This document shows positions 1 to 64,000 of a stretch of DNA of 64,000 bases, in pieces. This DNA is from Betaproteobacteria bacterium. Lineage in GTDB: Bacteria; Bdellovibrionota_B; Oligoflexia; Silvanigrellales; Silvanigrellaceae. The stretch is from positions 124,001 to 188,000 of the forward strand of contig VGHE01000003.1 in the NCBI GenBank assembly GCA_016868315.1, given 5' to 3'. How positions within the stretch are numbered: the first letter of the stretch is position 1; each line of letters begins with the position of its first letter. Made by a program: the position numbers and the translations under genes. A model generated the notes under the pieces. The model was given only the letters and a program-made list of their open reading frames with translations, was not told the origin of the DNA and did no database searches.

Positions 1-3000
1 CCGCCTGCGGCGCCGTCTTTCACAGTTGCGCCTCCGGCTCCCCAAACTTTAATCACGATAGGATTCGTGGGAGTTGCTGCGCGTTGAGCCTTCCATGTTT
101 GCACCGAGCCAGAAAATGAATAAGCGGACTTCCGCGGCGGTGGTGCTGTGACTGTCCCGACAAGGTCAACTGAGGAAGGATATAACCAAAGCCTCATTCG
201 ATTCGAAGAATAGCTGTAGGCGGTCGAAAAAAAGCTCGGATTTCCCGCCTGATTGTACCAACCAAATGTGCTGTATCCGTTCGGTCCTCCGTAAATAATT
301 CCCGAGTAATCCATCCCTGTCCAAGTGTCGCCTGAAGTTTCATGGTGAAACAAGCTATACACATATGCTGTTAAGACCGGAGCAGCGAGAGTCTTGAGTA
401 AAGGCAAACGATTAGCATTCTTCATTAAATGGATATTGTTGGCTGCAGGCTCACTCACGTTTTCCCACGCATTTGCAGAGGTCTCCATTTGCGCGGCAAG
501 GCGCCAGTTCCCTGCAGAAGTGGCATCTGCTGCGTTCCAAATTTTTTGCCAGCGTGCATCATCGATCACCTTTGAGGTGTCATCGGGTCGCACCGCTCCT
601 GTGACTTGGGATGGGTTAATGACATTTTGCTTGATGACCCCAATAAGGTAACGAGAACCCTCTTTGTACAAACAACCCAAGCCAGGAACATTTGCCTCAT
701 CTGCAGCACAGACACTCGACGCGGCAGGAGTAGGGCTGCTGTTCGCGGTAGCCACAAGACTCGCGGGCAATCCATAGCGGATCACAACACGGCCGTTGCC
801 ACCCACAGCCGCCTTCCAGTTCGCCGAATACCCTGGTATCTGGACCGCATTGGCTTTTTCGCCACCACGCCCCACGCCTGCAACATAATCCACGTCATTG
901 AGCTTCGGTGGGTTCTTTTCCGAACCACTCAGGCATTCTGCCATTGAGTAAGTTCGCCCACTCGACAAGCGGTAGCCACCAGCAGAATCGATATAGTCTT
1001 GACTCGAGTTTGAGCCGGAATTTGGAACCAAAACAGCACCACCAGTGGCGAAGCCCACAAAACAGCTTCCGCCCCCACCACCACCATTTGTTCCACCGTT
1101 CCCACCGACACCGGAAGCACCACCGTAGTAGCCTCCACCGCCCGCACCTGGTCCACCAGAGCCTCCATTCCCGGATGCAGCTGCTCCCTTTAAGAGTGTG
1201 CCTTTCACGTTGCCGGTTTGGCCGCCTTCGCTCTGCGTGCCACCAGCACCAGGATTTGCTTTTCCGCTTTGGGCAATCAAGCCCCCTCCAGGAGCACCGT
1301 TACCTTGAGGTTGCGCGCCACGGGGGGTGTACCAACCTGCACCACCGCCACCGCCCGCAACCAAAATCAAATTCTGCGCACTGGTGCCACCAATGAAAAC
1401 ATTCGAAGAACCTCCGCCATCGCAGCCTCCGTTGTAGCCTGCGCCACCATTGGGGTAGCCGCCTGCTCTGGAACTTGTCTTTTGACCGCCTTGCGCCACT
1501 TGGATGGATAAAATTTCATCCGGCTGAACAGAGATCACCGCAGAAGAAAATCCACCCGCGCCCCCAAAATCTGCGTTGTGAGACGCAGCGTAATTTGGAG
1601 TTTCATCAAAGACACAACCACCGCCGCCCCAAGCCTTAATCTCGAGCGAGTAAACACCCTTGGGTACTTTGAAAGTCTCAATTGCTCCGGTGTAGGCAAA
1701 CGCCGCTTGCTGAGGCACGAGAGTTTCACATTTCTCAAACTGGTAACTTCCCGACCAAGGACTCAGCGCACCGTTTGAACAGGAACGCGATTGGACTTCG
1801 CTGATGCACTGACCAGCAGTATTTCCGAGAGCTGCAACATAACGGGTGCGGGTCTCAAATCCGGCGTGTGGAACTGCTCCGCAAGAAAGCGGAGGCGCCA
1901 CAGCACAGGCCGGCTCAGCGAAGGAACCAGACCAATCCGAAAACCGCCCATTGTTGCAAGTTCTTGTTTGAATTTCCTCCTGGCAGGTCTGTCCAAAAGC
2001 CGCTTCTTTTTGCAAGAACTGCTTCCGGGACTGAGTCGTTCCGCTCGCAATTCCTCCCTCACAGGGAGAGGCCGCCTGAACGTTGCATGATGCAAACGTT
2101 AAAGCACCCGACCAAGAACCAAACTGCCCGTTAAAGCAGGAGCGCGCTTGAATTTCCGAGGAACAGGAAGAGCCGTAAGGAACTGATTCAGCTCCGTAGC
2201 GAACGCGTGTTTCTACCCCATCGTGGGGTGTGTTTTGACACGAAAGTGCAGGGAGCACCGAACAGTTCACCTCGGAATATGAACCGCTCCAGTTAGAAAA
2301 AACTCCGTTGCTGCAGCTTCTCTGTTGAACTTCTGCGGCACACAGTGTCCCAAATGCCACCGCAGATTTCTCGTAGCGCACCTGACTCTCAGTACCGCCA
2401 TGAGCCACTTTTCCGCAGCTCAAAGGTTTCTCAACCACACAGGACTCAAAGTCCGCTTTTCCAGTCCAACTGCTCCACGCGCCGTTGTTGCATGTGCGCG
2501 TGCGGAGCTCAGGTTGGCATGATTCGCCAAATTTCGCGGTTGAGGCAACATACATCGTTTTAGATTCAGTTGTGCCGCTCGCAACGGAAGTGCCCTTCTG
2601 GTCGAGACAGGGTGAAGCTTTTTTCACAACACAAGTCGCATTGGGTGAAGAAAACTTCGATGCTGCAAAATCCAGGCGGCCATTGGTGCAGACCGCTACC
2701 AAATTCTCAAAACTGCACTCGCTTCCAAATTCAACCTCAGGCTTCTCGTAGACAATCTTTGAGACCGATTCTCCATGCTGAAGAATTTTCAACAACGTAC
2801 CCGAAGCTGCGCGGTACTCACATGACTTGGGCAATTGAACTTTGCATGAATCGAACTCAAAGGAACCCGAGAATCCAGAGGATTTACCATCGAAACAGCT
2901 CGCAACCTGCAATTCTGATTCACATGCGCTGCCATAAACCGGCGAATTTTCCTTAAACCGAATTCGGGTCGCTATTCCCGCATGTGACATGCTCGGGCTT

Positions 3001-3707
3001 ATGCAACTTGCAGGAGCCCGAACTTCACAATTCTCGTTTTCAAAACTTCCATTCCAAGAGGTGGAGGAGCCATTGTCACAGAATCGTACCTGCAATTCTC
3101 CTTGGCACACTCCACCAAATGCCACACTTGAAGACTTGTAGCGGATACGAGATTCCGATGCACCGTGTTTGCCCGAATCACAGTCTTTGGGCTCACCCAC
3201 AAAGCAAACACCTTCGCGAAAGCTCCCACTCCAGGGTGTCCAAACGCCCGCGTTGCAAGAACGTGTTTGAAGCTCCTGTTGGCAGGTGGAGCCAAACGTA
3301 ACCGACGTGCTCTTGAAACGTGTTCTTGTTTCCTGAGACCCGTTGGTGCCACCCACACAGTCGAGGGACTTTTGCACCACACAATTCTCGGAAGAAAATC
3401 CACCGCTCCAATCGCTCCACTTGCCAGCATTACAGATCCGCATCTGAGTCTCTGGGCGGCAACTTTCCCCGAAAAAAACGCTCTCCTTTTCAAAACGCAA
3501 ACGCTGCTCGGTGCTCCCCGCAGGCTTGCCGTCGCACGATGTCGCTACGGACTTCGAAACGAGGTTGTCCGATCTGGCTTTTAACTTTGAGACTTCAATC
3601 GTTTCGTCACTCAGGACGTTTTCACGAGCATTCAGTAGACCGCAAGAGGTCATCAGTACGGAGATGCTCAAAAGGGGTAGGTTTCGCCAAAACCAACGTG
3701 TTGCCAT
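1..3707 (-). CDS. Giant repeat lipoprotein with ten four-cysteine modules and glycine-rich domains (partial, runs off left edge)
   Basis: A single minus-strand frame stays open from an ATG at 3707 to the window edge (at least 1235 codons), so the gene is truncated by the window. GGAGG lies four bases upstream of the start. Residues 1-22 form a lipoprotein signal ending in LMTSC. Residues 58-660 hold ten modules of about 58 residues, each with four cysteines and a pattern like FG.xC..E.Q.R.C.NG.WS.WSGSF....C, which recalls thrombospondin type 1 modules. A glycine-rich domain follows (about 668-965), opening with YTG...F.VPKGV and closing with GRVVIRYG. A further domain (about 970-1190) precedes the start of a second glycine-rich domain at the edge (SFSG...VIKVWGAGGA). 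Inference: a large surface adhesin or envelope-anchored protein. No function is proven. The small plus-strand ORFs across this region are shadows. Confidence 0.9.
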   Translation of the reverse strand, partial: MATRWFWRNLPLLSISVLMTSCGLLNARENVLSDETIEVSKLKARSDNLVSKSVATSCDGKPAGSTEQRLRFEKESVFFGESCRPETQMRICNAGKWSDWSGGFSSENCVVQKSLDCVGGTNGSQETRTRFKSTSVTFGSTCQQELQTRSCNAGVWTPWSGSFREGVCFVGEPKDCDSGKHGASESRIRYKSSSVAFGGVCQGELQVRFCDNGSSTSWNGSFENENCEVRAPASCISPSMSHAGIATRIRFKENSPVYGSACESELQVASCFDGKSSGFSGSFEFDSCKVQLPKSCEYRAASGTLLKILQHGESVSKIVYEKPEVEFGSECSFENLVAVCTNGRLDFAASKFSSPNATCVVKKASPCLDQKGTSVASGTTESKTMYVASTAKFGESCQPELRTRTCNNGAWSSWTGKADFESCVVEKPLSCGKVAHGGTESQVRYEKSAVAFGTLCAAEVQQRSCSNGVFSNWSGSYSEVNCSVLPALSCQNTPHDGVETRVRYGAESVPYGSSCSSEIQARSCFNGQFGSWSGALTFASCNVQAASPCEGGIASGTTQSRKQFLQKEAAFGQTCQEEIQTRTCNNGRFSDWSGSFAEPACAVAPPLSCGAVPHAGFETRTRYVAALGNTAGQCISEVQSRSCSNGALSPWSGSYQFEKCETLVPQQAAFAYTGAIETFKVPKGVYSLEIKAWGGGGCVFDETPNYAASHNADFGGAGGFSSAVISVQPDEILSIQVAQGGQKTSSRAGGYPNGGAGYNGGCDGGGSSNVFIGGTSAQNLILVAGGGGGAGWYTPRGAQPQGNGAPGGGLIAQSGKANPGAGGTQSEGGQTGNVKGTLLKGAAASGNGGSGGPGAGGGGYYGGASGVGGNGGTNGGGGGGSCFVGFATGGAVLVPNSGSNSSQDYIDSAGGYRLSSGRTYSMAECLSGSEKNPPKLNDVDYVAGVGRGGEKANAVQIPGYSANWKAAVGGNGRVVIRYGLPASLVATANSSPTPAASSVCAADEANVPGLGCLYKEGSRYLIGVIKQNVINPSQVTGAVRPDDTSKVIDDARWQKIWNAADATSAGNWRLAAQMETSANAWENVSEPAANNIHLMKNANRLPLLKTLAAPVLTAYVYSLFHHETSGDTWTGMDYSGIIYGGPNGYSTFGWYNQAGNPSFFSTAYSYSSNRMRLWLYPSSVDLVGTVTAPPPRKSAYSFSGSVQTWKAQRAATPTNPIVIKVWGAGGATVKDGAAG

Positions 3708-3875
3708 GGGGCCTCCGCACCTGCTTGACACCATCAGGCTGGATCGGCCATGTGCTCAGGTGATTTGAGTCAGAAATGGGGGCGAACAAAGAAAAATAAA
3801 TTTAGTCAATCGTATTGATTCTTTGGACGCAAAAGGGGCGGTTTAAGAAACTCTATAAAGTTTTAATGTACCCAG

Positions 3876-4802
3876 TTACTGGCTCAAGTCTGTCGTTTGT
3901 TGGCGAACCAAATAGTCTGAGGGGTTACAAGGGCGCGCAGCTTTTGTGCTGGGATGATTCAGTGCAGTCATGGTCAGCCAATATGCGGCGTTCGCCGCAC
4001 GTGCATTGAGATCTCCTTTTCTTGCTTTATCCGGATCATCGGCAAAACCAGGAAGAATAAACTTTATGTTCTCGGCAAAGCCCGCAACCAAGACGCGCAG
4101 ATAATCCCGATTGAAGTTGAACCAAGGGTTCTGCCAAGTCAGATTTTGTTCACCGATCGGTGAGCTCATCATAAATTTTAGCATCATGCCCCAGATGCGA
4201 TACCACGAACCCGGATGATCGCCGCGAAAGTTGCCGCCGCGTTCGGTCAGATCGCCGCGAATATCAACAAACTTGTTAAAAAACAGGTTCACCTGCGCAA
4301 CATCTGCAGGGGTGGATGGAGCCTTTTGCTTCCTGACGTAGGGTGCCTGCCAACGGGCATTGTTCCTGAGCACAGTGTGAATGTTCACAAGCGTATCGAA
4401 CACGTTGTTGCCATTGAGAACCAAGCCCTGTTTGAACAGACTCACAGGCGTAATTGAATTATCGGGTTGTGCCAGAACCCACTTCTTTAGGTACATCTCG
4501 CTGGGTGTTGTGTAATAAGTATATTCGCTGCCGGTGAGGTATGAATCGAAATTCCACGGTGAGTACTTTTTCCGATCGACGCCCCAAGTAAAATTTCGGC
4601 GCTTGAGTTCTTGCCCAAGGCACTGACCCAACACCAGACCATCTAAATATCGGGTCGGTGTTGTCGCGTATTTGTAACGATAATACTCTTTGGGAAGCCC
4701 CATAAATTCCGATTCGGGAGGCTTCTTAGGCTGACATGAGAGAGAGAGGAAGAGACATGAGAGAATGGCTCCAAGGCTTTTGACAATAAAAATCATATTC
4801 AC
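3876..4802 (-). CDS. Predicted lipoprotein of unknown function
   Basis: 308 residues. The N-terminus is a lipoprotein signal with the lipobox LSLSC at about residue 23, so the mature protein is probably anchored in the outer membrane. The rest is rich in Trp, Tyr and Asn (for example the segment WQNPWFNFNRDYLRVL) and has few cysteines. I do not recognise a family. The annotated start is GTG at 4802; an in-frame ATG two codons later (4796) is equally possible, and neither has a strong ribosome-binding site. It lies upstream of the giant repeat lipoprotein on the same strand, separated by about 170 bases that may carry that gene's promoter, and just downstream of a protease remnant. The codon pattern looks ordinary. 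Confidence 0.75.
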   Translation of the reverse strand: MNMIFIVKSLGAILSCLFLSLSCQPKKPPESEFMGLPKEYYRYKYATTPTRYLDGLVLGQCLGQELKRRNFTWGVDRKKYSPWNFDSYLTGSEYTYYTTPSEMYLKKWVLAQPDNSITPVSLFKQGLVLNGNNVFDTLVNIHTVLRNNARWQAPYVRKQKAPSTPADVAQVNLFFNKFVDIRGDLTERGGNFRGDHPGSWYRIWGMMLKFMMSSPIGEQNLTWQNPWFNFNRDYLRVLVAGFAENIKFILPGFADDPDKARKGDLNARAANAAYWLTMTALNHPSTKAARPCNPSDYLVRQQTTDLSQ

Positions 4803-4827
4803 AGACTAAATATCCTCAGATAAATAA

Positions 4828-5250
4828 TCAACGCCGACATTTCTGAACTGAATTTGAAATCGTAGTCGTATCCAATTCCTCATCAAGCTCAGGCAATGGC
4901 AAAATTGCAGTTCCGCCTGAGGTCGGCTCACCATCGACTGTGGAGAGTGCGGCAACCGGGTAGCCACCAAAAATATTGAGGAGGCTTCCGCTGTCACCCT
5001 TGGCGAAGGAAAAATGAGCCACTGCGGGATCATAATCAAAAATAAAGACTCCATCCAAGCTGGTGTTGCCGAGATTACTCCGAACAAATTGACCAACAAC
5101 ATCCACCGATTCAATCTGCGCATCCTGATTTTTGCCTTTATAATTCGTTACAATACGAAGGTAGTCTCCAAAATCCTTTGTAATATTGCGTTTCGTCTCG
5201 GTCTGCGAAAGATTTTCTGCCCCATTTAAAACCCACTTTTGAAACGCTTT
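4828..5250 (-). pseudogene. C-terminal remnant of a trypsin-like protease
   Basis: The frame encodes the end of a chymotrypsin-fold protein: FAKGDSGSLL, then ALSTVDGEPTSGGTA and LPLPELDEELD. It matches, in the same order, the C-terminus of the 556-residue protease-like lipoprotein at 54962-56632 (AGDSGSVV, AISSVDGEATSGGSA, LRPLPEPMDEDD). The His and Asp regions of the fold are missing. The open frame can be extended to 5367, but that part lies antisense over the 5' end of the neighbouring protease gene, has no good start signal and shows no similarity. I read this as a decayed paralogue whose first two thirds are gone. It could instead be a short expressed protein starting at 5367. Confidence 0.6.
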
Positions 5251-5252
5251 AC

Positions 5253-6401
5253 GTGCTTTTTGCCGCAACTTCCTTATTCCTTGCGATTTCTGTTCTCGCA
5301 TTAGCAGGGTGCCGCAATGCATCGCAAGAGAGTCCCGCAGAGGCTGAGGTGATGTCCAACGGCCCACTCAAGCCCCTCGGCAGCAAGCGCGCACAAGTGA
5401 CAGGGCATTTAGTTGCTCTCGACGGACCAGGCTGCAAAGTGCCACTCACCTCTGCAACCATTGAGGTGCCGGGGTGCCGAGGCATACCGATCTGCAGCGC
5501 ATCAATCGTACGTGATAGCACTGTTGCTGCAACACCCTTTGTACTTTCGGCAGCGCATTGCTTTGCCGACGATCTCGAATATTACGACAAAGTTTTCTGC
5601 AGACAAAAAAAACTTCCAGCAGCGTCGCTGCGCAGCTATGGCCTGTATTTTTACTCACAAGCTTCAAAAAAACTTATTCGGCTAGGGCGCCCCGTTAACC
5701 ATCCAAGTTATCGCGGTACAAGTGGAGCGCTGACTTCATCTCGCATGCATGACGACATTGCCGTTGTAAATATCGCACCGGAAGAATTGTCGCGTGTAAG
5801 CGAGTTCGCTTCAATTGAAAAGAATGTTCCACGGCTCACTCCTGAAGCTACGGTATTTGAAAAACTGCTTTCCGACGTTGCTCCTATCACCGGAAAAAGC
5901 GATGCCCTGACTCACTTTGTCACGAGCTTCCCGCTCAGTGCCTTCGACAAAGCACCCATTGCCGAGCTGATTGGTGGTGGCATGGTGAACAACGGGACGG
6001 GTCTCCGGATTTCGCGGGTTGAAATCTCCGAGAAGGATTGCCAGGAGTTTGAACTCGATTGGAGTCCACTGGGCTGTTTGGTGCGCGGACGGACAGGGAT
6101 TGCCAACGTGGGCAGTCAGCTGCGCAGTGTCCGTATGCGCGTTGCTTACTCCTCGCCCGAAAAAGCTTTGGTCATCTTCGTTCCACGTAAGGAGTTCCCC
6201 AAGGAAGGCACTTGCAAAGGCGATTCCGGTGGACCCTCTTTCCTTGGCGATGCCGATTCCACGGCAGTCTATGCTGTAGAGTCCTGCGGCCCACAGCCCT
6301 GTGCCGGAGCTCCAACCATTAGAACAATTGTCGCCCCGCACACGCGTGTCCTGGGGGAGATGCTAAAGGCAGGATTGCAAGCAGCTCCCTCATGCCGCTG
6401 A
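5253..6401 (+). CDS. Trypsin-like serine protease, predicted lipoprotein
   Basis: 382 residues of the chymotrypsin/trypsin (S1) fold. The signal sequence ends in LALAGC (Cys20), predicting a lipid-anchored, envelope-located protease. The catalytic triad is visible: LSAAHCF (His102), HDDIAV (Asp168) and CKGDSGGPSF (Ser325). Several cysteines suggest disulfides, and the protein ends in SCR. The start is GTG at 5253; an in-frame stop at 5226 leaves no earlier choice, and no strong Shine-Dalgarno sequence is seen. The gene is divergent from the protease remnant at 4828-5250 and is followed by a clear terminator. The substrate is unknown; a role in degrading extracellular protein or processing envelope protein is inference only. 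Confidence 0.88.
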   Translation: MLFAATSLFLAISVLALAGCRNASQESPAEAEVMSNGPLKPLGSKRAQVTGHLVALDGPGCKVPLTSATIEVPGCRGIPICSASIVRDSTVAATPFVLSAAHCFADDLEYYDKVFCRQKKLPAASLRSYGLYFYSQASKKLIRLGRPVNHPSYRGTSGALTSSRMHDDIAVVNIAPEELSRVSEFASIEKNVPRLTPEATVFEKLLSDVAPITGKSDALTHFVTSFPLSAFDKAPIAELIGGGMVNNGTGLRISRVEISEKDCQEFELDWSPLGCLVRGRTGIANVGSQLRSVRMRVAYSSPEKALVIFVPRKEFPKEGTCKGDSGGPSFLGDADSTAVYAVESCGPQPCAGAPTIRTIVAPHTRVLGEMLKAGLQAAPSCR

Positions 6402-6437
6402 GCAGGCGAATGCGCCGCAGCCTTGAATGAAGACAAT

Positions 6438-6479
6438 CAGCAGATGCTCTTAAAAAGCGCATCTGCTGGTCTTTTTTTG
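6438..6479 (+). terminator. Rho-independent terminator of the protease gene
   Basis: A perfect 10-base stem (CAGCAGATGC paired with GCATCTGCTG, 6438-6447 with 6459-6468) is followed by a run of T ending near 6479. It lies 37 bases after the protease stop codon. Confidence 0.85.
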
Positions 6480-6979
6480 TCGACGCCTTTTGTGGCCTAT
6501 GTTGGAATTTAACGACGATTTTTTAAGGTTTTTTTCGGGCTATTTGTTCTTCCGGGGATTTCGAACACCTTTGCAACATAATGTGAGTTATCAAAACTGA
6601 AATCTATCGTACCTGATATGAGTTCATTTAGTTATTTTCATTTGATTGTATTTACTCACTTTATCTTAACTTTAGTTTTGTTAATTTGCTAAACTCGCAT
6701 CATCCTTAAAAAAAACAGGAAACCAACCTAAAACAGAGCAAACGCAAAATCGGCAATAAAAAAATCCCACCACGCGCGGGAATTCACGACTTCTAAAAAA
6801 AAACAGATGTTGGAAGCACCGGAAACCGAACCGCACGCTCAGCAACCCAACCACTATCTGCTCTATTTTTACTCTTTTCAGATTGGAAAAATTCAACTGA
6901 GCCTTTTCGTAGGCCATTGAATACTTTCACCGGGGCTGCAAATCGCAGCTTCGGTACAAATAACAGAAAGGAGAGACTC
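6480..6979. other. AT-rich intergenic region without a convincing gene
   Basis: About 500 bases of AT-rich DNA between the protease terminator and the DUF4360 gene. Short frames here have no ribosome-binding sites or family resemblance. It probably carries the promoter for the gene starting at 6980. On the minus strand a small imperfect hairpin around 6765-6785, followed by seven T, could end an unknown transcript, but no matching gene is visible. Confidence 0.5.
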
Positions 6980-7621
6980 ATGATTTTTAAAACTTTGGGG
7001 TTTGCCTCAATGCTGGCACTGCTCGGATGGTCGTCCTCAGGATGGGCACAGACCGCTCACTGGAAGGTCGAACAAGCGGTTGCTCACGGCACAGGCTGCA
7101 TCATGGGTGCCGACACAATTGCGATTGCCGCCGGCGACCAAAATCAGTTCATTTTCTCGAACCTGGGCGTCGACCTGCCCGCAAACTCGGGCTTGCCTTA
7201 CGCCTCCCGAAAAGCCTGTACTCTTGCGGTTCCCGCACAAATCGCACGCGGTTTCTACGCTGCAAATCTGCAACAAACCCTCTATTATGGTGGAATCAAG
7301 AGTAGCGGTGCATTGGCAAGCATTGCGACACAGGGAACTTTCTTCGGACTTCCGGTGAATCCACTTGTTGTTAATTTGCCCTATGGCACGACCTTCAACC
7401 AGCCCGCAGCGTATCGGCAAACAACGAACGCATTTCTGGTCTCGGCACCTGGCTCAGCAATGTGGTGTCTCCCCTCGTTTAACCCGGTTGGCCTGTTCAC
7501 CTCCCGGCTCGTGGTACAGGGAAGCAAAACCAGTGACAGCCAAAACCTACTCCTGAGCGCCGACCAGTATGACATCAAGTTCTATGCCACCATGGGCTGG
7601 CTGAGCTGTCCCGCAGGCTAA
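6980..7621 (+). CDS. Secreted DUF4360-type protein
   Basis: 213 residues from the ATG at 6980, chosen because GGAGAGACTC precedes it; an upstream in-frame start at 6917 lacks such a signal. Residues 1-24 form a classical signal peptide ending in GWAQ. The mature protein carries the DUF4360 pattern: a HGTGC motif near the start, an F.NLGVDLP segment, SRKACTLAVPAQI, then aromatic beta strands (YYGG, GTFFG). It ends in LSCPAG. DUF4360 proteins are secreted beta-rich proteins of unknown function found in fungi and some predatory or soil bacteria. A second likely member lies at 10979-11704. Assignment is by pattern only. Confidence 0.75.
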   Translation: MIFKTLGFASMLALLGWSSSGWAQTAHWKVEQAVAHGTGCIMGADTIAIAAGDQNQFIFSNLGVDLPANSGLPYASRKACTLAVPAQIARGFYAANLQQTLYYGGIKSSGALASIATQGTFFGLPVNPLVVNLPYGTTFNQPAAYRQTTNAFLVSAPGSAMWCLPSFNPVGLFTSRLVVQGSKTSDSQNLLLSADQYDIKFYATMGWLSCPAG

Positions 7622-7656
7622 GAATTTGACTAAACTCCTGGACTCACAGGCCGATA

Positions 7657-7690
7657 CCCTGAAAGTTGCTTCATCAGGCAAGTTTCAGGG
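7657..7690 (+). other. Hairpin upstream of the TPR gene
   Basis: CCCTGAAAGTTGC pairs with GCAAGTTTCAGGG with one mismatch. The T-run after it is poor, so it may be a weak terminator for the DUF4360 gene or a 5' leader hairpin for the TPR gene starting at 7712. Confidence 0.5.
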
Positions 7691-7711
7691 ATCGTTTATG
7701 TGAGGTGAATC

Positions 7712-10700
7712 GTGAAGAACAATGCCCAAAGATTGTTGTCTTCTCAATTTGTACGCTCTTTGTTTTGCTCCGCTGTCGTTGGAATCAGCCTCCTAACTGT
7801 GGTTGCGGCTCAAGCTCAAGACGATGAATTCACCGATGACGCGGCAATGGAACAAAGTGCCGAAGCAGAACCGGAACAACCCGCACCAAAGCGTCGCGAA
7901 CCTGCCAAAGCACCGCGCAATACGGCTCCTGAACAACCCGAGGCGGCGGCCACCGAGGCACAAGAAACAAGCCCTGCGGCAAAACCAAACCGCAATCTCG
8001 TAGACACCACAAAGACACCTGCCATGATCAAACCCTGGGTGTTCACAAGCGAGCCTATTTTCAAAGGCCCAACCGTGAAACGGTTTCAAACCCCTGCCGA
8101 CCTCACAGGACGTGATCGACAACTGCTCGAAGCCCTCGACTACAAACCTACCGCAACAAAAATGCGCCTTGAGCAAATCAGAAAGCTCGCGACAGATCTC
8201 AAAAGACTTTCACCTAAATCCGAAGCCGCCATCACGGCAACGCTGAACATGCTGCGCTTTTATGAAGAACAAGCGTTGGTCTTCGAGTGGATGCGCGTCG
8301 TCGGTGCAAGCGATCCCGCATATCCTGATTTAACCGGAACATTGAAGAACATACGACGCCAGCAGGCGCAACGTTACTACGACCTGCTGCTCAACAACCC
8401 CAAACACCCGAATGTTAAGCAGTGGAAACACAAACAACTGATTGCGCGCTTACGCTTGGGTGACCCAAGTGTGCGTGATGAAGCAATTGCAGCTTTGAAG
8501 GCATCAAATCCAGATGACACCCGAGAATTGGCTACTGTAGGTGCAGCTATCGATGCGGGCGCAGGTCGCAACCCTAGCCCGTTTGGAAGCCTTGAGACGA
8601 TTGCCCAAAACTCGACAGACCAATATGAAGCGGCTGCATTCAAGATCCTCATTGCAGAACAACAGATTGTCACCAACAAGAATGCTCAGGCCGTTGCCAT
8701 TCTGCAAGAAGTGATTGCCACCTGCCGCGGCATACGCCGTGGAGATAAAGAGCAGACACCTGGTGCAATTCTTCAAGCTGCTGCAAGCATGTTGATTAGC
8801 GCCGGACTGAAAAGCTCACCGACAATCAACCCCGAAATTACACAAACACTCGTGAACAACGATCTGCTGGAATACGCGCGCAGCTATCTTGAACAGTATG
8901 CTCTAGCAAACTTCAGCAAAAGCTTACCCGCAGCGTTGAAGGCATATGGCGATGCACTTGCGATTGGGAATATTTCCGAAGATGTCAAAATCAAAGCCGA
9001 AGCTCGGATGTTAGACCTCAACATCGCATCGAATGACTTGCGTATGATGCAATTCGCCTGGGAGCGCGCTGTTTCGCGAGGTGTGCAACGGCAAACTCCG
9101 CTCGATTCACAGCTCGTCCACACCATCAACCTCGTTAGCACACGTTTCAAAATGACACCCGACAAGAACAACGCCGATCAGTTGGTCGCCTTGCACGATC
9201 TTTTTGTGCGTGGGTTCGGCTATTATGCTGCTCGCGAGGATTATGCGTTGCGCATCGTAGATGCATTGTTCCAAACAAAGCAGTATCCCGAGGTCATCAA
9301 ACGCAGTGAGCCGCTCTTGCCGCGATTCCGCGACAAGCAGAACAAAATTAACGCACACGTTTTTAATCTGAAGTCGCGTGCACAACAAATGGGCTTGGGT
9401 ACAGATATCAAGGTTGCACCGGGAGCGAAGCTTTCGGGTGACGCTGCAATCGCTGCTGGATACATCAGCAATGCAGACAAACTGCGCCCACTTCTTCCTC
9501 CACACGAAGCAGAGCAGTACCTGTACCTCACGGCGTATGTTCAGCTTCTCTCGGGGCAACAGAAACCAGCATTAACGCGTTACGAAGAGGCGTTCACGAA
9601 ACACCCGCGTGGATCATTGTCTTCCGATTCTGCAGCTTTCCTGCTCGATACGCTCGTTCAGAGAAAAGAGCTTGCAGACGTAGAGAAGTTCACGCGTATG
9701 TTCATGAGAATGTCGCTCATTCCCTCACGTGACCCCTACAAGGATTTGCCGCGCCTGCTCGAGCGAACTGTATTCGATATCGCTAAAATGCAGTCCGAGG
9801 CCAAGCAGCATGAGGCGAGCGCCGCACGATACATGGCGTTTCAGAAGGAATTTCCTGTTTCGCCACAGGCTCCCATTGCACTCGAACGCGCAGGGGCAAG
9901 TTACTATCAGGCAAATAAGCCTGAACTTGCCTTGGCAGCATTCGAGCTTTTCTTAAAGCAATATCCAAAACTCGCCACAGCGAAAGAAATCCGCTGGACT
10001 ACCGCTGAGATGTCGAGCACCAGCAAGCAGCACCTCAAAGCCGCAGAACACTACCAGGTTTACAACACTTTGTTTCCGCTTGAGGGAACTCAGAGAATGG
10101 CTGCGTTGAAGGCCGCAGAGAACTACAGGCTCGCCAATAAGATTAACGAATCTTTGGCAGAGTATGAGAGACACCTCAAAAACCTGAAAAACCCTGCCGA
10201 TCAAGTACGAGCGCTGCGCACAATTTCAGAGATTGCGGTCAAGGCAAACAACCAGAACGCAGCATTGAGTGCTCTCGAGCGTCTTTCAAAACTCGTGAAA
10301 AGTCCGGATGACGTGATTGCCGTGCACTTTAGCCTGATGACAGTTTATCAAAAGGCAGGTCGCGATGATGCCACCAAGAAATCCATCGCCACAATTCTAG
10401 CCTCAAAACCCACCACACCAGAAAGCTTCAAGCTTCAGGCGAAAGCGAAGTTTACCGCCGCTCGTTATGAGATAAACTCTCTGCGCACGCGTAACGTCAT
10501 GAACCAAAAAGATCTCAAAGGAGCACTCCAGGCAATCTTCAATGACTACGAGAAGGTTAAAACAGATTTACTCTCACCTTGCGAAATACCCGGAGTCGAC
10601 TGGTGCGCGCTCGGCTTCTATGAGACCTCGAAGCTCGCAGGCGACTTGAGCAAGATGCTCGCCCTCGTTGAGCCGTCGAAGTATCTTGATGAGATGGCTG

Positions 10701-10927
10701 TGTCTGAATTGAAATCTCTCATTGCCTGGAACAAAGACAAGCTCAAAGCTGAAGCTCGAAGTTACGCAGGTCAAGCAGAAGAGGCATTAGCCTCTTCAGG
10801 AATGCCTGATCAGGAAACAGCTGAGAAGATCAAACTCTATGCACAGCAGGTCAAGTTAACTCGAGCCGAAGAAGACAGCACATCAAGCGGTGGCGGCGGC
10901 GGCTCCGCCAGTGATGGCGGATTCTGA
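7712..10927 (+). CDS. Large periplasmic TPR-repeat protein
   Basis: 1071 residues. The start is GTG at 7712 with GAGGTG just upstream. An N-terminal signal peptide (about residues 1-36, ending in AAQAQ) is followed by a Pro/Ala/Glu-rich linker to about residue 95. The remainder is almost wholly helical, with TPR-like helix pairs from about 140 to 1030 (for example the A...YQANKPELALAAFELFLKQYP repeat). It ends in a glycine/serine tail. TPR solenoids of this type scaffold protein complexes in the periplasm. The architecture resembles the TPR proteins at 18629-24712, which sit in a gliding-type cluster, so a role in an envelope machine is plausible but unproven. A strong terminator follows. Confidence 0.82.
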   Translation: MKNNAQRLLSSQFVRSLFCSAVVGISLLTVVAAQAQDDEFTDDAAMEQSAEAEPEQPAPKRREPAKAPRNTAPEQPEAAATEAQETSPAAKPNRNLVDTTKTPAMIKPWVFTSEPIFKGPTVKRFQTPADLTGRDRQLLEALDYKPTATKMRLEQIRKLATDLKRLSPKSEAAITATLNMLRFYEEQALVFEWMRVVGASDPAYPDLTGTLKNIRRQQAQRYYDLLLNNPKHPNVKQWKHKQLIARLRLGDPSVRDEAIAALKASNPDDTRELATVGAAIDAGAGRNPSPFGSLETIAQNSTDQYEAAAFKILIAEQQIVTNKNAQAVAILQEVIATCRGIRRGDKEQTPGAILQAAASMLISAGLKSSPTINPEITQTLVNNDLLEYARSYLEQYALANFSKSLPAALKAYGDALAIGNISEDVKIKAEARMLDLNIASNDLRMMQFAWERAVSRGVQRQTPLDSQLVHTINLVSTRFKMTPDKNNADQLVALHDLFVRGFGYYAAREDYALRIVDALFQTKQYPEVIKRSEPLLPRFRDKQNKINAHVFNLKSRAQQMGLGTDIKVAPGAKLSGDAAIAAGYISNADKLRPLLPPHEAEQYLYLTAYVQLLSGQQKPALTRYEEAFTKHPRGSLSSDSAAFLLDTLVQRKELADVEKFTRMFMRMSLIPSRDPYKDLPRLLERTVFDIAKMQSEAKQHEASAARYMAFQKEFPVSPQAPIALERAGASYYQANKPELALAAFELFLKQYPKLATAKEIRWTTAEMSSTSKQHLKAAEHYQVYNTLFPLEGTQRMAALKAAENYRLANKINESLAEYERHLKNLKNPADQVRALRTISEIAVKANNQNAALSALERLSKLVKSPDDVIAVHFSLMTVYQKAGRDDATKKSIATILASKPTTPESFKLQAKAKFTAARYEINSLRTRNVMNQKDLKGALQAIFNDYEKVKTDLLSPCEIPGVDWCALGFYETSKLAGDLSKMLALVEPSKYLDEMAVSELKSLIAWNKDKLKAEARSYAGQAEEALASSGMPDQETAEKIKLYAQQVKLTRAEEDSTSSGGGGGSASDGGF

Positions 10928-10950
10928 AGCTTTCTGCTTGAAAGTCGAAG

Positions 10951-10979
10951 ACAGGCCGAAATCAGGCCTGTTTTTTTTT
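10951..10979 (+). terminator. Rho-independent terminator of the TPR gene
   Basis: ACAGGCC pairs with GGCCTGT around a seven-base loop and is followed by nine or more T. It lies between the convergent TPR and DUF4360-like genes and acts on the plus strand; the minus side has no T-run. Confidence 0.85.
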
Positions 10980-11704
10980 CAGCGACATTTTTCAAAAAAG
11001 ATTTCCAACTCCGTTGGAAGTCCAGGAACCATGCGCAAGAGAGACTCTTCGTTCACAGTTTGTGATTGCTCTTTGCCAACATGCGTCAGTCCCTCAAACG
11101 TGAAATCCAGGCCTACAATCTGCGCTTTGCCACAGGGCAATTGGGGTAAGCTCAATTCGGATTGTACCCCTGGCGCGAGGAACAAACCCTGATTGCGATA
11201 GCGAGCAAATTCCAGAGGCGCGATATCCCACTCACGTCGAGCAATCAGGCGATCTCCAACAAGCAACAAGACGCGCGAACGAAATTGAACCGTGTCGACC
11301 TTCTTAGCTTGAATGTGAGCCTTCACTCCAATGTCTTTGATTCTGTAGCCTGGCTGTGTTTCGACTGTCAGTCGGACAGCACATTCACGCACACCCGAAC
11401 CTCCCGCAGCAATTTTTAAAACGAGGTCCGCAAGTGCCAGCTCCGCCTTGAGGCTATCTCCGGGGTGGTTTTGAATCGTGAGATTTCTGCTGCCAGATTT
11501 CGACGAGGCCTTGCAGCCAGAGCCGAATGCGAACCACTCTTTCACCAAAAATGCTAACCCCGGGGCAGACGTTTTGGCCTCCGCAGCCGGGCCCTTCTGT
11601 GCCGCCTGACCTCGTGCCACTGCGAGGCTAGCCATAACAACCCAAACCGCGCGGAAAAAGTCTCTAATACAAAGTCTCTGCCGCAATTTCTGGTGCAATC
11701 TCAT
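10979..11704 (-). CDS. Exported DUF4360-like protein
   Basis: 241 residues from the ATG at 11704, which is preceded by GGGGGAGGGCTACAGC; a TTG at 11722 overlaps this ribosome-binding site and is rejected. The N-terminus (about 1-36) is basic then hydrophobic with ARGQAAQ, a likely signal peptide. The mature part shows FAFGSGC, a segment GVRECAVRLTVETQPGYRI and later beta strands, the order expected of the DUF4360 family, though more diverged than the protein at 6980-7621. It ends in EKCR. Function is unknown. It converges on the TPR gene. Confidence 0.68.
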   Translation of the reverse strand: MRLHQKLRQRLCIRDFFRAVWVVMASLAVARGQAAQKGPAAEAKTSAPGLAFLVKEWFAFGSGCKASSKSGSRNLTIQNHPGDSLKAELALADLVLKIAAGGSGVRECAVRLTVETQPGYRIKDIGVKAHIQAKKVDTVQFRSRVLLLVGDRLIARREWDIAPLEFARYRNQGLFLAPGVQSELSLPQLPCGKAQIVGLDFTFEGLTHVGKEQSQTVNEESLLRMVPGLPTELEIFFEKCR

Positions 11705-11818
11705 GCTGTAGCCCTCCCCCAAGCAACTCGAAAAAAGAACTTAACAAACTGAATTTCCCGAAACTAAAGTTTTTTCTTCATGATTCCGAAAACAAAAGGG
11801 TTTCAGGGGAGGCACCAC

Positions 11819-12580
11819 ATGTTGAAGTCAGACCGCACTTGCTCGCAACCGCTCTTGCGCTGTTGCTTTTCACTCCTTGTGAGTGCTCTTTTCCTGGCGG
11901 CCTGTAAGAAGACTGTCGTCTCTGACAAGATAACCACGGTGACAACTCCCACGCCTTCTGCGGAGCCTCCCCGAAGAGGTATTGGCGACGGCCTTGCCGA
12001 CACACAAACAGTGATTCGAATCAGTGGCATTAAGTGCTCTGCAGAAAGAACCACAGAATTCGCTCTGAAGGTTGCAGGATTGAAGAACACAGAGTGGGTA
12101 AAGTTTGGGTGCAAGGAAGGTAAAGAAACATTCATCAAAGTGGACACAAAGAAAGGCTACTGCAACATTCTACAGTTGCGCCCGTATGTTTTGCTGGCCA
12201 ACAAGCAAGGAGTAACAATTGAAGAATATTACCGCGAGACAGCCAATTCCAATCACAAATTCTTTTTCAAAGTGACTCAAAGCAATTCTCAAAACAGCAT
12301 TAGCAAAGGTGTGAGAATTTCCTTCGAAGATACGACCGATGCATATATCAGCAAGACATATAACCCTTGCAAGGAAGCAGCAGAGCAGAAGAAGGATTTA
12401 AACACGACAAAGGTTTTTGACGAAATTGAAAAGGTAGAAAAAACCTGCGCACAAGTTCTTGGCATGATCCCAGACAAAGAGGCAGCAGTCGAATGGAATG
12501 ACTTTGAATTCACCGTTGAGAGCGACCAGGTGCAATTCACTGTTGAAGGTTTCCCAGAAATGGGCTGCAGTCCCAACTAA
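11819..12580 (+). CDS. Predicted lipoprotein of unknown function
   Basis: 253 residues from the ATG at 11819, chosen for the strong upstream AGGGGAGG; an ATG at 11780 has no such signal. The signal sequence ends in LFLAAC (lipobox), followed by a Thr/Pro-rich linker. The mature domain contains paired cysteines (GIKCSAE, FGCKEGKE, GYCNI, NPCKEA, KTCAQ, MGCSPN) and mixed alpha/beta character. No family is recognised. It lies divergent from the DUF4360-like gene, with about 115 bases between them for promoters, and its stop overlaps by four bases the stop of the convergent uracil-DNA glycosylase gene. Confidence 0.78.
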   Translation: MLKSDRTCSQPLLRCCFSLLVSALFLAACKKTVVSDKITTVTTPTPSAEPPRRGIGDGLADTQTVIRISGIKCSAERTTEFALKVAGLKNTEWVKFGCKEGKETFIKVDTKKGYCNILQLRPYVLLANKQGVTIEEYYRETANSNHKFFFKVTQSNSQNSISKGVRISFEDTTDAYISKTYNPCKEAAEQKKDLNTTKVFDEIEKVEKTCAQVLGMIPDKEAAVEWNDFEFTVESDQVQFTVEGFPEMGCSPN

Positions 12581-13272
12581 CCAGGCGCAAGTGACTTCAA
12601 AAGCTCACGACAAGCCGCGAACACGCGGTCAAACGCACCTTCACTCAATCGCCCCGTAAAAGTATTCTGCTGACTCGGGTGATAACTGCCCACAAGCCAG
12701 CGTCCGGATTTCAATTGAACCTGAACTCCATGAGCAAATTTCGCGCGTGGTCGGGCAACTTCACCCTCAGCCTCCAACTCTCTCCAAAGGGCTTCCCAAG
12801 CAATATTCCCTAAGGCCAGCATGACCCGCGCGGCTCGAGCCTGTGCGAGTGTGGCTTTCAGAAAATCACGACAGTTGTGAATTTCCTCGGTTGAAGGCTT
12901 GTTGTCTGGTGGAGCACAGTGAACCACTGCAGTGATCATAGCGTTTTTCAAGACAAGTCCATCTGTGCGGTTCTCGGACATTGCTTGGTTGCTGAAACCT
13001 GCGCGGTATAACGCGCGATAAAGCCACAAACCACTTTGATCGCCTGTGAACATACGCCCCGTTCGATTTGCACCGTGCGCTGCAGGAGCTAAACCGACAA
13101 TCAGAAGCTGAGCATTGATGTCGCCAAAATTGGGTACCGGGCGTCCCCAGTATTCTTCGTCTTGAAACATACGCCGCTTTTCACGTGCGACCTTTTCACA
13201 ATGAGTCAAAAGCCGAGGACACCTTTGGCAAGCGATGATCTGCTGCGCCAAGGTGTCCTGCTTTGTTTTCAT
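12577..13272 (-). CDS. Family 5 uracil-DNA glycosylase (UDGb type)
   Basis: 231 residues. It removes uracil (and in some members hypoxanthine or other lesions) from DNA in base-excision repair. Motif 1 is GLAPAAHGANRTGRMFTGD, the family 5 form with Ala in place of the catalytic Asp of family 4. Motif 2 is HPSQQNTFTGRL near the C-terminus. Four cysteines positioned for a 4Fe-4S cluster are seen: CQRC at residues 15-18, then VHCAPP and NCRDFL. Length fits the family. The gene is followed upstream (13297) by a binding-protein gene on the same strand with a 24-base gap, but a shared function is not expected. Confidence 0.9.
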   Translation of the reverse strand: MKTKQDTLAQQIIACQRCPRLLTHCEKVAREKRRMFQDEEYWGRPVPNFGDINAQLLIVGLAPAAHGANRTGRMFTGDQSGLWLYRALYRAGFSNQAMSENRTDGLVLKNAMITAVVHCAPPDNKPSTEEIHNCRDFLKATLAQARAARVMLALGNIAWEALWRELEAEGEVARPRAKFAHGVQVQLKSGRWLVGSYHPSQQNTFTGRLSEGAFDRVFAACRELLKSLAPG

Positions 13273-13296
13273 CAGACTTTGCTCGGAGAAGTGTGA

Positions 13297-14205
13297 TTAC
13301 TTTTTCTTGTCGAGTTCACTGCCGATGTTAATGCCGAGCAACTTTACAGTTTTACGCACACCATCATAATCGGAATCTTTGACCGTAGCGAAGGCATCAG
13401 AGTTGTTGATGCCGCGGAATGCATCGGGCATTTTTGCAACACAGCTCTGGAATGCCTTGGCGATTTTTTCCTTGTTAGCTGTGGTCACTTCCTTGCGAAT
13501 CACAATAGGATCGTTGGGAATGTCATCAGTCAACGTAACGATCTTCACCTTCTCTTCAATGTCTGGAAATTGGGTTTTCACTTTCTCGCGCGCGTCTTTG
13601 ATTTTTCCATCAACTGGCTTGTTGTAGAAAACCGCGCCAGCATCAACCTGACCTTGATAAACTGCAGTTACAACCGCATCGTGCTTGCCCTGGAAGACTT
13701 CCTGACCGGGCTTCACCTTCGCATCCATAAACATCTTCTTGGGCAGAATGTAGCCAGAGGTAGACGCTGGGTCGACGTAGGCGATCTTCTTACCGTTGAG
13801 GTCGCTAATGCTCTTAATGTTTCGGTCGGTACGCGCCAGAATTGCAGCGCGGTATGTTGTTTCTCCATTGCGCGATGCTTTGAGCAATGCTTCTGCTCCG
13901 TAGCGCTCATGAGCGAGAAGGTAGCCAAAAGTCGGCAGGAAGGCGATATCGACTTTCTTGGAGCCCATTCCCTCAATAGCCACGATGTAGCTGTTTGGAA
14001 CTGAGATATCGAACGTCAGACTTGTTTCCTTCTCGAGGCACTGTGCCACGGGTTTCATGCTGGAGATGATCTTGGTGGAGTCGGTTGAGGGAACCATCAC
14101 GAGCTTGAGCGGATGCTTGCGGGTGCCAAGCTTGGAGTCGTCCGCATATGCAGCGACGGAAAAGAGCGATACGAACAGTGCGAGAGCTGCTTTACGTTGG
14201 AACAT
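13297..14205 (-). CDS. PhnD-type phosphate/phosphonate ABC transporter substrate-binding protein
   Basis: 302 residues from the ATG at 14205, preceded by GGAGGGATTTCATT; an upstream start at 14247 has no comparable signal. A signal peptide (about 1-21, ending in AAYA) directs it to the periplasm. The body matches the PhnD/PtxB branch: PLKLVMVPSTDSTK, then KVDIAFLPTFGYLLA, AILARTDRNIKSISDLNGKKIAYVDPASTSGY (two motifs) and DAGAVFYNK. It binds a small oxyanion such as phosphate, phosphite or phosphonate; the exact ligand cannot be read. No permease or ATPase gene lies nearby, so it is either an orphan supplying a distant transporter or a sensor domain protein. Confidence 0.85.
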   Translation of the reverse strand: MFQRKAALALFVSLFSVAAYADDSKLGTRKHPLKLVMVPSTDSTKIISSMKPVAQCLEKETSLTFDISVPNSYIVAIEGMGSKKVDIAFLPTFGYLLAHERYGAEALLKASRNGETTYRAAILARTDRNIKSISDLNGKKIAYVDPASTSGYILPKKMFMDAKVKPGQEVFQGKHDAVVTAVYQGQVDAGAVFYNKPVDGKIKDAREKVKTQFPDIEEKVKIVTLTDDIPNDPIVIRKEVTTANKEKIAKAFQSCVAKMPDAFRGINNSDAFATVKDSDYDGVRKTVKLLGINIGSELDKKK

Positions 14206-14297
14206 AATGAAATCCCTCCGATGTCTGAGCAATGTTGCCCCGGGCATCGCATGTAACGAATATATGCAGGGATTTCAAATCGAAATTTACATCAAAC

Positions 14298-16091
14298 TCA
14301 AGCAACTGACTTTCCTTTAATTTTTTCAGCCTTCTCGCGCAAAACACGCTCTTCGTCTGAGCCCTCTTCCGGGTGTGAGTAGAAACAGGCCTCCACCTGT
14401 TCCTTCGTAAAGAAATCACGGGCACACGCACTGCATGTATAGCAGGCATTGTTACGGCGGTAAGGCTTCATTTCTCGCTTGCGCACGAAAACCTCGGTCA
14501 CCTCAGGAGCAACTCCTGTATCAGAAGTGATGCTCTCCAAAAGTGAAGTATCGATCCTGATTGTCTTGTCCTTTAAAATCCTCTCCTGTTTGACATTTAG
14601 TTCGAGGTTTTCTCCCTCGGGGGGAGCCTGGAGAATGGCAAGAACGTCTGCACCCATACTATCTGTGAGCGAGGGTTGTTCTGCTATCGCAGCAAATTCG
14701 CTGGCCTCTTCGAAGGCTCCACCAAGCGACTCGACGCCGAAATCATCTGCTCCAAGAGCATTGAGGGAATCAGAAATATCGCCACTGAGCTTCTCGGCAG
14801 CAGGCCGAGCCTGCGCGCTCTCTTTCGCATCGGGATCCACTTCATTAAATGATTCAGGCGTCGCAAATGCCAAAGCGCTCAAGGCCGATGCACCTTCTTC
14901 TGCGACGCGTGATCCCACGTTATCCTGACCTGAGAAGAGTTTGTGCGCGTCGTTCTCTTCCTGCGGACTAAGATCGAGTTGCGCCGCAGCACCTTCAACA
15001 ATTGCTCGCATATTGGTTTCTGCAACCGGCTTCACGCTGGGTGGTTCTTCGGTAAGAGCCAGCTGCGCATCGAGGTCATCGCTCAGGGATGCGCCTTCGT
15101 CCTGCAATGCTTGTTCCGCGCCACTTAACACGTCCTCGGACGCAATGGGTGTCAACGCATCAGACGTCACAGTCTCAGATTCGGTGAGACTTTCCGCAAG
15201 TTCAGTGTGGCTCTCTTCAAGCTGAGCTGACAACTCCGACGCACCTTTTTGCGTGCTTCCCAAGGTTTCGTCGTGTATTGTGACCGCCTGAGATGTGCTC
15301 TCGACCGCTGCCGTTATTGTTTGAGACGCTTGAGGCGTAGCACTTTGCTGTTCGGATTCAACAGCAGCCAGCGGCTCTTCTGAGAGCGCCGCGAGAGAAT
15401 CCTGCACAGAAGCAGGCACATCGACCGAGACAGCTGCGACGTGTTGCACGGGCTGAACAACATGTGCAGTCGGCGTTGTGCCAGGGGCAGCAGGATTGGG
15501 TGAAGCAGCGGCCACTCGCTGTGTGGTCTCACGAGTCGTTGCGGTTTGAGATTGTGGCACGGCTGATAAAGGCGCTTTGTGCCCGAGTGCTTGTTGTTCC
15601 TTGGTCAGCGTGCTGAGCATTTTGGTGTGCTCGGTTAAAGGATCGATGCGCTCAAGAGACCGCACCCCATGCGCGGCAAGGCGTTGCATGTAACGGACCT
15701 GAACCCGCCTGAGTGCTACTTCAAACTGAGGGGTTGGCTTCATTTTGGAGAGGCAGCGCTCAAAGCATTGTTCTGCGTCGTCACAGTTTACAAACCCTCG
15801 CCCGCACGCCGTGCAGGCGTAGTGTGCAGCATTGCCTTGGAGGGTGGCTCCGGCAGGGCTACGCAACCTGAGCTCGATGGTGCAGCGGCCGAGGCAATCA
15901 AATGCCTTGTCCAAAACTCCGTGCAACTTGCCGCACAAGCCACAGACAAAGCCGCTGCGCACCCGATACACACGGGGCTCGCCCGGACTGGAAAGACTGC
16001 GCCTCTGTGCCAAAGACCCAGAAGCAGCCCCCCCTTTGGCATGCGCAGAAGCGGCAGCAGGTTCCAATAACCCACGCAAGTCCTTGGCCAT
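14298..16091 (-). CDS. Protein with three zinc-knuckle modules and a long acidic linker
   Basis: 597 residues; family not recognised. Two related metal-binding modules lie near the N-terminus (CGLCGKLHG...CLGRC and CTACGRGF...CFERC, about residues 50-115), and a third lies at the C-terminus (CSACARDF...CFYSH, about residues 555-580). Each has the form C-x2-C, about 13-14 residues, then C-x3-[CH], with an aromatic before the last pair, so each probably binds one zinc. Between them lies about 400 residues rich in Glu, Ala, Ser and Gln with no obvious fold, likely disordered. No signal peptide is visible, so it is probably cytoplasmic. A nucleic-acid or protein-binding role is inference only. 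Confidence 0.8.
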   Translation of the reverse strand: MAKDLRGLLEPAAASAHAKGGAASGSLAQRRSLSSPGEPRVYRVRSGFVCGLCGKLHGVLDKAFDCLGRCTIELRLRSPAGATLQGNAAHYACTACGRGFVNCDDAEQCFERCLSKMKPTPQFEVALRRVQVRYMQRLAAHGVRSLERIDPLTEHTKMLSTLTKEQQALGHKAPLSAVPQSQTATTRETTQRVAAASPNPAAPGTTPTAHVVQPVQHVAAVSVDVPASVQDSLAALSEEPLAAVESEQQSATPQASQTITAAVESTSQAVTIHDETLGSTQKGASELSAQLEESHTELAESLTESETVTSDALTPIASEDVLSGAEQALQDEGASLSDDLDAQLALTEEPPSVKPVAETNMRAIVEGAAAQLDLSPQEENDAHKLFSGQDNVGSRVAEEGASALSALAFATPESFNEVDPDAKESAQARPAAEKLSGDISDSLNALGADDFGVESLGGAFEEASEFAAIAEQPSLTDSMGADVLAILQAPPEGENLELNVKQERILKDKTIRIDTSLLESITSDTGVAPEVTEVFVRKREMKPYRRNNACYTCSACARDFFTKEQVEACFYSHPEEGSDEERVLREKAEKIKGKSVA

Positions 16092-16226
16092 ATTGATCTC
16101 CCCCGGAACCTCTGCGGTTCTCAGATTTATCGGTTGAATCGAATCGGGGTTTATGCCAAAGGAGACATCTATGCGGAGTCGCTGGAGTTATTCCTGCCTG
16201 CGCACTGTCATTCTGGGGGCTCACTC

Positions 16227-16508
16227 ATGCCAATTCTCACGATCAAAACCGACAAAAAATCTATTGAAGTTGAAAAAAATGCGTCAATCATTGACGTGTG
16301 CGAACACCACGACACCAGCATTCTCTTCGGTTGCCGCGACGGTGCCTGCGGCGCATGTATGATTCGTGTTGTCGAGCACCCCGAAAACCTCAGTAAGATG
16401 GAAGAGCACGAGCGGGACTTTCTCGAAACCATGGCAGCACGTGAAGATGAGCGACTCGCTTGTCAATGCCGCGTGCTCGGCGACGTTGTGGTTGAAGTTT
16501 CCGAGTAA
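16227..16508 (+). CDS. 2Fe-2S plant-type ferredoxin
   Basis: 93 residues from the ATG at 16227, with GGGGG upstream; a longer frame from 16134 has no support. The family pattern is clear: GCRDGACGAC gives Cys36, Cys41 and Cys44, and the fourth ligand is Cys79 in RLACQC. It is a cytosolic one-electron carrier with a 2Fe-2S cluster. Its stop overlaps the dapF start (TAATG), so the two are translationally coupled. A partner reductase is not visible nearby. Regulation is unknown; the promoter must lie in the 135-base gap shared with the divergent zinc-knuckle gene. Confidence 0.9.
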   Translation: MPILTIKTDKKSIEVEKNASIIDVCEHHDTSILFGCRDGACGACMIRVVEHPENLSKMEEHERDFLETMAAREDERLACQCRVLGDVVVEVSE

Positions 16509-17482
16509 TGAAGCCCCTCGAATCGTTTTTCACAAGCGCGCTGAAAATCGAAAAATGGCACGGTGCGGAAAATGATTTTCTGTTCGTGAACGCGCCGGAT
16601 TTAGAGTTCGCGGTTGAAAACTCGAGCCACTTGCAGTCGTGGCCGGAGGCGGCCGCTGCGCTGTGCCAACGCAACACCGGGCTCGGCGCCGATGGTGTGG
16701 TCGTATGGACGCATGACGCCATCACAAAAAAAACAGCAGCTGCCATTTGGAACAGCGATGGTTCGCGCGCACAGACCTGCGGAAATGCTCTGCGCTGTCT
16801 GGCCGCTGTGCTTCTTGAAAATAAACTCTGGAATGGCACGAGCCCTCTCGAAGTGCACGAGCTCGATGAAAGCAGCACCAAGTTCAGTGCGGGGGTGCGC
16901 ACTTTTGCATGCCTTCGTTCGGCAATCCAAACAGAGAGCTCTGAATTCACTGCTGCTGTTGGAATGGGGACAGCAATCGCACTCCGCGCAGGTCTTTTGA
17001 CTGCACAAACGCAGCGGCTGAATGCTCAACATGCTCCTGCGTGGATGCAACAGATCTCAGCTCTCTCGTTCGTTCAACTCGCAAATCCGCATCTTGTCGT
17101 GCGGCTCAAGCCGGGGAGTTTTACGAACTTCAATAATGAACTCTTTTGCGAAATGGGGCGCTACTTCCAATCCGAGAAGATGTGCGAAGAACTTGGCATT
17201 CCCCTCTCAAACATTGGCTTCATTGAGGCAGACCCTCAAGCGCAAAACACGAATGTTCTGAATGCAATTGTTTACGAACGCGGCGCGGGTTTGACTCAAT
17301 GCTGTGGCTCAGGCGGTTGCGCCATGCGGGTGGCGTTGAAAGAAGAATCAAACGGGTCGGTTCCAGAGCTTCTGAAACTCAGAATGCCCGGAGGCGTGAT
17401 CGCCATCTCGGAGTTGGACAACGAACTCATTCTCTCGGGTCCCGCACAAAAAATCGCCCGCCTCGAAGCCACATTTCTTTGA
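16508..17482 (+). CDS. dapF: Diaminopimelate epimerase
   Basis: 324 residues. It interconverts LL- and meso-diaminopimelate for lysine and peptidoglycan synthesis. The two catalytic cysteines are present: Cys91 in QTCGNALRC and Cys266 in ERGAGLTQCCGSGG. The N-terminal HGAENDF corresponds to the family G-N-D-F substrate motif. It is about 45 residues longer than usual DapF. The ATG overlaps the last base of the ferredoxin stop codon. A convergent DksA-like gene ends 73 bases downstream, with no clear terminator between. Confidence 0.9.
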   Translation: MKPLESFFTSALKIEKWHGAENDFLFVNAPDLEFAVENSSHLQSWPEAAAALCQRNTGLGADGVVVWTHDAITKKTAAAIWNSDGSRAQTCGNALRCLAAVLLENKLWNGTSPLEVHELDESSTKFSAGVRTFACLRSAIQTESSEFTAAVGMGTAIALRAGLLTAQTQRLNAQHAPAWMQQISALSFVQLANPHLVVRLKPGSFTNFNNELFCEMGRYFQSEKMCEELGIPLSNIGFIEADPQAQNTNVLNAIVYERGAGLTQCCGSGGCAMRVALKEESNGSVPELLKLRMPGGVIAISELDNELILSGPAQKIARLEATFL

Positions 17483-17555
17483 AACTGGATAGAACCCAAA
17501 CTTCAAAGCGACGCAGCGCCGCGGACGGGCGATTGTAAGACACGCGGTGAGCGAC

Positions 17556-17954
17556 TCAGCCGCGGCGTCCTCTTTCAAGCTCTTCTTGATAGCGGAGTGA
17601 GTAGAGAACCCAAGGCTGAACCTCAAGACGGCGGTAGCCGATAGGCTCGCCAGTTCCCTCACAAAGACCGTACGAACCGTCGTTGGCCTCGATTTTCTTG
17701 AGAGCTTTCTCAACCATTGTCAGTTTGTGACGATCATGTTCGGCGAGTTTCATGCCAACGTCCTGAGCGGTTTCAACCGAAGCGAGGTCAGCCTCATCGG
17801 CGAGGTCGTCACGGCTGATTTCGTACATGCCTTCCGCTTTTCTTTCGCGTGATTTCTCGAGTAGCGTCTCACGGATGTTCAGCAACACGTCCTTAAGCTT
17901 CACAACTTCATCGGGTGTGAGCTCTTGAAGTTCCTTAGAGACCTTTGATGCCAT
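17556..17954 (-). CDS. DksA/TraR-like regulator with a degenerate zinc finger
   Basis: 132 residues from the ATG at 17954, preceded by AGGAGG at eight bases; earlier in-frame starts are weaker. A long coiled-coil region (about 10-85) carries an acidic tip (DDLADEADLAS) like the D-x-x-D-x-A tip by which DksA reaches the RNA polymerase active site through the secondary channel. The C-terminal module keeps the fold signature YGLCEGTGEPIGYRRLEVQPW but has only one of the four zinc cysteines: Thr replaces the second, and Leu/Tyr-type residues occupy the second pair. Likely a transcription regulator that works without zinc, like known cysteine-poor DksA paralogues. Confidence 0.82.
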   Translation of the reverse strand: MASKVSKELQELTPDEVVKLKDVLLNIRETLLEKSRERKAEGMYEISRDDLADEADLASVETAQDVGMKLAEHDRHKLTMVEKALKKIEANDGSYGLCEGTGEPIGYRRLEVQPWVLYSLRYQEELERGRRG

Positions 17955-18215
17955 TTCAGCAACCTCCTGCTGCATCAGTAGCCAGCCTGACTGACTCAAT
18001 CAAAATCGTTTTGCTCTAGACACTTTGGGACGTATGTATGCACCAGCTTAAAGATTTTGTAAACCGCCCTGCCCCTTGACCAAGAATTCAGCCATATCAG
18101 GCATTTTAGCCTGATTTTAGGGAGGTGGGAAGGTGCCGGCTCGAGGCCAAAAGCCCAGCAGCGGAGATAAATCAGCGAGTCAGGGGGGGGAGGCCGAGTT
18201 GGAGCGCAGAAGCGC

Positions 18216-18602
18216 TCACTCGGAGAGAGGCGGGAGTGTGGCGCCCTCTAGGGCATGGATGTCCATATTCTCCCGGAAATTATTGCGAAGCTCGATGAGC
18301 GAGTTGAAACGTCCAGAGGCTCGGCTCTGAATAACAAATCCCTCGGGGGCGCGGGCTTTTCCCTCTATGACAGCCTCGCTAAAGTCCACATACTGCACCT
18401 TACGCCCACGGGCATCGCGTGTGACTTTCACTGTCGCGGAAGGTGAACCAGAAGCGCTCTGAAGTGCTCCCGCTTCGGCACGAGCGGACGCTCCTGTCGC
18501 CGCGCTGTCGCCCCGTGCGAATTTTGATTGCAACAACACGAGTCCAGCCAGAGCAAAGGCAATGACTCGCACCACCAGTACCGACCGTTCGAGAAAGGTC
18601 AT
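18216..18602 (-). CDS. Small membrane-anchored or exported protein, last gene of the TPR cluster
   Basis: 128 residues from the ATG at 18602, which has TTGGAGGGTCGA before it; an ATG at 18632, overlapping the upstream stop as ATGA, is an alternative giving 138 residues. Residues 1-30 form one hydrophobic segment (signal peptide or anchor). The rest is Ala/Ser-rich, then a conserved-looking end: VQYVDFSEAVIEG, GFVIQSRASGRFN and LIELRNNFREN. No family is recognised. Its position at the end of the TPR/barrel block suggests an accessory envelope role. A weak resemblance to a frame at 36958-37248 is noted separately. Confidence 0.7.
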   Translation of the reverse strand: MTFLERSVLVVRVIAFALAGLVLLQSKFARGDSAATGASARAEAGALQSASGSPSATVKVTRDARGRKVQYVDFSEAVIEGKARAPEGFVIQSRASGRFNSLIELRNNFRENMDIHALEGATLPPLSE

Positions 18603-18628
18603 TCGACCCTCCAATAATACTGTGTGCT

Positions 18629-19687
18629 TCATTTCAGTGATTCCTCCATTGCAGAAAGCTCAGACGAAGCTGATTGAGAGGCGTCTCGTGCAGCGGCATC
18701 TGTCACGGAACCACTTTGTTCCGCACCCGAAGCCGCAAGCTCACGAAGAGATTCATCGTTGAGTGGCTTGCTCTGTGCTGACATCAAGCGACGCAGCTCC
18801 TGCTTCATGCCCACTGCAGTCTCGAAAACACGACGGTCGGATTTACCCAAAGCGAGAGAGCGCTCGACGTAGGCATTTGCCCGCGGATAGTCTTTGAGAC
18901 GATCACGAGCAATCAGCGCTAGATTTTCAAGAACGAGTGCGTTCTCGCCAGTTTTTTTGAGTATCGAATCCAGTAATGCAACTGCAGAATCGGCATTACC
19001 CTGTGCACTGAGGACAAGTGCCCTACCGACCTGAGCATCGAGATGCTGAGGAACAACAGCCAGAACTTTATCGAAATGAGCACCTGCAGTGGCCGAGTGT
19101 CCGTGTTGGAACATCAAGACACCAAGGTTCATAAGTGTGGGAATGTGGAGGGGGTCGAGGCTCAAAGACTTTTTCCAAAGTGCCCTTGCATACAGCGGTC
19201 GATTGAGCTGCAACTGAACGAGACCTTGTAGAGAATATATTTCAGCATCCTGAGGTGCCAGAATGAGAGCTGTTTCGCTAAAGGTCTGCGCTTCGAAATG
19301 GTTCTTCTCCAGGAGCGCAGCTTTGATGAGGGTCTTCAGTGCGCGAACGTTCTTAAAATCCGCGCGTAGAATGGAGCGTGCGTTCTCGCTGGCTGCTTTG
19401 GGTAAGTGGCCGACCAGAGCGAGCTCTGCGTGCATCTGAAGAGAGGCTATGCTGTTGTCGGAACTTTTGGTCACAAAGCCTGAGTCTCTGGTTGCTTTGT
19501 CTTTTGCCGTGTTTTGGCCACTCCACATCAGGCTGCGTTTGTCGTCAGAGACCTGCACAATCATCGATGAACTATCGGCACTCTTCATGGCCATCGGTCG
19601 CCGGGTTGTCTGGCAACCGACCGCAAGAATGCCCACGGAAAACAGCATAAGACAGGCTGAAAACTGATTAAAACTTCTACTTCTCAT
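18629..19687 (-). CDS. TPR-repeat lipoprotein (GltE-like architecture)
   Basis: 352 residues. The signal sequence ends in ILAVGC, so the protein is lipid-anchored. Residues about 75-290 form TPR helices (ALILAPQDAEIYSLQGLV, RPLYARALWKKSLSLDP, ALVLSAQGNADSAVALLD), and the tail is Ser/Ala-rich. GAGGAACAATGCC precedes the start. Its stop overlaps the next start (ATGA). TPR lipoproteins of this kind occur in the gliding (Glt/Agl) complexes of myxobacteria and in related Bdellovibrio clusters. The barrel gene and two larger TPR genes upstream support that comparison, but orthology is not shown. Confidence 0.82.
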   Translation of the reverse strand: MRSRSFNQFSACLMLFSVGILAVGCQTTRRPMAMKSADSSSMIVQVSDDKRSLMWSGQNTAKDKATRDSGFVTKSSDNSIASLQMHAELALVGHLPKAASENARSILRADFKNVRALKTLIKAALLEKNHFEAQTFSETALILAPQDAEIYSLQGLVQLQLNRPLYARALWKKSLSLDPLHIPTLMNLGVLMFQHGHSATAGAHFDKVLAVVPQHLDAQVGRALVLSAQGNADSAVALLDSILKKTGENALVLENLALIARDRLKDYPRANAYVERSLALGKSDRRVFETAVGMKQELRRLMSAQSKPLNDESLRELAASGAEQSGSVTDAAARDASQSASSELSAMEESLK

Positions 19688-19752
19688 GGCATTGTTCCTC
19701 TATAAAGCCAGAGTTATTTAAAAAGAGAAAGGGATCCAAAACGTATTGCTTC

Positions 19753-22700
19753 TTACTCTTCCTCCTGAACAACCTCGCGAAGCTCCTTTGTCATCGGTAA
19801 TTCATGCGAGAGATATGAGGGCTTGGGCATCTCCTCGACCATTTTTCTGTATTCACCCGGACGCAGCACAGCGAGCTTCTCTTGCAGCATGCGCGTGTAT
19901 GGAGAAATGACTTCCGCATCGTGTGATTTCTCGAGAGCCTGCACATAGAGCTGAGATGCCTGTTCCTGCAGTGGAATTGCGATTTTATCGAGCTGTGAAC
20001 GGAAGTTCTCCAAATCAGCTCCTGCTGCCGACTTGGGACTGGGAACCTGAATCAGAATGTTTGCAAGCGTCTCTTGTATCTCTGCCAAACGATACAATGC
20101 TGCGACTGAAATTTCTGCCTGGCCAAGTTGGGCAAGCTGAACGTATTGCTGTGCCAACGTTTGTGCGTCGGTCTTAATGCGCGCAAATTCAACTTGAAGA
20201 CTTTCCGAACTCGACACCCGTCTTGCGCGCAGCGTACGACCTTGCACTTCGAGAACATCGAGCTGAACTGTTCCCGCCATCAATGTGCCTTCATGCGCGA
20301 AGGGATTTTCCATTTTGCCCTTCATTGTTTTTGCTTTGGCGAGAGCCTGAGCTGCGAGAGTCGATGCCTCGATGCGGTTACCGCCTTCGAAGTGAAACTT
20401 CGCCGCGAGTCCTGCAAAGTAAATTCCCCACTCGGGAGCCTGTGCAAGACAGCGCTGCGCAGCATCTTTTGCAGTCGAAGCGACCTGAACAGAACGAACC
20501 ATGGTCTGAGCCTCAACAAGCGTTTTGTAGGCCTCACAAAGTTCATCCATCCGCTTGAAGCCAGCGAGGGATGCCTGTGCGTTGCTTACGGCCAAACTGG
20601 GCTGTGCTGCAGCGAGCCGGAACTCTGCTGCTCGATGCAGCCCTTGCGCTGCGAGATCTTTCTGAGACTGCATCGCAGACAATTGCTCCAATGAACGCGC
20701 CGCATCCGCAAAGCGTCCGAGCCCCTCAGCGGTGGCTGCGGTCATCTCGAGAGCTTTGGTCTTGAATTCAGACTGCGGATATTGCGCTGTGAATTTCTCC
20801 AAGGTCGCCATTGCATCTTCAGGCAAACGCGCTTTGAGCTGATTACCCGCGGCATTAAGCAAAGCCTTGGGTGCATCAAGATCGGTGGGAAAGGACTTGT
20901 GGAAGTCAGAGAAGAGCTTTGCTCCTTCAACAAATTTCCCGCTTGCCTCTAAAGCGAGTGCCTGTTGAAAGTGTGCAACGCGATGCAGTTTCGAGAGCTG
21001 CACACCAACGGGTGCCTGCGCCACTCCAGGGATAGCCAGAAACTGCCTCGTCTCCTGCCCTGCGCTGAGCCAGTCTGATTTGTCGAAAGAGCGTTTCACA
21101 ACCAGTCGCAATCCCTCAGACACCTGCTGACTGCGCGGATTTTCCTTGGCCATCAACATCCAGCGCTTGGTAGCCTGCTGTGTCTGACCTGACTGATAGA
21201 CCAACCATGCTGCGCGATGAAGGTGCGCTGTGCGCTCGGGATCCTGAGGAAACAGAGTTGAATGCAGGTCAATGATTTTAATCAGACGTGCTTCGATAGC
21301 CTGAATCTCAGCACTCCGCTTCTGAGGAGCACCCTTCTCTTGAAGCAAGAGCTCGCTTTCTGCCATTGCATTTTCGAGTCCGGTCTTGCTTTCACTCCGC
21401 TTGAGTAAAAGTTTTCTATCCAAGAGCGCCGCACGATGATATCCCTCTATAGCCTTGTCATGCTCGCCTAATGAAGTAAACAACTGCGATTGATTGAACA
21501 ACGCTGTGTACAGCTCAGCCCCTTCTCCCTGTTGCGCGAGTGCCATATTGTAAATACGCAGACTATCTTGTGCTGTCTTACGGTTTTTAGTTTTCTGGTA
21601 TTCCGCGTGCAGATACACGCTCCAATAGGTAACCTCTTTAGCAAAAATACGCTTTGCGCTCTCGCGCGTTTCAGGTGTTTTCTGAGCCTGCATCCACTCA
21701 GAGTTCGGTTGCACCAACTGTGCAGCCATCTCCAGGGTCTCAATCAGTTGTTCGCGTCTTTGCTCTAACTCATGAATTGCAGCAAGACGCACCATGAAGT
21801 TTATATTTTTCGGATTGCGTGGGTACTCCGCCACGAGTCGACCGTAAATTTCAGAGGCCTCGCGGTTTCGACCGGCATCTGCGTGAAGCCAGGCGAGGCG
21901 CTCGAGAAGAGTCACATAGAGCTCAGGCTCTTTAACGGACTTGAAGTAGTTTTCTGCATCGGATGTATTGCCCAAGTCTGCATAGACAAGAACCATGTCT
22001 CGTAGTGCATCTTTTCTGAGCTCATTCATCCGATTTTTACCGGAAAGATCATCCGCGTACTTCACCAAAAGTTTGAAAGCAGTGAGAGATTTCTGAAGAT
22101 TCTTTGTGGTCTCCTCTTCACTTCCGCGCAAGTTGAAAAATGTCCAACCCAGCTTATAAACCGCATAGGGATAGCTTTTGCTGTTCCGATGGGAAAGAAC
22201 CTTCTGGTAGTTTGTGAGTGCTTCGTTGAAGCGATTTCTACTGAAATGAAATTCACCCAGCGCAAGGTGGGCGTCTGGAATAAATTGCGATTTGGGAAAA
22301 CGATCAATCAATCTCTGAAAGAAGAGCGAAGCGCTCTCACTTTTCATCTCAGTGAGAAGAAAACCAAGATGATAAAGAGCATCCTGAGTTCTCGGATGAT
22401 TTGGATATTGGTTCACTACAGAGCGCAGAATCTGAGTTGCCATGTTCACTGATTGCAGAGACTGCACCTGCACAAACTGTGGCTCTGCACCCAAACGATT
22501 GTTCTTCATCCATTTGTCATGCGCTAGCTCATATGCACTCATTTCCTTTTGAAGGAAATATTTGTGCCTTTCTGAATAAAGTTCAGAGAGACGTAAAAGA
22601 AGGTCAACCCTCTGGGATGCGTTTGTGGGCTGCTTGAGAATTTTCTCGATGCTGGCGATCGTTGAGACTCTGAGCGTCTCGAGTTCCTCATCTCTGCCTT

Positions 22701-23079
22701 GGTTTTTTTCACTTTGGCTAACAAATGTTGAGAACTCATAGAGCCCAGGAGGTTCAAATCGACCTTCGCCAACATCGCTCTTCATGCGGAATGAGCCTGC
22801 CAATTGCTTGGTTTGCTGCTTAAGTGCATCGAGAGACGATTGACCCTTATTTTCAACCAGCAAAGTCTTCGAATTTTTATTGCGCTCGGCAACACTGGGT
22901 TGCCAGCTGCGCAACTCGGCTGAAGCATCTTTAGCAACCTGCACCGCTTGACCTTTTTGAGCCTGAGCCAGAGATTTTGTTCCTCCGGCTGCGGTCTGCT
23001 TGGCGTGCGCTTCCTCTAGTGCCGCACCCAGCAGACCCAACAGGCCTGCAGCACAAATCAAGGATCTATTTCGTTGCAT
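19753..23079 (-). CDS. Very large periplasmic TPR-repeat protein
   Basis: 1108 residues from the ATG at 23079, chosen for GAGGAG eight bases upstream and the signal peptide that follows (about 1-26, ending in AHA). An in-frame extension to 23250 overlaps the preceding gene and lacks a signal. The body is a long TPR solenoid (for example ALYHLGFLLTEMKSESA, ALTNYQKVLSHRN and AIEGYHRAALLDR), with a C-terminal region ending in acidic residues. Its start overlaps the end of the upstream TPR gene by 14 bases, implying coupled translation. It probably scaffolds an envelope machine together with its neighbours. Confidence 0.85.
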   Translation of the reverse strand: MQRNRSLICAAGLLGLLGAALEEAHAKQTAAGGTKSLAQAQKGQAVQVAKDASAELRSWQPSVAERNKNSKTLLVENKGQSSLDALKQQTKQLAGSFRMKSDVGEGRFEPPGLYEFSTFVSQSEKNQGRDEELETLRVSTIASIEKILKQPTNASQRVDLLLRLSELYSERHKYFLQKEMSAYELAHDKWMKNNRLGAEPQFVQVQSLQSVNMATQILRSVVNQYPNHPRTQDALYHLGFLLTEMKSESASLFFQRLIDRFPKSQFIPDAHLALGEFHFSRNRFNEALTNYQKVLSHRNSKSYPYAVYKLGWTFFNLRGSEEETTKNLQKSLTAFKLLVKYADDLSGKNRMNELRKDALRDMVLVYADLGNTSDAENYFKSVKEPELYVTLLERLAWLHADAGRNREASEIYGRLVAEYPRNPKNINFMVRLAAIHELEQRREQLIETLEMAAQLVQPNSEWMQAQKTPETRESAKRIFAKEVTYWSVYLHAEYQKTKNRKTAQDSLRIYNMALAQQGEGAELYTALFNQSQLFTSLGEHDKAIEGYHRAALLDRKLLLKRSESKTGLENAMAESELLLQEKGAPQKRSAEIQAIEARLIKIIDLHSTLFPQDPERTAHLHRAAWLVYQSGQTQQATKRWMLMAKENPRSQQVSEGLRLVVKRSFDKSDWLSAGQETRQFLAIPGVAQAPVGVQLSKLHRVAHFQQALALEASGKFVEGAKLFSDFHKSFPTDLDAPKALLNAAGNQLKARLPEDAMATLEKFTAQYPQSEFKTKALEMTAATAEGLGRFADAARSLEQLSAMQSQKDLAAQGLHRAAEFRLAAAQPSLAVSNAQASLAGFKRMDELCEAYKTLVEAQTMVRSVQVASTAKDAAQRCLAQAPEWGIYFAGLAAKFHFEGGNRIEASTLAAQALAKAKTMKGKMENPFAHEGTLMAGTVQLDVLEVQGRTLRARRVSSSESLQVEFARIKTDAQTLAQQYVQLAQLGQAEISVAALYRLAEIQETLANILIQVPSPKSAAGADLENFRSQLDKIAIPLQEQASQLYVQALEKSHDAEVISPYTRMLQEKLAVLRPGEYRKMVEEMPKPSYLSHELPMTKELREVVQEEE

Positions 23080-24712
23080 GCTGTCGCTCCTCTCCTTCCA
23101 ACTGTTTGCATTGGGACTGTTTGTTGAACACAAAGCTATCGAGTTCGTCTTTCCAAAACTCACGTTTCTTGTCTTTCCAAATGCGCGGCGAGGTTCCCAC
23201 ACTGTCGAGAAACTCCCGCTCACTTCCAAGAAACTGCTGCCCTTGAGCACTTCTGCTATTGTTCATAAGCTTGTCTTTTTCGGCGGTCATAATTTCCAGA
23301 TGAATGAGACGCACCTGATTCAGGGCACGCTCATATTCACTGCGCATGACATCAACATGCGACATGGCTAACCTGCCAATACGGAGCTTCTCTCGCTGTT
23401 CGCGTGCCATGAATGCGCTCAGAAGGTTGCGCTTTGTCCGCGGCGGAAAGTTGTTCTTTTGAATCTGGAGGCGTGAGCTACGCAACTCGGCAATATCGGC
23501 AAGTGCTTGATGAATAGCTTTCTTGCGCCCCAGTGATTGCAGACTCCGTGGACCAAGCAGGTTGTTGCGGTGATTCACTCCCTGGTACATTGCCTCCACA
23601 ACGGAGTAAATTTTCATTTCTTGATTTGAACGAGTCTCGGCATTCGCTGTGCGATAATCACTCCAACGGCGCAGCTGTGTCGCCTCCTCACGGGTGTGCA
23701 ACACGAAATCCTGAATGTTTTCGCGGGCGGCAGAGAAATCACACAGCCAATAATTCACGGCTGCACTCAGATAGTACTGATCTGGCTGAAATTGTCGGTT
23801 GAAGTGCGGACTCGTGGCACCATAGCCAACCCCGAGAGCACGGTTGGGATGTCCTGCCATAAAGAAAGCCCACCCCTGCTCACTCAGGCTCTCATAGAAC
23901 AGAGGACTTTCAGCGTCGATACTTCTGTAGAGGGTGATTGCCTCCTTAAATTCCTTACTCTCAAAGTGCAGACGCGCCAGGTTGAGAACAGCACGCTCCT
24001 TCAAATCAACAACATGTTGGGTGCTGACTCCTGCATCCTTTTCAGCTTCAGTGGGTTCGAGACTTATAACTACTTCCAAAGCTTTCTTTGCCGCAGGAAC
24101 GTCGTTCCGGGACACTTGAATGAGTCCTTCATGGAGTTTAGCTTGCCTGTAAAACTCTGAACTGATTTCAACCTGAGAGAAAAGTGTGAGTGCTACACTT
24201 GGTTCAGCCATCTTTGCCAAGGCAAGATAGTATGTGTGACTTGGAATTTTCCCCGAGGGAAGGCTGTCTGCAAGCGCCACAGCGAGATCCGTGAGTGCGC
24301 TCGTACCCGTTGCAGTCTTCCAATCGATACTCTTGAGGAATTCCTTCCACAGAAACTGGGCAGCCACTGGGCTAAGCTGCAGTGGTGCTGATTTTGCGGC
24401 TCGGCTGATAAAGTCGACTCCAGCGAGTCGTGTGTCTTTCTCCTTCAGAAAAATCAAACCTGCAGCAAGCAGCATACGAGCACGCAGGTGCGGCGCATCT
24501 TTCTGCGCTTCAAAATCAGTGAGAATCTTTTCTGTGAAGGCCATGCGTTTTTCAAGCGACTCCTTTTGAAGCGACCAAGCTAAATCGAGGAGGGCCGGCT
24601 TTTTCTGGCTCCTCTCTTGGCTTTTTGGAACAGGCTGTGTCGCTGCCAAAAGACCCATGGGCATCAATAGCAATGCACAAAGACTAATCTTGAGCATCAG
24701 TGCTGTTCTCAT
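23066..24712 (-). CDS. Exported TPR-repeat protein (GltC-like position)
   Basis: 548 residues. A signal peptide (about 1-23, ending in LLAA) precedes TPR-like helices from about 40 to 330 (for example EGLIQVSRNDVPAAKKAL and EAITLYRSIDAESPLFYESL). The C-terminal 200 residues are helical and charged (a likely coiled coil), with the motif RRWSDYRTANAE. It lies three bases after the barrel gene and overlaps the next TPR gene by 14 bases. In Myxococcus the barrel proteins GltA/GltB are followed by the TPR protein GltC, so the order here is suggestive. Function is inferred from that context only. Confidence 0.82.
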   Translation of the reverse strand: MRTALMLKISLCALLLMPMGLLAATQPVPKSQERSQKKPALLDLAWSLQKESLEKRMAFTEKILTDFEAQKDAPHLRARMLLAAGLIFLKEKDTRLAGVDFISRAAKSAPLQLSPVAAQFLWKEFLKSIDWKTATGTSALTDLAVALADSLPSGKIPSHTYYLALAKMAEPSVALTLFSQVEISSEFYRQAKLHEGLIQVSRNDVPAAKKALEVVISLEPTEAEKDAGVSTQHVVDLKERAVLNLARLHFESKEFKEAITLYRSIDAESPLFYESLSEQGWAFFMAGHPNRALGVGYGATSPHFNRQFQPDQYYLSAAVNYWLCDFSAARENIQDFVLHTREEATQLRRWSDYRTANAETRSNQEMKIYSVVEAMYQGVNHRNNLLGPRSLQSLGRKKAIHQALADIAELRSSRLQIQKNNFPPRTKRNLLSAFMAREQREKLRIGRLAMSHVDVMRSEYERALNQVRLIHLEIMTAEKDKLMNNSRSAQGQQFLGSEREFLDSVGTSPRIWKDKKREFWKDELDSFVFNKQSQCKQLEGEERQHATK

Positions 24713-24715
24713 GGC

Positions 24716-25417
24716 TCATTGTCCTCCCGAATTCAGGAAGACGCTGAGCCCGGCCTGAGCCATCCAGTTATGACGCCAGTTGTCACGCGTCTTTCCTTGA
24801 GAGACGTATGACTCTTTCAAATAAACATCCGTCACATCGACCCGCAGACTAAAAGACTTCGAGAAGTAAAAGCGCTGGCCAATGCCTGGTGTGAATGCCC
24901 ACTTGTTGCCTTGAGTGGTCTGTACCTGCGCCAGACCTGCACTCAGGGTCAAATCCGAATAGAGAATGACCGTGTCGAGAAGATTAATTTTTCCATAGAT
25001 AGGAGCCGTCACCGCTTGAAGCTGGTGCATACGGTTCAAACGAATAAAGCTTGGCTCAAGCGACTTGCATTCTTTTTCGATGCAGATTTCCTGAGTCCGC
25101 AGAGCCACCAGGTCGACCGAATCCACAGATCGAAAATTGACGAAATTGTACTCTGCACCAATTTTTTCTGTGAAGAACATGCCCGCCCGTGCACCCACAG
25201 ATTGGGTTTTGCTATAGCTCTCGTTGAGAAGACTCCCAAAACTGGCTCCTGCTTCGAGGCGATACTGTTTGGTAAAAAATCGATTTTGAATCACTGTCGG
25301 TACAGCGTCTGGGGTTTCCACTCGGTTGAGTGCGACAAGCCGGCGTTGTGAGCCTTCGGCGGCCAAACAATTCAGATTCCAGGCTGCACAAGACAGCAGC
25401 AGTGTTACTTTCCACAT
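24716..25417 (-). CDS. Outer-membrane beta-barrel protein (myxobacterial GltA/GltB-like family)
   Basis: 233 residues from the ATG at 25417, preceded by GAGGTGACGACC; a GTG three codons earlier is rejected. A signal peptide ends near CLAAEG. The mature N-terminus holds VALNRVETPDAVPTV and NRFFTKQYRLEAGASFG, typical of the outer-membrane barrel family of Myxococcota and Bdellovibrionota that includes GltA and GltB. Alternating beta strands follow (GARAGMFFTEKIGAEYNFV, FTPGIGQRFYFSKSFSLRVDVTD). It precedes three TPR genes on the same strand. Probably the outer-membrane component of a Glt-like complex. Confidence 0.8.
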   Translation of the reverse strand: MWKVTLLLSCAAWNLNCLAAEGSQRRLVALNRVETPDAVPTVIQNRFFTKQYRLEAGASFGSLLNESYSKTQSVGARAGMFFTEKIGAEYNFVNFRSVDSVDLVALRTQEICIEKECKSLEPSFIRLNRMHQLQAVTAPIYGKINLLDTVILYSDLTLSAGLAQVQTTQGNKWAFTPGIGQRFYFSKSFSLRVDVTDVYLKESYVSQGKTRDNWRHNWMAQAGLSVFLNSGGQ

Positions 25418-25505
25418 GGTCGTCACCTCTAAGTAGACCTGCAGAAATTATCGACCTTGATGTCAAAAGCTTTATGTGTTTTTTTTGAGGATGTTTAAGC
25501 CAAGC

Positions 25506-27053
25506 TTATTTTACCAATGCTGCTGCGCCGATAACCGCTTTGAGGTCATCATCCGAGAAGCGCAATCCTGCACCAATGAACTGGATTGGCTTGGGTGAGC
25601 GACCGATATTGTCGGCGCCGCCCGTAAAATAGATGTTTGGCGTGACAAAAAGATTTGCGTAACCCTTCACGCGCGCTTTGCCTTTAGAGCGATTCTCGGC
25701 CTGCGACGGATCATCTCCAAACTGGAAGACCTCGACCGAGGTGCTCAATCTATCGGAGAACAGATAAAGGTCACCAGCAACGCCCGCATAGCTCTCGAAC
25801 AATCCAAAGCGCACGCCAACGTTGTCGAAGCGTTTCGCGAACTGAACGTTGTATTTGATGCGTCCGCGATCTTCGGCGGAGACTGTCTCCTCACGCGTAA
25901 CCTCTGCACCCAGAGAATCCTTGGTCACAGTTTTGCGCACTTCACTGATGCTGCGACCCTGCGGGGAGTCCGAGACACCGAGCAGATAGTACCGGTCGGG
26001 TCGGGTTGCGAGACGCAAGTTGAAGTGATTCCCGGTCTGGCCAACGTACTGTGTTTTGTCGGAGAGGCGTAGTTCGCCTTTATAGTCGACTTCAACACGC
26101 AACTTCGCGGCAGGCTTGAGAAGCTCCTGAACGCTCTTCAAAGTGGTTTTGAGTTCATTTGCAGTGTCATCGCGAGACACCAGCTGGCCGAGCGTGCCCT
26201 CGCCTTTTTCAACTTTATCAACGATGAGCTGCACTTTGCTGGTCGCCTGACGCACACTCTGCATGGAGTCATCGAGTGCAGCAATGATGTTCTCAACTCG
26301 ATTCTTGTTTTCTCCGGTCATGATGTTGCGCAGCTCTGCGCTAAAGATCTTCATATCCTTGCTGGCATCAGCAACAGCAAGCATGATTTCGTCGATGCGG
26401 CCATCGTGTTTGCCGAGCAGAGTATTCACTTTGCTCATCGACTCGCGCAGAGCTTCCAGAGTGAGTGCAATGTTGTCTTTCTGGTTTGAAACCAGGTCAC
26501 GAGCGTCGGCTGTGATCTTCTCAACGTTGCTCACGATACTTTGCAGTGTGGACTGGCCATCTCCCGTACCAAAGACTTTGGCAAGAGTACGGCTCACCGT
26601 TTGAAGATCTTGCGCAATGCTGCCCAACGAACTCATGAGCGTGCCCATGTCGTTGAACTCTTTCATCTGAGGGATTTGCGCGCCAGACTCAAGCTCTTCT
26701 TTGCTCTCTTCGTTGCGCACAATTTCAAGGTATACGTCACCGAGGATGCCGCGCGAACGCAATTCTATATACGAACCTTTGGGAATTTTTATGCTCCCAT
26801 TCACGCGAAAATTGACTTTGGCACCCTTGGGGAGGATGTCGATAGATTCGACTTCACCAACTTGAACACCACTCGTACGAACCTGCGTACGCGGACCTAC
26901 ACCACCCACGTTTTGCAGGACCGTGTTGAACTTCTGCGCGCGCGAAGCAAAAGGGTTACCTTCTAAAGTCAGAACAAGCGCGCCCATTGCGGTCAATGCG
27001 ACCACAGTGAAGAGTCCAACTTTCAGCTCAGTTGTTACAGTTCGTTCAAACAC
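25506..27053 (-). CDS. mlaD: MlaD-type MCE protein with a C-terminal beta-rich domain
   Basis: 515 residues, nearly three times E. coli MlaD. GTG start with AGAGGAACC upstream. An N-terminal transmembrane anchor (about 10-30) precedes an MCE domain (about 35-120, with VGPRTQVRTSGVQVGEV and IPKGSYIELRSRGILGDVY). A helical region follows (about 145-310), and then about 200 residues of alternating beta strands (KLRVEVDYKGELRL, FNLRLATRPDRYYLLGV, VRFGLFESYAG, FIGAGLRFSDDDL) that look like an outer-membrane barrel or a beta-sandwich. MCE hexamers shuttle lipids between membranes. It is 126 bases downstream of mlaF. Confidence 0.88.
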   Translation of the reverse strand: MFERTVTTELKVGLFTVVALTAMGALVLTLEGNPFASRAQKFNTVLQNVGGVGPRTQVRTSGVQVGEVESIDILPKGAKVNFRVNGSIKIPKGSYIELRSRGILGDVYLEIVRNEESKEELESGAQIPQMKEFNDMGTLMSSLGSIAQDLQTVSRTLAKVFGTGDGQSTLQSIVSNVEKITADARDLVSNQKDNIALTLEALRESMSKVNTLLGKHDGRIDEIMLAVADASKDMKIFSAELRNIMTGENKNRVENIIAALDDSMQSVRQATSKVQLIVDKVEKGEGTLGQLVSRDDTANELKTTLKSVQELLKPAAKLRVEVDYKGELRLSDKTQYVGQTGNHFNLRLATRPDRYYLLGVSDSPQGRSISEVRKTVTKDSLGAEVTREETVSAEDRGRIKYNVQFAKRFDNVGVRFGLFESYAGVAGDLYLFSDRLSTSVEVFQFGDDPSQAENRSKGKARVKGYANLFVTPNIYFTGGADNIGRSPKPIQFIGAGLRFSDDDLKAVIGAAALVK

Positions 27054-27179
27054 GGTTCCTCTTTCGATGCCATAGGCAAAGATCCAAGGTCTATCTCATG
27101 ATACCATCGGACTAGAATTTTTGTGCTTGAATCCGGCTGGGTAACAATTTCATTCTCGCGTTGGAGAATCTACAGGAGT

Positions 27180-27983
27180 TCAGGCGATCGGTTTACCGAG
27201 TGGGCCATGTAAGGAGCCCGTAATAAACTGTCGAATGACAGGATCTGTGCTTGTTGTAAAATCCACAGGACGGCCCGTCGCGTACATCTTGCCTTCGTGA
27301 AGAAAGAAAATCCGATCCGCCAGGCGGAGCACAGATTGAATGTCGTGGCTGATCACCACGCTCGAGAGACCAGGAATTTTCTGCTGCATTTCGATAATCA
27401 AAGAATCGATGAGCTCTGAAATGAGCGGATCCATTCCCGTGGTGGGTTCGTCGTAGAGCAAAATCGATGGATTGAGAGCGAGTGCACGAGCCAACCCGAC
27501 GCGTTTGCGCTGACCGATGGAAAGATCTGGAACTTTCGCATTCCCATAACCAGGCAATCCAACCAGCTCAAGCAAGGAATCTACCCGCTGGGTGAGCTCT
27601 TTGGGTGTCAACTTTTCGAATTCACGAATGGGAAACGCTACGTTTTCTCCAACGCTCATACTGTCGAACAGGGCTCCGTCTTGAAAAAGCAGCCCCATAT
27701 TTCTGCGAGCCTCAATCCATTTTGTTTCAGGGGCATGAGTCAGCTTTTCTCCGTTGACGAAGATTTCACCGGAATCAGGATGAAGAACACCAATGATGTG
27801 CTTGATGGTCACCGACTTGCCCTCGCCTGAGCGGCCGATGATGAAGCTGATTTCACCGCGCTGCAGCTCAAAACTTAAGCCACGCAAAACCTGTTGCTGA
27901 GCGAAGGTTTTGCGCACATCGTTGAACACAACGACGGGCGAATGATTAACTGCTGCACTCGGTATGGTGCTGCGCGATGACAT
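27180..27983 (-). CDS. mlaF: MlaF-type ABC transporter ATPase
   Basis: 267 residues from the ATG at 27983, five bases after the mlaE stop; the longer frame from 28025 overlaps mlaE. It powers phospholipid transport by the MlaFEDB complex on the inner face of the inner membrane. Walker A is GRSGEGKS, the Q-loop region is MGLLFQDGALFDSMSV, the signature is LSIGQRKRVGLARAL (Ile where the canonical motif has Gly), and Walker B is ILLYDEPTTGMDP followed by the H-loop VVISHD. Length and motifs fit the Mla branch. Confidence 0.9.
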   Translation of the reverse strand: MSSRSTIPSAAVNHSPVVVFNDVRKTFAQQQVLRGLSFELQRGEISFIIGRSGEGKSVTIKHIIGVLHPDSGEIFVNGEKLTHAPETKWIEARRNMGLLFQDGALFDSMSVGENVAFPIREFEKLTPKELTQRVDSLLELVGLPGYGNAKVPDLSIGQRKRVGLARALALNPSILLYDEPTTGMDPLISELIDSLIIEMQQKIPGLSSVVISHDIQSVLRLADRIFFLHEGKMYATGRPVDFTTSTDPVIRQFITGSLHGPLGKPIA

Positions 27984-27987
27984 CACA

Positions 27988-28776
27988 TCAGCCTCGCATT
28001 TGAACGAGAGAGATGAAGAAATCAACGATAAGGATGGTCAAAAGACTTGCAACAACGGCCTGGGTCGTTGCTTCACCAACCCCTTTTGCACCACCGCGCG
28101 CATAGAATCCTTTGTAGCAGGCGATTGTGGAGAGGATGAAGCCAAAAACCAAGGCTTTCACCAACCCTTTCTGAATGTCAGAGACCCACACCAGCCACTG
28201 AAGCTGAGAAACGAAGACCGAGGTATCGACCTTGAACATGATCATGCCAAGTATGTAGCAACCGATGAGACCAAGAAATAAAAAGATTGCAGCCAGCAAG
28301 GGCATCATCAATGTGCTGGCAATCACTCGCGGTACAATCAAATAACTCACCGGTGACACGCCCATCGCTTCCATGGCGTCTAGCTGCTCGTTCACGCGCA
28401 TGGTGGCAATTTCTGCAGCCATCGCCGCCCCGGCACGGCCTGTCACGATGAACCCACACATCACCGGAGCAAGCTCAAGCGCCAGTGCCTTTCCAGTCGC
28501 AGCACCCATGAGACCCTCGGCTTTGAAAATCCCGAAGATCTTACCAATCTGCAGACCCAACACTGCGCCCGTGAAGAGCGATGAGAGTGTCACAATAGAG
28601 AGGGACTTGTTCCCGACAAATTCGAACTGTTTGAAGATCAGCTGAATGCGCAACGGTGGGCGCACCATCCAGAAAAAGACTTCCTGCAGAAGAAGTGTGA
28701 AACGCCCAAGGCCGATGACCTGCTTGCGGACCACACCACCCAAGGTTTCAAGGCCACGCAGCGCAACATCCATCAT
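27988..28776 (-). CDS. mlaE: MlaE-type lipid ABC transporter permease
   Basis: 262 residues with five or six hydrophobic segments. The family motifs are visible: LFTGAVLGLQIGKIFGIF, ELAPVMCGFIVTGRAGAAM, AEIATMRVNEQLDAMEAMGV and PRVIASTLMMPLLA. It is the membrane permease of the Mla phospholipid transporter. The start is ATG 28776 (28773 is also possible), and the gene begins two bases after the stop of the upstream ArsA-like gene. mlaF follows directly, so the pair is co-translated. No mlaB (STAS) or mlaC gene is seen in the window. Confidence 0.92.
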   Translation of the reverse strand: MMDVALRGLETLGGVVRKQVIGLGRFTLLLQEVFFWMVRPPLRIQLIFKQFEFVGNKSLSIVTLSSLFTGAVLGLQIGKIFGIFKAEGLMGAATGKALALELAPVMCGFIVTGRAGAAMAAEIATMRVNEQLDAMEAMGVSPVSYLIVPRVIASTLMMPLLAAIFLFLGLIGCYILGMIMFKVDTSVFVSQLQWLVWVSDIQKGLVKALVFGFILSTIACYKGFYARGGAKGVGEATTQAVVASLLTILIVDFFISLVQMRG

Positions 28777-28778
28777 GC

Positions 28779-29909
28779 TCAGCGGTCTCCTGTGTGCTCC
28801 AAGATGCGATGACCTAGTGAAGCCAAATCTTCAAGACGCAACGCAGAGTGTGCGTCGAGGTGTTCAGCCACAGGAAGTGTGAGCACAGACTGTGCTGCAT
28901 GACTCAACTGTTCCTGCACTCGCCTCTGAACGATAATAAAATTATCTAGATAGTTTGCAAAAAAGGAATCATCTTCTTGTTGACGCATGGTGCGCAAAGT
29001 TTCCTCGAAAGAGGGATCTGTGCGCAATGCTTCTGGAAAAGCACGGTTGATGACAACCTGACCGGGTTTCATCTTGAGAGATTTGAGAGTCTTGCTCAGC
29101 TCCCATGCCACCTGTACTGCGTCATATCGGACAGATGTAACAACGTAACAATGCGTTTCCGCCGAACGCAGCCAATGTGCGGCGAAATCAAGGCGGGTCA
29201 TCATCCGCGCAAAGACCTGATCTAGCAGAATCAGGAATTCGGCGAAGTGAAGCATGAACCTCTGACCACCCAATTCAGCGAGTCCATCGAGAATCCGGCG
29301 CGCACCGCCTTTCACCACCCGCTGCAATAATCCAGCCTGGGTGTTGTTCTCCTGAGCAAACCACTTCAGCCATTCAATAAGCTTTCCATCGAGAAATGCA
29401 GAGAGCTTCTCTGGCTTCGAAAGGAAATCAATCGCGTGAATCCCCGGAGCAGTGTCTACGACAAGATCAGTCAGACCCTCTTCACGCTCGGGCCACTCAG
29501 CCATCCGCACCGCTGCAAAGGTATCCGTGGCTGTCGCCAATCTTTCAGCCAACGCCCTGAAAAGTTCATTTTCGTAGAGTCTTTCCTGTGCAGCCTGCGA
29601 CAACCCGGCTTCGTTGACCCAACGCTTCAGGCTCTCTCCAATATGGAGAACACTGGCACGAACCGAGCCAGGACAATTTGGAAGGTCGAGGCGAGCACCA
29701 ATTTCTGGCAACTCCGACAACCCCAGAGCTCCCTGGAGACGCTTGGCAGGATCGATAGACATGAGTCCGACGTGATGGCCACGCTGAGCTAAGGCGAGTG
29801 CGAAGCCCGCGGAGAGAGTTGTCTTACCAACCCCACCCGCACCTAAAAAGAGATGTAGGCGCGGTGGCTTGCCGTTACGCAGTGCGTTTGGAGGATTCTT
29901 TTTCATCAA
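28779..29909 (-). CDS. ArsA/Get3-like ATPase, subunit with intact P-loop lysine but no signature lysine
   Basis: 376 residues of the ArsA/Get3 (SIMIBI) class. The P-loop reads GAGGVGKTT: the catalytic P-loop Lys is present, but the signature Lys that normally starts the KGG motif and reaches across the dimer is Ala. Other motifs are kept: SIDPAKRLQGALGL (DPA switch I) and VVDTAPGIHAIDFL (switch II). Its start overlaps the stop of the paired gene at 29906-30964 by four bases. Homologues bind membrane proteins or anions; the substrate here is unknown. The pair lies between tatA and mlaE, suggesting an envelope or membrane-protein role. Confidence 0.85.
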   Translation of the reverse strand: MMKKNPPNALRNGKPPRLHLFLGAGGVGKTTLSAGFALALAQRGHHVGLMSIDPAKRLQGALGLSELPEIGARLDLPNCPGSVRASVLHIGESLKRWVNEAGLSQAAQERLYENELFRALAERLATATDTFAAVRMAEWPEREEGLTDLVVDTAPGIHAIDFLSKPEKLSAFLDGKLIEWLKWFAQENNTQAGLLQRVVKGGARRILDGLAELGGQRFMLHFAEFLILLDQVFARMMTRLDFAAHWLRSAETHCYVVTSVRYDAVQVAWELSKTLKSLKMKPGQVVINRAFPEALRTDPSFEETLRTMRQQEDDSFFANYLDNFIIVQRRVQEQLSHAAQSVLTLPVAEHLDAHSALRLEDLASLGHRILEHTGDR

Positions 29910-30964
29910 CGCTGATCCTCGCTGATATCGTATTCGAACCCCTGCTGACGGTTAGACTGCAAAACTTCATCATTCTCGAGGATTTTTTCGTTGGCATTGA
30001 CAAGCCAATCTGCAACTCCATGCAACACCGTCGAGGCAGATGACTCTGGGTGAGCAAGACCGATATCAGGAACACTGGTTATGGCGATTTTATAACCACG
30101 CTGCTTGAGCTCATCGCGCAGCACCATTTCAAAATGCTGCCGCTTGCGCAAATCTCGGTGCAAAAGTGCCAATGCACGGGTTGCGGCGTTGGTTGTTAAC
30201 TTCTTTTCCCACAATCCAACCACATGCTCGTAATCCATCGACTGAGGATTTTTTTCTACATAGGGAGCGATTGAACGGTTAATTAAGAGGGCATTCGGTG
30301 AACGCCCCAGATCGTGAGTCAACTTGGGAAGGAACTCGAGTGTCTCCTCCACAGGCAATTCCTCGGGAAGAGTCACAAGGGCAGTACCCACTAACTTCGG
30401 GTCGGCCAGCATACTGGCCACACGTTCGCACTCGGCAGCCAAGGGTCCCGTCATCCCAAACTTGGCGATGGTGGGGGCGATGGTAAAAAGAGAAACACCG
30501 TGCCCCGTTGCCTGAGCATCCACAACCACACGATCGAAACGCGTGCCGCGAATTTCTTCCGACAAACAAATCAGCCAAAAGAGACGCCCGAGAAAGAACA
30601 ACTCCCGCACACCAGGAGCAGCGTGAAGCAGACGTTGAACATGTTTGTTTTCAATCACGAGGTTGTAGACGAGACGCAACTTGAGGTGATCGATGAAATA
30701 CTCGCGGATGGCTTCGTCAGCCGAGAAATTCATGACCCAAAGATTGTGCGCCAGTGGTGAGGAATCGTGGCCGGCCGAGGGTCGAGAGAATAACGAGGAT
30801 ACGGCGTCGTTGAGTGACCACTGAACAATTAGAGTTTTTTCACCACGCAAAGCGCACGCCTGGGCGAAAGAGGTGGCGAGAGTGGTACGTCCCACCCCGC
30901 CTTTGCCCAGAAAAAAGACCAATCGCTGAGAAATGGTTTCAGCCAGATTGGTGTGCGCAGTCAT
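29906..30964 (-). CDS. ArsA/Get3-like ATPase, subunit with signature lysine but Arg in the P-loop
   Basis: 352 residues, related to its neighbour at 28779-29909. The P-loop reads GKGGVGRTT: the signature Lys (GKGG) is kept, but the P-loop Lys is Arg. Switch I is degraded ([12 protein letters not shown], no DPA), and switch II reads [14 protein letters not shown]. It is therefore a probable non-hydrolysing partner that could supply its signature Lys to the ATP site of the other subunit. Its start overlaps the tatA stop (ATGA) and its stop overlaps the next start, so the three are translationally coupled. The substrate is not recognisable. Confidence 0.83.
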
Positions 30965-31263
30965 TTGTTAGGGTCGCGATGTTCAACGTCGACGTAGTCA
31001 ACCTTGGCCTGCTGTGAGGACTGGGCGCTGTGAAGCGAGTTGGGTTGAACGGACTGGGCACCAATGGAGGGTGCCTGCGGAGCTGCTTGCTGTGCAGGAG
31101 TCTGGGCGTTCTTGGCAGCATCATCGCCACCGCCGTCGAGACCCTTCTTGAAGTTGCGGATACCCTCGCCCAGCGATTTTCCGACGTTGGGCAGGCGATT
31201 GCCGAACAGCAGCAGCGCGATTGCAAGAATAACTAAAAGCTCAGTAAATCCAATATTTGGCAT
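30961..31263 (-). CDS. tatA: Sec-independent translocase protein TatA
   Basis: 100 residues from the ATG at 31263, with GAGGAGG upstream; a longer frame from 31326 is rejected. One N-terminal membrane helix (about 5-20, [19 protein letters not shown]) is followed by the amphipathic helix with the Phe-Gly hinge and [14 protein letters not shown], the TatA hallmark. The C-terminal half is Ala/Gln/Ser-rich and probably disordered. TatA forms the pore that exports folded proteins with twin-arginine signals. No tatC is seen in the window. It is the first gene of the long minus-strand block and is divergent from mqnE, with 169 bases between. Confidence 0.92.
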
Positions 31264-31432
31264 GCCCGCCCTCCTCGCCTGGGACACTCTCAAAACACGT
31301 TCGGGGTATCGGCTTACTCGCGCCAAAGAATGAGGTCAATGCCACGAAATTATTGACGCTCGTCAACCCCATTTGAGAGCACCGAAAACGATGGTATCAG
31401 TCTAGCTGTCAAATTCATAGGAAAGGGTTCCC

Positions 31433-32620
31433 ATGGAATCGGTGACTTGCAGAACATCACACGTTCCCCCCTCCCCAATAGCTGGGGCACGTCCGCGGCC
31501 AGACGTCCAGGTGAGCTACACTCAAATTCAAAGCGCGCTCACGCGCGCACTCCGTGGTGAACGCCTGAGCTTCGAAGATGGTGTGAATTTGTATCATTCA
31601 CCAGATCTCCTCGAACTCGCTGCGGTCGCCAACGAACTTAATCTGCGCAAGAATGGGCGTGATGTATTTTTCAACGTCAATCGCCACATTAACCCTACCA
31701 ACATCTGTGCCCTGTCCTGCAAGTTCTGCGCGTTCTCGCGCAAACCAGGCGAGGAAGGTGCATACGCATACTCCGAAGACGAAATCGCGCACCGTGCGAA
31801 AGTCGCGGCTGACTCCGGAGCCACCGAAGTGCACATGGTGGGTGGCCTGCATCCGCGTTGGAAATTGGCTAACTACACAAACATCATCCGCACCGTGAAA
31901 GAAACCGCACCGCAGCTTCATGTGAAAGCCTTCACTGCAGTTGAGCTCGACTGGCTCGCGCGCAAAGAACGCAAGACCGTTGCAGAACTGCTCGGTGAAC
32001 TGCGCGCTGCGGGATTGGGAAGTTTGCCCGGAGGTGGTGCGGAAATTTTTGCACCGTACATCCGAGAGAAAATCTGCGACACAAAGCTCACCGGTGAGGG
32101 ATGGCTCGATATCCATAGAACAGCCCACAAGATGGGTCTCCGTTCGAACTGCACCATGCTGTACGGCCACATTGAAGACGTCGAGGCACGCGTCGACCAC
32201 ATGATGCACTTGCGCGACCTGCAAGAAGAAACCCGTGGCTTCAACGTGTTTATTCCGCTTGCATACCAACCCGAGAACAACGAACTCGGTATCAATCGAC
32301 ACACCTATGGGGTTGATGACCTCAAGACCATCGCGATTGCGCGCCTCATGCTCGACAACTTCCAGCACATTAAGAGCTATTGGGTCATGACGGGCGACCG
32401 TGTGGCGCAAACTGCACTCCACTATGGTGCAAACGACCTTGATGGCACTGTCGTCGAAGAAAAAATTGCAAACATGGCGGGCAGCCGAGCCGGAATGGCG
32501 ATGGCCAAGAGCAAACTTCTGCGCGTCATCCGCGATGCGGATCGCATCCCGGTGGAACGCTCTACCGTTTATGAACCCATTCGCCGCTACGACAATCCCG
32601 CGGAGGACATGCTGCAATGA
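31433..32620 (+). CDS. mqnE: Aminofutalosine synthase MqnE
   Basis: 395 residues. A radical SAM enzyme that joins an adenosyl radical to 3-(1-carboxyvinyloxy)benzoate, the first committed modification after MqnA in futalosine-type menaquinone synthesis. The cluster motif is ICALSCKFC (Cys92, Cys96, Cys99). It also has VHMVGGLHPRWKL and the family segments GLGSLPGGGAEIF and FIPLAYQPENN. AGGAAAGGG precedes the ATG. Residues 1-28 are an extra N-terminal stretch. Its stop overlaps the mqnC start (ATGA). Confidence 0.93.
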   Translation: MESVTCRTSHVPPSPIAGARPRPDVQVSYTQIQSALTRALRGERLSFEDGVNLYHSPDLLELAAVANELNLRKNGRDVFFNVNRHINPTNICALSCKFCAFSRKPGEEGAYAYSEDEIAHRAKVAADSGATEVHMVGGLHPRWKLANYTNIIRTVKETAPQLHVKAFTAVELDWLARKERKTVAELLGELRAAGLGSLPGGGAEIFAPYIREKICDTKLTGEGWLDIHRTAHKMGLRSNCTMLYGHIEDVEARVDHMMHLRDLQEETRGFNVFIPLAYQPENNELGINRHTYGVDDLKTIAIARLMLDNFQHIKSYWVMTGDRVAQTALHYGANDLDGTVVEEKIANMAGSRAGMAMAKSKLLRVIRDADRIPVERSTVYEPIRRYDNPAEDMLQ

Positions 32621-33966
32621 TCAACGCGTCCATAACCAACACACTCAATCCTAATGCCCTCAATTGTGAGAGCAAAAACACTTGGCGCGATTGCGAAAAA
32701 GACATCGCACCTGGCACGCTGCCTGCAGCCTCTGGTTTTCAGGAAGCGCCGACACTTTCTGAAATCAACGCGCGCGATGCTGCCCGCCAAAACATGATTG
32801 CTGCGTTCGAACGGCCAGCGAAGGCGCACGATGAGCTGATGCGCGCAGCGCTCGAAAAAACCGAAGATACGGCACTCAAAGCAGCCTACCTGACAGCCTT
32901 TGAAGGCAAGCGCCTCTCGGGTGAACAGGGGCAGAAGCTTTTGGATGCGGGCGACGTTAATGTTCTCGGTTGGTTGGCAACGAGAGCCAAAGAGCGCTTT
33001 CATCCAGGCGGCAAAGTTTCATTCCTCATCGACCGCAACATCAACTACACAAACATTTGCCGCATTGGCTGTGACTTTTGTGCCTTTTATCGGCGCGGCC
33101 CGGAAACCGATGCGTACGTTCTGCCCAAAGAAGAAATCTTCAAGAAAATTGAAGAGACCATTGAGCTTGGTGGAACCGGAACACTGATGCAAGGGGGCGT
33201 AAATCCGCACCTCAAAATCGAGTATTACGAAGATCTCTTCCGCAGCATCAAACAACGCTACAAGATCCACCTGCATGCGTTGTCCGTAATCGAAATTGAA
33301 GGCATCGCGCAGGTTTCGCGGCTAACCGTGGAGGAAACTCTCCAGCGCCTCAAGGCGGCCGGGCTTGATTCCATTCCCGGAGCGGGCGCAGAAATTCTCT
33401 CCGACGAAATCCGTCTCGAGCAAAGCCCAGTGAAGCGCCACAGCCACCGCTGGATTAAAGTGATGCAGGAGGCGCATAAGGCTAACCTGCCCACAACTGC
33501 AACAATGATGTTTGGTGCTCTTGAAGAACGCAAACACATCATTGAGCACATTCTCCGCATCCGCGATGCACAAGATGAAACTCAGGGATTCTACGCATTC
33601 ATTTTGTGGACCTTCCAAGGCGAGAACACAGAGCTGGCAAAGAAGAACCCAGACATGCAGCCCACGAGCGGAGTGGAATATCTGCGCGTGCTGGCCGTGA
33701 GCAGGCTGATGATGGACAACATTCCAAACATCCAAGGCAGCTGGGTCACCATGGGACCAAAGATAGGCCAAATCTCATTGCACTACGGTGCAAATGATAT
33801 GGGCTCCATCATGATCGAGGAAAATGTCGTGAGTGCGGCAGGAACCTCTTACACACTCGACCGCAAGAACATGATTGAGCTCATTCGTCGTTCGGGATTC
33901 ACACCCGTTCAACGCGATACCTACTACAACATTATTGCCGAGTACCCTGAGTTCCCCGCACAGTGA
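32617..33966 (+). CDS. mqnC: Cyclic dehypoxanthine futalosine synthase MqnC
   Basis: 449 residues. A radical SAM enzyme that closes the ring of dehypoxanthine futalosine in menaquinone synthesis. The cluster motif is ICRIGCDFC (Cys148, Cys152, Cys155), followed by LMQGGVNPHLKIEYYEDLF, GLDSIPGAGAEIL and ILWTFQGENTEL. It carries about 70 extra N-terminal residues compared with typical MqnC, rich in Asn and Glu. It overlaps mqnE by four bases and the next aminotransferase gene by four. mqnA, mqnB and mqnD are not in the window. Confidence 0.92.
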   Translation: MINASITNTLNPNALNCESKNTWRDCEKDIAPGTLPAASGFQEAPTLSEINARDAARQNMIAAFERPAKAHDELMRAALEKTEDTALKAAYLTAFEGKRLSGEQGQKLLDAGDVNVLGWLATRAKERFHPGGKVSFLIDRNINYTNICRIGCDFCAFYRRGPETDAYVLPKEEIFKKIEETIELGGTGTLMQGGVNPHLKIEYYEDLFRSIKQRYKIHLHALSVIEIEGIAQVSRLTVEETLQRLKAAGLDSIPGAGAEILSDEIRLEQSPVKRHSHRWIKVMQEAHKANLPTTATMMFGALEERKHIIEHILRIRDAQDETQGFYAFILWTFQGENTELAKKNPDMQPTSGVEYLRVLAVSRLMMDNIPNIQGSWVTMGPKIGQISLHYGANDMGSIMIEENVVSAAGTSYTLDRKNMIELIRRSGFTPVQRDTYYNIIAEYPEFPAQ

Positions 33967-35117
33967 AATCACCGCTCCCTGAGTTTCTAATGGAAGACTG
34001 GCTGGAGAAGCACCGCTTCTCGGCCCGTTTTAATGCGGGTGAGTCAGGGCACTATCCACAAACGCTCGACTCCCTTTTGAACGCACTGCAGCCTGATTTT
34101 ACATTCTCGTTGCGCGATGCGCTTTTGCAAACACAGCTGTGCGATGCACCGAATCTCGGAATGGAAGAATTGCGTTCGGCTGTTGCAGCTTTGCATCCGG
34201 GTACCACCGCCGATAACGTTCTTATAACCACCGGAACGAGCGAAGCCCTGGTGCTTCTGCTACGGCGCCTGCGGCCGCAGCGACTTGCACTTATTGTTCC
34301 CGCATTTCAACTTCTCCTCGAAATTCCGCTTTCGCTGGGGGCTGATCTCATTCCACTTCCAATCCGTTGGGATGAAAATGGTCAGCCCAGAGCACCTTTA
34401 GAGCTGTGGACTAAAACCATTATCCGAGAGCGACCCGATGTGCTGCTCATTAATCATCCGCACAACCCTTCGGGGTTGGTGTTCAATGAGGATGAACTCA
34501 ACGCCTTACAAACAGCAGCGCAAAAGGTTGGTTGCACAGTGGTAGGGGACGAACACTACCGCTTCCTGGCTCGCCCCGACGGCTTATTGGGACCGACAGC
34601 TTTTACCTCCAGAGGGTTTGTCACAGGTAGTTTCATCAAATGCGCAGGCACGCCGGGTTTGCGCATCGGATGGTGCGTGGGTGAGCCCTCAACACTTAGG
34701 GAGATGCAGAGTGAAAAAAACTACCTGACCCACACGGTGAATCCACTTTCACAAAATTTGGCACTGTGGTTTCTGCAAAGTTTTTTCGGCGGCAACGCGT
34801 TCTTTGCTCGCTTGCATTCGGACTGGATGCAGAACCGAACATACCTGGCGGATTGGCTGCAGCAACAAAGCGAATGGAGAGGCTGTCCGCCCCAGGGTGG
34901 CCTTGTGACTTGCCTTTTTCCATGCGTTCAGCAAGGTGATTTGGAACAGTTCGAGAAGATGCGTCATCTGGGAGTTTTTCTGCTGCCACTTTCTACTTTT
35001 ACGGATGCCGTGTGTCGGGACGCGCAATGGTGCAGAGGTTTTCGCTTAGGGTTGGGTCTGCGACCTGCAGAATTTAAAGCGATGTTGACGGTTATGGTGC
35101 CGAATAACTTGCTTTAG
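33963..35117 (+). CDS. Class I/II PLP-dependent aminotransferase
   Basis: 384 residues, fold type I. The PLP lysine sits in GSFIKCAGTPGLRIGW, and NHPHNPSGLVFNEDEL is the Asn-Pro substrate motif. VVGDEHYRFL carries the Asp that contacts the PLP nitrogen, and TTGTSEALVLLLRRL the phosphate-binding turn. The substrate cannot be read. The GTG start overlaps the mqnC stop (GTGA), which suggests co-translation with the menaquinone genes, though no aminotransferase step is known in that route. It could be an aspartate, aromatic or 1-aminocyclopropane-type enzyme. Confidence 0.85.
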   Translation: MKSPLPEFLMEDWLEKHRFSARFNAGESGHYPQTLDSLLNALQPDFTFSLRDALLQTQLCDAPNLGMEELRSAVAALHPGTTADNVLITTGTSEALVLLLRRLRPQRLALIVPAFQLLLEIPLSLGADLIPLPIRWDENGQPRAPLELWTKTIIRERPDVLLINHPHNPSGLVFNEDELNALQTAAQKVGCTVVGDEHYRFLARPDGLLGPTAFTSRGFVTGSFIKCAGTPGLRIGWCVGEPSTLREMQSEKNYLTHTVNPLSQNLALWFLQSFFGGNAFFARLHSDWMQNRTYLADWLQQQSEWRGCPPQGGLVTCLFPCVQQGDLEQFEKMRHLGVFLLPLSTFTDAVCRDAQWCRGFRLGLGLRPAEFKAMLTVMVPNNLL

Positions 35118-35163
35118 ACACAGAGAAACAGTAATCACAGGCGTCTTTTGATCGAGGTCTTTC

Positions 35164-36307
35164 ATGAGTGAACTTCAGCGCAGCCGAGTGCAAGAAATAC
35201 TGGAAAAATACGAACCTATCCGGAGGTCACTTTGACACGCCTCTGCGGCGCAAGCGTATGCTTGAAATTGATGCAGAAAGCCAAAGCGACCCCAATTTTT
35301 GGAACGATCGCCGTAAATCATCAAAACTCCTAAAAGAGAAGAAAGCCCTTGAAGACGGCTTTGAGAGCGTTGGCGTGATCCAACGCATGGCCGATGATGC
35401 GCTTGTTCTCATTGAATTCGGTGAAGCCGGAGATGAAGGTTCTGATAAAGAGGCCGAACAAGCCATCACGGAACTCGACGCTAAGGTCACAGAGCTCGAG
35501 ACTCGGCGCTTGCTCTCTGGTGAGACCGACAAGAACTCAGCCATTGTGCAAATCAACGCCGGAGCGGGCGGAACCGAGGCCTGTGACTGGGCCATGATGG
35601 TTATGCGCATGATGCTGCGCCACTGCGACGTTCGTAAATGGAAGGCGCAGGTGGTCGATGAACTCGAAGGTGAAGGTGCCGGTATCCGGAATGCCACGAT
35701 CACTGTCGATGGCGATTTTGCTTATGGCCTGCTGAAATCCGAGATTGGTGTGCACCGCTTGGTGCGTATTTCACCCTATGATTCCAACGCACGCCGCCAC
35801 ACGTCGTTCTGCTCGGTGTTTGTGAGCCCAGTGGTCGATGATGACATCAACATTGAAGTCAAAGAAAGCGACCTGCGCGTCGACACCTACCGCGCCGGTG
35901 GTGCCGGAGGTCAGCACGTGAACCGAACGGACTCCGCGGTGCGTATGACCCACATGCCCTCGGGCATTGTTGTGCAATCGCAAAGCCAGCGCAGCCAGAT
36001 CCAAAACCGCGAAACGTGTATGAAGCTCCTCAAGGCCAAGCTTTACGAAGTTGAGATCAACAAACGCACCGCTGACAGCCGTGCAATTGAAGACGCTAAA
36101 ATGGACAATGCGTTCGGATCACAAATCCGTTCCTATGTTCTGCACCCTTATAAGTTGGTGAAAGACACCCGTACCCTGTGCCAATCCTCCGATCCTCAGA
36201 AGGTTCTCGACGGCGACATCGCTGAATTCTCGTTGGAGTTCTTGCGTCAATCGGCTGCGGGTAACTTCAAAGGCAAAGGCGCCTCGGGCGGGGATGACGA
36301 CGTTTAA
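35164..36307 (+). CDS. prfB: Peptide chain release factor 2, made by programmed +1 frameshift
   Basis: About 380 residues, joined from 35164-35232 and 35234-36307. Frame one starts at the ATG 35164 (MSELQRSRVQEILEKYEPIR) and stops at an in-frame TGA at 35233. Reading resumes at GAC 35234 as DTPLRRKRMLEIDAE. RF2 reads UGA and UAA. The GGQ motif is in GGAGGQHVNRTD (about residue 245). The usual SPF stop-recognition tripeptide is SPY here (RISPYDSNARRHTSF). A start at 35168 in the second frame would give a wrong N-terminus and is rejected. apt follows after 13 bases. Confidence 0.93.
35222..35236 (+). promoter_or_regulatory. prfB autoregulatory frameshift site
   Basis: CGGAGGTCACTTTGAC holds an internal Shine-Dalgarno (GGAGG) three bases before CTT TGA C, the same arrangement as in E. 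coli prfB. Low RF2 lets the ribosome slip +1 at the UGA, so RF2 controls its own synthesis. Confidence 0.93.
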
Positions 36308-36320
36308 AGGAATCTTCGAA

Positions 36321-36857
36321 ATGAACATTCAACAGGAATTGCTTGCGACCCTGAAAGACTATCCCGACTTCCCAAAGCCTGGGATTATTTTTAAAGACAT
36401 TTGCCCCCTGCTGGCTCAGCCTGCATTGTTCAAGCGTGTTTTGCGGCATCTTGCTGAACATGCCGCCGACTGTTCCGCAACCCACATTGTCGGTCTGGAA
36501 AGCCGCGGTTTTCTGTTCGCCATGCCGCTTGCAGCAGAACTTGGTTTGCCATTTATTCCTGCCCGCAAGTCAGGAAAACTGCCCGGTGAAGTGCTCAAAC
36601 AAAGCTACACGCTCGAGTATGGCATTGACCACGTTGAAATCCAGAAGTCAGCCCTTGCTGCGGGAGCTCGTTACCTTGTTGTCGACGATGTGATCGCCAC
36701 GGGCGGAACTGCGGGTGCGGTGGCGCGCCTCATTCAATCGAATGGTGGAACCATCGCAGGTTTTTCATTTGTTATTGAATTGAGTTTTCTCCCAGGCCGC
36801 AAAGCACTCCAGGAACAAGCCCCAACAGCGGGTGTTTATTCACTCCTGACGCTGTAA
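36321..36857 (+). CDS. apt: Adenine phosphoribosyltransferase
   Basis: 178 residues from the ATG at 36321, with AAAGGAATC upstream; a start at 36294 overlapping prfB is rejected. It converts adenine and PRPP to AMP. The PRPP loop is VVDDVIATGGTAGA, and the N-terminal KDYPDFPKPGIIFKDICPL and GLESRGFLFAMPLA are typical of Apt. It follows prfB by 13 bases. If the organism uses the aminofutalosine route, this enzyme could also salvage the adenine released there, but this is inference. Confidence 0.92.
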   Translation: MNIQQELLATLKDYPDFPKPGIIFKDICPLLAQPALFKRVLRHLAEHAADCSATHIVGLESRGFLFAMPLAAELGLPFIPARKSGKLPGEVLKQSYTLEYGIDHVEIQKSALAAGARYLVVDDVIATGGTAGAVARLIQSNGGTIAGFSFVIELSFLPGRKALQEQAPTAGVYSLLTL

Positions 36858-36893
36858 AAAAAACGCCAGCCCGACATTGCATCGGTCTGGCGC
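36853..36893 (-). terminator. Hairpin terminator between apt and the minus-strand methyltransferase unit
   Basis: CGCCAG(C)CCGA pairs with TCGG(T)CTGGCG, about 10 bases with one mismatch. On the minus strand it is followed by eight T, making a strong terminator for the transcript through 37196-38589. On the plus side (after apt) the T-tract is weak, so it may serve both directions poorly or well. Confidence 0.75.
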
Positions 36894-36957
36894 TTTCGAA
36901 CATCCTTCAAGTCAACTTGAAGAACAAAGCGGGCCCTGGAATAGGCAGTCGATCAAC

Positions 36958-37248
36958 TCACCTCCCCACAACAGATTCTCCTCCTGAGAATCCACCTTCC
37001 TGGTTCTCTTGAACCTTTCTCAAAGGCACAAGTGCGCTTCCTGCGCGTAGAGGCTGTTTTTCTCCGTCCCTGGAGCGTTGCGAAACCGCCGTCAGAGCCC
37101 GCTGACCCATGTTTCGGAGGCCGAGCGGAGCGCTGAATGACACAATTTTGCAGTCCTGGGGGAAGTTGTCGCGCAGGGTCGTGAATGACCCAGGCTCAAT
37201 TGCCCGTGAGCTTTGAGATGAGAGGAAGAACAGCAGAACCTTGTTGGG
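36958..37248 (-). other. Open minus-strand frame without a good start, resembling the end of the 18216 protein
   Basis: The 338 bases between apt and the methyltransferase gene are mostly one open frame (96 codons, opened by a stop at 37249-37251 and closed at 36958) that overlaps the 3' end of the methyltransferase gene by about 50 bases. It reads KVLLFFLSSQSSRAIE, PGSFTTLRDNF, then FSAPLGLRN and a Gly/Arg/Gln-rich tail. Its middle resembles GFVIQSRASGRFN / LIELRNNF of the small protein at 18216. The only ATG/GTG/TTG start is the GTG at 37143, which excludes that part. It is either a decayed gene or a short frame with a non-standard start. Confidence 0.3.
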
Positions 37249-37846
37249 CTACAAAAAACAGGCACGTCATGATCGTGAAGTAGGCAACGACCGAAGTCAG
37301 GGTGCGTTTTTCGCTTTTCAACGCAGGTCCCCAAGATTGTGGGGCAGCGTAAAGGCTCACCGCGCGGATACGCTGCAAACTCGGGAACCACCGGTTTGGA
37401 ACAGTTGCGCAGTAGCGCGCATAGGCATCACCGAAAATGTGGGTGAGCTTACGTTCTTCCCAAGCCACAACAGGAATGTACTGGGCATAAAACACCACGA
37501 TCACAAGAATGGGCAACCAACTGACGTTGCACATGAGCGCAAGCCCAACACTCAAGACGAGATTTCCGAAGTAAAGCGGATTGCGCAAAAGTGCAAAAGG
37601 ACCTTCCTGCACGAGCTGGCCATTCGAATAGCTGCGAGTGCGTGAAATGGTGCCGATGTAGGCCACGCCATAGGTGCGAAGAAATTCGCCTATCAAAGCC
37701 ACGAAACCACCCACAAAGAGCGAAGTCAGCGTGGGTTGAGCAAACAAAATGGCCAAAAGGATAATTGGAACGGGAGTGTAGTCGCGCAGACGAAAGAGAA
37801 TTTCCCCAGCTTTTTCGATTCGACTCAATTGCACTGGTGTGTCCAT
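37196..37846 (-). CDS. Isoprenylcysteine/phospholipid methyltransferase-type membrane protein
   Basis: 216 residues with four or five membrane segments. The catalytic core of the ICMT/PEMT family is present: GPFALLRNPLYFGNLVLSVG (Arg-Asn-Pro-x-Tyr), then VAWEERKLTHIFGDAYARYCATVPNRW (split motif with Glu-Glu and the Y-x-x-Y-C-x-x-V-x-R-W end). It methylates a lipid or small hydrophobic substrate with S-adenosylmethionine in the inner membrane; the substrate is unknown. It follows the RdgC-like gene by 33 bases on the same strand. Confidence 0.85.
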   Translation of the reverse strand: MDTPVQLSRIEKAGEILFRLRDYTPVPIILLAILFAQPTLTSLFVGGFVALIGEFLRTYGVAYIGTISRTRSYSNGQLVQEGPFALLRNPLYFGNLVLSVGLALMCNVSWLPILVIVVFYAQYIPVVAWEERKLTHIFGDAYARYCATVPNRWFPSLQRIRAVSLYAAPQSWGPALKSEKRTLTSVVAYFTIMTCLFFVAQQGSAVLPLISKLTGN

Positions 37847-37878
37847 ATTTAAGCCCTCAAATCAATTCTGTTCAGAAA

Positions 37879-38589
37879 TCAAAACAAATCTGCTTCGGCA
37901 AGCGCTGATTCGCTGGTTCGACCTGGCAAAGCAGGCCTTTTTGGGGCATCCCCACGAAAATCGGCCGGGACGATGTTGAGATTGTCATCCAGTGAGACGT
38001 TCAAACCATGCAACATGCGAGGAAAATCCACTCCCAAGGTGCCCGGGTTGTACAAAGCCAGAGACCAGCCGAAAGTTTCGAAAAACATCTTCTCGAAATC
38101 GTCATAAACCGATTGTGATGCGCTTAAAATCCAGAGCTCGTTGTTGTCGAGATGCCAAACAACTTCGGTCAGGCGAACTGAGGGCAAGGTGCCCCGCAGC
38201 AGTTCAAGCTTCAGGCGATCGCGGGTCGCATCACGGAGCTTTTTGCCCTGCAAACGTCCACCCTGAGTCTTGCCTTTTTCCTTGTTCTGGAGCACCTCAA
38301 GCGCGTTTTTCATTTGTAGTCTGAAATAGGTTCCTGGAATGCGCTTCACATCGGCACGCAATCCAAACACAAAGGCCTGCCCATAGGTGTGCTCATGTGC
38401 GGAATCAAAGTCGGGCTCTCCCGTAAATGGATGGCACCATCCAAGGCTTTGCTCGCGCTCGTCATCCATCCCCAGGGGACGAATGCTTTTGCTTTTGAGC
38501 TTCTTCACGATATCCGCAAATTGGACATCTTTGGGAGAAACAAGAATCTGTACGCGCCGCAGCGCAAGAGCACCAGCACCCAATGACAT
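37879..38589 (-). CDS. RdgC-like recombination-associated protein
   Basis: 236 residues. Shows the RdgC order: an N-terminal beta strand entry (RRVQILVSP), SLGWCHPFTGEPDFDSAHE, then FGLRADVKRIPGTYFRLQM, TEVVWHLDNNELWILSASQSVYDDFEKMFFETFG, each a known segment of RdgC proteins (an N-terminal and a C-terminal lobe). RdgC forms a dimer ring on DNA and limits RecA in E. coli. Here it is shorter than E. coli RdgC (303 residues), so the assignment is moderate. It is followed by the methyltransferase gene. Confidence 0.65.
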   Translation of the reverse strand: MSLGAGALALRRVQILVSPKDVQFADIVKKLKSKSIRPLGMDDEREQSLGWCHPFTGEPDFDSAHEHTYGQAFVFGLRADVKRIPGTYFRLQMKNALEVLQNKEKGKTQGGRLQGKKLRDATRDRLKLELLRGTLPSVRLTEVVWHLDNNELWILSASQSVYDDFEKMFFETFGWSLALYNPGTLGVDFPRMLHGLNVSLDDNLNIVPADFRGDAPKRPALPGRTSESALAEADLF

Positions 38590-38610
38590 GGCGTTTCACT
38601 CTCCGAAATC

Positions 38611-39648
38611 TCAGTAGTCTTGGCGCCGCACTGTGACACAGCCGACCGGCTGCTGCAAGGGAGCGAGTACACCTGACGGCCCCGCGAAGGCCATGAAGGG
38701 AGTTGTAAATGATGCTGCGAGGTTACCACGGGCATCGAGCGCGATAATACCCGCAAACCCATCGAGCCGGCGCCTGAGGTCGAGAAGGGTCTGCTGAACG
38801 GCCTCGCCCACAGGAACTCCTGCCCGGACGGCCGCTGAGATGCGCTGACCGGCGGAAATGCGGAGTAAACCCTCGCCCCAGCCCGTGCAGCTGACTGCGG
38901 CTCCCTCATCGTCGGCGTAAACTCCGGCACCAATCACCGGCACATCGCCCACCCTGCCTTTCATTTTGCCAGGTGTTCCTCCAGTGCTAGTCCCCGCAAA
39001 GAGAGTCCAACCCGATGCCGATTGTGACGAGCGCACCGCAGCCACAACCCCAACCGTACCCCGCTTGTCGGGATGTTTGCCGGAGCGCAGCGATTCCGCT
39101 GCAGGGCTTGAGAAAAAAATCTTTGCATCCGGTTTGCCCGCGGCAATCCAGCGCGCAAACACTTCGCGCTCGCGCGGATCAACCAGATCCTCAGGCGGAA
39201 GTGGAGTGTGACCACAGCGCTGGGCGAAATCTTCGGCACCGGCTCCGACGAGAAAGGCATGGTTGGTTTTTTCCATCACATCGCGAGCAATCTGTGCTGG
39301 ATGCAAGAAATTGCGGATGCCCGCGACCGCACCTGCCCGCAAGGTCTGTCCCTCCATGACCCCGGCATCCAATTCCACCTCGCCACATTCATTTAGAAAA
39401 CTGCCGCGCCCCGCATCGAAGGTCGGGTCGTCTTCGAGCACATCGAGAGCAGCTATGACCACATCGAGACCGCTGCCCCCATTGCGAAAGCAATGCACAG
39501 CGGCCTCGTAGGCAGACTGCACACCTCTGGCGTGCGCCTCGTGTAACTGAGCCGGGATATCCCAAGCGCCACCGTGAACCAGTAGTCGTAAATCGTCGGT
39601 GAAACTTAGTGTTTTACTGTCTGCCTGGCAGGGAAGGAGAAAACTCAT
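38611..39648 (-). CDS. Isoaspartyl peptidase / plant-type L-asparaginase
   Basis: 345 residues. An N-terminal nucleophile hydrolase: the precursor cleaves itself before the Thr in GTVGVVAAVRSSQ, making Thr the catalytic residue. Also seen are the N-terminal LLVHGGAW, DVVIAALDVLEDDPTFDAGRGSFLN and the C-terminal GTSTGGTPGKMKGRVGDVPVIGAG motifs. It hydrolyses isoaspartyl dipeptides and asparagine. Start ATG 39648. Cytoplasmic, no signal peptide. The next minus-strand gene (RdgC-like) follows after 21 bases. Confidence 0.92.
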   Translation of the reverse strand: MSFLLPCQADSKTLSFTDDLRLLVHGGAWDIPAQLHEAHARGVQSAYEAAVHCFRNGGSGLDVVIAALDVLEDDPTFDAGRGSFLNECGEVELDAGVMEGQTLRAGAVAGIRNFLHPAQIARDVMEKTNHAFLVGAGAEDFAQRCGHTPLPPEDLVDPREREVFARWIAAGKPDAKIFFSSPAAESLRSGKHPDKRGTVGVVAAVRSSQSASGWTLFAGTSTGGTPGKMKGRVGDVPVIGAGVYADDEGAAVSCTGWGEGLLRISAGQRISAAVRAGVPVGEAVQQTLLDLRRRLDGFAGIIALDARGNLAASFTTPFMAFAGPSGVLAPLQQPVGCVTVRRQDY

Positions 39649-39791
39649 CTCTAGCTAATCTCCAAGATTCTCATGAATTTATTTCCATTTTTTCTATTTC
39701 ATTACAGTCCAAAAGAGGCTAAGGCTCACTTCAGGTCGAGCCCTCAAGGGCACCGCCTTGCGCACCCTTCTCCAGTCAGCTGAGGATTAGA

Positions 39792-40145
39792 ATGAAAGAA
39801 GCTCCACGTCCATCCAAAGCGCACCGTTACGCCGAGCAGTTGACCAGTCAACAGCGTTCAGCCCTGAAAGGAAAAGCTCACCATCTAAAGCCCGTGGTTC
39901 AGGTTGGTGCGCAAGGCCTCAGCGAGAGCGTCCTCATCGAAATCAAAAATGCGCTACAAACACACGAGCTCATCAAACTGCAGCTGCCGGGGCAAACAGA
40001 TGCCTCCGAAAAGAAAGATGCTTTAGCAGAACTCGAAGAATCGCTGCCCGAGCGCAGCTTTGTGGTCGGACGCATCGGCCGCACAGTGATCCTCTACCTC
40101 GAAAAGAACCCAGAAGAAGCACTTTGCCCATTGAAGAGTCTGTAA
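39792..40145 (+). CDS. yhbY: YhbY/CRM-domain RNA-binding protein
   Basis: 117 residues. The CRM domain spans about 17-110: [49 protein letters not shown], split here for length, with the GxxG-type loop and the later [14 protein letters not shown]. YhbY binds 50S pre-ribosomal RNA in E. coli. It lies 64 bases before folE and on the same strand. A promoter must lie in the 143-base divergent gap. Confidence 0.88.
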
Positions 40146-40209
40146 AGACGTTTCGATGACCGCAGGGTTATATCAAGAACACCTTTATCGTCGCACAGGA
40201 GAGCAGAAC

Positions 40210-40812
40210 ATGAGCCCATTCTTGGTGAAAGCGACCGACAACAATGGTATCAGCGCGGAAGATGCGCGCGAAGCGGTGCGCACTCTGTTGCGCTACATGG
40301 GTGAAGATCCCGAGCGTGAAGGTTTGCTGGAAACACCCGACCGAGTCTGTCGAGCGTGGGTTGAGATGACCGAAGGCTACCGGATCAATGCTGAGAAAGT
40401 TCTTTCCACAACATTCGAGGGAAGCTCGGATGAGATGGTCGTGCTCAGAGACATTGAATTTACATCCTGCTGCGAGCATCACTTGCTGACCTTCAATGGT
40501 CGAGCACATGTGGCCTACTTGCCCTCGCAGGGACGCATTGTCGGACTCTCGAAACTCGCGCGCATCGTTGATGTGTATTCAAAGCGTCTGCAAGTGCAGG
40601 AACGTATGACTCAGCAGATTGCCGATGCCATCAAAACACACCTCAAGCCCCATGGGGTTGCGGTTGTTATTGAAGGTCAGCACAGCTGCATGTGCGTGCG
40701 GGGCGTGCGTAAGCAGGGAGCAACGATGCTGACCAGCTCCTTGCATGGAGTTTTCCGTGAAAATGCATCGACCCGTGCCGAATTTATGTCACTGATTGGC
40801 CGTCGGGACTGA
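40210..40812 (+). CDS. folE: GTP cyclohydrolase I
   Basis: 200 residues from the ATG at 40210, preceded by CAGGAGAGCAGAAC; an in-frame start at 40156 lacks this signal. It converts GTP to 7,8-dihydroneopterin triphosphate for folate. The zinc ligands and active site are in [42 protein letters not shown] and [16 protein letters not shown]. Its stop region overlaps the convergent lipoprotein gene by 24 bases. Confidence 0.94.
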
Positions 40813-41760
40813 CTCCGGCGCAACGGCAAAAACGCTGTAGCTCTGACCACGCATGAGAATCAAATACACGGGTTGACCGAAGTTACCCACCGGCATGTTC
40901 AAAGTAAAACGCAAGCCTGAACCCACGAGGTGGGTCAGAGCCGAGGTAAACTGCAAGTCGTTCAATCCGCCCTGATACCTAATTTGTGCCGCGACTCCGG
41001 TATCCACATCACTCTGCAACACGAAGCGGGCCTTGACTCCCATGAGGTCGATGCCGTTGCAGGTGCCGAACGTCTGCGCAGCACCGCAAGATAAAGACAC
41101 ACCAAATTCACGCCAGATAGTATTGACCACTCCGCGATCCTCGAGACGCGAAACGCTCAGCCCAAGCGAAGCAACTTCGGGCTCGCGTGCCTCAGCGACC
41201 ACAGGAAACAGGCGACTTTTATTGTCTACATAAGAAACATTGAGGGACCAAAAAAGATTCTTTTCGACAGCAACACCGACCTTTGCCGGTAATACAGCGT
41301 TCAAGAATGCACTTTTCGAGGAGTTGGAAAGAACCGTTTCGCTTGTTCCAGCTGCGGTTGTTGCACCCTTCACTGCATCAAAGCTGGCCGTGAGCTCCTT
41401 CCATTTGATTTTGACATTTCTGACCTTGAGCGAACATCCCTCAAGAACAGAGCGTTCTTCGTTCAATACAAAAGCTTTATCAGCTTCAACCAAGTTCAAA
41501 ACATAGTCGATTGGTTCGGAAGAGGAAGGGCAATTGAAGCGCTGCAGAGTGATTTCAGAGATGGCTGCATCGCTGACTCCCAACAGCATGGTTGAAGCGC
41601 GTACGGTCACGCTCAAATGCAGTGTTTCAAGAGATTCACTCTCCTCAGTATTGGCTTTCTTGCCACAACCGGAAAGCAGAGCGAACCACGCACTAAAAAG
41701 CACAAACTTTAGCGGGCGAAGACACAACCACATTCGATTCACGAGGCTCATTTGGGGCAT
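40789..41760 (-). CDS. Predicted lipoprotein, third of a barrel-lipoprotein cluster
   Basis: 323 residues. Signal with lipobox LLSGC (about residue 32). The mature domain is beta-rich and contains two cysteine pairs ([11 protein letters not shown] and [11 protein letters not shown]). No family is recognised. The start overlaps the upstream gene's stop; ATG 41751 is an alternative to 41760. The C-terminus ends in PTANQ. Same strand as 41748-42383 and 42433-43536. Confidence 0.72.
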
Positions 41761-42383
41761 GTGAACACCCCCGCTTCATTGAAATTCCAGACCGTGGTTC
41801 CGTTGCTCAGGCGTGGGCAATCGACCACTCCGCGCCAGGCACCCTCGACAAACTGCAGAGTCACCGTGCAGGGTTCATCGGCAATCGTCCAGACTTCCGT
41901 TTCTCCGTAGCGCACAAAAACACCACAGCTTTTGGGTTTCCATTTTGCAACTGCGGGGTCATTCGTGAGCTGCAGACCACCGCAAACAAATTTCTCTTCT
42001 GTAAATGCACTCACACCGGCAATATTAAAACCAAAAGACAGTCCTGGTCCGAAACCCGCCTGATCTCGCGCAGACATTGAGATGCCCGCACTGTTCTGGG
42101 TACAGCTCACCAGAAAATCTTCATGGGTTATGGATTGCTCGCCTGTGGAGGACGACAGACTTAATCGACCACAGCCGAAGCCGTTGATGAGGTTGCAGAG
42201 CATGGGGATACCGGAGCTTGGCTTGAGCCGTGCAAAAGCCTCATCCGGAGTCAGCGACGTTTTGCTTGCAGAGCGCGGCCCGCAGGCTCCCGCCGCAACT
42301 AAAAGCCAAACCACCCCCAGGACTCGTCTGAAGGCACAGTTAAAACCAATTTGTTTTTTAAAAAAATAAAAATCCATGAGCAT
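41748..42383 (-). CDS. Predicted lipoprotein, second of the cluster
   Basis: 211 residues. Signal with lipobox VAAGACG. The mature domain has four or more cysteines in pairs (PMLCNLINGFGCG, SCTQN, FVCGGLQL, KSCGVF, EPCTVTL, VDCPRL) and ends in FTCPK. It is possibly a disulfide-rich beta protein. The gene overlaps its downstream neighbour by 13 bases. ATG 42383 and 42377 are both possible starts. No family is recognised. Confidence 0.72.
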   Translation of the reverse strand: MLMDFYFFKKQIGFNCAFRRVLGVVWLLVAAGACGPRSASKTSLTPDEAFARLKPSSGIPMLCNLINGFGCGRLSLSSSTGEQSITHEDFLVSCTQNSAGISMSARDQAGFGPGLSFGFNIAGVSAFTEEKFVCGGLQLTNDPAVAKWKPKSCGVFVRYGETEVWTIADEPCTVTLQFVEGAWRGVVDCPRLSNGTTVWNFNEAGVFTCPK

Positions 42384-42432
42384 CCCGTCCCACCCATGGC
42401 TTTAATGAACAAACGATGACTCTACTTCTAAT

Positions 42433-43536
42433 TTACGGGACAGGTGCCCCAATGTCCACGTTGAAGTACTTATAGCTCGTGCCTCGTGAGGGCGAAGACG
42501 GATCCGCAAACGAAATAATCAGCACCATCTGTTTATAGTCCACAAGCTTTCCTGGCCCTACCATGTCCGGAATCTGAATGTTTGTCGTGCTTCCAGAAAC
42601 CTTCATGCTGTTGGTTATTGGTGTTGTTCCCGAGGACATGATTGTCTCGATTTCATCGTACGTGTAGGTGCTCTTGTCGGCTGCATCGTGAATCAGTTTT
42701 ACAGCCATCTTGTTGATAAACTGCGGATCCGTTTCGCCATTCACACGCGGACACGCCCAGTCGCTACCCGACTGAACCAATGTCTGGGCACATTGCAGCG
42801 TAAACTTAAACTTCCCTTTGCCATCGGCCGCTGCAATGTCCTGCAACTCGATCCCGTTGGGACCCAAAATACTAAATGAGGGAGCTTCTATACCATTCAC
42901 AGACAACGGCGATCCAGCAGTGTAGTCGACCACGTTCGCATCAGAGCCCTTGGTACTCTTGATGAACGTGAAAGCCGCTTCCTGCCCATCGACCACACCA
43001 CCTGTCAGCAATTGCTTGTACACTTTGACCTTCAGGTCATCTCCTGAGCCTGCCGAAAAAGTTGCAGCAGTTCCCACTGCACCCTTAAGTTCAGCAACCG
43101 ACTGCGGAGAGTAGGTCTTGCTATCGTATCCAAATTCCACAAGCCCAACTTCACAGTTCTTGTCGGTCTTGTAGAGCTTCATGGTGGTCGAGGTCGCTGC
43201 AACGCTCGTTGTGTTGATCGAATAGCCCGAGGCACAGCCCGTAACTTTGAATTTGAAGCTCGCTGCATTTACCAGATCAAAAGCAAACAGAGAAAAATTC
43301 TCTGCAGTAAAACCGTCCTCAACGAGACGTGATGATAGAAGCTGGGAGGGTGTCACGCCGACCCGTACCGTTACCCAATCTTGATCGCTCTCACTGCTTC
43401 CTTTCTTTTTTCCGCCGAAGGTGTCTTTGAGGTCGCGTACTTCGAGCGCTCCACAGGCTGCACTCATGGCCGCCAGTCCAAGCCACACGAAGAGAGTTTT
43501 TGTTCCGTTACAAACGGCTGTCGGGTGCTTCTGCAT
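42433..43536 (-). CDS. Predicted lipoprotein, first of the cluster
   Basis: 367 residues from the ATG at 43536, chosen for GTGGGGAAGTGTC upstream; a GTG at 43569 is rejected. Signal with lipobox AACG. The mature domain is rich in Ser, Thr, Gly and Asp with beta character (FKFKVTGCASGYSINTT, KFTLQCAQTLV) and few cysteines. It is probably a surface or periplasmic beta-sandwich protein. The barrel gene precedes it by 96 bases. Confidence 0.7.
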   Translation of the reverse strand: MQKHPTAVCNGTKTLFVWLGLAAMSAACGALEVRDLKDTFGGKKKGSSESDQDWVTVRVGVTPSQLLSSRLVEDGFTAENFSLFAFDLVNAASFKFKVTGCASGYSINTTSVAATSTTMKLYKTDKNCEVGLVEFGYDSKTYSPQSVAELKGAVGTAATFSAGSGDDLKVKVYKQLLTGGVVDGQEAAFTFIKSTKGSDANVVDYTAGSPLSVNGIEAPSFSILGPNGIELQDIAAADGKGKFKFTLQCAQTLVQSGSDWACPRVNGETDPQFINKMAVKLIHDAADKSTYTYDEIETIMSSGTTPITNSMKVSGSTTNIQIPDMVGPGKLVDYKQMVLIISFADPSSPSRGTSYKYFNVDIGAPVP

Positions 43537-43632
43537 GACACTTCCCCACTTGAGAGCATCCTTGCTCACTCATTGCTTCGGCAGCACACGAAACTTCTTG
43601 AGAAAATTTGCCGTCTTGAATTTTGACAGCGG

Positions 43633-44472
43633 TTATGGGTAGAAAAAACGAACAAACATCAATGCTTGTGTGGACTGCCAGCGCGAGCGCGAGATGTTCC
43701 CGACACTCAAAGACTCCACGCTGTCGGGTGCATTCCTCCCACTCAAGTAAAATTGCCCCACCAAACTTTCGCCTTTTACAGGCACCGAAAGACTCGACGA
43801 AACGTCTACCCCCAGGTCGCAAAAGGAACCGAGGCGCCATCCCAAACTCCAACGCACACCTCCTTCCCAGGAAAGAGTGCGCGAGGCGTAGTCGATTTGG
43901 GTTTGGTTGATTTCGTCTGACAAGAGGTAGTTGTGCTTCCAAAGCAACGGCCCCGTTGTCAGCCGCAGCCACGAGAACAGCCCAGATCCCAAAGGCCTGA
44001 CCCGCGCCATGCGCACAGCCAAGCCTGTAAAATTAGTATTCTGTTTCACGATCATCGGCCCAACCCAGGGCCAAAGCCGGACACCCGCTCCGAACCAAAG
44101 CCGAGTAAAAGCTAGGGTGGCTTCACTCCGGGGTGAAGCCTCGCCCGATGTCGCAAGACCGCGGTGTGTTTCACTCCAGTGCTGCAGCTCGGCTCCCCAC
44201 ATCCAAACATCTCTATCGCGTGTCTGTTCAAAACTCGCCTGATGTGTGAGGGCGCGACCGAACTCGTGCTCCACAGTGAGGCGTGGGCTGTTCCCTAGGC
44301 GAGCATTCACATCTGCGAGTTCGGGCGATGTATAGAAGGTTAAACCTCGTCCCGCTCCAAAAATCGTGCGCGCACCACGTGGCGCAGCAAATCCCTCTCG
44401 CGGCACACAGCACAGAGCTGCAGCAGCGCAAGTGAATCCCAACATGCACAATTTTATCAACGTATTCTTCAC
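43633..44472 (-). CDS. Predicted outer-membrane beta-barrel protein
   Basis: 279 residues from the GTG at 44472 (AGGAGG 15 bases upstream); a longer frame from 44529 is less likely. Signal peptide about 1-30 (ALCCVPREGFAA). Alternating beta strands are visible (WMWGAELQHWSE, TLAFTRLWFGAGVRLWPW, LSWEGGVRWSLGWRLGSF), ending in MFVRFFYP, the aromatic end typical of barrels folded by the Bam machinery. No family is recognised. It heads the three lipoprotein genes that follow. Confidence 0.7.
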   Translation of the reverse strand: MKNTLIKLCMLGFTCAAAALCCVPREGFAAPRGARTIFGAGRGLTFYTSPELADVNARLGNSPRLTVEHEFGRALTHQASFEQTRDRDVWMWGAELQHWSETHRGLATSGEASPRSEATLAFTRLWFGAGVRLWPWVGPMIVKQNTNFTGLAVRMARVRPLGSGLFSWLRLTTGPLLWKHNYLLSDEINQTQIDYASRTLSWEGGVRWSLGWRLGSFCDLGVDVSSSLSVPVKGESLVGQFYLSGRNAPDSVESLSVGNISRSRWQSTQALMFVRFFYP

Positions 44473-44548
44473 GAAAGTTTTATCGTACCTCCTCACAGGC
44501 TGTATCGGTTTTCTCTGGCAGTCGCTCAAAGAACGTCAGCGGATAAAC

Positions 44549-44580
44549 AAAAAACTCCGAGCCATTTTGACTCGGAGAAT
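44549..44580 (-). terminator. Rho-independent terminator of the EtfD-like gene
   Basis: CTCCGAG pairs with CTCGGAG around a nine-base loop (44555-44561 with 44571-44577); on the minus strand it is followed by TTTTTT. It separates the EtfD-like gene from the barrel gene. Confidence 0.8.
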
Positions 44581-44644
44581 GCACTTTTTGCAGGGTTTAG
44601 GCGTACAAGCAGGAGCAGCAGCACCTGGGCTGCGAAAGAACGAC

Positions 44645-46729
44645 TCAGCTGCGCGCTTCTGAGTTTTGTTCCGCCGGCAAAGTGAGAGCAACGGCTTCAG
44701 CCAGATCCATAACTTCAAGATCCTTGGTGGCCTCGAGGTTTTTAAAGGCGCCCTTAAAGTTAATCATGCAGAAGGAACATCCGGTCACAAGAGTTTTAGC
44801 TCCGGTCGCAGCAACGTGCTCGAGACGCTGCATAACAATGTTCTTTTCCCCACCCTTTGATTCGTACCACATGTTACCACCACCCATACCGCAGCAGCTC
44901 GACTGCTGGCGCGCGTATTCCATTTCATGGATGCGCAGACCAGCAATTCCTTCCAGCAATTGGCGAGGAGCTTCGTATTCACCATTGTGGCGCCCGAGGA
45001 AACAGGGATCGTGGAAGGTGACTTCTTTGCGGACTTCACCAGGCATTTTCAGACGTCCATCGCGGTGTAACGCCGAGAGCAGCTGACTGTGGTGAAGAAC
45101 TTCGTAATGACCGCCGTACTCTTTGAAGTCGTTTTTGATGGTGTTGAAGCAGTGCGGGCAGTGGGTCACAATTTTCTTGAACTTGAGTGCGTTGAGTTGC
45201 TCCACGTTGCTGCGCGCAATTTCAGAGAAACTGTATTCGTCACCCAGGCGTTTGACCGGTTCGCCATTGCACTGTTCGGCCTTACCAAGAACGGCAAAAT
45301 CAGCGCCACAAGCTTTAAGAATCTTTACAACACTGCGAGCAACCTTCTGGTTGCCGGAATCATATGAGCCTGCGCAACCAACATAGTAGAGATATTCCAC
45401 TTCAGGAGAATCGCCGGTGATGACCGGAACATCCAAGCCTTCGGCCCACTTGAATCGATCGGCATGCGAAACCCCCCAAGGATTCTTATGCTGCTTGATG
45501 TTTTCAATAGCCTTGCCCGCTGAGGCTGGAATCTCACCCAGCGTGAGGGTTTGATAGCGGCGCAGTTGCATAATGCCACGCAGTTGATCGATGCCTACAG
45601 GACATTCATTTACGCAACCGCCGCAATTGGTGCAGGCCCAAATCTCCTCGTTGGTGATTTGTCCAGATTCGTAGAGGTAGTTTTCTTCTGAATTACGTTT
45701 GTCGGCAGGCAGCTGCGCTTCAACCAACATGCTGTCGCGCAGCTTGAGCATCACCTGACGCGGATCAAGTGCCTTGCCCACAGCATTCGCTGGGCAGATA
45801 TCCGTGCAGCGACGACATTCGGTACAGCTATCGAAACTCAGCATGTCCTTCCAGGTGAAGTCCATCACCGAGCGTGTACCAAAGTACTCAGACTCTGTGT
45901 TTTCAAAATCAATTTTTGGCAACACCACATTCGGTTCAAGGCGCTGTGTGTACAGGTTGAGGGAGGCAGTCACGATGTGCATGGCGCGGGTGTAGGGTAT
46001 GACCGCAATAAAGGCCATGGTGGTGAGCATATGAAAATACCACAGCCCTGCATAGGTGTTGTTGGTCGCTTCGGGACTCATGTCGGCCGGAAAAAGCGCA
46101 GCAAAAACCTTTCCAACAAAGCTCAAATTGGCATCGATCGCGCCTTTGTCGACCGCCAGACGAAAGCCTTCAATCAAAAAACCCTGAACACAAAGCACAA
46201 ACAGAAGTGCGTAAAGAACCGTGTAATCGAGAGCGTGTTTGAATTCATCTTTGCGGGTGCTGCGACGAAAAACACCCATGCCGAGCCCAACGGTCAGTGC
46301 AAGTCCACCCAGTTCGGAGACGATGACGACGAAGGCATAAAAAGAACCGTAGTAAAGATCGATGATGCCGTACTCTTTGAGCGCTACAATGGTTGTGGCA
46401 AAAACCAGAGCCATGAAACCGTAGAAAATCAGACCGTGCATCCAGGCCGCGAAATAGGAGCGAGGTTTTGGATCGCGCATGCGGCGCGCCCGCAGTACCT
46501 TCGACTGCCCAAGTGTCCCCTTTAACAGACGCAAAGTGCGCTCCACAGGACGATCAAAAGCTGCCTCTGGTTTACCGATTCTCCAGACTTGAATGCGCCG
46601 CCAAACTCCCCAGGCCATAACCCCAAGTGCGATAGCCAACCAAATATAGGTTGTTTGCTGCAAAACGCTTGCGAGTTCACCCGAAGGTGACCAATACACT
46701 TTGCGGGTCATCTCTGTTACATCACTCAT
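44645..46729 (-). CDS. EtfD-like membrane ETF:menaquinone oxidoreductase
   Basis: 694 residues from the ATG at 46729 (AGGAG nine bases upstream). Five membrane helices in the first 290 residues (including YIWLAIALGVMAWGVW and YFHMLTTMAFIAVIPYTRAM) are followed by two 4Fe-4S motifs (CTECRRCTDICP and CTNCGGCVNECP) and two CCG domains (GCAGSYD, CPHCFN, then DPCFLGRHNGEYEAPR and SSCCGMGGGNMW). This is the architecture of EtfD/YwjF, which passes electrons from electron-transferring flavoprotein to menaquinone during fatty-acid oxidation. The alternative is another HdrD-like reductase. etfAB are not seen here. Confidence 0.88.
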   Translation of the reverse strand: MSDVTEMTRKVYWSPSGELASVLQQTTYIWLAIALGVMAWGVWRRIQVWRIGKPEAAFDRPVERTLRLLKGTLGQSKVLRARRMRDPKPRSYFAAWMHGLIFYGFMALVFATTIVALKEYGIIDLYYGSFYAFVVIVSELGGLALTVGLGMGVFRRSTRKDEFKHALDYTVLYALLFVLCVQGFLIEGFRLAVDKGAIDANLSFVGKVFAALFPADMSPEATNNTYAGLWYFHMLTTMAFIAVIPYTRAMHIVTASLNLYTQRLEPNVVLPKIDFENTESEYFGTRSVMDFTWKDMLSFDSCTECRRCTDICPANAVGKALDPRQVMLKLRDSMLVEAQLPADKRNSEENYLYESGQITNEEIWACTNCGGCVNECPVGIDQLRGIMQLRRYQTLTLGEIPASAGKAIENIKQHKNPWGVSHADRFKWAEGLDVPVITGDSPEVEYLYYVGCAGSYDSGNQKVARSVVKILKACGADFAVLGKAEQCNGEPVKRLGDEYSFSEIARSNVEQLNALKFKKIVTHCPHCFNTIKNDFKEYGGHYEVLHHSQLLSALHRDGRLKMPGEVRKEVTFHDPCFLGRHNGEYEAPRQLLEGIAGLRIHEMEYARQQSSCCGMGGGNMWYESKGGEKNIVMQRLEHVAATGAKTLVTGCSFCMINFKGAFKNLEATKDLEVMDLAEAVALTLPAEQNSEARS

Positions 46730-46742
46730 TCCTGCAAGCTCC

Positions 46743-47861
46743 TCATAGGCCACGCATCAAGTAACGTTGCACATATTCTCGCACACCTTCCTGCAAAGGT
46801 GTGAAGGCACGTCGGTACCCCAACTGTCTCAAGACTGTGAGGTCGGCACATGTGTAATTCTGGTACTGACCAGAAATATTCTGTGGGATAACAATATACT
46901 CAATACGCCGCGGCAGCGAAAGCGCATCAAAAACAGACTCGGCAAGATCATTCCAGCTGCGTGTTGTCCCTGTTCCCACATTCACAAAACATCCATTGCG
47001 GGTGTGTGGTGGCAATACCGGTTTTTCGCCGCAGAGTGCCAGTGCAAGCAAATGCAGGGTGACTCTGACAATGTCTTTCACGTAAACAAAATCACGCACC
47101 TGATTGCCATCGCTGTAATCAGCGGTGTTACTTTTGAAGAGGCGAATAACTCCTGTGCGTGTAGCCTGCTGGTATCCGTGGAAAACCATGCTGGCCTGTC
47201 CACCTTTGTGGCTCTCAAATGCACCATAAACGTTAAAGTAACGCAGTCCGAACCAATATGGAGGTGTCTGCTGCTGCTCGAGCGCCCAGAGATCAAAATC
47301 AAGTTTGGATTGCCCATAGAGGTTGAGCGAACGGTACTGGGCACAATTTTCCGGAAGGTCGGAAAAACCCTTCAGGCCATCGCCATACACCGCAGCACTC
47401 GACGCATAAATAAAGGGTACGCCGTTTTCCGAGCAATATTTCCAAAGAGCCTGCGAGGAGCCAACGTTGAGCTCAGCAAAGACAGCGGGGTCGCGCTCGA
47501 CGGTCGATGAACACGCGCCGTTGTGGATGATTGCGAGCGGTGGCTGCGGAGCCGCACGCAGAGCGTCGATGAGCTCTTTATGAAAAACAATTCGGACACG
47601 ACTCGATTGTGCAAAGCGGTGCGCGGTCGCACGCGCAGCACTTTCCGGAAGATCGACCGCCCAAAGATCGAAGACCTGCGAAGCAGAAGCAGCTTGCTGT
47701 GAAAATCTCACTTGCGAGCCGGCGGGCTTGCCCACCTCAACACCCTGATCCGGAACAGGGCTCCGCAGTGTAGCGAGGTCGCTCATGAGCAGCTTTTCCA
47801 GGATATGGTTGCCGACGAATCCATGCGCACCGGTCACAACAATGTAAGGGGCTGGGTTCAC
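46743..47861 (-). CDS. hldD: NAD-dependent sugar epimerase, ADP-L-glycero-D-manno-heptose 6-epimerase-like
   Basis: 372 residues. Rossmann NAD site VTGAHGFVGNHI, then HNGACSSTV and the catalytic YGQSK (Tyr-x3-Lys). HldD-type segments are FNVYGAFESHKGGQASMVF and DGNQVRDFVYVKDIV. The enzyme makes the heptose precursor of inner-core LPS. It has about 60 residues more than E. coli HldD, partly in an insert at 25-65, so another sugar epimerase is possible. The GTG start has AGGAATCAGGT upstream. The EtfD-like gene begins 13 bases after its stop. Confidence 0.8.
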   Translation of the reverse strand: MNPAPYIVVTGAHGFVGNHILEKLLMSDLATLRSPVPDQGVEVGKPAGSQVRFSQQAASASQVFDLWAVDLPESAARATAHRFAQSSRVRIVFHKELIDALRAAPQPPLAIIHNGACSSTVERDPAVFAELNVGSSQALWKYCSENGVPFIYASSAAVYGDGLKGFSDLPENCAQYRSLNLYGQSKLDFDLWALEQQQTPPYWFGLRYFNVYGAFESHKGGQASMVFHGYQQATRTGVIRLFKSNTADYSDGNQVRDFVYVKDIVRVTLHLLALALCGEKPVLPPHTRNGCFVNVGTGTTRSWNDLAESVFDALSLPRRIEYIVIPQNISGQYQNYTCADLTVLRQLGYRRAFTPLQEGVREYVQRYLMRGL

Positions 47862-47940
47862 ACCTGATTCCTTTCCGCTGGGCGCAGGCCAGGCCGCGCG
47901 GTTCGTTCAATTGCTCTTAAACATTCAATTGTGAATTCAC

Positions 47941-48103
47941 TTTACAAGTGAAGCTCCGGACTTGACCCCAAACGTCCACCTCGGGAAAGTCGCAGTGCCC
48001 AAAGGGCAAGGTGGTCGGATTCGCTCTGCGAAGAAGATTACATTGTCGGACATGGTCTGTTCTTCCTTGCGTACCATCCCGCGACGGGGTGGTACTTTTT
48101 TTT
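47941..48103 (+). ncRNA. Candidate small RNA ending at a strong terminator
   Basis: In the 335-base gap between hldD (minus, starting at 47861) and the lipoprotein at 48197, a plus-strand hairpin terminator at 48071-48103 (GTACCATCCCG paired with CGGGGTGGTAC, then nine T) has no plus-strand gene upstream. A nested stem lies just before it (CCACCT at 47976-47981 with AGGTGG at 48009-48014, enclosing TGCCC-AAA-GGGCA). The 5' end and promoter are not clear. A long 5' leader with an attenuator for the 48197 gene is the alternative. Confidence 0.35.
48071..48103 (+). terminator. Intrinsic terminator without an obvious upstream gene
   Basis: An 11-base stem with a G-T wobble and a short loop is followed by about nine T. 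It may end a small RNA or act as an attenuator ahead of the SH3 lipoprotein gene. Confidence 0.8.
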
Positions 48104-48196
48104 GTCAAATTTCCGTCAACTCCACAAAATCAATTTAAGACATTTTCCTGCCTGCCGATACCCCGTTCGTAAAAAGACGTCCAGGAGGACACGGGC

Positions 48197-49048
48197 ATGT
48201 TGCGTCACTCTTTCAAGCTCTTCACAACAGTCTTTGGGCTTGCCACCGTCGCTGGCATTTCTGCACTGCAAGCCTGCCAACCTCTTGAGCAGCAGGAAGA
48301 ACCGGCACCACTCGCGCCCGCACCTGTACAGAGCCCCCCTGCCGCACAGCCCGCTGTGCAATGCGATGAAGTCAAAACCAAGTGCGCACCACAGGGTGGC
48401 TTCCCACAGACTCTTGTGGATGCATGCAAAACGAAGTTTGCGAGCGCAGATCCAACAGTCTGCCTCCAGCCCGCATGGCCCATGGAACTTTACAACGAGT
48501 TGAACACGGCTGCGGCGGGTGGAAATGGTGAATGCGTCCCGATGTACGTGACTGGCACAACCACCGGACTCAAGCTGCGTGAACAACCCAACACCACAGC
48601 TCCGGTGCTTGATGGAGCGAATGAAGGCGAAGAAGTTTGCACGCTCGGCAATGCGGGTCCAGATTGGGCGAAAGTGCGCTACAAAGGTAAGGTGGGCTAC
48701 ATGGGGCGCCAGTTCCTGGTGGCACGGAGCGGGTCCAATGCGGGCAACACCACCCCTAAGGGTCCCGGCTTTTCGCGCGACTGCAGCAAGTACAAAGACA
48801 CAGTTGCGTGCAAAGTGAACAAGAGCAATCAGAACTGCTGGCTGAAGGTTCCAGACCGAGTTTACAACGGCATGCCCGTTGTGGATGACGACTTAACTCT
48901 GGTCACCACAGGTCAGGTTGCCTGCTACTCGAAGCCAGAGACAATCCGCCTCGCGTGGGGTCCGTTCTTCATGCACCGCCCTGCTCTGATGCGCTGGTCA
49001 CCTGAGCTGAGTTGCTACGTCGAAACCTCCAACCTCGATTGCCCGTAA
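48197..49048 (+). CDS. Lipoprotein with a bacterial SH3-like domain
   Basis: 283 residues. AGGAGGACACGGGC precedes the ATG. Lipobox LQAC at about residue 27. A Pro/Ala/Gln linker follows, then a first cysteine-containing segment (CDEVKTKCAP, ACKTKF). An SH3b-like domain (about 120-175) reads GLKLREQPNTTAPVLDGANEG and VRYKGKVGYMGRQFL. A C-terminal cysteine-rich domain ends in LDCP. SH3b domains often bind peptidoglycan peptides, so a cell-wall contact is plausible. A clear terminator follows. Confidence 0.83.
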   Translation: MLRHSFKLFTTVFGLATVAGISALQACQPLEQQEEPAPLAPAPVQSPPAAQPAVQCDEVKTKCAPQGGFPQTLVDACKTKFASADPTVCLQPAWPMELYNELNTAAAGGNGECVPMYVTGTTTGLKLREQPNTTAPVLDGANEGEEVCTLGNAGPDWAKVRYKGKVGYMGRQFLVARSGSNAGNTTPKGPGFSRDCSKYKDTVACKVNKSNQNCWLKVPDRVYNGMPVVDDDLTLVTTGQVACYSKPETIRLAWGPFFMHRPALMRWSPELSCYVETSNLDCP

Positions 49049-49090
49049 AGCGTGCCAGCCTCACCTGGCTGGCTCCGAGAAGGTTAACAA

Positions 49091-49116
49091 AACCACGGTT
49101 CATCCGTGGTTTTTTG
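49091..49116 (+). terminator. Rho-independent terminator of the SH3 lipoprotein gene
   Basis: AACCACGG pairs with CCGTGGTT (49091-49098 with 49104-49111), followed by a T-run. Confidence 0.88.
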
Positions 49117-49179
49117 TTTTGCATGACAAACGTCTTGGTGTGTGTAAAAAGGCCTCGTTCGTCAGCGGGGGTAAACGTC

Positions 49180-50631
49180 ATGAAAGTCGCGGTGATTGGT
49201 GCGGGTTTGGCTGGCTCTGAGGCTGCCTGGACACTCGCTGAAACTTATGAAATCGACGTTGTGCTGTTCGAAATGAAAGCCTCAACTCCTACTCCAGCCC
49301 AGTCTGAACCGCATCACTTTGCAGAACTGGTGTGCTCGAACAGTCTCAAAAGCAAAAGCCGAATGAACCCCGCAGGGCTTCTGAAAAGCGAAATGGAAGC
49401 ACTCGGCAGTCTCATGATCCAGGCCGCGCGCGGTAGTGAAGTTCCTGCAGGAGAAGCTCTTGCTGTCGATCGTGAGCTGTTTTCGGGTTTCATCACACGA
49501 GCGTTGCGCACGCATCCGCGCGTTCAGGTGATTGAAGCGCAAATTCAAAATCTCAACCAACTCGCAGATTACGGCGTTGATGCAACTATCGTAGCCACTG
49601 GACCACTCACTGCAGATGCATTGGCTGAAGATCTGCGTGTGCGCACAGGTTCCGATGCCCTCTATTTCTATGATGCTATTGCGCCAATCATCGATGGCGA
49701 CACCATCGACCACAACATTGCCTTCTTTGCAAACCGCAAAACCCGCACTGCACGCAGAGATGACGATCTGAAAAAGCTTCAAGAGGCCAGTGGTGATTCG
49801 GAGCAAGAGAGTGGACACTACTTGAATTTGCCACTCAACAAAGACGAATATTTTGCATTCGTTGATGCACTCAAATCGGGAGAAAAAGTTCCCTATCACG
49901 ACTTTGAAGAGCCGCGTTTTTTCAATGGCTGTCAACCGATTGAAGTGCTTGCTGAGAGCGGGCCGCAGACACTTTCATTTGGCCCCATGAAACCCATGGG
50001 GCTCGATGATCCACGCACCGGTCGTCGCCCTTATGCTGCCGTGCAACTGCGTCGTGAAAAATTAGGTGACGGTGCCTACAACATGGTCGGTTTCCAAACC
50101 CGATTGAAATGGCCCGAGCAAAAACGTATTTTTCGAATGATCCCCGGGCTCGCTCAAGCTGAGTTCCATCGTATGGGAAGCATGCACCGCAACACGTATT
50201 TGGTTGCACCGAGGCTCATAAACAAAGATGACCTTTCACTAAATTGTGCGCCCAAGACGTGGCTTGCCGGACAAATCTCAGGCGTTGAGGGCTATGTGGA
50301 AAGTGCTGCCATGGGTTTGCTCACAGCTCATATCGTGGGTCACAAGCTGAAGTGCCAGGCTCTATTTGCTCTTCCACCGGCAGACACTGCTCTCGGTTGC
50401 CTGGTGTCACACGTGCGCGACGCCGACCCCGCCCGCTACTGCCCGATGAACATCCACTGGGGGCTTTTCAGCGAATTGAGCCCCGAGTTTCTGACAGAGC
50501 AGGCTGAGTTTTTTCCCGAGCTCTCATCCTCACGCAAACTCAAAAAACTAGATAAAGGCCTGAAAAGAGACCTACTTGCCACCCGAGCTGAACGTCTTTT
50601 TGGTCTCTGGAAATTACAACTGAGTTTGTGA
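49180..50631 (+). CDS. trmFO: tRNA methyltransferase TrmFO (folate-dependent, m5U54)
   Basis: 483 residues from the ATG at 49180 (AGCGGGGGTAAACGTC before it); the frame open from 49012 is only the upstream extension. FAD-binding VAVIGAGLAGSEAAW at the N-terminus. Family segments: HHFAELVCSNSLKSK, FYDAIAPIIDGDTID, GCQPIEVLAESG, SFGPMKPMGLDDPRTG and YNMVGFQTRLKWPEQK. TrmFO methylates U54 of tRNA with methylene-tetrahydrofolate and FAD. Length is a little above the typical 440-470. folE in the same window shows that the folate pathway exists. Confidence 0.93.
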   Translation: MKVAVIGAGLAGSEAAWTLAETYEIDVVLFEMKASTPTPAQSEPHHFAELVCSNSLKSKSRMNPAGLLKSEMEALGSLMIQAARGSEVPAGEALAVDRELFSGFITRALRTHPRVQVIEAQIQNLNQLADYGVDATIVATGPLTADALAEDLRVRTGSDALYFYDAIAPIIDGDTIDHNIAFFANRKTRTARRDDDLKKLQEASGDSEQESGHYLNLPLNKDEYFAFVDALKSGEKVPYHDFEEPRFFNGCQPIEVLAESGPQTLSFGPMKPMGLDDPRTGRRPYAAVQLRREKLGDGAYNMVGFQTRLKWPEQKRIFRMIPGLAQAEFHRMGSMHRNTYLVAPRLINKDDLSLNCAPKTWLAGQISGVEGYVESAAMGLLTAHIVGHKLKCQALFALPPADTALGCLVSHVRDADPARYCPMNIHWGLFSELSPEFLTEQAEFFPELSSSRKLKKLDKGLKRDLLATRAERLFGLWKLQLSL

Positions 50632-50685
50632 GCCCCCTTCAGTCTTGCCGGAACTGGCCGATACACCGCTGAGGTGGAGGCAAGA

Positions 50686-51435
50686 TTGAGCAGAACTCGC
50701 CACAAGCAGCTCTTTTATTCGAACGCGGTGGGCATCGCTCCGGCGATGGCGCTGCTCGCGTTTGTTTCGGGGTGTGAGAGTGGCAATCAGCGCGGACGGT
50801 TAGAGTCTTATCGAGCGCTCGCGGCGCGCGAAAACTCGCTCGGAAAAATCGCGACCGCCCAACAGACCGACCCGAGCCATCCGGGCAACGCTCAGCTTTT
50901 TGCATCTTCCTTACTGCTCTCTCGAGAAGATCTTTTACCCTGTGAGTCACTCCCCCCACGTCGCCTAACTCAAAGCGACGGTCGAGTGACTTGGGTGGAT
51001 GGCAGCTGGTCGAATATGGCGCGTCCTTTTGTTGTCAAAGGGAGCGCACAAAGCGGCCTGTGTCGGCTTGAAATTCGACCCAAGGGCTCGGTTGTTCTCA
51101 ATCCAGGACAAAAAGATGCCTTTGTGCGCGGCCCACAAATCCGCGTTCTGCTCGCTACTCCCAGCGGCGATGCACTTATTCCTTCGGCAAATCAGGGGGT
51201 GGTGCACTGTGCTGAACGTGAGGGCGAATTTGAGGTCAGTTTCGAGGGTTTCAGCCTCGGCCGCAGCAGCGTTGGATATGTCATGAACGAAGGTCTTCCG
51301 CTCGAACTGAGCTCTAGCGTGTGCCTTGCGCGCCTTCTCAACGAGGAGCGTAAAGCGTTGAACGAATGGGTTTTCATCATCCCAACGCAAAGTCTGTCTG
51401 CGGGTTACATCAACGCACCCAACCCCAATCGCTAA
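50686..51435 (+). CDS. Predicted lipoprotein of unknown function
   Basis: 249 residues. The TTG at 50686 is preferred over the GTG at 50674 because GGTGGAGGCAAGA gives a good ribosome-binding site five bases before it. Lipobox AFVSGC. The mature domain has cysteines in pairs (LPCESLPP, SGLCRLEI, VVHCAERE, SVCLAR) and beta strands, including VVLNPGQKDAFVRGPQIRVL. No family is recognised. The gene converges on the lytic transglycosylase gene. Confidence 0.72.
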   Translation: MSRTRHKQLFYSNAVGIAPAMALLAFVSGCESGNQRGRLESYRALAARENSLGKIATAQQTDPSHPGNAQLFASSLLLSREDLLPCESLPPRRLTQSDGRVTWVDGSWSNMARPFVVKGSAQSGLCRLEIRPKGSVVLNPGQKDAFVRGPQIRVLLATPSGDALIPSANQGVVHCAEREGEFEVSFEGFSLGRSSVGYVMNEGLPLELSSSVCLARLLNEERKALNEWVFIIPTQSLSAGYINAPNPNR

Positions 51436-51484
51436 TCCAAACTTCAGTTCATTAATTGCTCAAAGTCTTTTGAGTCAATGCAAC

Positions 51485-53653
51485 TTATTTATTATCTGCA
51501 GCTGCTTTCTGTGCCATTCCGGTCGGCATCCAGGGCAAGGGCTCGAGTTTGACCTGGAGGGTCTCTCCTTTTTTCAGGCCAAAGAGTTCCGCTTGCGGAA
51601 CGACATCGTTGAGCGACCATGACCAGTTGATTTTGGCTGAGCCTGGCGCCTCTTTGAGATGAGAGACAAGAGCTCTATACCAATACATGTGACGCATTAA
51701 TCCACTCACGTAGTGGCGCGTCTCTGGAAATGGAATGATATCTGCAAACAGCAATGGAACCTCGCCGCGGTAGCGCAAATCCCACTTCTTGGTGTTGTTC
51801 GGACCTGCGTTGTACGAGGCAATGAGACGTGAGTAATCCCCTTTGTGCTGCTTGCGCAAAATGGAAAGATACTTTGAGCCAATGCGGATATTCGTGTTGG
51901 GATCGTACAATTCGATGTTGCGCTTACGTTCCACTTTGCGCGCCGTCGCAGGCATCACCTGCATCAGTCCACGAGCGCCCACAGGGCTCGTGGCACGCGG
52001 GTTAAAGCTGCTTTCCTGGCGAATCAGTGAAAAAACCAAGGCCGGATCAATATAAGAGGCCTGCTGTGCGATTTCGTTGTGGAACCGCACCGGGTAGAGG
52101 CATTCCAACAGCTCTTCGCTCAAATGCTGTAGACCGTGTAGCTTCAACGAAGACCAAATCGTTTTAATGACAGCTCGCTGATTGCTTGCAGCCTCAAAAA
52201 ACTTAACTTGAAACATGGCCGTCTCGAACGATGCAGAGGGAGTTGAGGCTTCATCGAAGAGCCGGGCAAGCCGCTCCAACTCCGGATACGAACGTTTGAC
52301 CATGAAAATTCCGGCAAGCAGATGCGAAACATTTTCGAGATTCCACTCTTGCCCTTGATACATTGAAACTTGTGGCGAAGGTCTGCTCGCGTAGCGCTCG
52401 TAAGTATCGATTCCATGCATCTGATCGACCACCAATGCATGCAAAGTCAGAGGATATTTTTCAACCAACCGCACCAAGTATGTGTTGTTTATCTTTACTT
52501 CCGTTTGATCGGCGCGTTTCTGCGCGCTATGCGCTTGCCAAGCAAAAGGTGTTTGTAGATGCTCCAAATAACCACGCCAAAACAATGCTGAGTGTTCGTC
52601 CTTGAGTTTTTTGCCCTGCAGAACAACTTCCAACAACGATGCTGCACGATTGATTTCTTTACGGTCAAGGTGCAGCAATGCAAGGCGCAGATTAACAACT
52701 TCGAACGCCTCATGTTCTGGGCTTAGGCACGGTGCCATTCCGTTATAGATTTGGTTCATCATCCGGAAGACTGCATCAGACGGCAAATGATTCTCAAGAT
52801 CACGCACAACCGCAGCGCGTGCGGTTGTCAGTGAGCAGTCTTTGGGGTTATCCAGTGCATAACTTGCGGCCTTGAGGGCTGCACTTTCACTTTTGAAATC
52901 GACCCTCTTGAGCACTTCATCGTATGAAAAAGATGCGAGCGCTTTGAAGTCGCGCAGCGAACCGACGGCGGTCGTTGGCAGGCCGGCTTTCTTCTTTTTC
53001 GAAGATACTTTCTTGGGTTTTTGCAATGGCGACGAGGCTTGCTGTCTTTGCGCGGCCTCTTTACTTTCCCGCAACAACACCTGCCAACGATAGTAAAGGC
53101 AAGAGATACCCTCGTCGGTTAAAATGAAGCGAGGGTCACGCGCAACATCGCGCTTTCGTGCATCGCAATAACGAAATGCCTCGCTCTTTTCACGCGCCGT
53201 ACCCACAAGATGCTGTCTTAGGCGGTGCACAGCCTTTTTGAGCTCCGAGTTGTTGCTCAACCCGTGCACCTCCCAGAAGCGGTCTTCATTGGGCAGTTTG
53301 AAGTCTTTGAGAGTTCCCTTGATGCTGGGCAACGCGGGAGGACTGCCGGGCGCTTTGGGCAGGGCACGCGCAGCTAAACCAAAATCTCCGGAAGGAGGTT
53401 CCTGAGCCAGCGTACCCGGAGAACTGGGCAACACCACCTCGAGGACTTCGGCTTCGGTTGCCGGCACAGCTGTAGCTCTGACTGCCGTCTCCGCCACCTC
53501 CGAGGCCTCCAAACCGAGCGGAATGACCGAGTTTGAGGTTCCCCACGAGAAATCTTCGGGTATGTGCCCCGCGGCCGTTTGCCCCAGGATAAAGCCCCCG
53601 AGCGCAACCGCGATAATTTTTTGAAAACGCCATTTCACTTTTGGACGCTTCAT
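51485..53653 (-). CDS. Soluble lytic murein transglycosylase (SLT family)
   Basis: 722 residues. Signal or anchor about 10-30 (FQKIIAVALGGFILGQTAAG), then a Pro/Ala/Ser/Glu linker, a helical ring-like domain (about 110-530) and a catalytic SLT domain at about 535-660. The SLT motifs are SLIRQESSFNPRA (catalytic Glu547), GARGLMQVMPATA and ASYNAGPNN. The enzyme cleaves the glycan of peptidoglycan to 1,6-anhydro products. AGGGAATATT precedes the ATG. Similar in layout to E. coli Slt70 but not close in sequence. Confidence 0.9.
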   Translation of the reverse strand: MKRPKVKWRFQKIIAVALGGFILGQTAAGHIPEDFSWGTSNSVIPLGLEASEVAETAVRATAVPATEAEVLEVVLPSSPGTLAQEPPSGDFGLAARALPKAPGSPPALPSIKGTLKDFKLPNEDRFWEVHGLSNNSELKKAVHRLRQHLVGTAREKSEAFRYCDARKRDVARDPRFILTDEGISCLYYRWQVLLRESKEAAQRQQASSPLQKPKKVSSKKKKAGLPTTAVGSLRDFKALASFSYDEVLKRVDFKSESAALKAASYALDNPKDCSLTTARAAVVRDLENHLPSDAVFRMMNQIYNGMAPCLSPEHEAFEVVNLRLALLHLDRKEINRAASLLEVVLQGKKLKDEHSALFWRGYLEHLQTPFAWQAHSAQKRADQTEVKINNTYLVRLVEKYPLTLHALVVDQMHGIDTYERYASRPSPQVSMYQGQEWNLENVSHLLAGIFMVKRSYPELERLARLFDEASTPSASFETAMFQVKFFEAASNQRAVIKTIWSSLKLHGLQHLSEELLECLYPVRFHNEIAQQASYIDPALVFSLIRQESSFNPRATSPVGARGLMQVMPATARKVERKRNIELYDPNTNIRIGSKYLSILRKQHKGDYSRLIASYNAGPNNTKKWDLRYRGEVPLLFADIIPFPETRHYVSGLMRHMYWYRALVSHLKEAPGSAKINWSWSLNDVVPQAELFGLKKGETLQVKLEPLPWMPTGMAQKAAADNK

Positions 53654-53798
53654 AATATTCCCTGAGTGTCTTAGTGGTTTCGAAGCCTTTTCGAGCCACG
53701 TCAGGGGTCTTCGGTAGTTCTTCCCCGGGTCTTTACCCTTTTGCGTTGACCTGATGAAAAGAGCGTGTCATTTCAGGGATCCTGAGCAGGAGAAAAGG

Positions 53799-54953
53799 AT
53801 GCGAGCAGCCACAAACACTCATTCCCGGGAACTGGGCGCACTGCGCAATCGCGTCATGCGTGCCGTTGAGGCTTTTGCCCGAGGACAGGCAATTCTGGTC
53901 GGCGACGATGGCCGACGCGAGAACGAGGCTGACCTCGTTTTCCACGCGGCTTTTGCCACCCCTTCCCTGGTCAATCTGGCTATCCGCAAAGCGTGCGGGC
54001 TGCTGTGTGTTTCGGTCTCCAATGAGCTCGCAGATCGTTTGGGAATCCCGACGTCACCGAAGTGGCCAGGCGGCATGTCACACACGGGTTTCACTCTCTC
54101 CATCGATGCGCGGAACAACATCACCAGCGGAATTTCAGCGTCCGACCGTGCACACACGATTGCCTTGCTGGCTGACCCGCAGGCAAACCAACATGATTTT
54201 CTGAGTCCGGGGCACGTATTCCCGGTTCGTGCACAGGACGGCGGCTTGCTCGCACGCACTGGGCATACTGAAGCGGTCATGGAACTCTGCCATTGGGCAA
54301 ATCTTCCTGCTGCCGCTGCCATGTGTGAAATACTCGATCAAGATGGCGAAGCACTGCGCCCAGCCTCAATTGCAGAGGCGAGTGCGCCCCAGGAAGACAA
54401 TCAAAACAATTGGTGGCGCACATTGCCCTACGTATCCACCGTAGATTTGCTCTGGTACCGACTCCTGTGCTCACCCAGAACAGCAAGCCTATGGAAAGAA
54501 ATCTCTGCTGAGCCGCTGGGGCTGAGCCGCACGCCGCTCAAAGCGTGGAAGTTGCAAGCGCTGCTTGAGGGCGATGTCCTTGTCCCCTGTAGCGTTGTTC
54601 AATACGAATCCTCTCTCTCGCCAGAGCGCATTCGGATCACCATCAGCAACGGATTCTCGACCTGGAGCAACACAGTCAGCACGGCCACTGCAGTCGCTGA
54701 AATTGTCCTGTTTGTGCAAAATGAGTGCTTGGTGCCGAGTCCATCACACGTTTCAGAGTTCTGCGATTTAAGTGCAAAAGAAGGATTGCGTGGCACACAC
54801 ATGGGTGTGCGGCGTGTGCTGACACAACTCCGTTCACTCGACTTTCTTGCACAGCACAGCCTGTGGGAAGGAAGCCAAACCGAATGGAATGCGCGCATCT
54901 CGCTTCCGTTTGAAAGCGACCGCGGCCTGCTTCTGGCTGCACGCGAGCTGTAA
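53799..54953 (+). CDS. ribB: 3,4-dihydroxy-2-butanone 4-phosphate synthase with an unassigned C-terminal domain
   Basis: 384 residues from the ATG at 53799 (AGGAGAAAAGG just before it). The first 210 residues are complete DHBP synthase, the riboflavin precursor enzyme: GDDGRRENEADLVFHA, GLLCVSVS, SHTGFTLSIDARNN, SGISASDRAHTI and SPGHVFPVRAQDGGLLARTGHTEA. In RibBA the second half would be GTP cyclohydrolase II, but its zinc motif (C-x2-G-x8-C-x-C) is absent. Residues about 230-384 are unrecognised (QYESSLSPERIRI, GLRGTHMGVRRVL). It may be a degenerate GCHII or a new domain. Confidence 0.88.
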   Translation: MRAATNTHSRELGALRNRVMRAVEAFARGQAILVGDDGRRENEADLVFHAAFATPSLVNLAIRKACGLLCVSVSNELADRLGIPTSPKWPGGMSHTGFTLSIDARNNITSGISASDRAHTIALLADPQANQHDFLSPGHVFPVRAQDGGLLARTGHTEAVMELCHWANLPAAAAMCEILDQDGEALRPASIAEASAPQEDNQNNWWRTLPYVSTVDLLWYRLLCSPRTASLWKEISAEPLGLSRTPLKAWKLQALLEGDVLVPCSVVQYESSLSPERIRITISNGFSTWSNTVSTATAVAEIVLFVQNECLVPSPSHVSEFCDLSAKEGLRGTHMGVRRVLTQLRSLDFLAQHSLWEGSQTEWNARISLPFESDRGLLLAAREL

Positions 54954-54961
54954 TTTCGTGG

Positions 54962-56632
54962 TTAGCGGCAACCTGCAGATGATTTTTTCATCACAGATCC
55001 GCCTTTCAGCTCTTCAAGATCATCTTCATCCATAGGCTCGGGCAGTGGCCGCAAAGCGCTCCCTCCGGAAGTCGCTTCGCCATCAACACTGCTGATGGCG
55101 AACATCGGCATGTGGTCGAAAACAACCACCGAACCACTGTCGCCGGCCTGCATAAATCCAAAGTGATACGGCATTCCGCTTGTCGCGAAATTATTCCTCA
55201 CGGCATCGGTCACTTTCTTCGGCATTTTGAAGTAATTGAAGCGCCCCGATGAATTCGCCCAGCGCACATAGGCCACTGAGCCGCCCGTATTGTCTGCGGT
55301 CAGGTTGTTTACGTTGATGTTTGCAAAAACCCTCCCTGTGCTCAGCGAGTCTTTGGGGTCCGGATTGTCGATGGGAGATTCCCCTGCGCTTGTGAACTTA
55401 AAATTGGAGTGTACACGCGCTTTCAAATTCAACTTGCTCGTTCCATCGCCAGCCTGGATGAACGGTATGACAACGTCGAATGATCTGTCCATTCTTGCCT
55501 GCGCATTGGCATATCCAGACTTAAAGGCATCCAGTGTTCGCGTCAGTTTGGAATCTTCAAAAATCTCGTAACCAGTTCCTTCCAGCACAGATTTCAACAC
55601 GGCTGCAATCTCGGAATTGACCTTGCACACCGGTAAAGCTTCACCCGCCACGCAGCGCTTGATTTCGGCGCCCAGCTCGTCTGCGAGGTACTGTACAGTT
55701 TTGAATTTCGAATAGGCTCTGATTCTTTTGCGCAGCTCGGCATGCAGTGTCTTGACGTCGAGATATTTACCCGGTTCATCTGGGAAGGAAACCTGCAGCG
55801 GAGGCGTTTTGCTGAGCTCAGCATAAATCTTGCTCTCAGCAATCCACTTTGAGGCACGCTCAACGGCCACCGTGCGGAGCTGTTTGAGTTCATCAATAAC
55901 CACTGCGGGTGTGTCTTTTGAAGGTGCAACCTGAATCACGCTTAAATCCTGATAAGTCGCGCACACGTGCTGCCAATCAGGATCGTTTTTCTTCAGACAA
56001 GTCTCAGCTGCTTTCAGTGACCCACCCGTTCCTGTCGAACTGCTCGAGATCGAATTGGCGTTAAAAAGCTCATCGAGATTTGTAATGGGGCTCCTCATTG
56101 TCTCGAGAACTTTCCTGCGCGCTTCAGCGGGCACACCCTTGATACGCATGGCGCTACGGAGTTTCTTAACGCTTTCGAGCGCTTTGAAATCAACCCAGAA
56201 ATCGCGATAAATATTGCCATTGAAAACGTGAACCTTGATGTCATGATCCTTGGAAAGGTCGAGGCAGTGCGTTGCAGTGAACACGTTCATTTGCACAGGC
56301 TGGTTTGCCAAGTCTCCGGGAACATCAGCCGGATTCTCATTGAACTCAACATAGGCACTGCAGAGTCGAGTCTTGTCGATTTTACCGAGAATATCTGAGC
56401 GCGTAAAAACCTCGATAAAGCCGCCGTTGCTGAGAAAAGGCGTGAGTGCTGCTGAAGTGACGGGAACTTTTTCCGGATCCCAACGCAGGAGCGATTTTGT
56501 ACTGGAGCACGCAACGTTGCTCACCGCTGCCCCTTTTGAGCATCCCAAGAGCACGGCGGCAGCAAGCAGGGAGGCGCAGACCCTACTGCCTATCCCATCA
56601 AAACTGTAAGTTTTTTTTCTGTAGTCGGCCAT
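54962..56632 (-). CDS. Trypsin-like protease-fold lipoprotein
   Basis: 556 residues. Lipobox VLLGC (Cys31). The fold's catalytic residues can be read: FTATHCLDLS (His122), YQDLSVIQVAP (Asp229) and QAGDSGSVVVFD (Ser499). There is an unusually long stretch of about 270 residues between Asp and Ser. The tail FAISSVDGEATSGGSALRPL and LPEPMDEDDLEE is matched by the remnant at 4828-5250. It ends in SAGCR. Probably an envelope-anchored protease; the substrate is unknown. It converges on ribB with eight bases between the stops. Confidence 0.83.
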   Translation of the reverse strand: MADYRKKTYSFDGIGSRVCASLLAAAVLLGCSKGAAVSNVACSSTKSLLRWDPEKVPVTSAALTPFLSNGGFIEVFTRSDILGKIDKTRLCSAYVEFNENPADVPGDLANQPVQMNVFTATHCLDLSKDHDIKVHVFNGNIYRDFWVDFKALESVKKLRSAMRIKGVPAEARRKVLETMRSPITNLDELFNANSISSSSTGTGGSLKAAETCLKKNDPDWQHVCATYQDLSVIQVAPSKDTPAVVIDELKQLRTVAVERASKWIAESKIYAELSKTPPLQVSFPDEPGKYLDVKTLHAELRKRIRAYSKFKTVQYLADELGAEIKRCVAGEALPVCKVNSEIAAVLKSVLEGTGYEIFEDSKLTRTLDAFKSGYANAQARMDRSFDVVIPFIQAGDGTSKLNLKARVHSNFKFTSAGESPIDNPDPKDSLSTGRVFANINVNNLTADNTGGSVAYVRWANSSGRFNYFKMPKKVTDAVRNNFATSGMPYHFGFMQAGDSGSVVVFDHMPMFAISSVDGEATSGGSALRPLPEPMDEDDLEELKGGSVMKKSSAGCR

Positions 56633-56766
56633 TTTAGCGCTCTCCCGCCTCCAAAGGTTTAATCGGAACGCTCGAGTAATGGATTTAGGAAGAACTCCGA
56701 AAAAAATTCATCCTTCCGAAAGCACAATACAATTCGGCAAGCGTGCACCTGCTCTGTGCCCGAACC

Positions 56767-58035
56767 TCAGGATTGCATTGGCTGCAGGGCGGGAGCCTGT
56801 TGCAGGGGCGACACTGCCGGCGAAAACAGAGCATCAACAAATTCTTCGGCACTGAAGGGCTGAAGATCTTCGACCGATTCGCCCACCCCAATATAACGGA
56901 TGGGAAGGTTCATCTCAGCCGCCAGTGCAATCGCTACCCCACCCTTGGCAGTGCCATCGAGTTTGGTCAGCACAAGACCCGTCACTCCCGCAATTTCTTT
57001 GAAGGCACGCGCTTGCTGCAATGCGTTCTGGCCGGTTGTGGCATCGAGCACAAGCAAGACTTCATGAGGCGCACCGGGCACATCTTTGCTGGTCACACGT
57101 CGGATTTTGCTGAGCTCTTGCATGAGATCGTTTCGGTTGTGAAGACGACCTGCGGTGTCGATCAGACAGAGGTCAATCTGTTGCGACACAGCTTTTTTCA
57201 CGCATTCAAATGCAACCGATGCGGGATCAGAGCCCTCGGCCAAACGCACACACTCTGCACCCGCGCGGCGAGCCCACTCTTCAAGCTGATCGACAGCCGC
57301 GGCTCGGAAAGTATCAGCAGCACCAACAATCACAGAGCGCCCTGCCTGCCGCTGCGTGAAAGCTATTTTTCCGGTGGTTGTGGTCTTGCCGACACCGTTT
57401 ACGCCAACCATTAATACAACGCGTGTCCCCTCCGTAGCCTGAGGAACGAGGCTCCAATGCACAGCTCCGGAAGACTGTGAGCCTTCCGCTGGAGCGCTTA
57501 GAATGCGCAGCACCTCACTGCGGAGAACCGAAAGAATCGCCTCTGAACTCGCGATTTCACTCGTGGGCAGGGCTGTGCGCACTTTCTCGATGAGCATTTC
57601 CGATGTACGAATGCCCACATCTGCGCGCACCAAAATCTCAAGCATGGAGTCGAGAACGACTTCGCGTGACGCGCGCTGCTCTTTGCTGGTGAGAAGAAGC
57701 ACTTCAAGCTGGCGCACCAGCTGACCCTGGGTTTTGCTCAACCCCGAGGCCAAGCGTGAAAACCAGCTGCGCTGCTCAAAACGCGGGATGTGCTTGGCAG
57801 CTGCCCCAGCAACGCTTTCCTCACCAGTAGACGCGGGAGGTTTGATATCTGGCGCTCTTTGCTCCGCTGCCTGCTGCCCTCCCACCCTCGCTACAGGCGC
57901 GGTAGGTTTGTCCTGAGTCAGTGATTTTTCCTGACTGCGACTGCCCAGGCGCCGACCAAAAATAAACGCAAGAGCAACTGCAAAGACAGTCACCGCAATA
58001 AAAATACTCAACACACCGAAGTCCATTGTTTCCAT
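56767..58035 (-). CDS. ftsY: Signal recognition particle receptor FtsY
   Basis: 422 residues. An N-terminal transmembrane helix ([22 protein letters not shown]) replaces the usual acidic anchor domain of E. coli FtsY. A linker to about residue 85 is rich in Ala, Gln and Lys. The NG domain is complete: [13 protein letters not shown] (G1), [23 protein letters not shown] (G3) and [10 protein letters not shown] (G4/closing loop). It docks the SRP-ribosome complex at the membrane. ATG 58026 is an alternative start with AGGA eight bases upstream. The VOC gene precedes it on the same strand. Confidence 0.93.
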
Positions 58036-58091
58036 CCTGAGGCCTGTGTTCTGAAGACAAAGCGTGTAGATACGCTTGTTTCATCCGCGTA

Positions 58092-58502
58092 TCAGCGCGG
58101 AGTGTAATAAAGATATTCGACGAGATTTCCAAACGGATCTCGGAAATAAACGCTCCGGCCGTCGGAGCGATTGTAGGGGCCTTTAACAATTTCAAGCCCC
58201 GCTTCACGGATACGCGCGGTAAGACTGTCTACCTGAGAAGGCGAGTCCGCCATGAAACCGTAATGATCAAGCACTTGCCGTCCGAGCTCACCCTGCTGAC
58301 GGCGGGAGTCGATTGCATCGGACGACAGCTTGGCCACGAGAAGGTCTGAGCCCACATGAATGAGAAGCTGGGTCTGACGCCAGACCTCGACGTCGGCACC
58401 CAAGACCTCTCCAAAAAACCATTGCGCTTTGGGGATATCATCGACCACCAGGGCCAAATGCCCCAGACCTTTCAAAAACGGACTTTTGTGCGCTCTTTGC
58501 AT
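58092..58502 (-). CDS. Glyoxalase/bleomycin-resistance (VOC) family protein
   Basis: 136 residues from the ATG at 58502 (AATAAGGATGCCGGC before it); the frame from 58589 overlaps the upstream gene. A VOC paired beta-alpha-beta3 fold is seen: LGHLALVVDDIPKAQWFFGEVLG, then VWRQTQLLIHVGSDLLVAKL, HYGFMADSPSQVDSL and YFRDPFGNLVEYLYY. The metal ligands (His in GHLALVV, His in HYGFM and the Glu in NLVEYLYY) fit. The substrate is not determined. It lies 56 bases before ftsY. Confidence 0.87.
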   Translation of the reverse strand: MQRAHKSPFLKGLGHLALVVDDIPKAQWFFGEVLGADVEVWRQTQLLIHVGSDLLVAKLSSDAIDSRRQQGELGRQVLDHYGFMADSPSQVDSLTARIREAGLEIVKGPYNRSDGRSVYFRDPFGNLVEYLYYTPR

Positions 58503-58512
58503 GCCGGCATCC

Positions 58513-59196
58513 TTATTTCGGGCCGGCAGAGCTCCAATTGTGGCGCTCCACAATGGCTTTGACCAGACCGATAAAGCGTGAATTATCATCGGTCAGAGGC
58601 TCTGCCAAGAGTTCCTTAAGACACTGCCGCGCCTCGTCATGTTCGCGCGCTTGAGCCTCGAGGCATTCCAGCGCTGCGACGCGCACAGGTTCATCCCGGC
58701 TCCGCAGCAGGACACGCACTTTCTCGATGATGCGTGGGTTCGAAAGTTCACGCAGAGCGAGAAGCAGCTCGATGTTTCGCTCGTGAAGGCTCTCATCAAA
58801 GAGAACATGCTCGGTATTGAGGCTCTCGAGTAACAATTCGAGATATCCCTCGTGCGGCAGTAATTTCTCGGCAATTTTAATAGGCCATGCGATGCGTTTT
58901 TGCTTGCGTACGGCTTCGCACACAAGTGGGCGAGAGAGGTCGGCATTCTCGACGAGAATTTCAACGACACGATCTTTTTCGCGTTTGTCGACGATGCCAT
59001 GATCGACCACGAGCTCAAAGCGCTTCATCAATTGCGGCGCAGCCTGTCTGAAATCGCCAGAATCGGCCAAGGCCTCAATCGCTTCCCAGCGCTGCTCTTT
59101 GGTCGTGACCTGATTTTTGAGGGTATCGCCCAGCTTTTCGAGAGAACGATTCTTTTGCTGCGCACGGTATCCGCGCCAAGTGTCCAACAATCCCAC
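58513..59196 (-). CDS. HEAT-repeat-like helical protein
   Basis: 227 residues, no signal peptide. Helix pairs resembling HEAT repeats (REQRWEAIEALADSGDFRQAAPQLM, EPVRVAALECLEAQAREHDEARQCLKELL). Such proteins bind other proteins. No specific family is recognised. The VOC gene follows, its start overlapping this end closely, and the small membrane gene lies upstream on the same strand. Confidence 0.78.
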   Translation of the reverse strand: MGLLDTWRGYRAQQKNRSLEKLGDTLKNQVTTKEQRWEAIEALADSGDFRQAAPQLMKRFELVVDHGIVDKREKDRVVEILVENADLSRPLVCEAVRKQKRIAWPIKIAEKLLPHEGYLELLLESLNTEHVLFDESLHERNIELLLALRELSNPRIIEKVRVLLRSRDEPVRVAALECLEAQAREHDEARQCLKELLAEPLTDDNSRFIGLVKAIVERHNWSSAGPK

Positions 59197-59247
59197 GTGC
59201 AGTTCCTTTCATCCCCGGAGAATTCAACGGCCAGAGTCCGGGCAAAA

Positions 59248-59514
59248 TCAACTTTGCTTCGCTTCAGCGGCCGAGGACGTCGTCACTGCCACAGGTAACG
59301 CATCCTCCTCAACAAGCGAAAGGTTGGCATCCTTGCGCCGAGGACCGCGTGCGAAAACAATAAAGGTGAGGGCTACAATAGCAAGTACGGCGAACACTGT
59401 ATGACCAAACCACAAGACTGGTTCACCAAAAAGTGTTGTGTTGTGAACTTTGATGGTCGCCGTCGACGGTGGCAGGTACGGAGCGAAAACGGGCGCAGGG
59501 GAGGTTTCGCTCAT
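59248..59514 (-). CDS. Small single-pass membrane protein
   Basis: 88 residues. One hydrophobic segment (about 33-56, LWFGHTVFAVLAIVALTFIVFA) with an Arg/Lys end that suggests the C-terminus is cytoplasmic. The start overlaps the stop of the DUF1573 gene (ATGA), so it is translated with it. No family is recognised; the tight coupling is the main evidence that it is real. Confidence 0.7.
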   Translation of the reverse strand: MSETSPAPVFAPYLPPSTATIKVHNTTLFGEPVLWFGHTVFAVLAIVALTFIVFARGPRRKDANLSLVEEDALPVAVTTSSAAEAKQS

Positions 59515-60749
59515 CGCTTATCTCCCTGACGCAACACCCCAAAGAACGGCACACGCACTTCTTTGTAATCAGGGTCGTTGGTGCGCACGAGGAACATTCC
59601 CGATGCATTGATGGGCTGATTCGCCGCCGCGAGTGCATCAGGATAACGCAATTCAAAATTTACCTGTGTTCCATTTTCGCCGCGCACGGTTGAATACTTC
59701 AACAATTCGCCAATGGCGACACCCTCAAGTGCATCGGTGCGACGCAACTCGGCCGACACTGACTCCACTTTGAAATCCTTACGGTCAGAACTGAACGACA
59801 GAGTCCGACGAACTTCCTCACTGCGGGTCACGGTTCCAAATTCAACATACTTTGCGCTTTGCTTGACGTGGCCGACCACCTCACCAACGATCGGCACGAT
59901 GAGTTCCTTCAAATGACGCGATGAGTTCCAAAGCGTGACCTTCTCGCGCAGCGGACCAATCGGCAGGCCACCCTTGAAGGTGATTTTGAGCTGATATTCC
60001 TTACCCTTGCTCTGAGGAGCGATGATTTCAGGAACGATAGAAGCATGGCTACTGGTTGCGTAAAGAGGTCTGACCTCACCTGCATCCACCATTTGCTTGA
60101 GTACGTTGCTGGGCAAACTCGCCTTCTCGGCAGACACGGGTGGCGTGTCTTTTTCGGTGGCCGTGGCGCGCAACGAGGTGGGCAAATTGATAAGCCAGGC
60201 TTTGCTGTACTCGGGCAAAATCTCACCGACACTCAGGAGCGCAGGAGAGGCACGAATCTCTTCACGGATTTGTGCTGAGAAGGTGAGCGTAATGGCGGAA
60301 TTGCGGGGTTGATTGGTGTCAACGGTAATGGTTCGGATAAGTGAACCTGCAAAGTGTGAAGAGTCGAATTCAAACGACAACCGGCCTTTTTCACCGGGAG
60401 CAAACACATCCTTCGGCTCGACCTTGGTGTTGAGACATCCGCAGGAAGAGTGAATGGAGCGAATTTGAAGAACGCCCGTTCCTGCATTGGTAAATTCATA
60501 TGCAAAGGTGACCTTTTGGCCGCGCACAATTTCACCGAAATCGTGTCGCAGCTGTGTGAACTTTGCCCGAGGCATTTGCCCTTGGAGATTGTCAGCAACC
60601 TGGTTCGGATCGACCCCATTGCTTTTCGTTGAGGCATCGTTCGTGACTTTCGCCTGAGCCAAGGCTACTGGAGGCGCATAAAGTCCATGCACACCGGCAA
60701 GCAGCACTGCCGCCCGCAACCAAACGTCTTTAGAACCACGGCAAACCAT
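59511..60749 (-). CDS. Exported DUF1573 protein
   Basis: 412 residues. Signal or anchor about 10-30 (AAVLLAGVHGLYAPPVALAQA). DUF1573 domain at about 58-160: FTQLRHDFGEIVRGQKVTFAYEFTNAG, IHSSCGCLN and GEKGRLSFEFDSSHFAG. It has further Ig-like beta segments to the end. DUF1573 proteins are exported beta-sandwiches of unclear function. The gene is divergent from lnt with 71 bases between. Confidence 0.85.
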   Translation of the reverse strand: MVCRGSKDVWLRAAVLLAGVHGLYAPPVALAQAKVTNDASTKSNGVDPNQVADNLQGQMPRAKFTQLRHDFGEIVRGQKVTFAYEFTNAGTGVLQIRSIHSSCGCLNTKVEPKDVFAPGEKGRLSFEFDSSHFAGSLIRTITVDTNQPRNSAITLTFSAQIREEIRASPALLSVGEILPEYSKAWLINLPTSLRATATEKDTPPVSAEKASLPSNVLKQMVDAGEVRPLYATSSHASIVPEIIAPQSKGKEYQLKITFKGGLPIGPLREKVTLWNSSRHLKELIVPIVGEVVGHVKQSAKYVEFGTVTRSEEVRRTLSFSSDRKDFKVESVSAELRRTDALEGVAIGELLKYSTVRGENGTQVNFELRYPDALAAANQPINASGMFLVRTNDPDYKEVRVPFFGVLRQGDKR

Positions 60750-60820
60750 GTTGTGACCTCCGATGAGACCATGTTACATAGAGAGAAAATTTTCTCAAAT
60801 CCTCAGGGTGAAGGGATTCC

Positions 60821-62524
60821 ATGTTTCGTTCTCGAGTGTTGTGGTCGATTGTCGCGGCCGTGGTTAGCGGACTTTTGACGTCTGTCGGGTTTCCCCGCGG
60901 CTTGACTGTTCACAATCCTCTCGCTTGGCTGATTCCCGTCGCACTGGTGCCCTTGCTCGTCGCAGTCAAACGCTTGCCCACCACCTACCAGTCGCCTGCG
61001 CGGGCTCATTCCACAACGCTGCGCCAGGTCACTGCATGGACACGCGGGCTTGAGGCGTTTGTGTTGTTTTGGATTTACGGTGCCACATTGATTGCCGTAG
61101 CCTTTCACTGGGTCACGGTGCCGGCAGTGCTCTTTGGCGAAGTGCCACCGCCTGTCACCCATGTGCTTTTCGTCATCTATTGCATTCTTGCAGGCCTCTA
61201 CTTTCCGCTGCTTTTTTTCCCGCTCATCTGGAATGCATCGCGCTGTGCAAAACGCAGCACCGCACCGTTTCCAGTTTGGGCACTGGTGTTTTCAATCACT
61301 CTCATGGAAATCGTGCTGCCGCGCTTTTTTCACTGGACCTACGGCAACCTGATGCATGGTTCACTGCCCGTGGTGCAATGGGCTGCGTGGATTGGATCCT
61401 CAGGGTTGTCAGCTATCGTGTTTGCGAGCAACATTCTGCTGGCGCGAGCTTTCGCGGATCCGAGCCGTAATCCAGGACGAGTTGGAATTGTCGTTCTCTC
61501 CACACTGAGTGTGTGGGTGGTGATGTGGTCGGTCGGACAACGGCGACTCATAAACACGCGGCACCAACAGGAAAACGCACGCACTTCACATGTCGGCTTT
61601 GTGCAACCGAATTTCCGCTTCCCTGGTCTCCCGCGCAATCCCGAATATGCAAAAGAGTCTGTGCTTCAGACACTTCCTTCTTTGATGGAATTGAGCGAGG
61701 AACTGATCGCAAGCACCAAAGATAAAGGCAAGCTCGACCTGCTGGTTTGGCCAGAAAGTGCCGCTCCCTATAATTTTGCCTGGTCGGAGCCCGACCAAGA
61801 TGAAGTGCGCAAAAAAGTGAAAGAGTGGGACATCCCTCTGCTGGTTCAAGGCTCGGAATTCGATAAGGCCGAACTCGAAAACCTAGGACCCCGCAAAGCG
61901 ACTCTCTACTCCATTTCCTTTTTGATGCGCCCAGATGGCTCGCGCAGCCCCAGTTTCAAAAAGTGGGTACCGATGCCTTTTGGTGAAGCGGTGCCACTCG
62001 AAGAAACTTTTCCCTGGATTGGCGACCTCGTGCGGAACAACGTGAACAATGTTTCGAAACTCGGACGCGGAACAAGCGTCGATGGCCTGGCCTACAGCCC
62101 GAACGACGCAGTTGCACCACTCATCTGCTTCGACGCCATATCATCGGAGCTCACACGCGCCCAATCTACCCGCGGAAGTGCAACCATCTACGTGAACCAG
62201 GCCAATTTCTTGTGGATGTGGCGCAGCACTGCAGCATTCCAATTCGTGCAACTCGGCCGCTTCCGCGCAGTCGAAAACGGGCGCAGTTTCATACTCTCGG
62301 CCAACACAGGGCCAAGCGTGGCCTTTAGCCCCGCGGGTGAACTTCTCATTGCACCGCTTGGACTTATGAGCCGCGGCTTTGCCAGTGCAAAGCTCCCTGT
62401 TCTCGAACACAAAACTCTCTTCGCAGAATGGGGAGAAAGGCCTTTAGTTTTGCTTGGTCTACTTGCTTTCGCTGTGCAGCTCTTTATGGCTCGGCCGCAA
62501 TCCCGGAGCAATTCAAGGTCATAG
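60821..62524 (+). CDS. lnt: Apolipoprotein N-acyltransferase
   Basis: 567 residues. Membrane helices in the first 245 residues (for example LLTSVGFPRGL, AFVLFWIYGATLIAVAFHW, VVVLSTLSVWVVMW). The nitrilase-type catalytic domain follows: LDLLVWPESAAPYNF (catalytic Glu about 312), KKWVPMPFGEAVPLEE (catalytic Lys) and APLICFDAISSEL (catalytic Cys about 436). It adds the third acyl chain to lipoproteins in the inner membrane, which fits the many lipoproteins here. The end overlaps the PHP gene by 41 bases. Confidence 0.92.
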   Translation: MFRSRVLWSIVAAVVSGLLTSVGFPRGLTVHNPLAWLIPVALVPLLVAVKRLPTTYQSPARAHSTTLRQVTAWTRGLEAFVLFWIYGATLIAVAFHWVTVPAVLFGEVPPPVTHVLFVIYCILAGLYFPLLFFPLIWNASRCAKRSTAPFPVWALVFSITLMEIVLPRFFHWTYGNLMHGSLPVVQWAAWIGSSGLSAIVFASNILLARAFADPSRNPGRVGIVVLSTLSVWVVMWSVGQRRLINTRHQQENARTSHVGFVQPNFRFPGLPRNPEYAKESVLQTLPSLMELSEELIASTKDKGKLDLLVWPESAAPYNFAWSEPDQDEVRKKVKEWDIPLLVQGSEFDKAELENLGPRKATLYSISFLMRPDGSRSPSFKKWVPMPFGEAVPLEETFPWIGDLVRNNVNNVSKLGRGTSVDGLAYSPNDAVAPLICFDAISSELTRAQSTRGSATIYVNQANFLWMWRSTAAFQFVQLGRFRAVENGRSFILSANTGPSVAFSPAGELLIAPLGLMSRGFASAKLPVLEHKTLFAEWGERPLVLLGLLAFAVQLFMARPQSRSNSRS

Positions 62525-64000
62525 GCGAGGTCAGGGTCAGCTTCTCGCCTTCACGCCCATGCAGCAAACGAATAACCATATCCCACGTTTTTTTTCCGTG
62601 CCTTCGATCCGCCGCACAGATGCCGGGGGTTATTGGCACAATGACTTCAAGAGCCTCATCGTTCTGTGCAAAAGGCTCATCGAAAATCCATGCGAATGGT
62701 TTGCCAGTGATCATGCCATTGTTAAACAGCTTGTCCCACCGGGTGGCTTTTATGCTCTGCGGTGCGCAATTTTTCTCTTCGACCGCACTTTGTTTTGAAT
62801 GGCCAACAAACATTCCACCCGAAGGGTTATTGAGAAATGTGAGGTGCCTCAATTTCTCACCATCCACAAGCAAATCGAAGCGGCATAGGCGGTATTTGAA
62901 GTGGTTTGGATCGTACATCCGCACACGCACAAATCCACCGCCACGATGAAGTGATCGGGCATCGATGGTATCGCCGAGTGTTCCCAAAAATGTTTTGTCG
63001 CTTGTATAAACTCCCACGCCAAGCTGCAGCTGCGGGCTCTGTGTTGAATAAAAACGACGCGCACGCAAAGCTTCTAAAACATTCTCGCGGCTCAAACCAT
63101 CCATGAGCAATGCAATTCGATTCCCATCCGCAAGCCCCCAAAACGCACTGTGGTTGTCCTGAGAAGCCAACGGCCCGACCTTCCAACCCTGCTGCAAAGC
63201 TTCGTCGAGGTATGACTTCGATCCGGAATATCCTTTCAAAGACCGTCGCCATACATTTTTATGAATAAACTCAACTCCAACAAATTTATCTTTCACGCGC
63301 GCATCGAATTTGAAGTGAGAGAGATCAAACCAGTTTCTGTAGCGATGAAAACCGGGATGCGCAAAAATGGCGAGTGCTTGCTCCTGTCCAGGCTGTGCCA
63401 ACCACTCAAAAAGCCCTTTCCAAGTCGGAGTTGTCAACGCACTGATCCAGTCATTTGAATTCAACACAACAACATGCCCAAACAGCGTATGGCTGTATTC
63501 AAATCCTGCTAGCGCAACGAATTGTGGAGTTGATTCCTGGAGTGCGGTATTGCGCTGCTCGTGCCAATGTGAATCAAGCCGATTAAACCAGTATTCGGAG
63601 TGATCGGTAACCGCAAAGAAATCGAGTTTTGCAATATCGCGTGCCGTTTTAAAGGCCGCCTGCGCTGTCCCAAGACCGTCAGATGCAAACGTGTGTGCGT
63701 GCAGCAAACCAAAATAAGCACGCAGCGGCTTTTCCGGAAGAAGACGCAGATGTTCTCGATTTTTTAATTGCAGCAATAGAGAATCGACACCCAGGCTGGA
63801 TTCAACATTATATAGAAAACCACCGAGGTCGATGGCCGACATTTGTGCACTGAGGTGTGCGGGCTGCGCGTAACGCGCCAAATTGCGGATGTCGAAAAGG
63901 TTCTGGATGCCCGGAGCAGAGGAATCCACAGCCACCTCTGGCCACGTGAGGCTGCGCAATTGCGGCTCGGCAAAAATCCCGCGGATCGCAGCCGCACCTT
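62484..64000 (-). CDS. PHP-type / DUF3604-like metal-binding protein (partial, runs off right edge)
   Basis: The frame stays open to 64000, so the gene begins outside the window; a TTG at 63959 is only the first start codon in the window. Metal-binding motifs of the PHP superfamily are seen: FGLLHAHTFASDG (His-x-His), FFAVTDHSEYW, IFAHPGFHRYRNW and ASQDNHSAFW. Similar DUF3604 proteins are hydrolases or phosphoesterases of unknown substrate. It ends 41 bases inside lnt on the opposite strand. Confidence 0.83.
   Translation of the reverse strand, partial: GAAAIRGIFAEPQLRSLTWPEVAVDSSAPGIQNLFDIRNLARYAQPAHLSAQMSAIDLGGFLYNVESSLGVDSLLLQLKNREHLRLLPEKPLRAYFGLLHAHTFASDGLGTAQAAFKTARDIAKLDFFAVTDHSEYWFNRLDSHWHEQRNTALQESTPQFVALAGFEYSHTLFGHVVVLNSNDWISALTTPTWKGLFEWLAQPGQEQALAIFAHPGFHRYRNWFDLSHFKFDARVKDKFVGVEFIHKNVWRRSLKGYSGSKSYLDEALQQGWKVGPLASQDNHSAFWGLADGNRIALLMDGLSRENVLEALRARRFYSTQSPQLQLGVGVYTSDKTFLGTLGDTIDARSLHRGGGFVRVRMYDPNHFKYRLCRFDLLVDGEKLRHLTFLNNPSGGMFVGHSKQSAVEEKNCAPQSIKATRWDKLFNNGMITGKPFAWIFDEPFAQNDEALEVIVPITPGICAADRRHGKKTWDMVIRLLHGREGEKLTLTSPMTLNCSGIAAEP

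Follow-up and report, generated by a model that had tools for sequence, protein, structure and literature searches.

A BagAB-type pair of Get3-like ATPases with an arginine-type P-loop, encoded beside tatA and mlaEFD in Silvanigrellales

Get3-like ATPases and the pair encoded in the window

In dimeric ATPases of the MinD/ArsA/Get3 type, a signature lysine of one subunit acts on the ATP bound by its partner. Most Get3 proteins are homodimers, and there is precedent elsewhere for ATPases that pair asymmetrically and have one good site. The Mycobacterium tuberculosis proteins BagA and BagB (Rv3679 and Rv3680) are two unlike, adjacently encoded Get3-like ATPases that occur together in the crystals 6bs3, 6bs4, and 6bs5 (PDB entry title, 'ADP-bound bacterial Get3-like A and B in Mycobacterium tuberculosis'), and mycobacterial bagAB has been associated with protection against the toxicity of glycerol and nitric oxide (cited in PMC10597346). 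Escherichia coli ArsA (PDB ID: 1f48) has two P-loops in a single fused chain, each with both lysines, and Get3/TRC40 (PDB IDs: 2woj and 3zq6) is a homodimer whose subunits meet at a CXXC zinc motif; the roles of the two lysines in Get3 have been described (PMC10248533). Get3d (NosGet3d and AtGet3d) has the Get3 fold without CXXC, and forms a homodimer with both signature lysines, reported to be conserved (PMC10248533), and an acidic switch-I residue, but without the adenine Asn. In some cyanobacterial members of Get3d the P-loop Lys is replaced by Arg, and NosGet3d, which combines this Arg with Glu for the switch-I Asp, is a slow ATPase (kcat, 0.28 per min; PMC10248533).

The window (the whole 64,000-nucleotide stretch of DNA that was analysed) encodes on its minus strand two adjacent ATPases, subunit A (29906..30964; 352 aa) and subunit B (28779..29909; ~375 aa), both assigned to ArsA_ATPase in Pfam. 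The best PDB match was 6bs3_A (Rv3679; E, 2.2e-18) for A and 6bs3_B (Rv3680; E, 2.1e-26) for B, and the best NCBIfam families were BagA and BagB, respectively. With 88.7 of 400 bits against the BagA equivalog NF053622 and 128.3 of 521 bits against the BagB equivalog NF053621, both scores fall far short of the cut-offs, so that A and B are distant relatives of BagA and BagB rather than equivalogs. AlphaFold models of A and B (mean pLDDT, 84.9 and 78.8, respectively) had 6bs3_A and 6bs3_B as their top Foldseek matches; in VIA-align 2, 6bs3_B led for the B model (Z, 26.2; 332 aligned; rmsd, 4.4) and 6bs3_A was tied first for the A model (Z, 26.2; 309 aligned; rmsd, 3.8). On these one-to-one best matches in sequence, curated family, and fold, A and B constitute a BagAB-type pair. 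An arsenite pump ATPase was rejected, as the TIGR04291 scores (46.9 and 41.7 of 650 bits) are below the cut-off and the window has two separate genes with no fusion. The curated family NF047398 ('KGGVGR-motif variant AAA ATPase') has Arg at the position of that in the P-loop of A, which matched it over only 37 residues, far under the cut-off.

The P-loop of A (codons GGC AAA GGC GGG GTG GGA CGT ACC ACT) reads GKGGVGRTT, with the signature Lys21 kept and the P-loop Lys26 changed to Arg, and its switch I aligns as VQWSLNDA with VSTDPASN of ArsA, DPA being lost; the switch-II Asp149 and the adenine Asn229 are retained. B has GAGGVGKTT, with Ala24 at the position of the signature Lys, and retains the P-loop Lys29, the switch-I Asp53 (DPA, in IDPAKRL), the switch-II Asp152, and the adenine Asn288. 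The motif pair named in the original prediction, including the loss of DPA in A, is exact in sequence and position. Between close relatives, A evolves under purifying selection (dN, 0.21; dS, 1.65). As in Rv3679 and Rv3680, the A-type subunit has the signature Lys without DPA, and the B-type subunit has GAGGVGKTT with DPA. Rv3679 retains the P-loop Lys (GKGGTGKST), whereas A of the window has Arg, a variant feature that touches no known requirement of the family. The fold and the deviant Walker A dimer logic are common to the window pair, ArsA, and Get3, but the window pair consists of two genes with unequal sites, unlike the fused ArsA, and CXXC is absent from both A and B (counting duplicates, 4 of the 180 A ORFs and 4 of the 171 B ORFs have any C..C pattern). 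Lack of CXXC is shared with Get3d, from which the window pair differs in having a single signature lysine, no acidic switch-I residue in A, and an adenine Asn in both subunits.

Distribution of catalytic residues over the two sites

A residue census covered distinct proteins, 91 of A and 88 of B, drawn from the phylum of the window, a Bdellovibrionota-like set (the phylum of two delta-proteobacterial relatives), and Leptospirae; named genomes were scanned with an order-level A alignment, which biases this named set towards the clade with Arg in the A P-loop (hereafter, the Arg clade). The signature Lys was present in all 91 A proteins and in none of the 88 B proteins, which have Ser, Ala, Thr, Pro, Gly, Cys, or Asn instead. 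The P-loop Lys, switch-I Asp, switch-II Asp, and adenine Asn of B were each found in 88/88, and the switch-II Asp and adenine Asn of A each in 91/91. An acidic switch-I residue is missing from 84 of the 91 A proteins: none of the 25 in the Arg clade has one, and 5 Asp and 2 Glu were found among the 66 elsewhere. The A pocket is otherwise invariant in the census (the glycines, Thr/Ser27, Asp149, and Asn229), indicating that it is maintained. Exactly one site, made up of the B pocket and the signature lysine of A, therefore has every catalytic residue, with labour strictly divided between A and B.

On this census, a layout with a single complete composite site is old in the family and not specific to the window. 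The heterodimer with one composite ATP site that had been proposed is the natural reading, in that an intact B pocket faces an intact signature lysine of A and Rv3679 and Rv3680 co-crystallise, but being ancestral it is for the most part not new. The further idea that the two substitutions are a matched, co-evolving pair has to be given up: the signature lysine is absent from all 88 B proteins, including the partners of the 66 Lys-type A proteins, and M. tuberculosis Rv3680 already has GAGGVGKTT while Rv3679 keeps the P-loop Lys. Homologues without covariation had been named beforehand as one result that would refute the proposal; the two residues do not covary, and the composite site still stands.

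We consider it likely that A and B form a BagAB-type heterodimer with one complete composite ATP site, the site in A most probably holding nucleotide without hydrolysing it. The heterodimer in the window species is presumed by analogy with 6bs3–6bs5, and the assignment of hydrolysis and the state of the A site are read from the residue patterns. ATP would be bound in the B pocket by Lys29, Asp53, Asp152, and Asn288, and A would supply Lys21 across the interface to this ATP. The mirror site in A would have lost the B-derived signature lysine and the switch-I Asp early, across almost all of the family sampled; at the base of the Silvanigrellales/Leptospirae branch, its P-loop Lys would have been changed to Arg in addition. 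Nucleotide is most likely still held at the A site, as a structural or regulatory element, since its glycines, Mg-side Thr/Ser, switch-II Asp, and adenine Asn are invariant, and the absence of the signature lysine and the switch-I Asp, both also missing outside the Arg clade, argues for a site that does not hydrolyse it. In M. tuberculosis, the ATP motifs of Rv3679 and of Rv3680 reportedly both have to be intact (Whitaker et al. 2020), in which case binding at the A site would matter in that species at least.

The Arg cannot serve as the sole ground for a dead A site, because NosGet3d with Arg hydrolyses ATP. Both sites might accordingly work, with Arg26 replacing the P-loop lysine and the A site binding and slowly hydrolysing ATP, as the activity of NosGet3d with Glu for the switch-I Asp (PMC10248533) and the invariance, within the Arg clade, of every other residue of A in the P-loop, switch II, and the adenine contact would allow. 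We regard this as unlikely: Get3d reportedly keeps the signature lysine, whereas the A site receives none from its partner (0/88) and has no switch-I Asp (0/25).

Origin of the P-loop arginine

Arg occupies the P-loop position in 25 of 25 A proteins of the Arg clade, which comprises all sampled Silvanigrellales A proteins and 12 distinct Leptospirae-group sequences, and in none of the 66 elsewhere, all of which have Lys. The motif pair was found again in 25 distinct A proteins with their partners, and its recurrence in two unrelated groups rules out chance or a sequencing error as the source of the Arg. On the A tree, built by a quick method with the Arg position masked, the Arg corresponds to one change (SH-aLRT, 99). 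The B tree gave two changes for the Arg label, and one mislabelled row was found in it (L019). The A of this row had been dropped because it nearly duplicates L018, and its B is placed on the Lys side in the census (23/65 instead of 24/64); we do not read the extra change as a second origin of the Arg.

In the Leptospirae phylum, a BagAB-like pair was detected in only 12 of 247 genomes (E <1e-20), all of one class, in which 12 of 48 genomes have strong matches to the pair, with differing gene neighbours (L045-L053, L056, L069, and L078). The Leptospirae A proteins group with those of Silvanigrellales and not with those from the rest of the Silvanigrellales' own class. This grouping and the patchy presence suggest that the Arg-type pair was transferred between phyla.

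Other residues are fixed in the same clade, namely Gln48 and Trp49 of A, which precede the lost switch-I Asp, and Ala154-x-Gly156 in switch II of B. As all of these lie with the Arg on one branch, no cause can be assigned to any of them. It is possible, though doubtful, that the Arg is neutral drift in an already non-catalytic pocket and is of no consequence of its own. The A site was without the signature Lys and mostly without the switch-I Asp before the Arg arose, and the single origin has no independent repeats, both as expected from drift; drift fits poorly, however, with an Arg that is fixed in 25/25 distinct proteins of two phyla with no further change there, and that is accompanied by clade-fixed Gln48 and Trp49 near switch I. 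The sequences place the Arg as a later, single-origin variant of the known BagAB kind, for which no report was found in the open-access literature searched. The variant needs no new principle; with one of two ATP sites altered further, it amounts to a natural experiment.

Gene neighbourhood of the pair

The gene order in the window is tatA-A-B-mlaE-mlaF-mlaD, all on the minus strand. The tatA-family gene (30961..31326; PF02416; E, 1.8e-14) lies directly upstream of A and overlaps its start, and the probable start codon of B is the ATG with its first base at 29906, which overlaps the TGA of A as TGATG. The mlaE permease gene (27988..28776; PF02405; E, 6.7e-73) starts 2 bases past the stop of B, and is followed by mlaF for an ABC ATPase (27180..28025; PF00005; E, 6.3e-32) and mlaD for an MCE-domain protein (25506..27053; PF02470; E, 2.6e-15). 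The two overlaps and the 2-base gap show tight packing of the genes.

In all seven other Silvanigrellales loci holding B, mlaE follows it, and in other orders of the window's class B is next to mlaE in 18 of 24 loci, in which A and B are only ~30% identical. The adjacency of B and mlaE is absent from the 15 Bdellovibrionota-like loci and from the Leptospirae loci, and among the BagAB-type loci sampled the tatA/mlaEFD context occurs only in the window's class. The tatA-A-B-mlaE-mlaF-mlaD operon is conserved in this class (e.g., L130, L136, L149, and L151-L156), and no report of a BagAB-Mla operon was found in the open-access literature searched. Judging from gene order, the pair probably serves there in the making or handling of the TatA/MlaEFD membrane proteins, which provides a concrete client hypothesis for BagAB-type pairs in one bacterial class. 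A bolder version, to which we give little credence, is that Arg26 and Gln48-Trp49 have rebuilt the A site as a fixed, non-hydrolysing nucleotide holder, and that the pair would be an obligate one-site Get3-like machine dedicated in the window's class to making or loading the operon-encoded TatA/MlaEFD.

Two genomes depart from the usual arrangement. G014 (1.2 Mb) has tatA and a short Arg-type A (L054 8962-9831; L163), with no B found beside A or elsewhere in this assembly, which is 74% complete; taken at face value, it runs counter to the pair model. In G024, A and B are on different contigs (L131 and L132), and B stays with mlaEFD. Such cases, together with the homodimeric state of most Get3 proteins, would be expected if A and B were independent ArsA-like proteins acting as homodimers. 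This is highly improbable, since a homodimer of B would have no signature lysine and one of A no switch-I Asp, the A and B genes are adjacent and often overlapping in nearly all loci, and the homologues share one crystal.

A second A/B pair, not adjoining mla genes, is present in some genomes of the window's class (G020, G028, and G021; L134, L138, and L140). Upstream of the window operon and divergent from it, two radical-SAM genes (31433-33966), which from their appearance we take to resemble mqnE and mqnC of the futalosine route to menaquinone, keep their position in close relatives.
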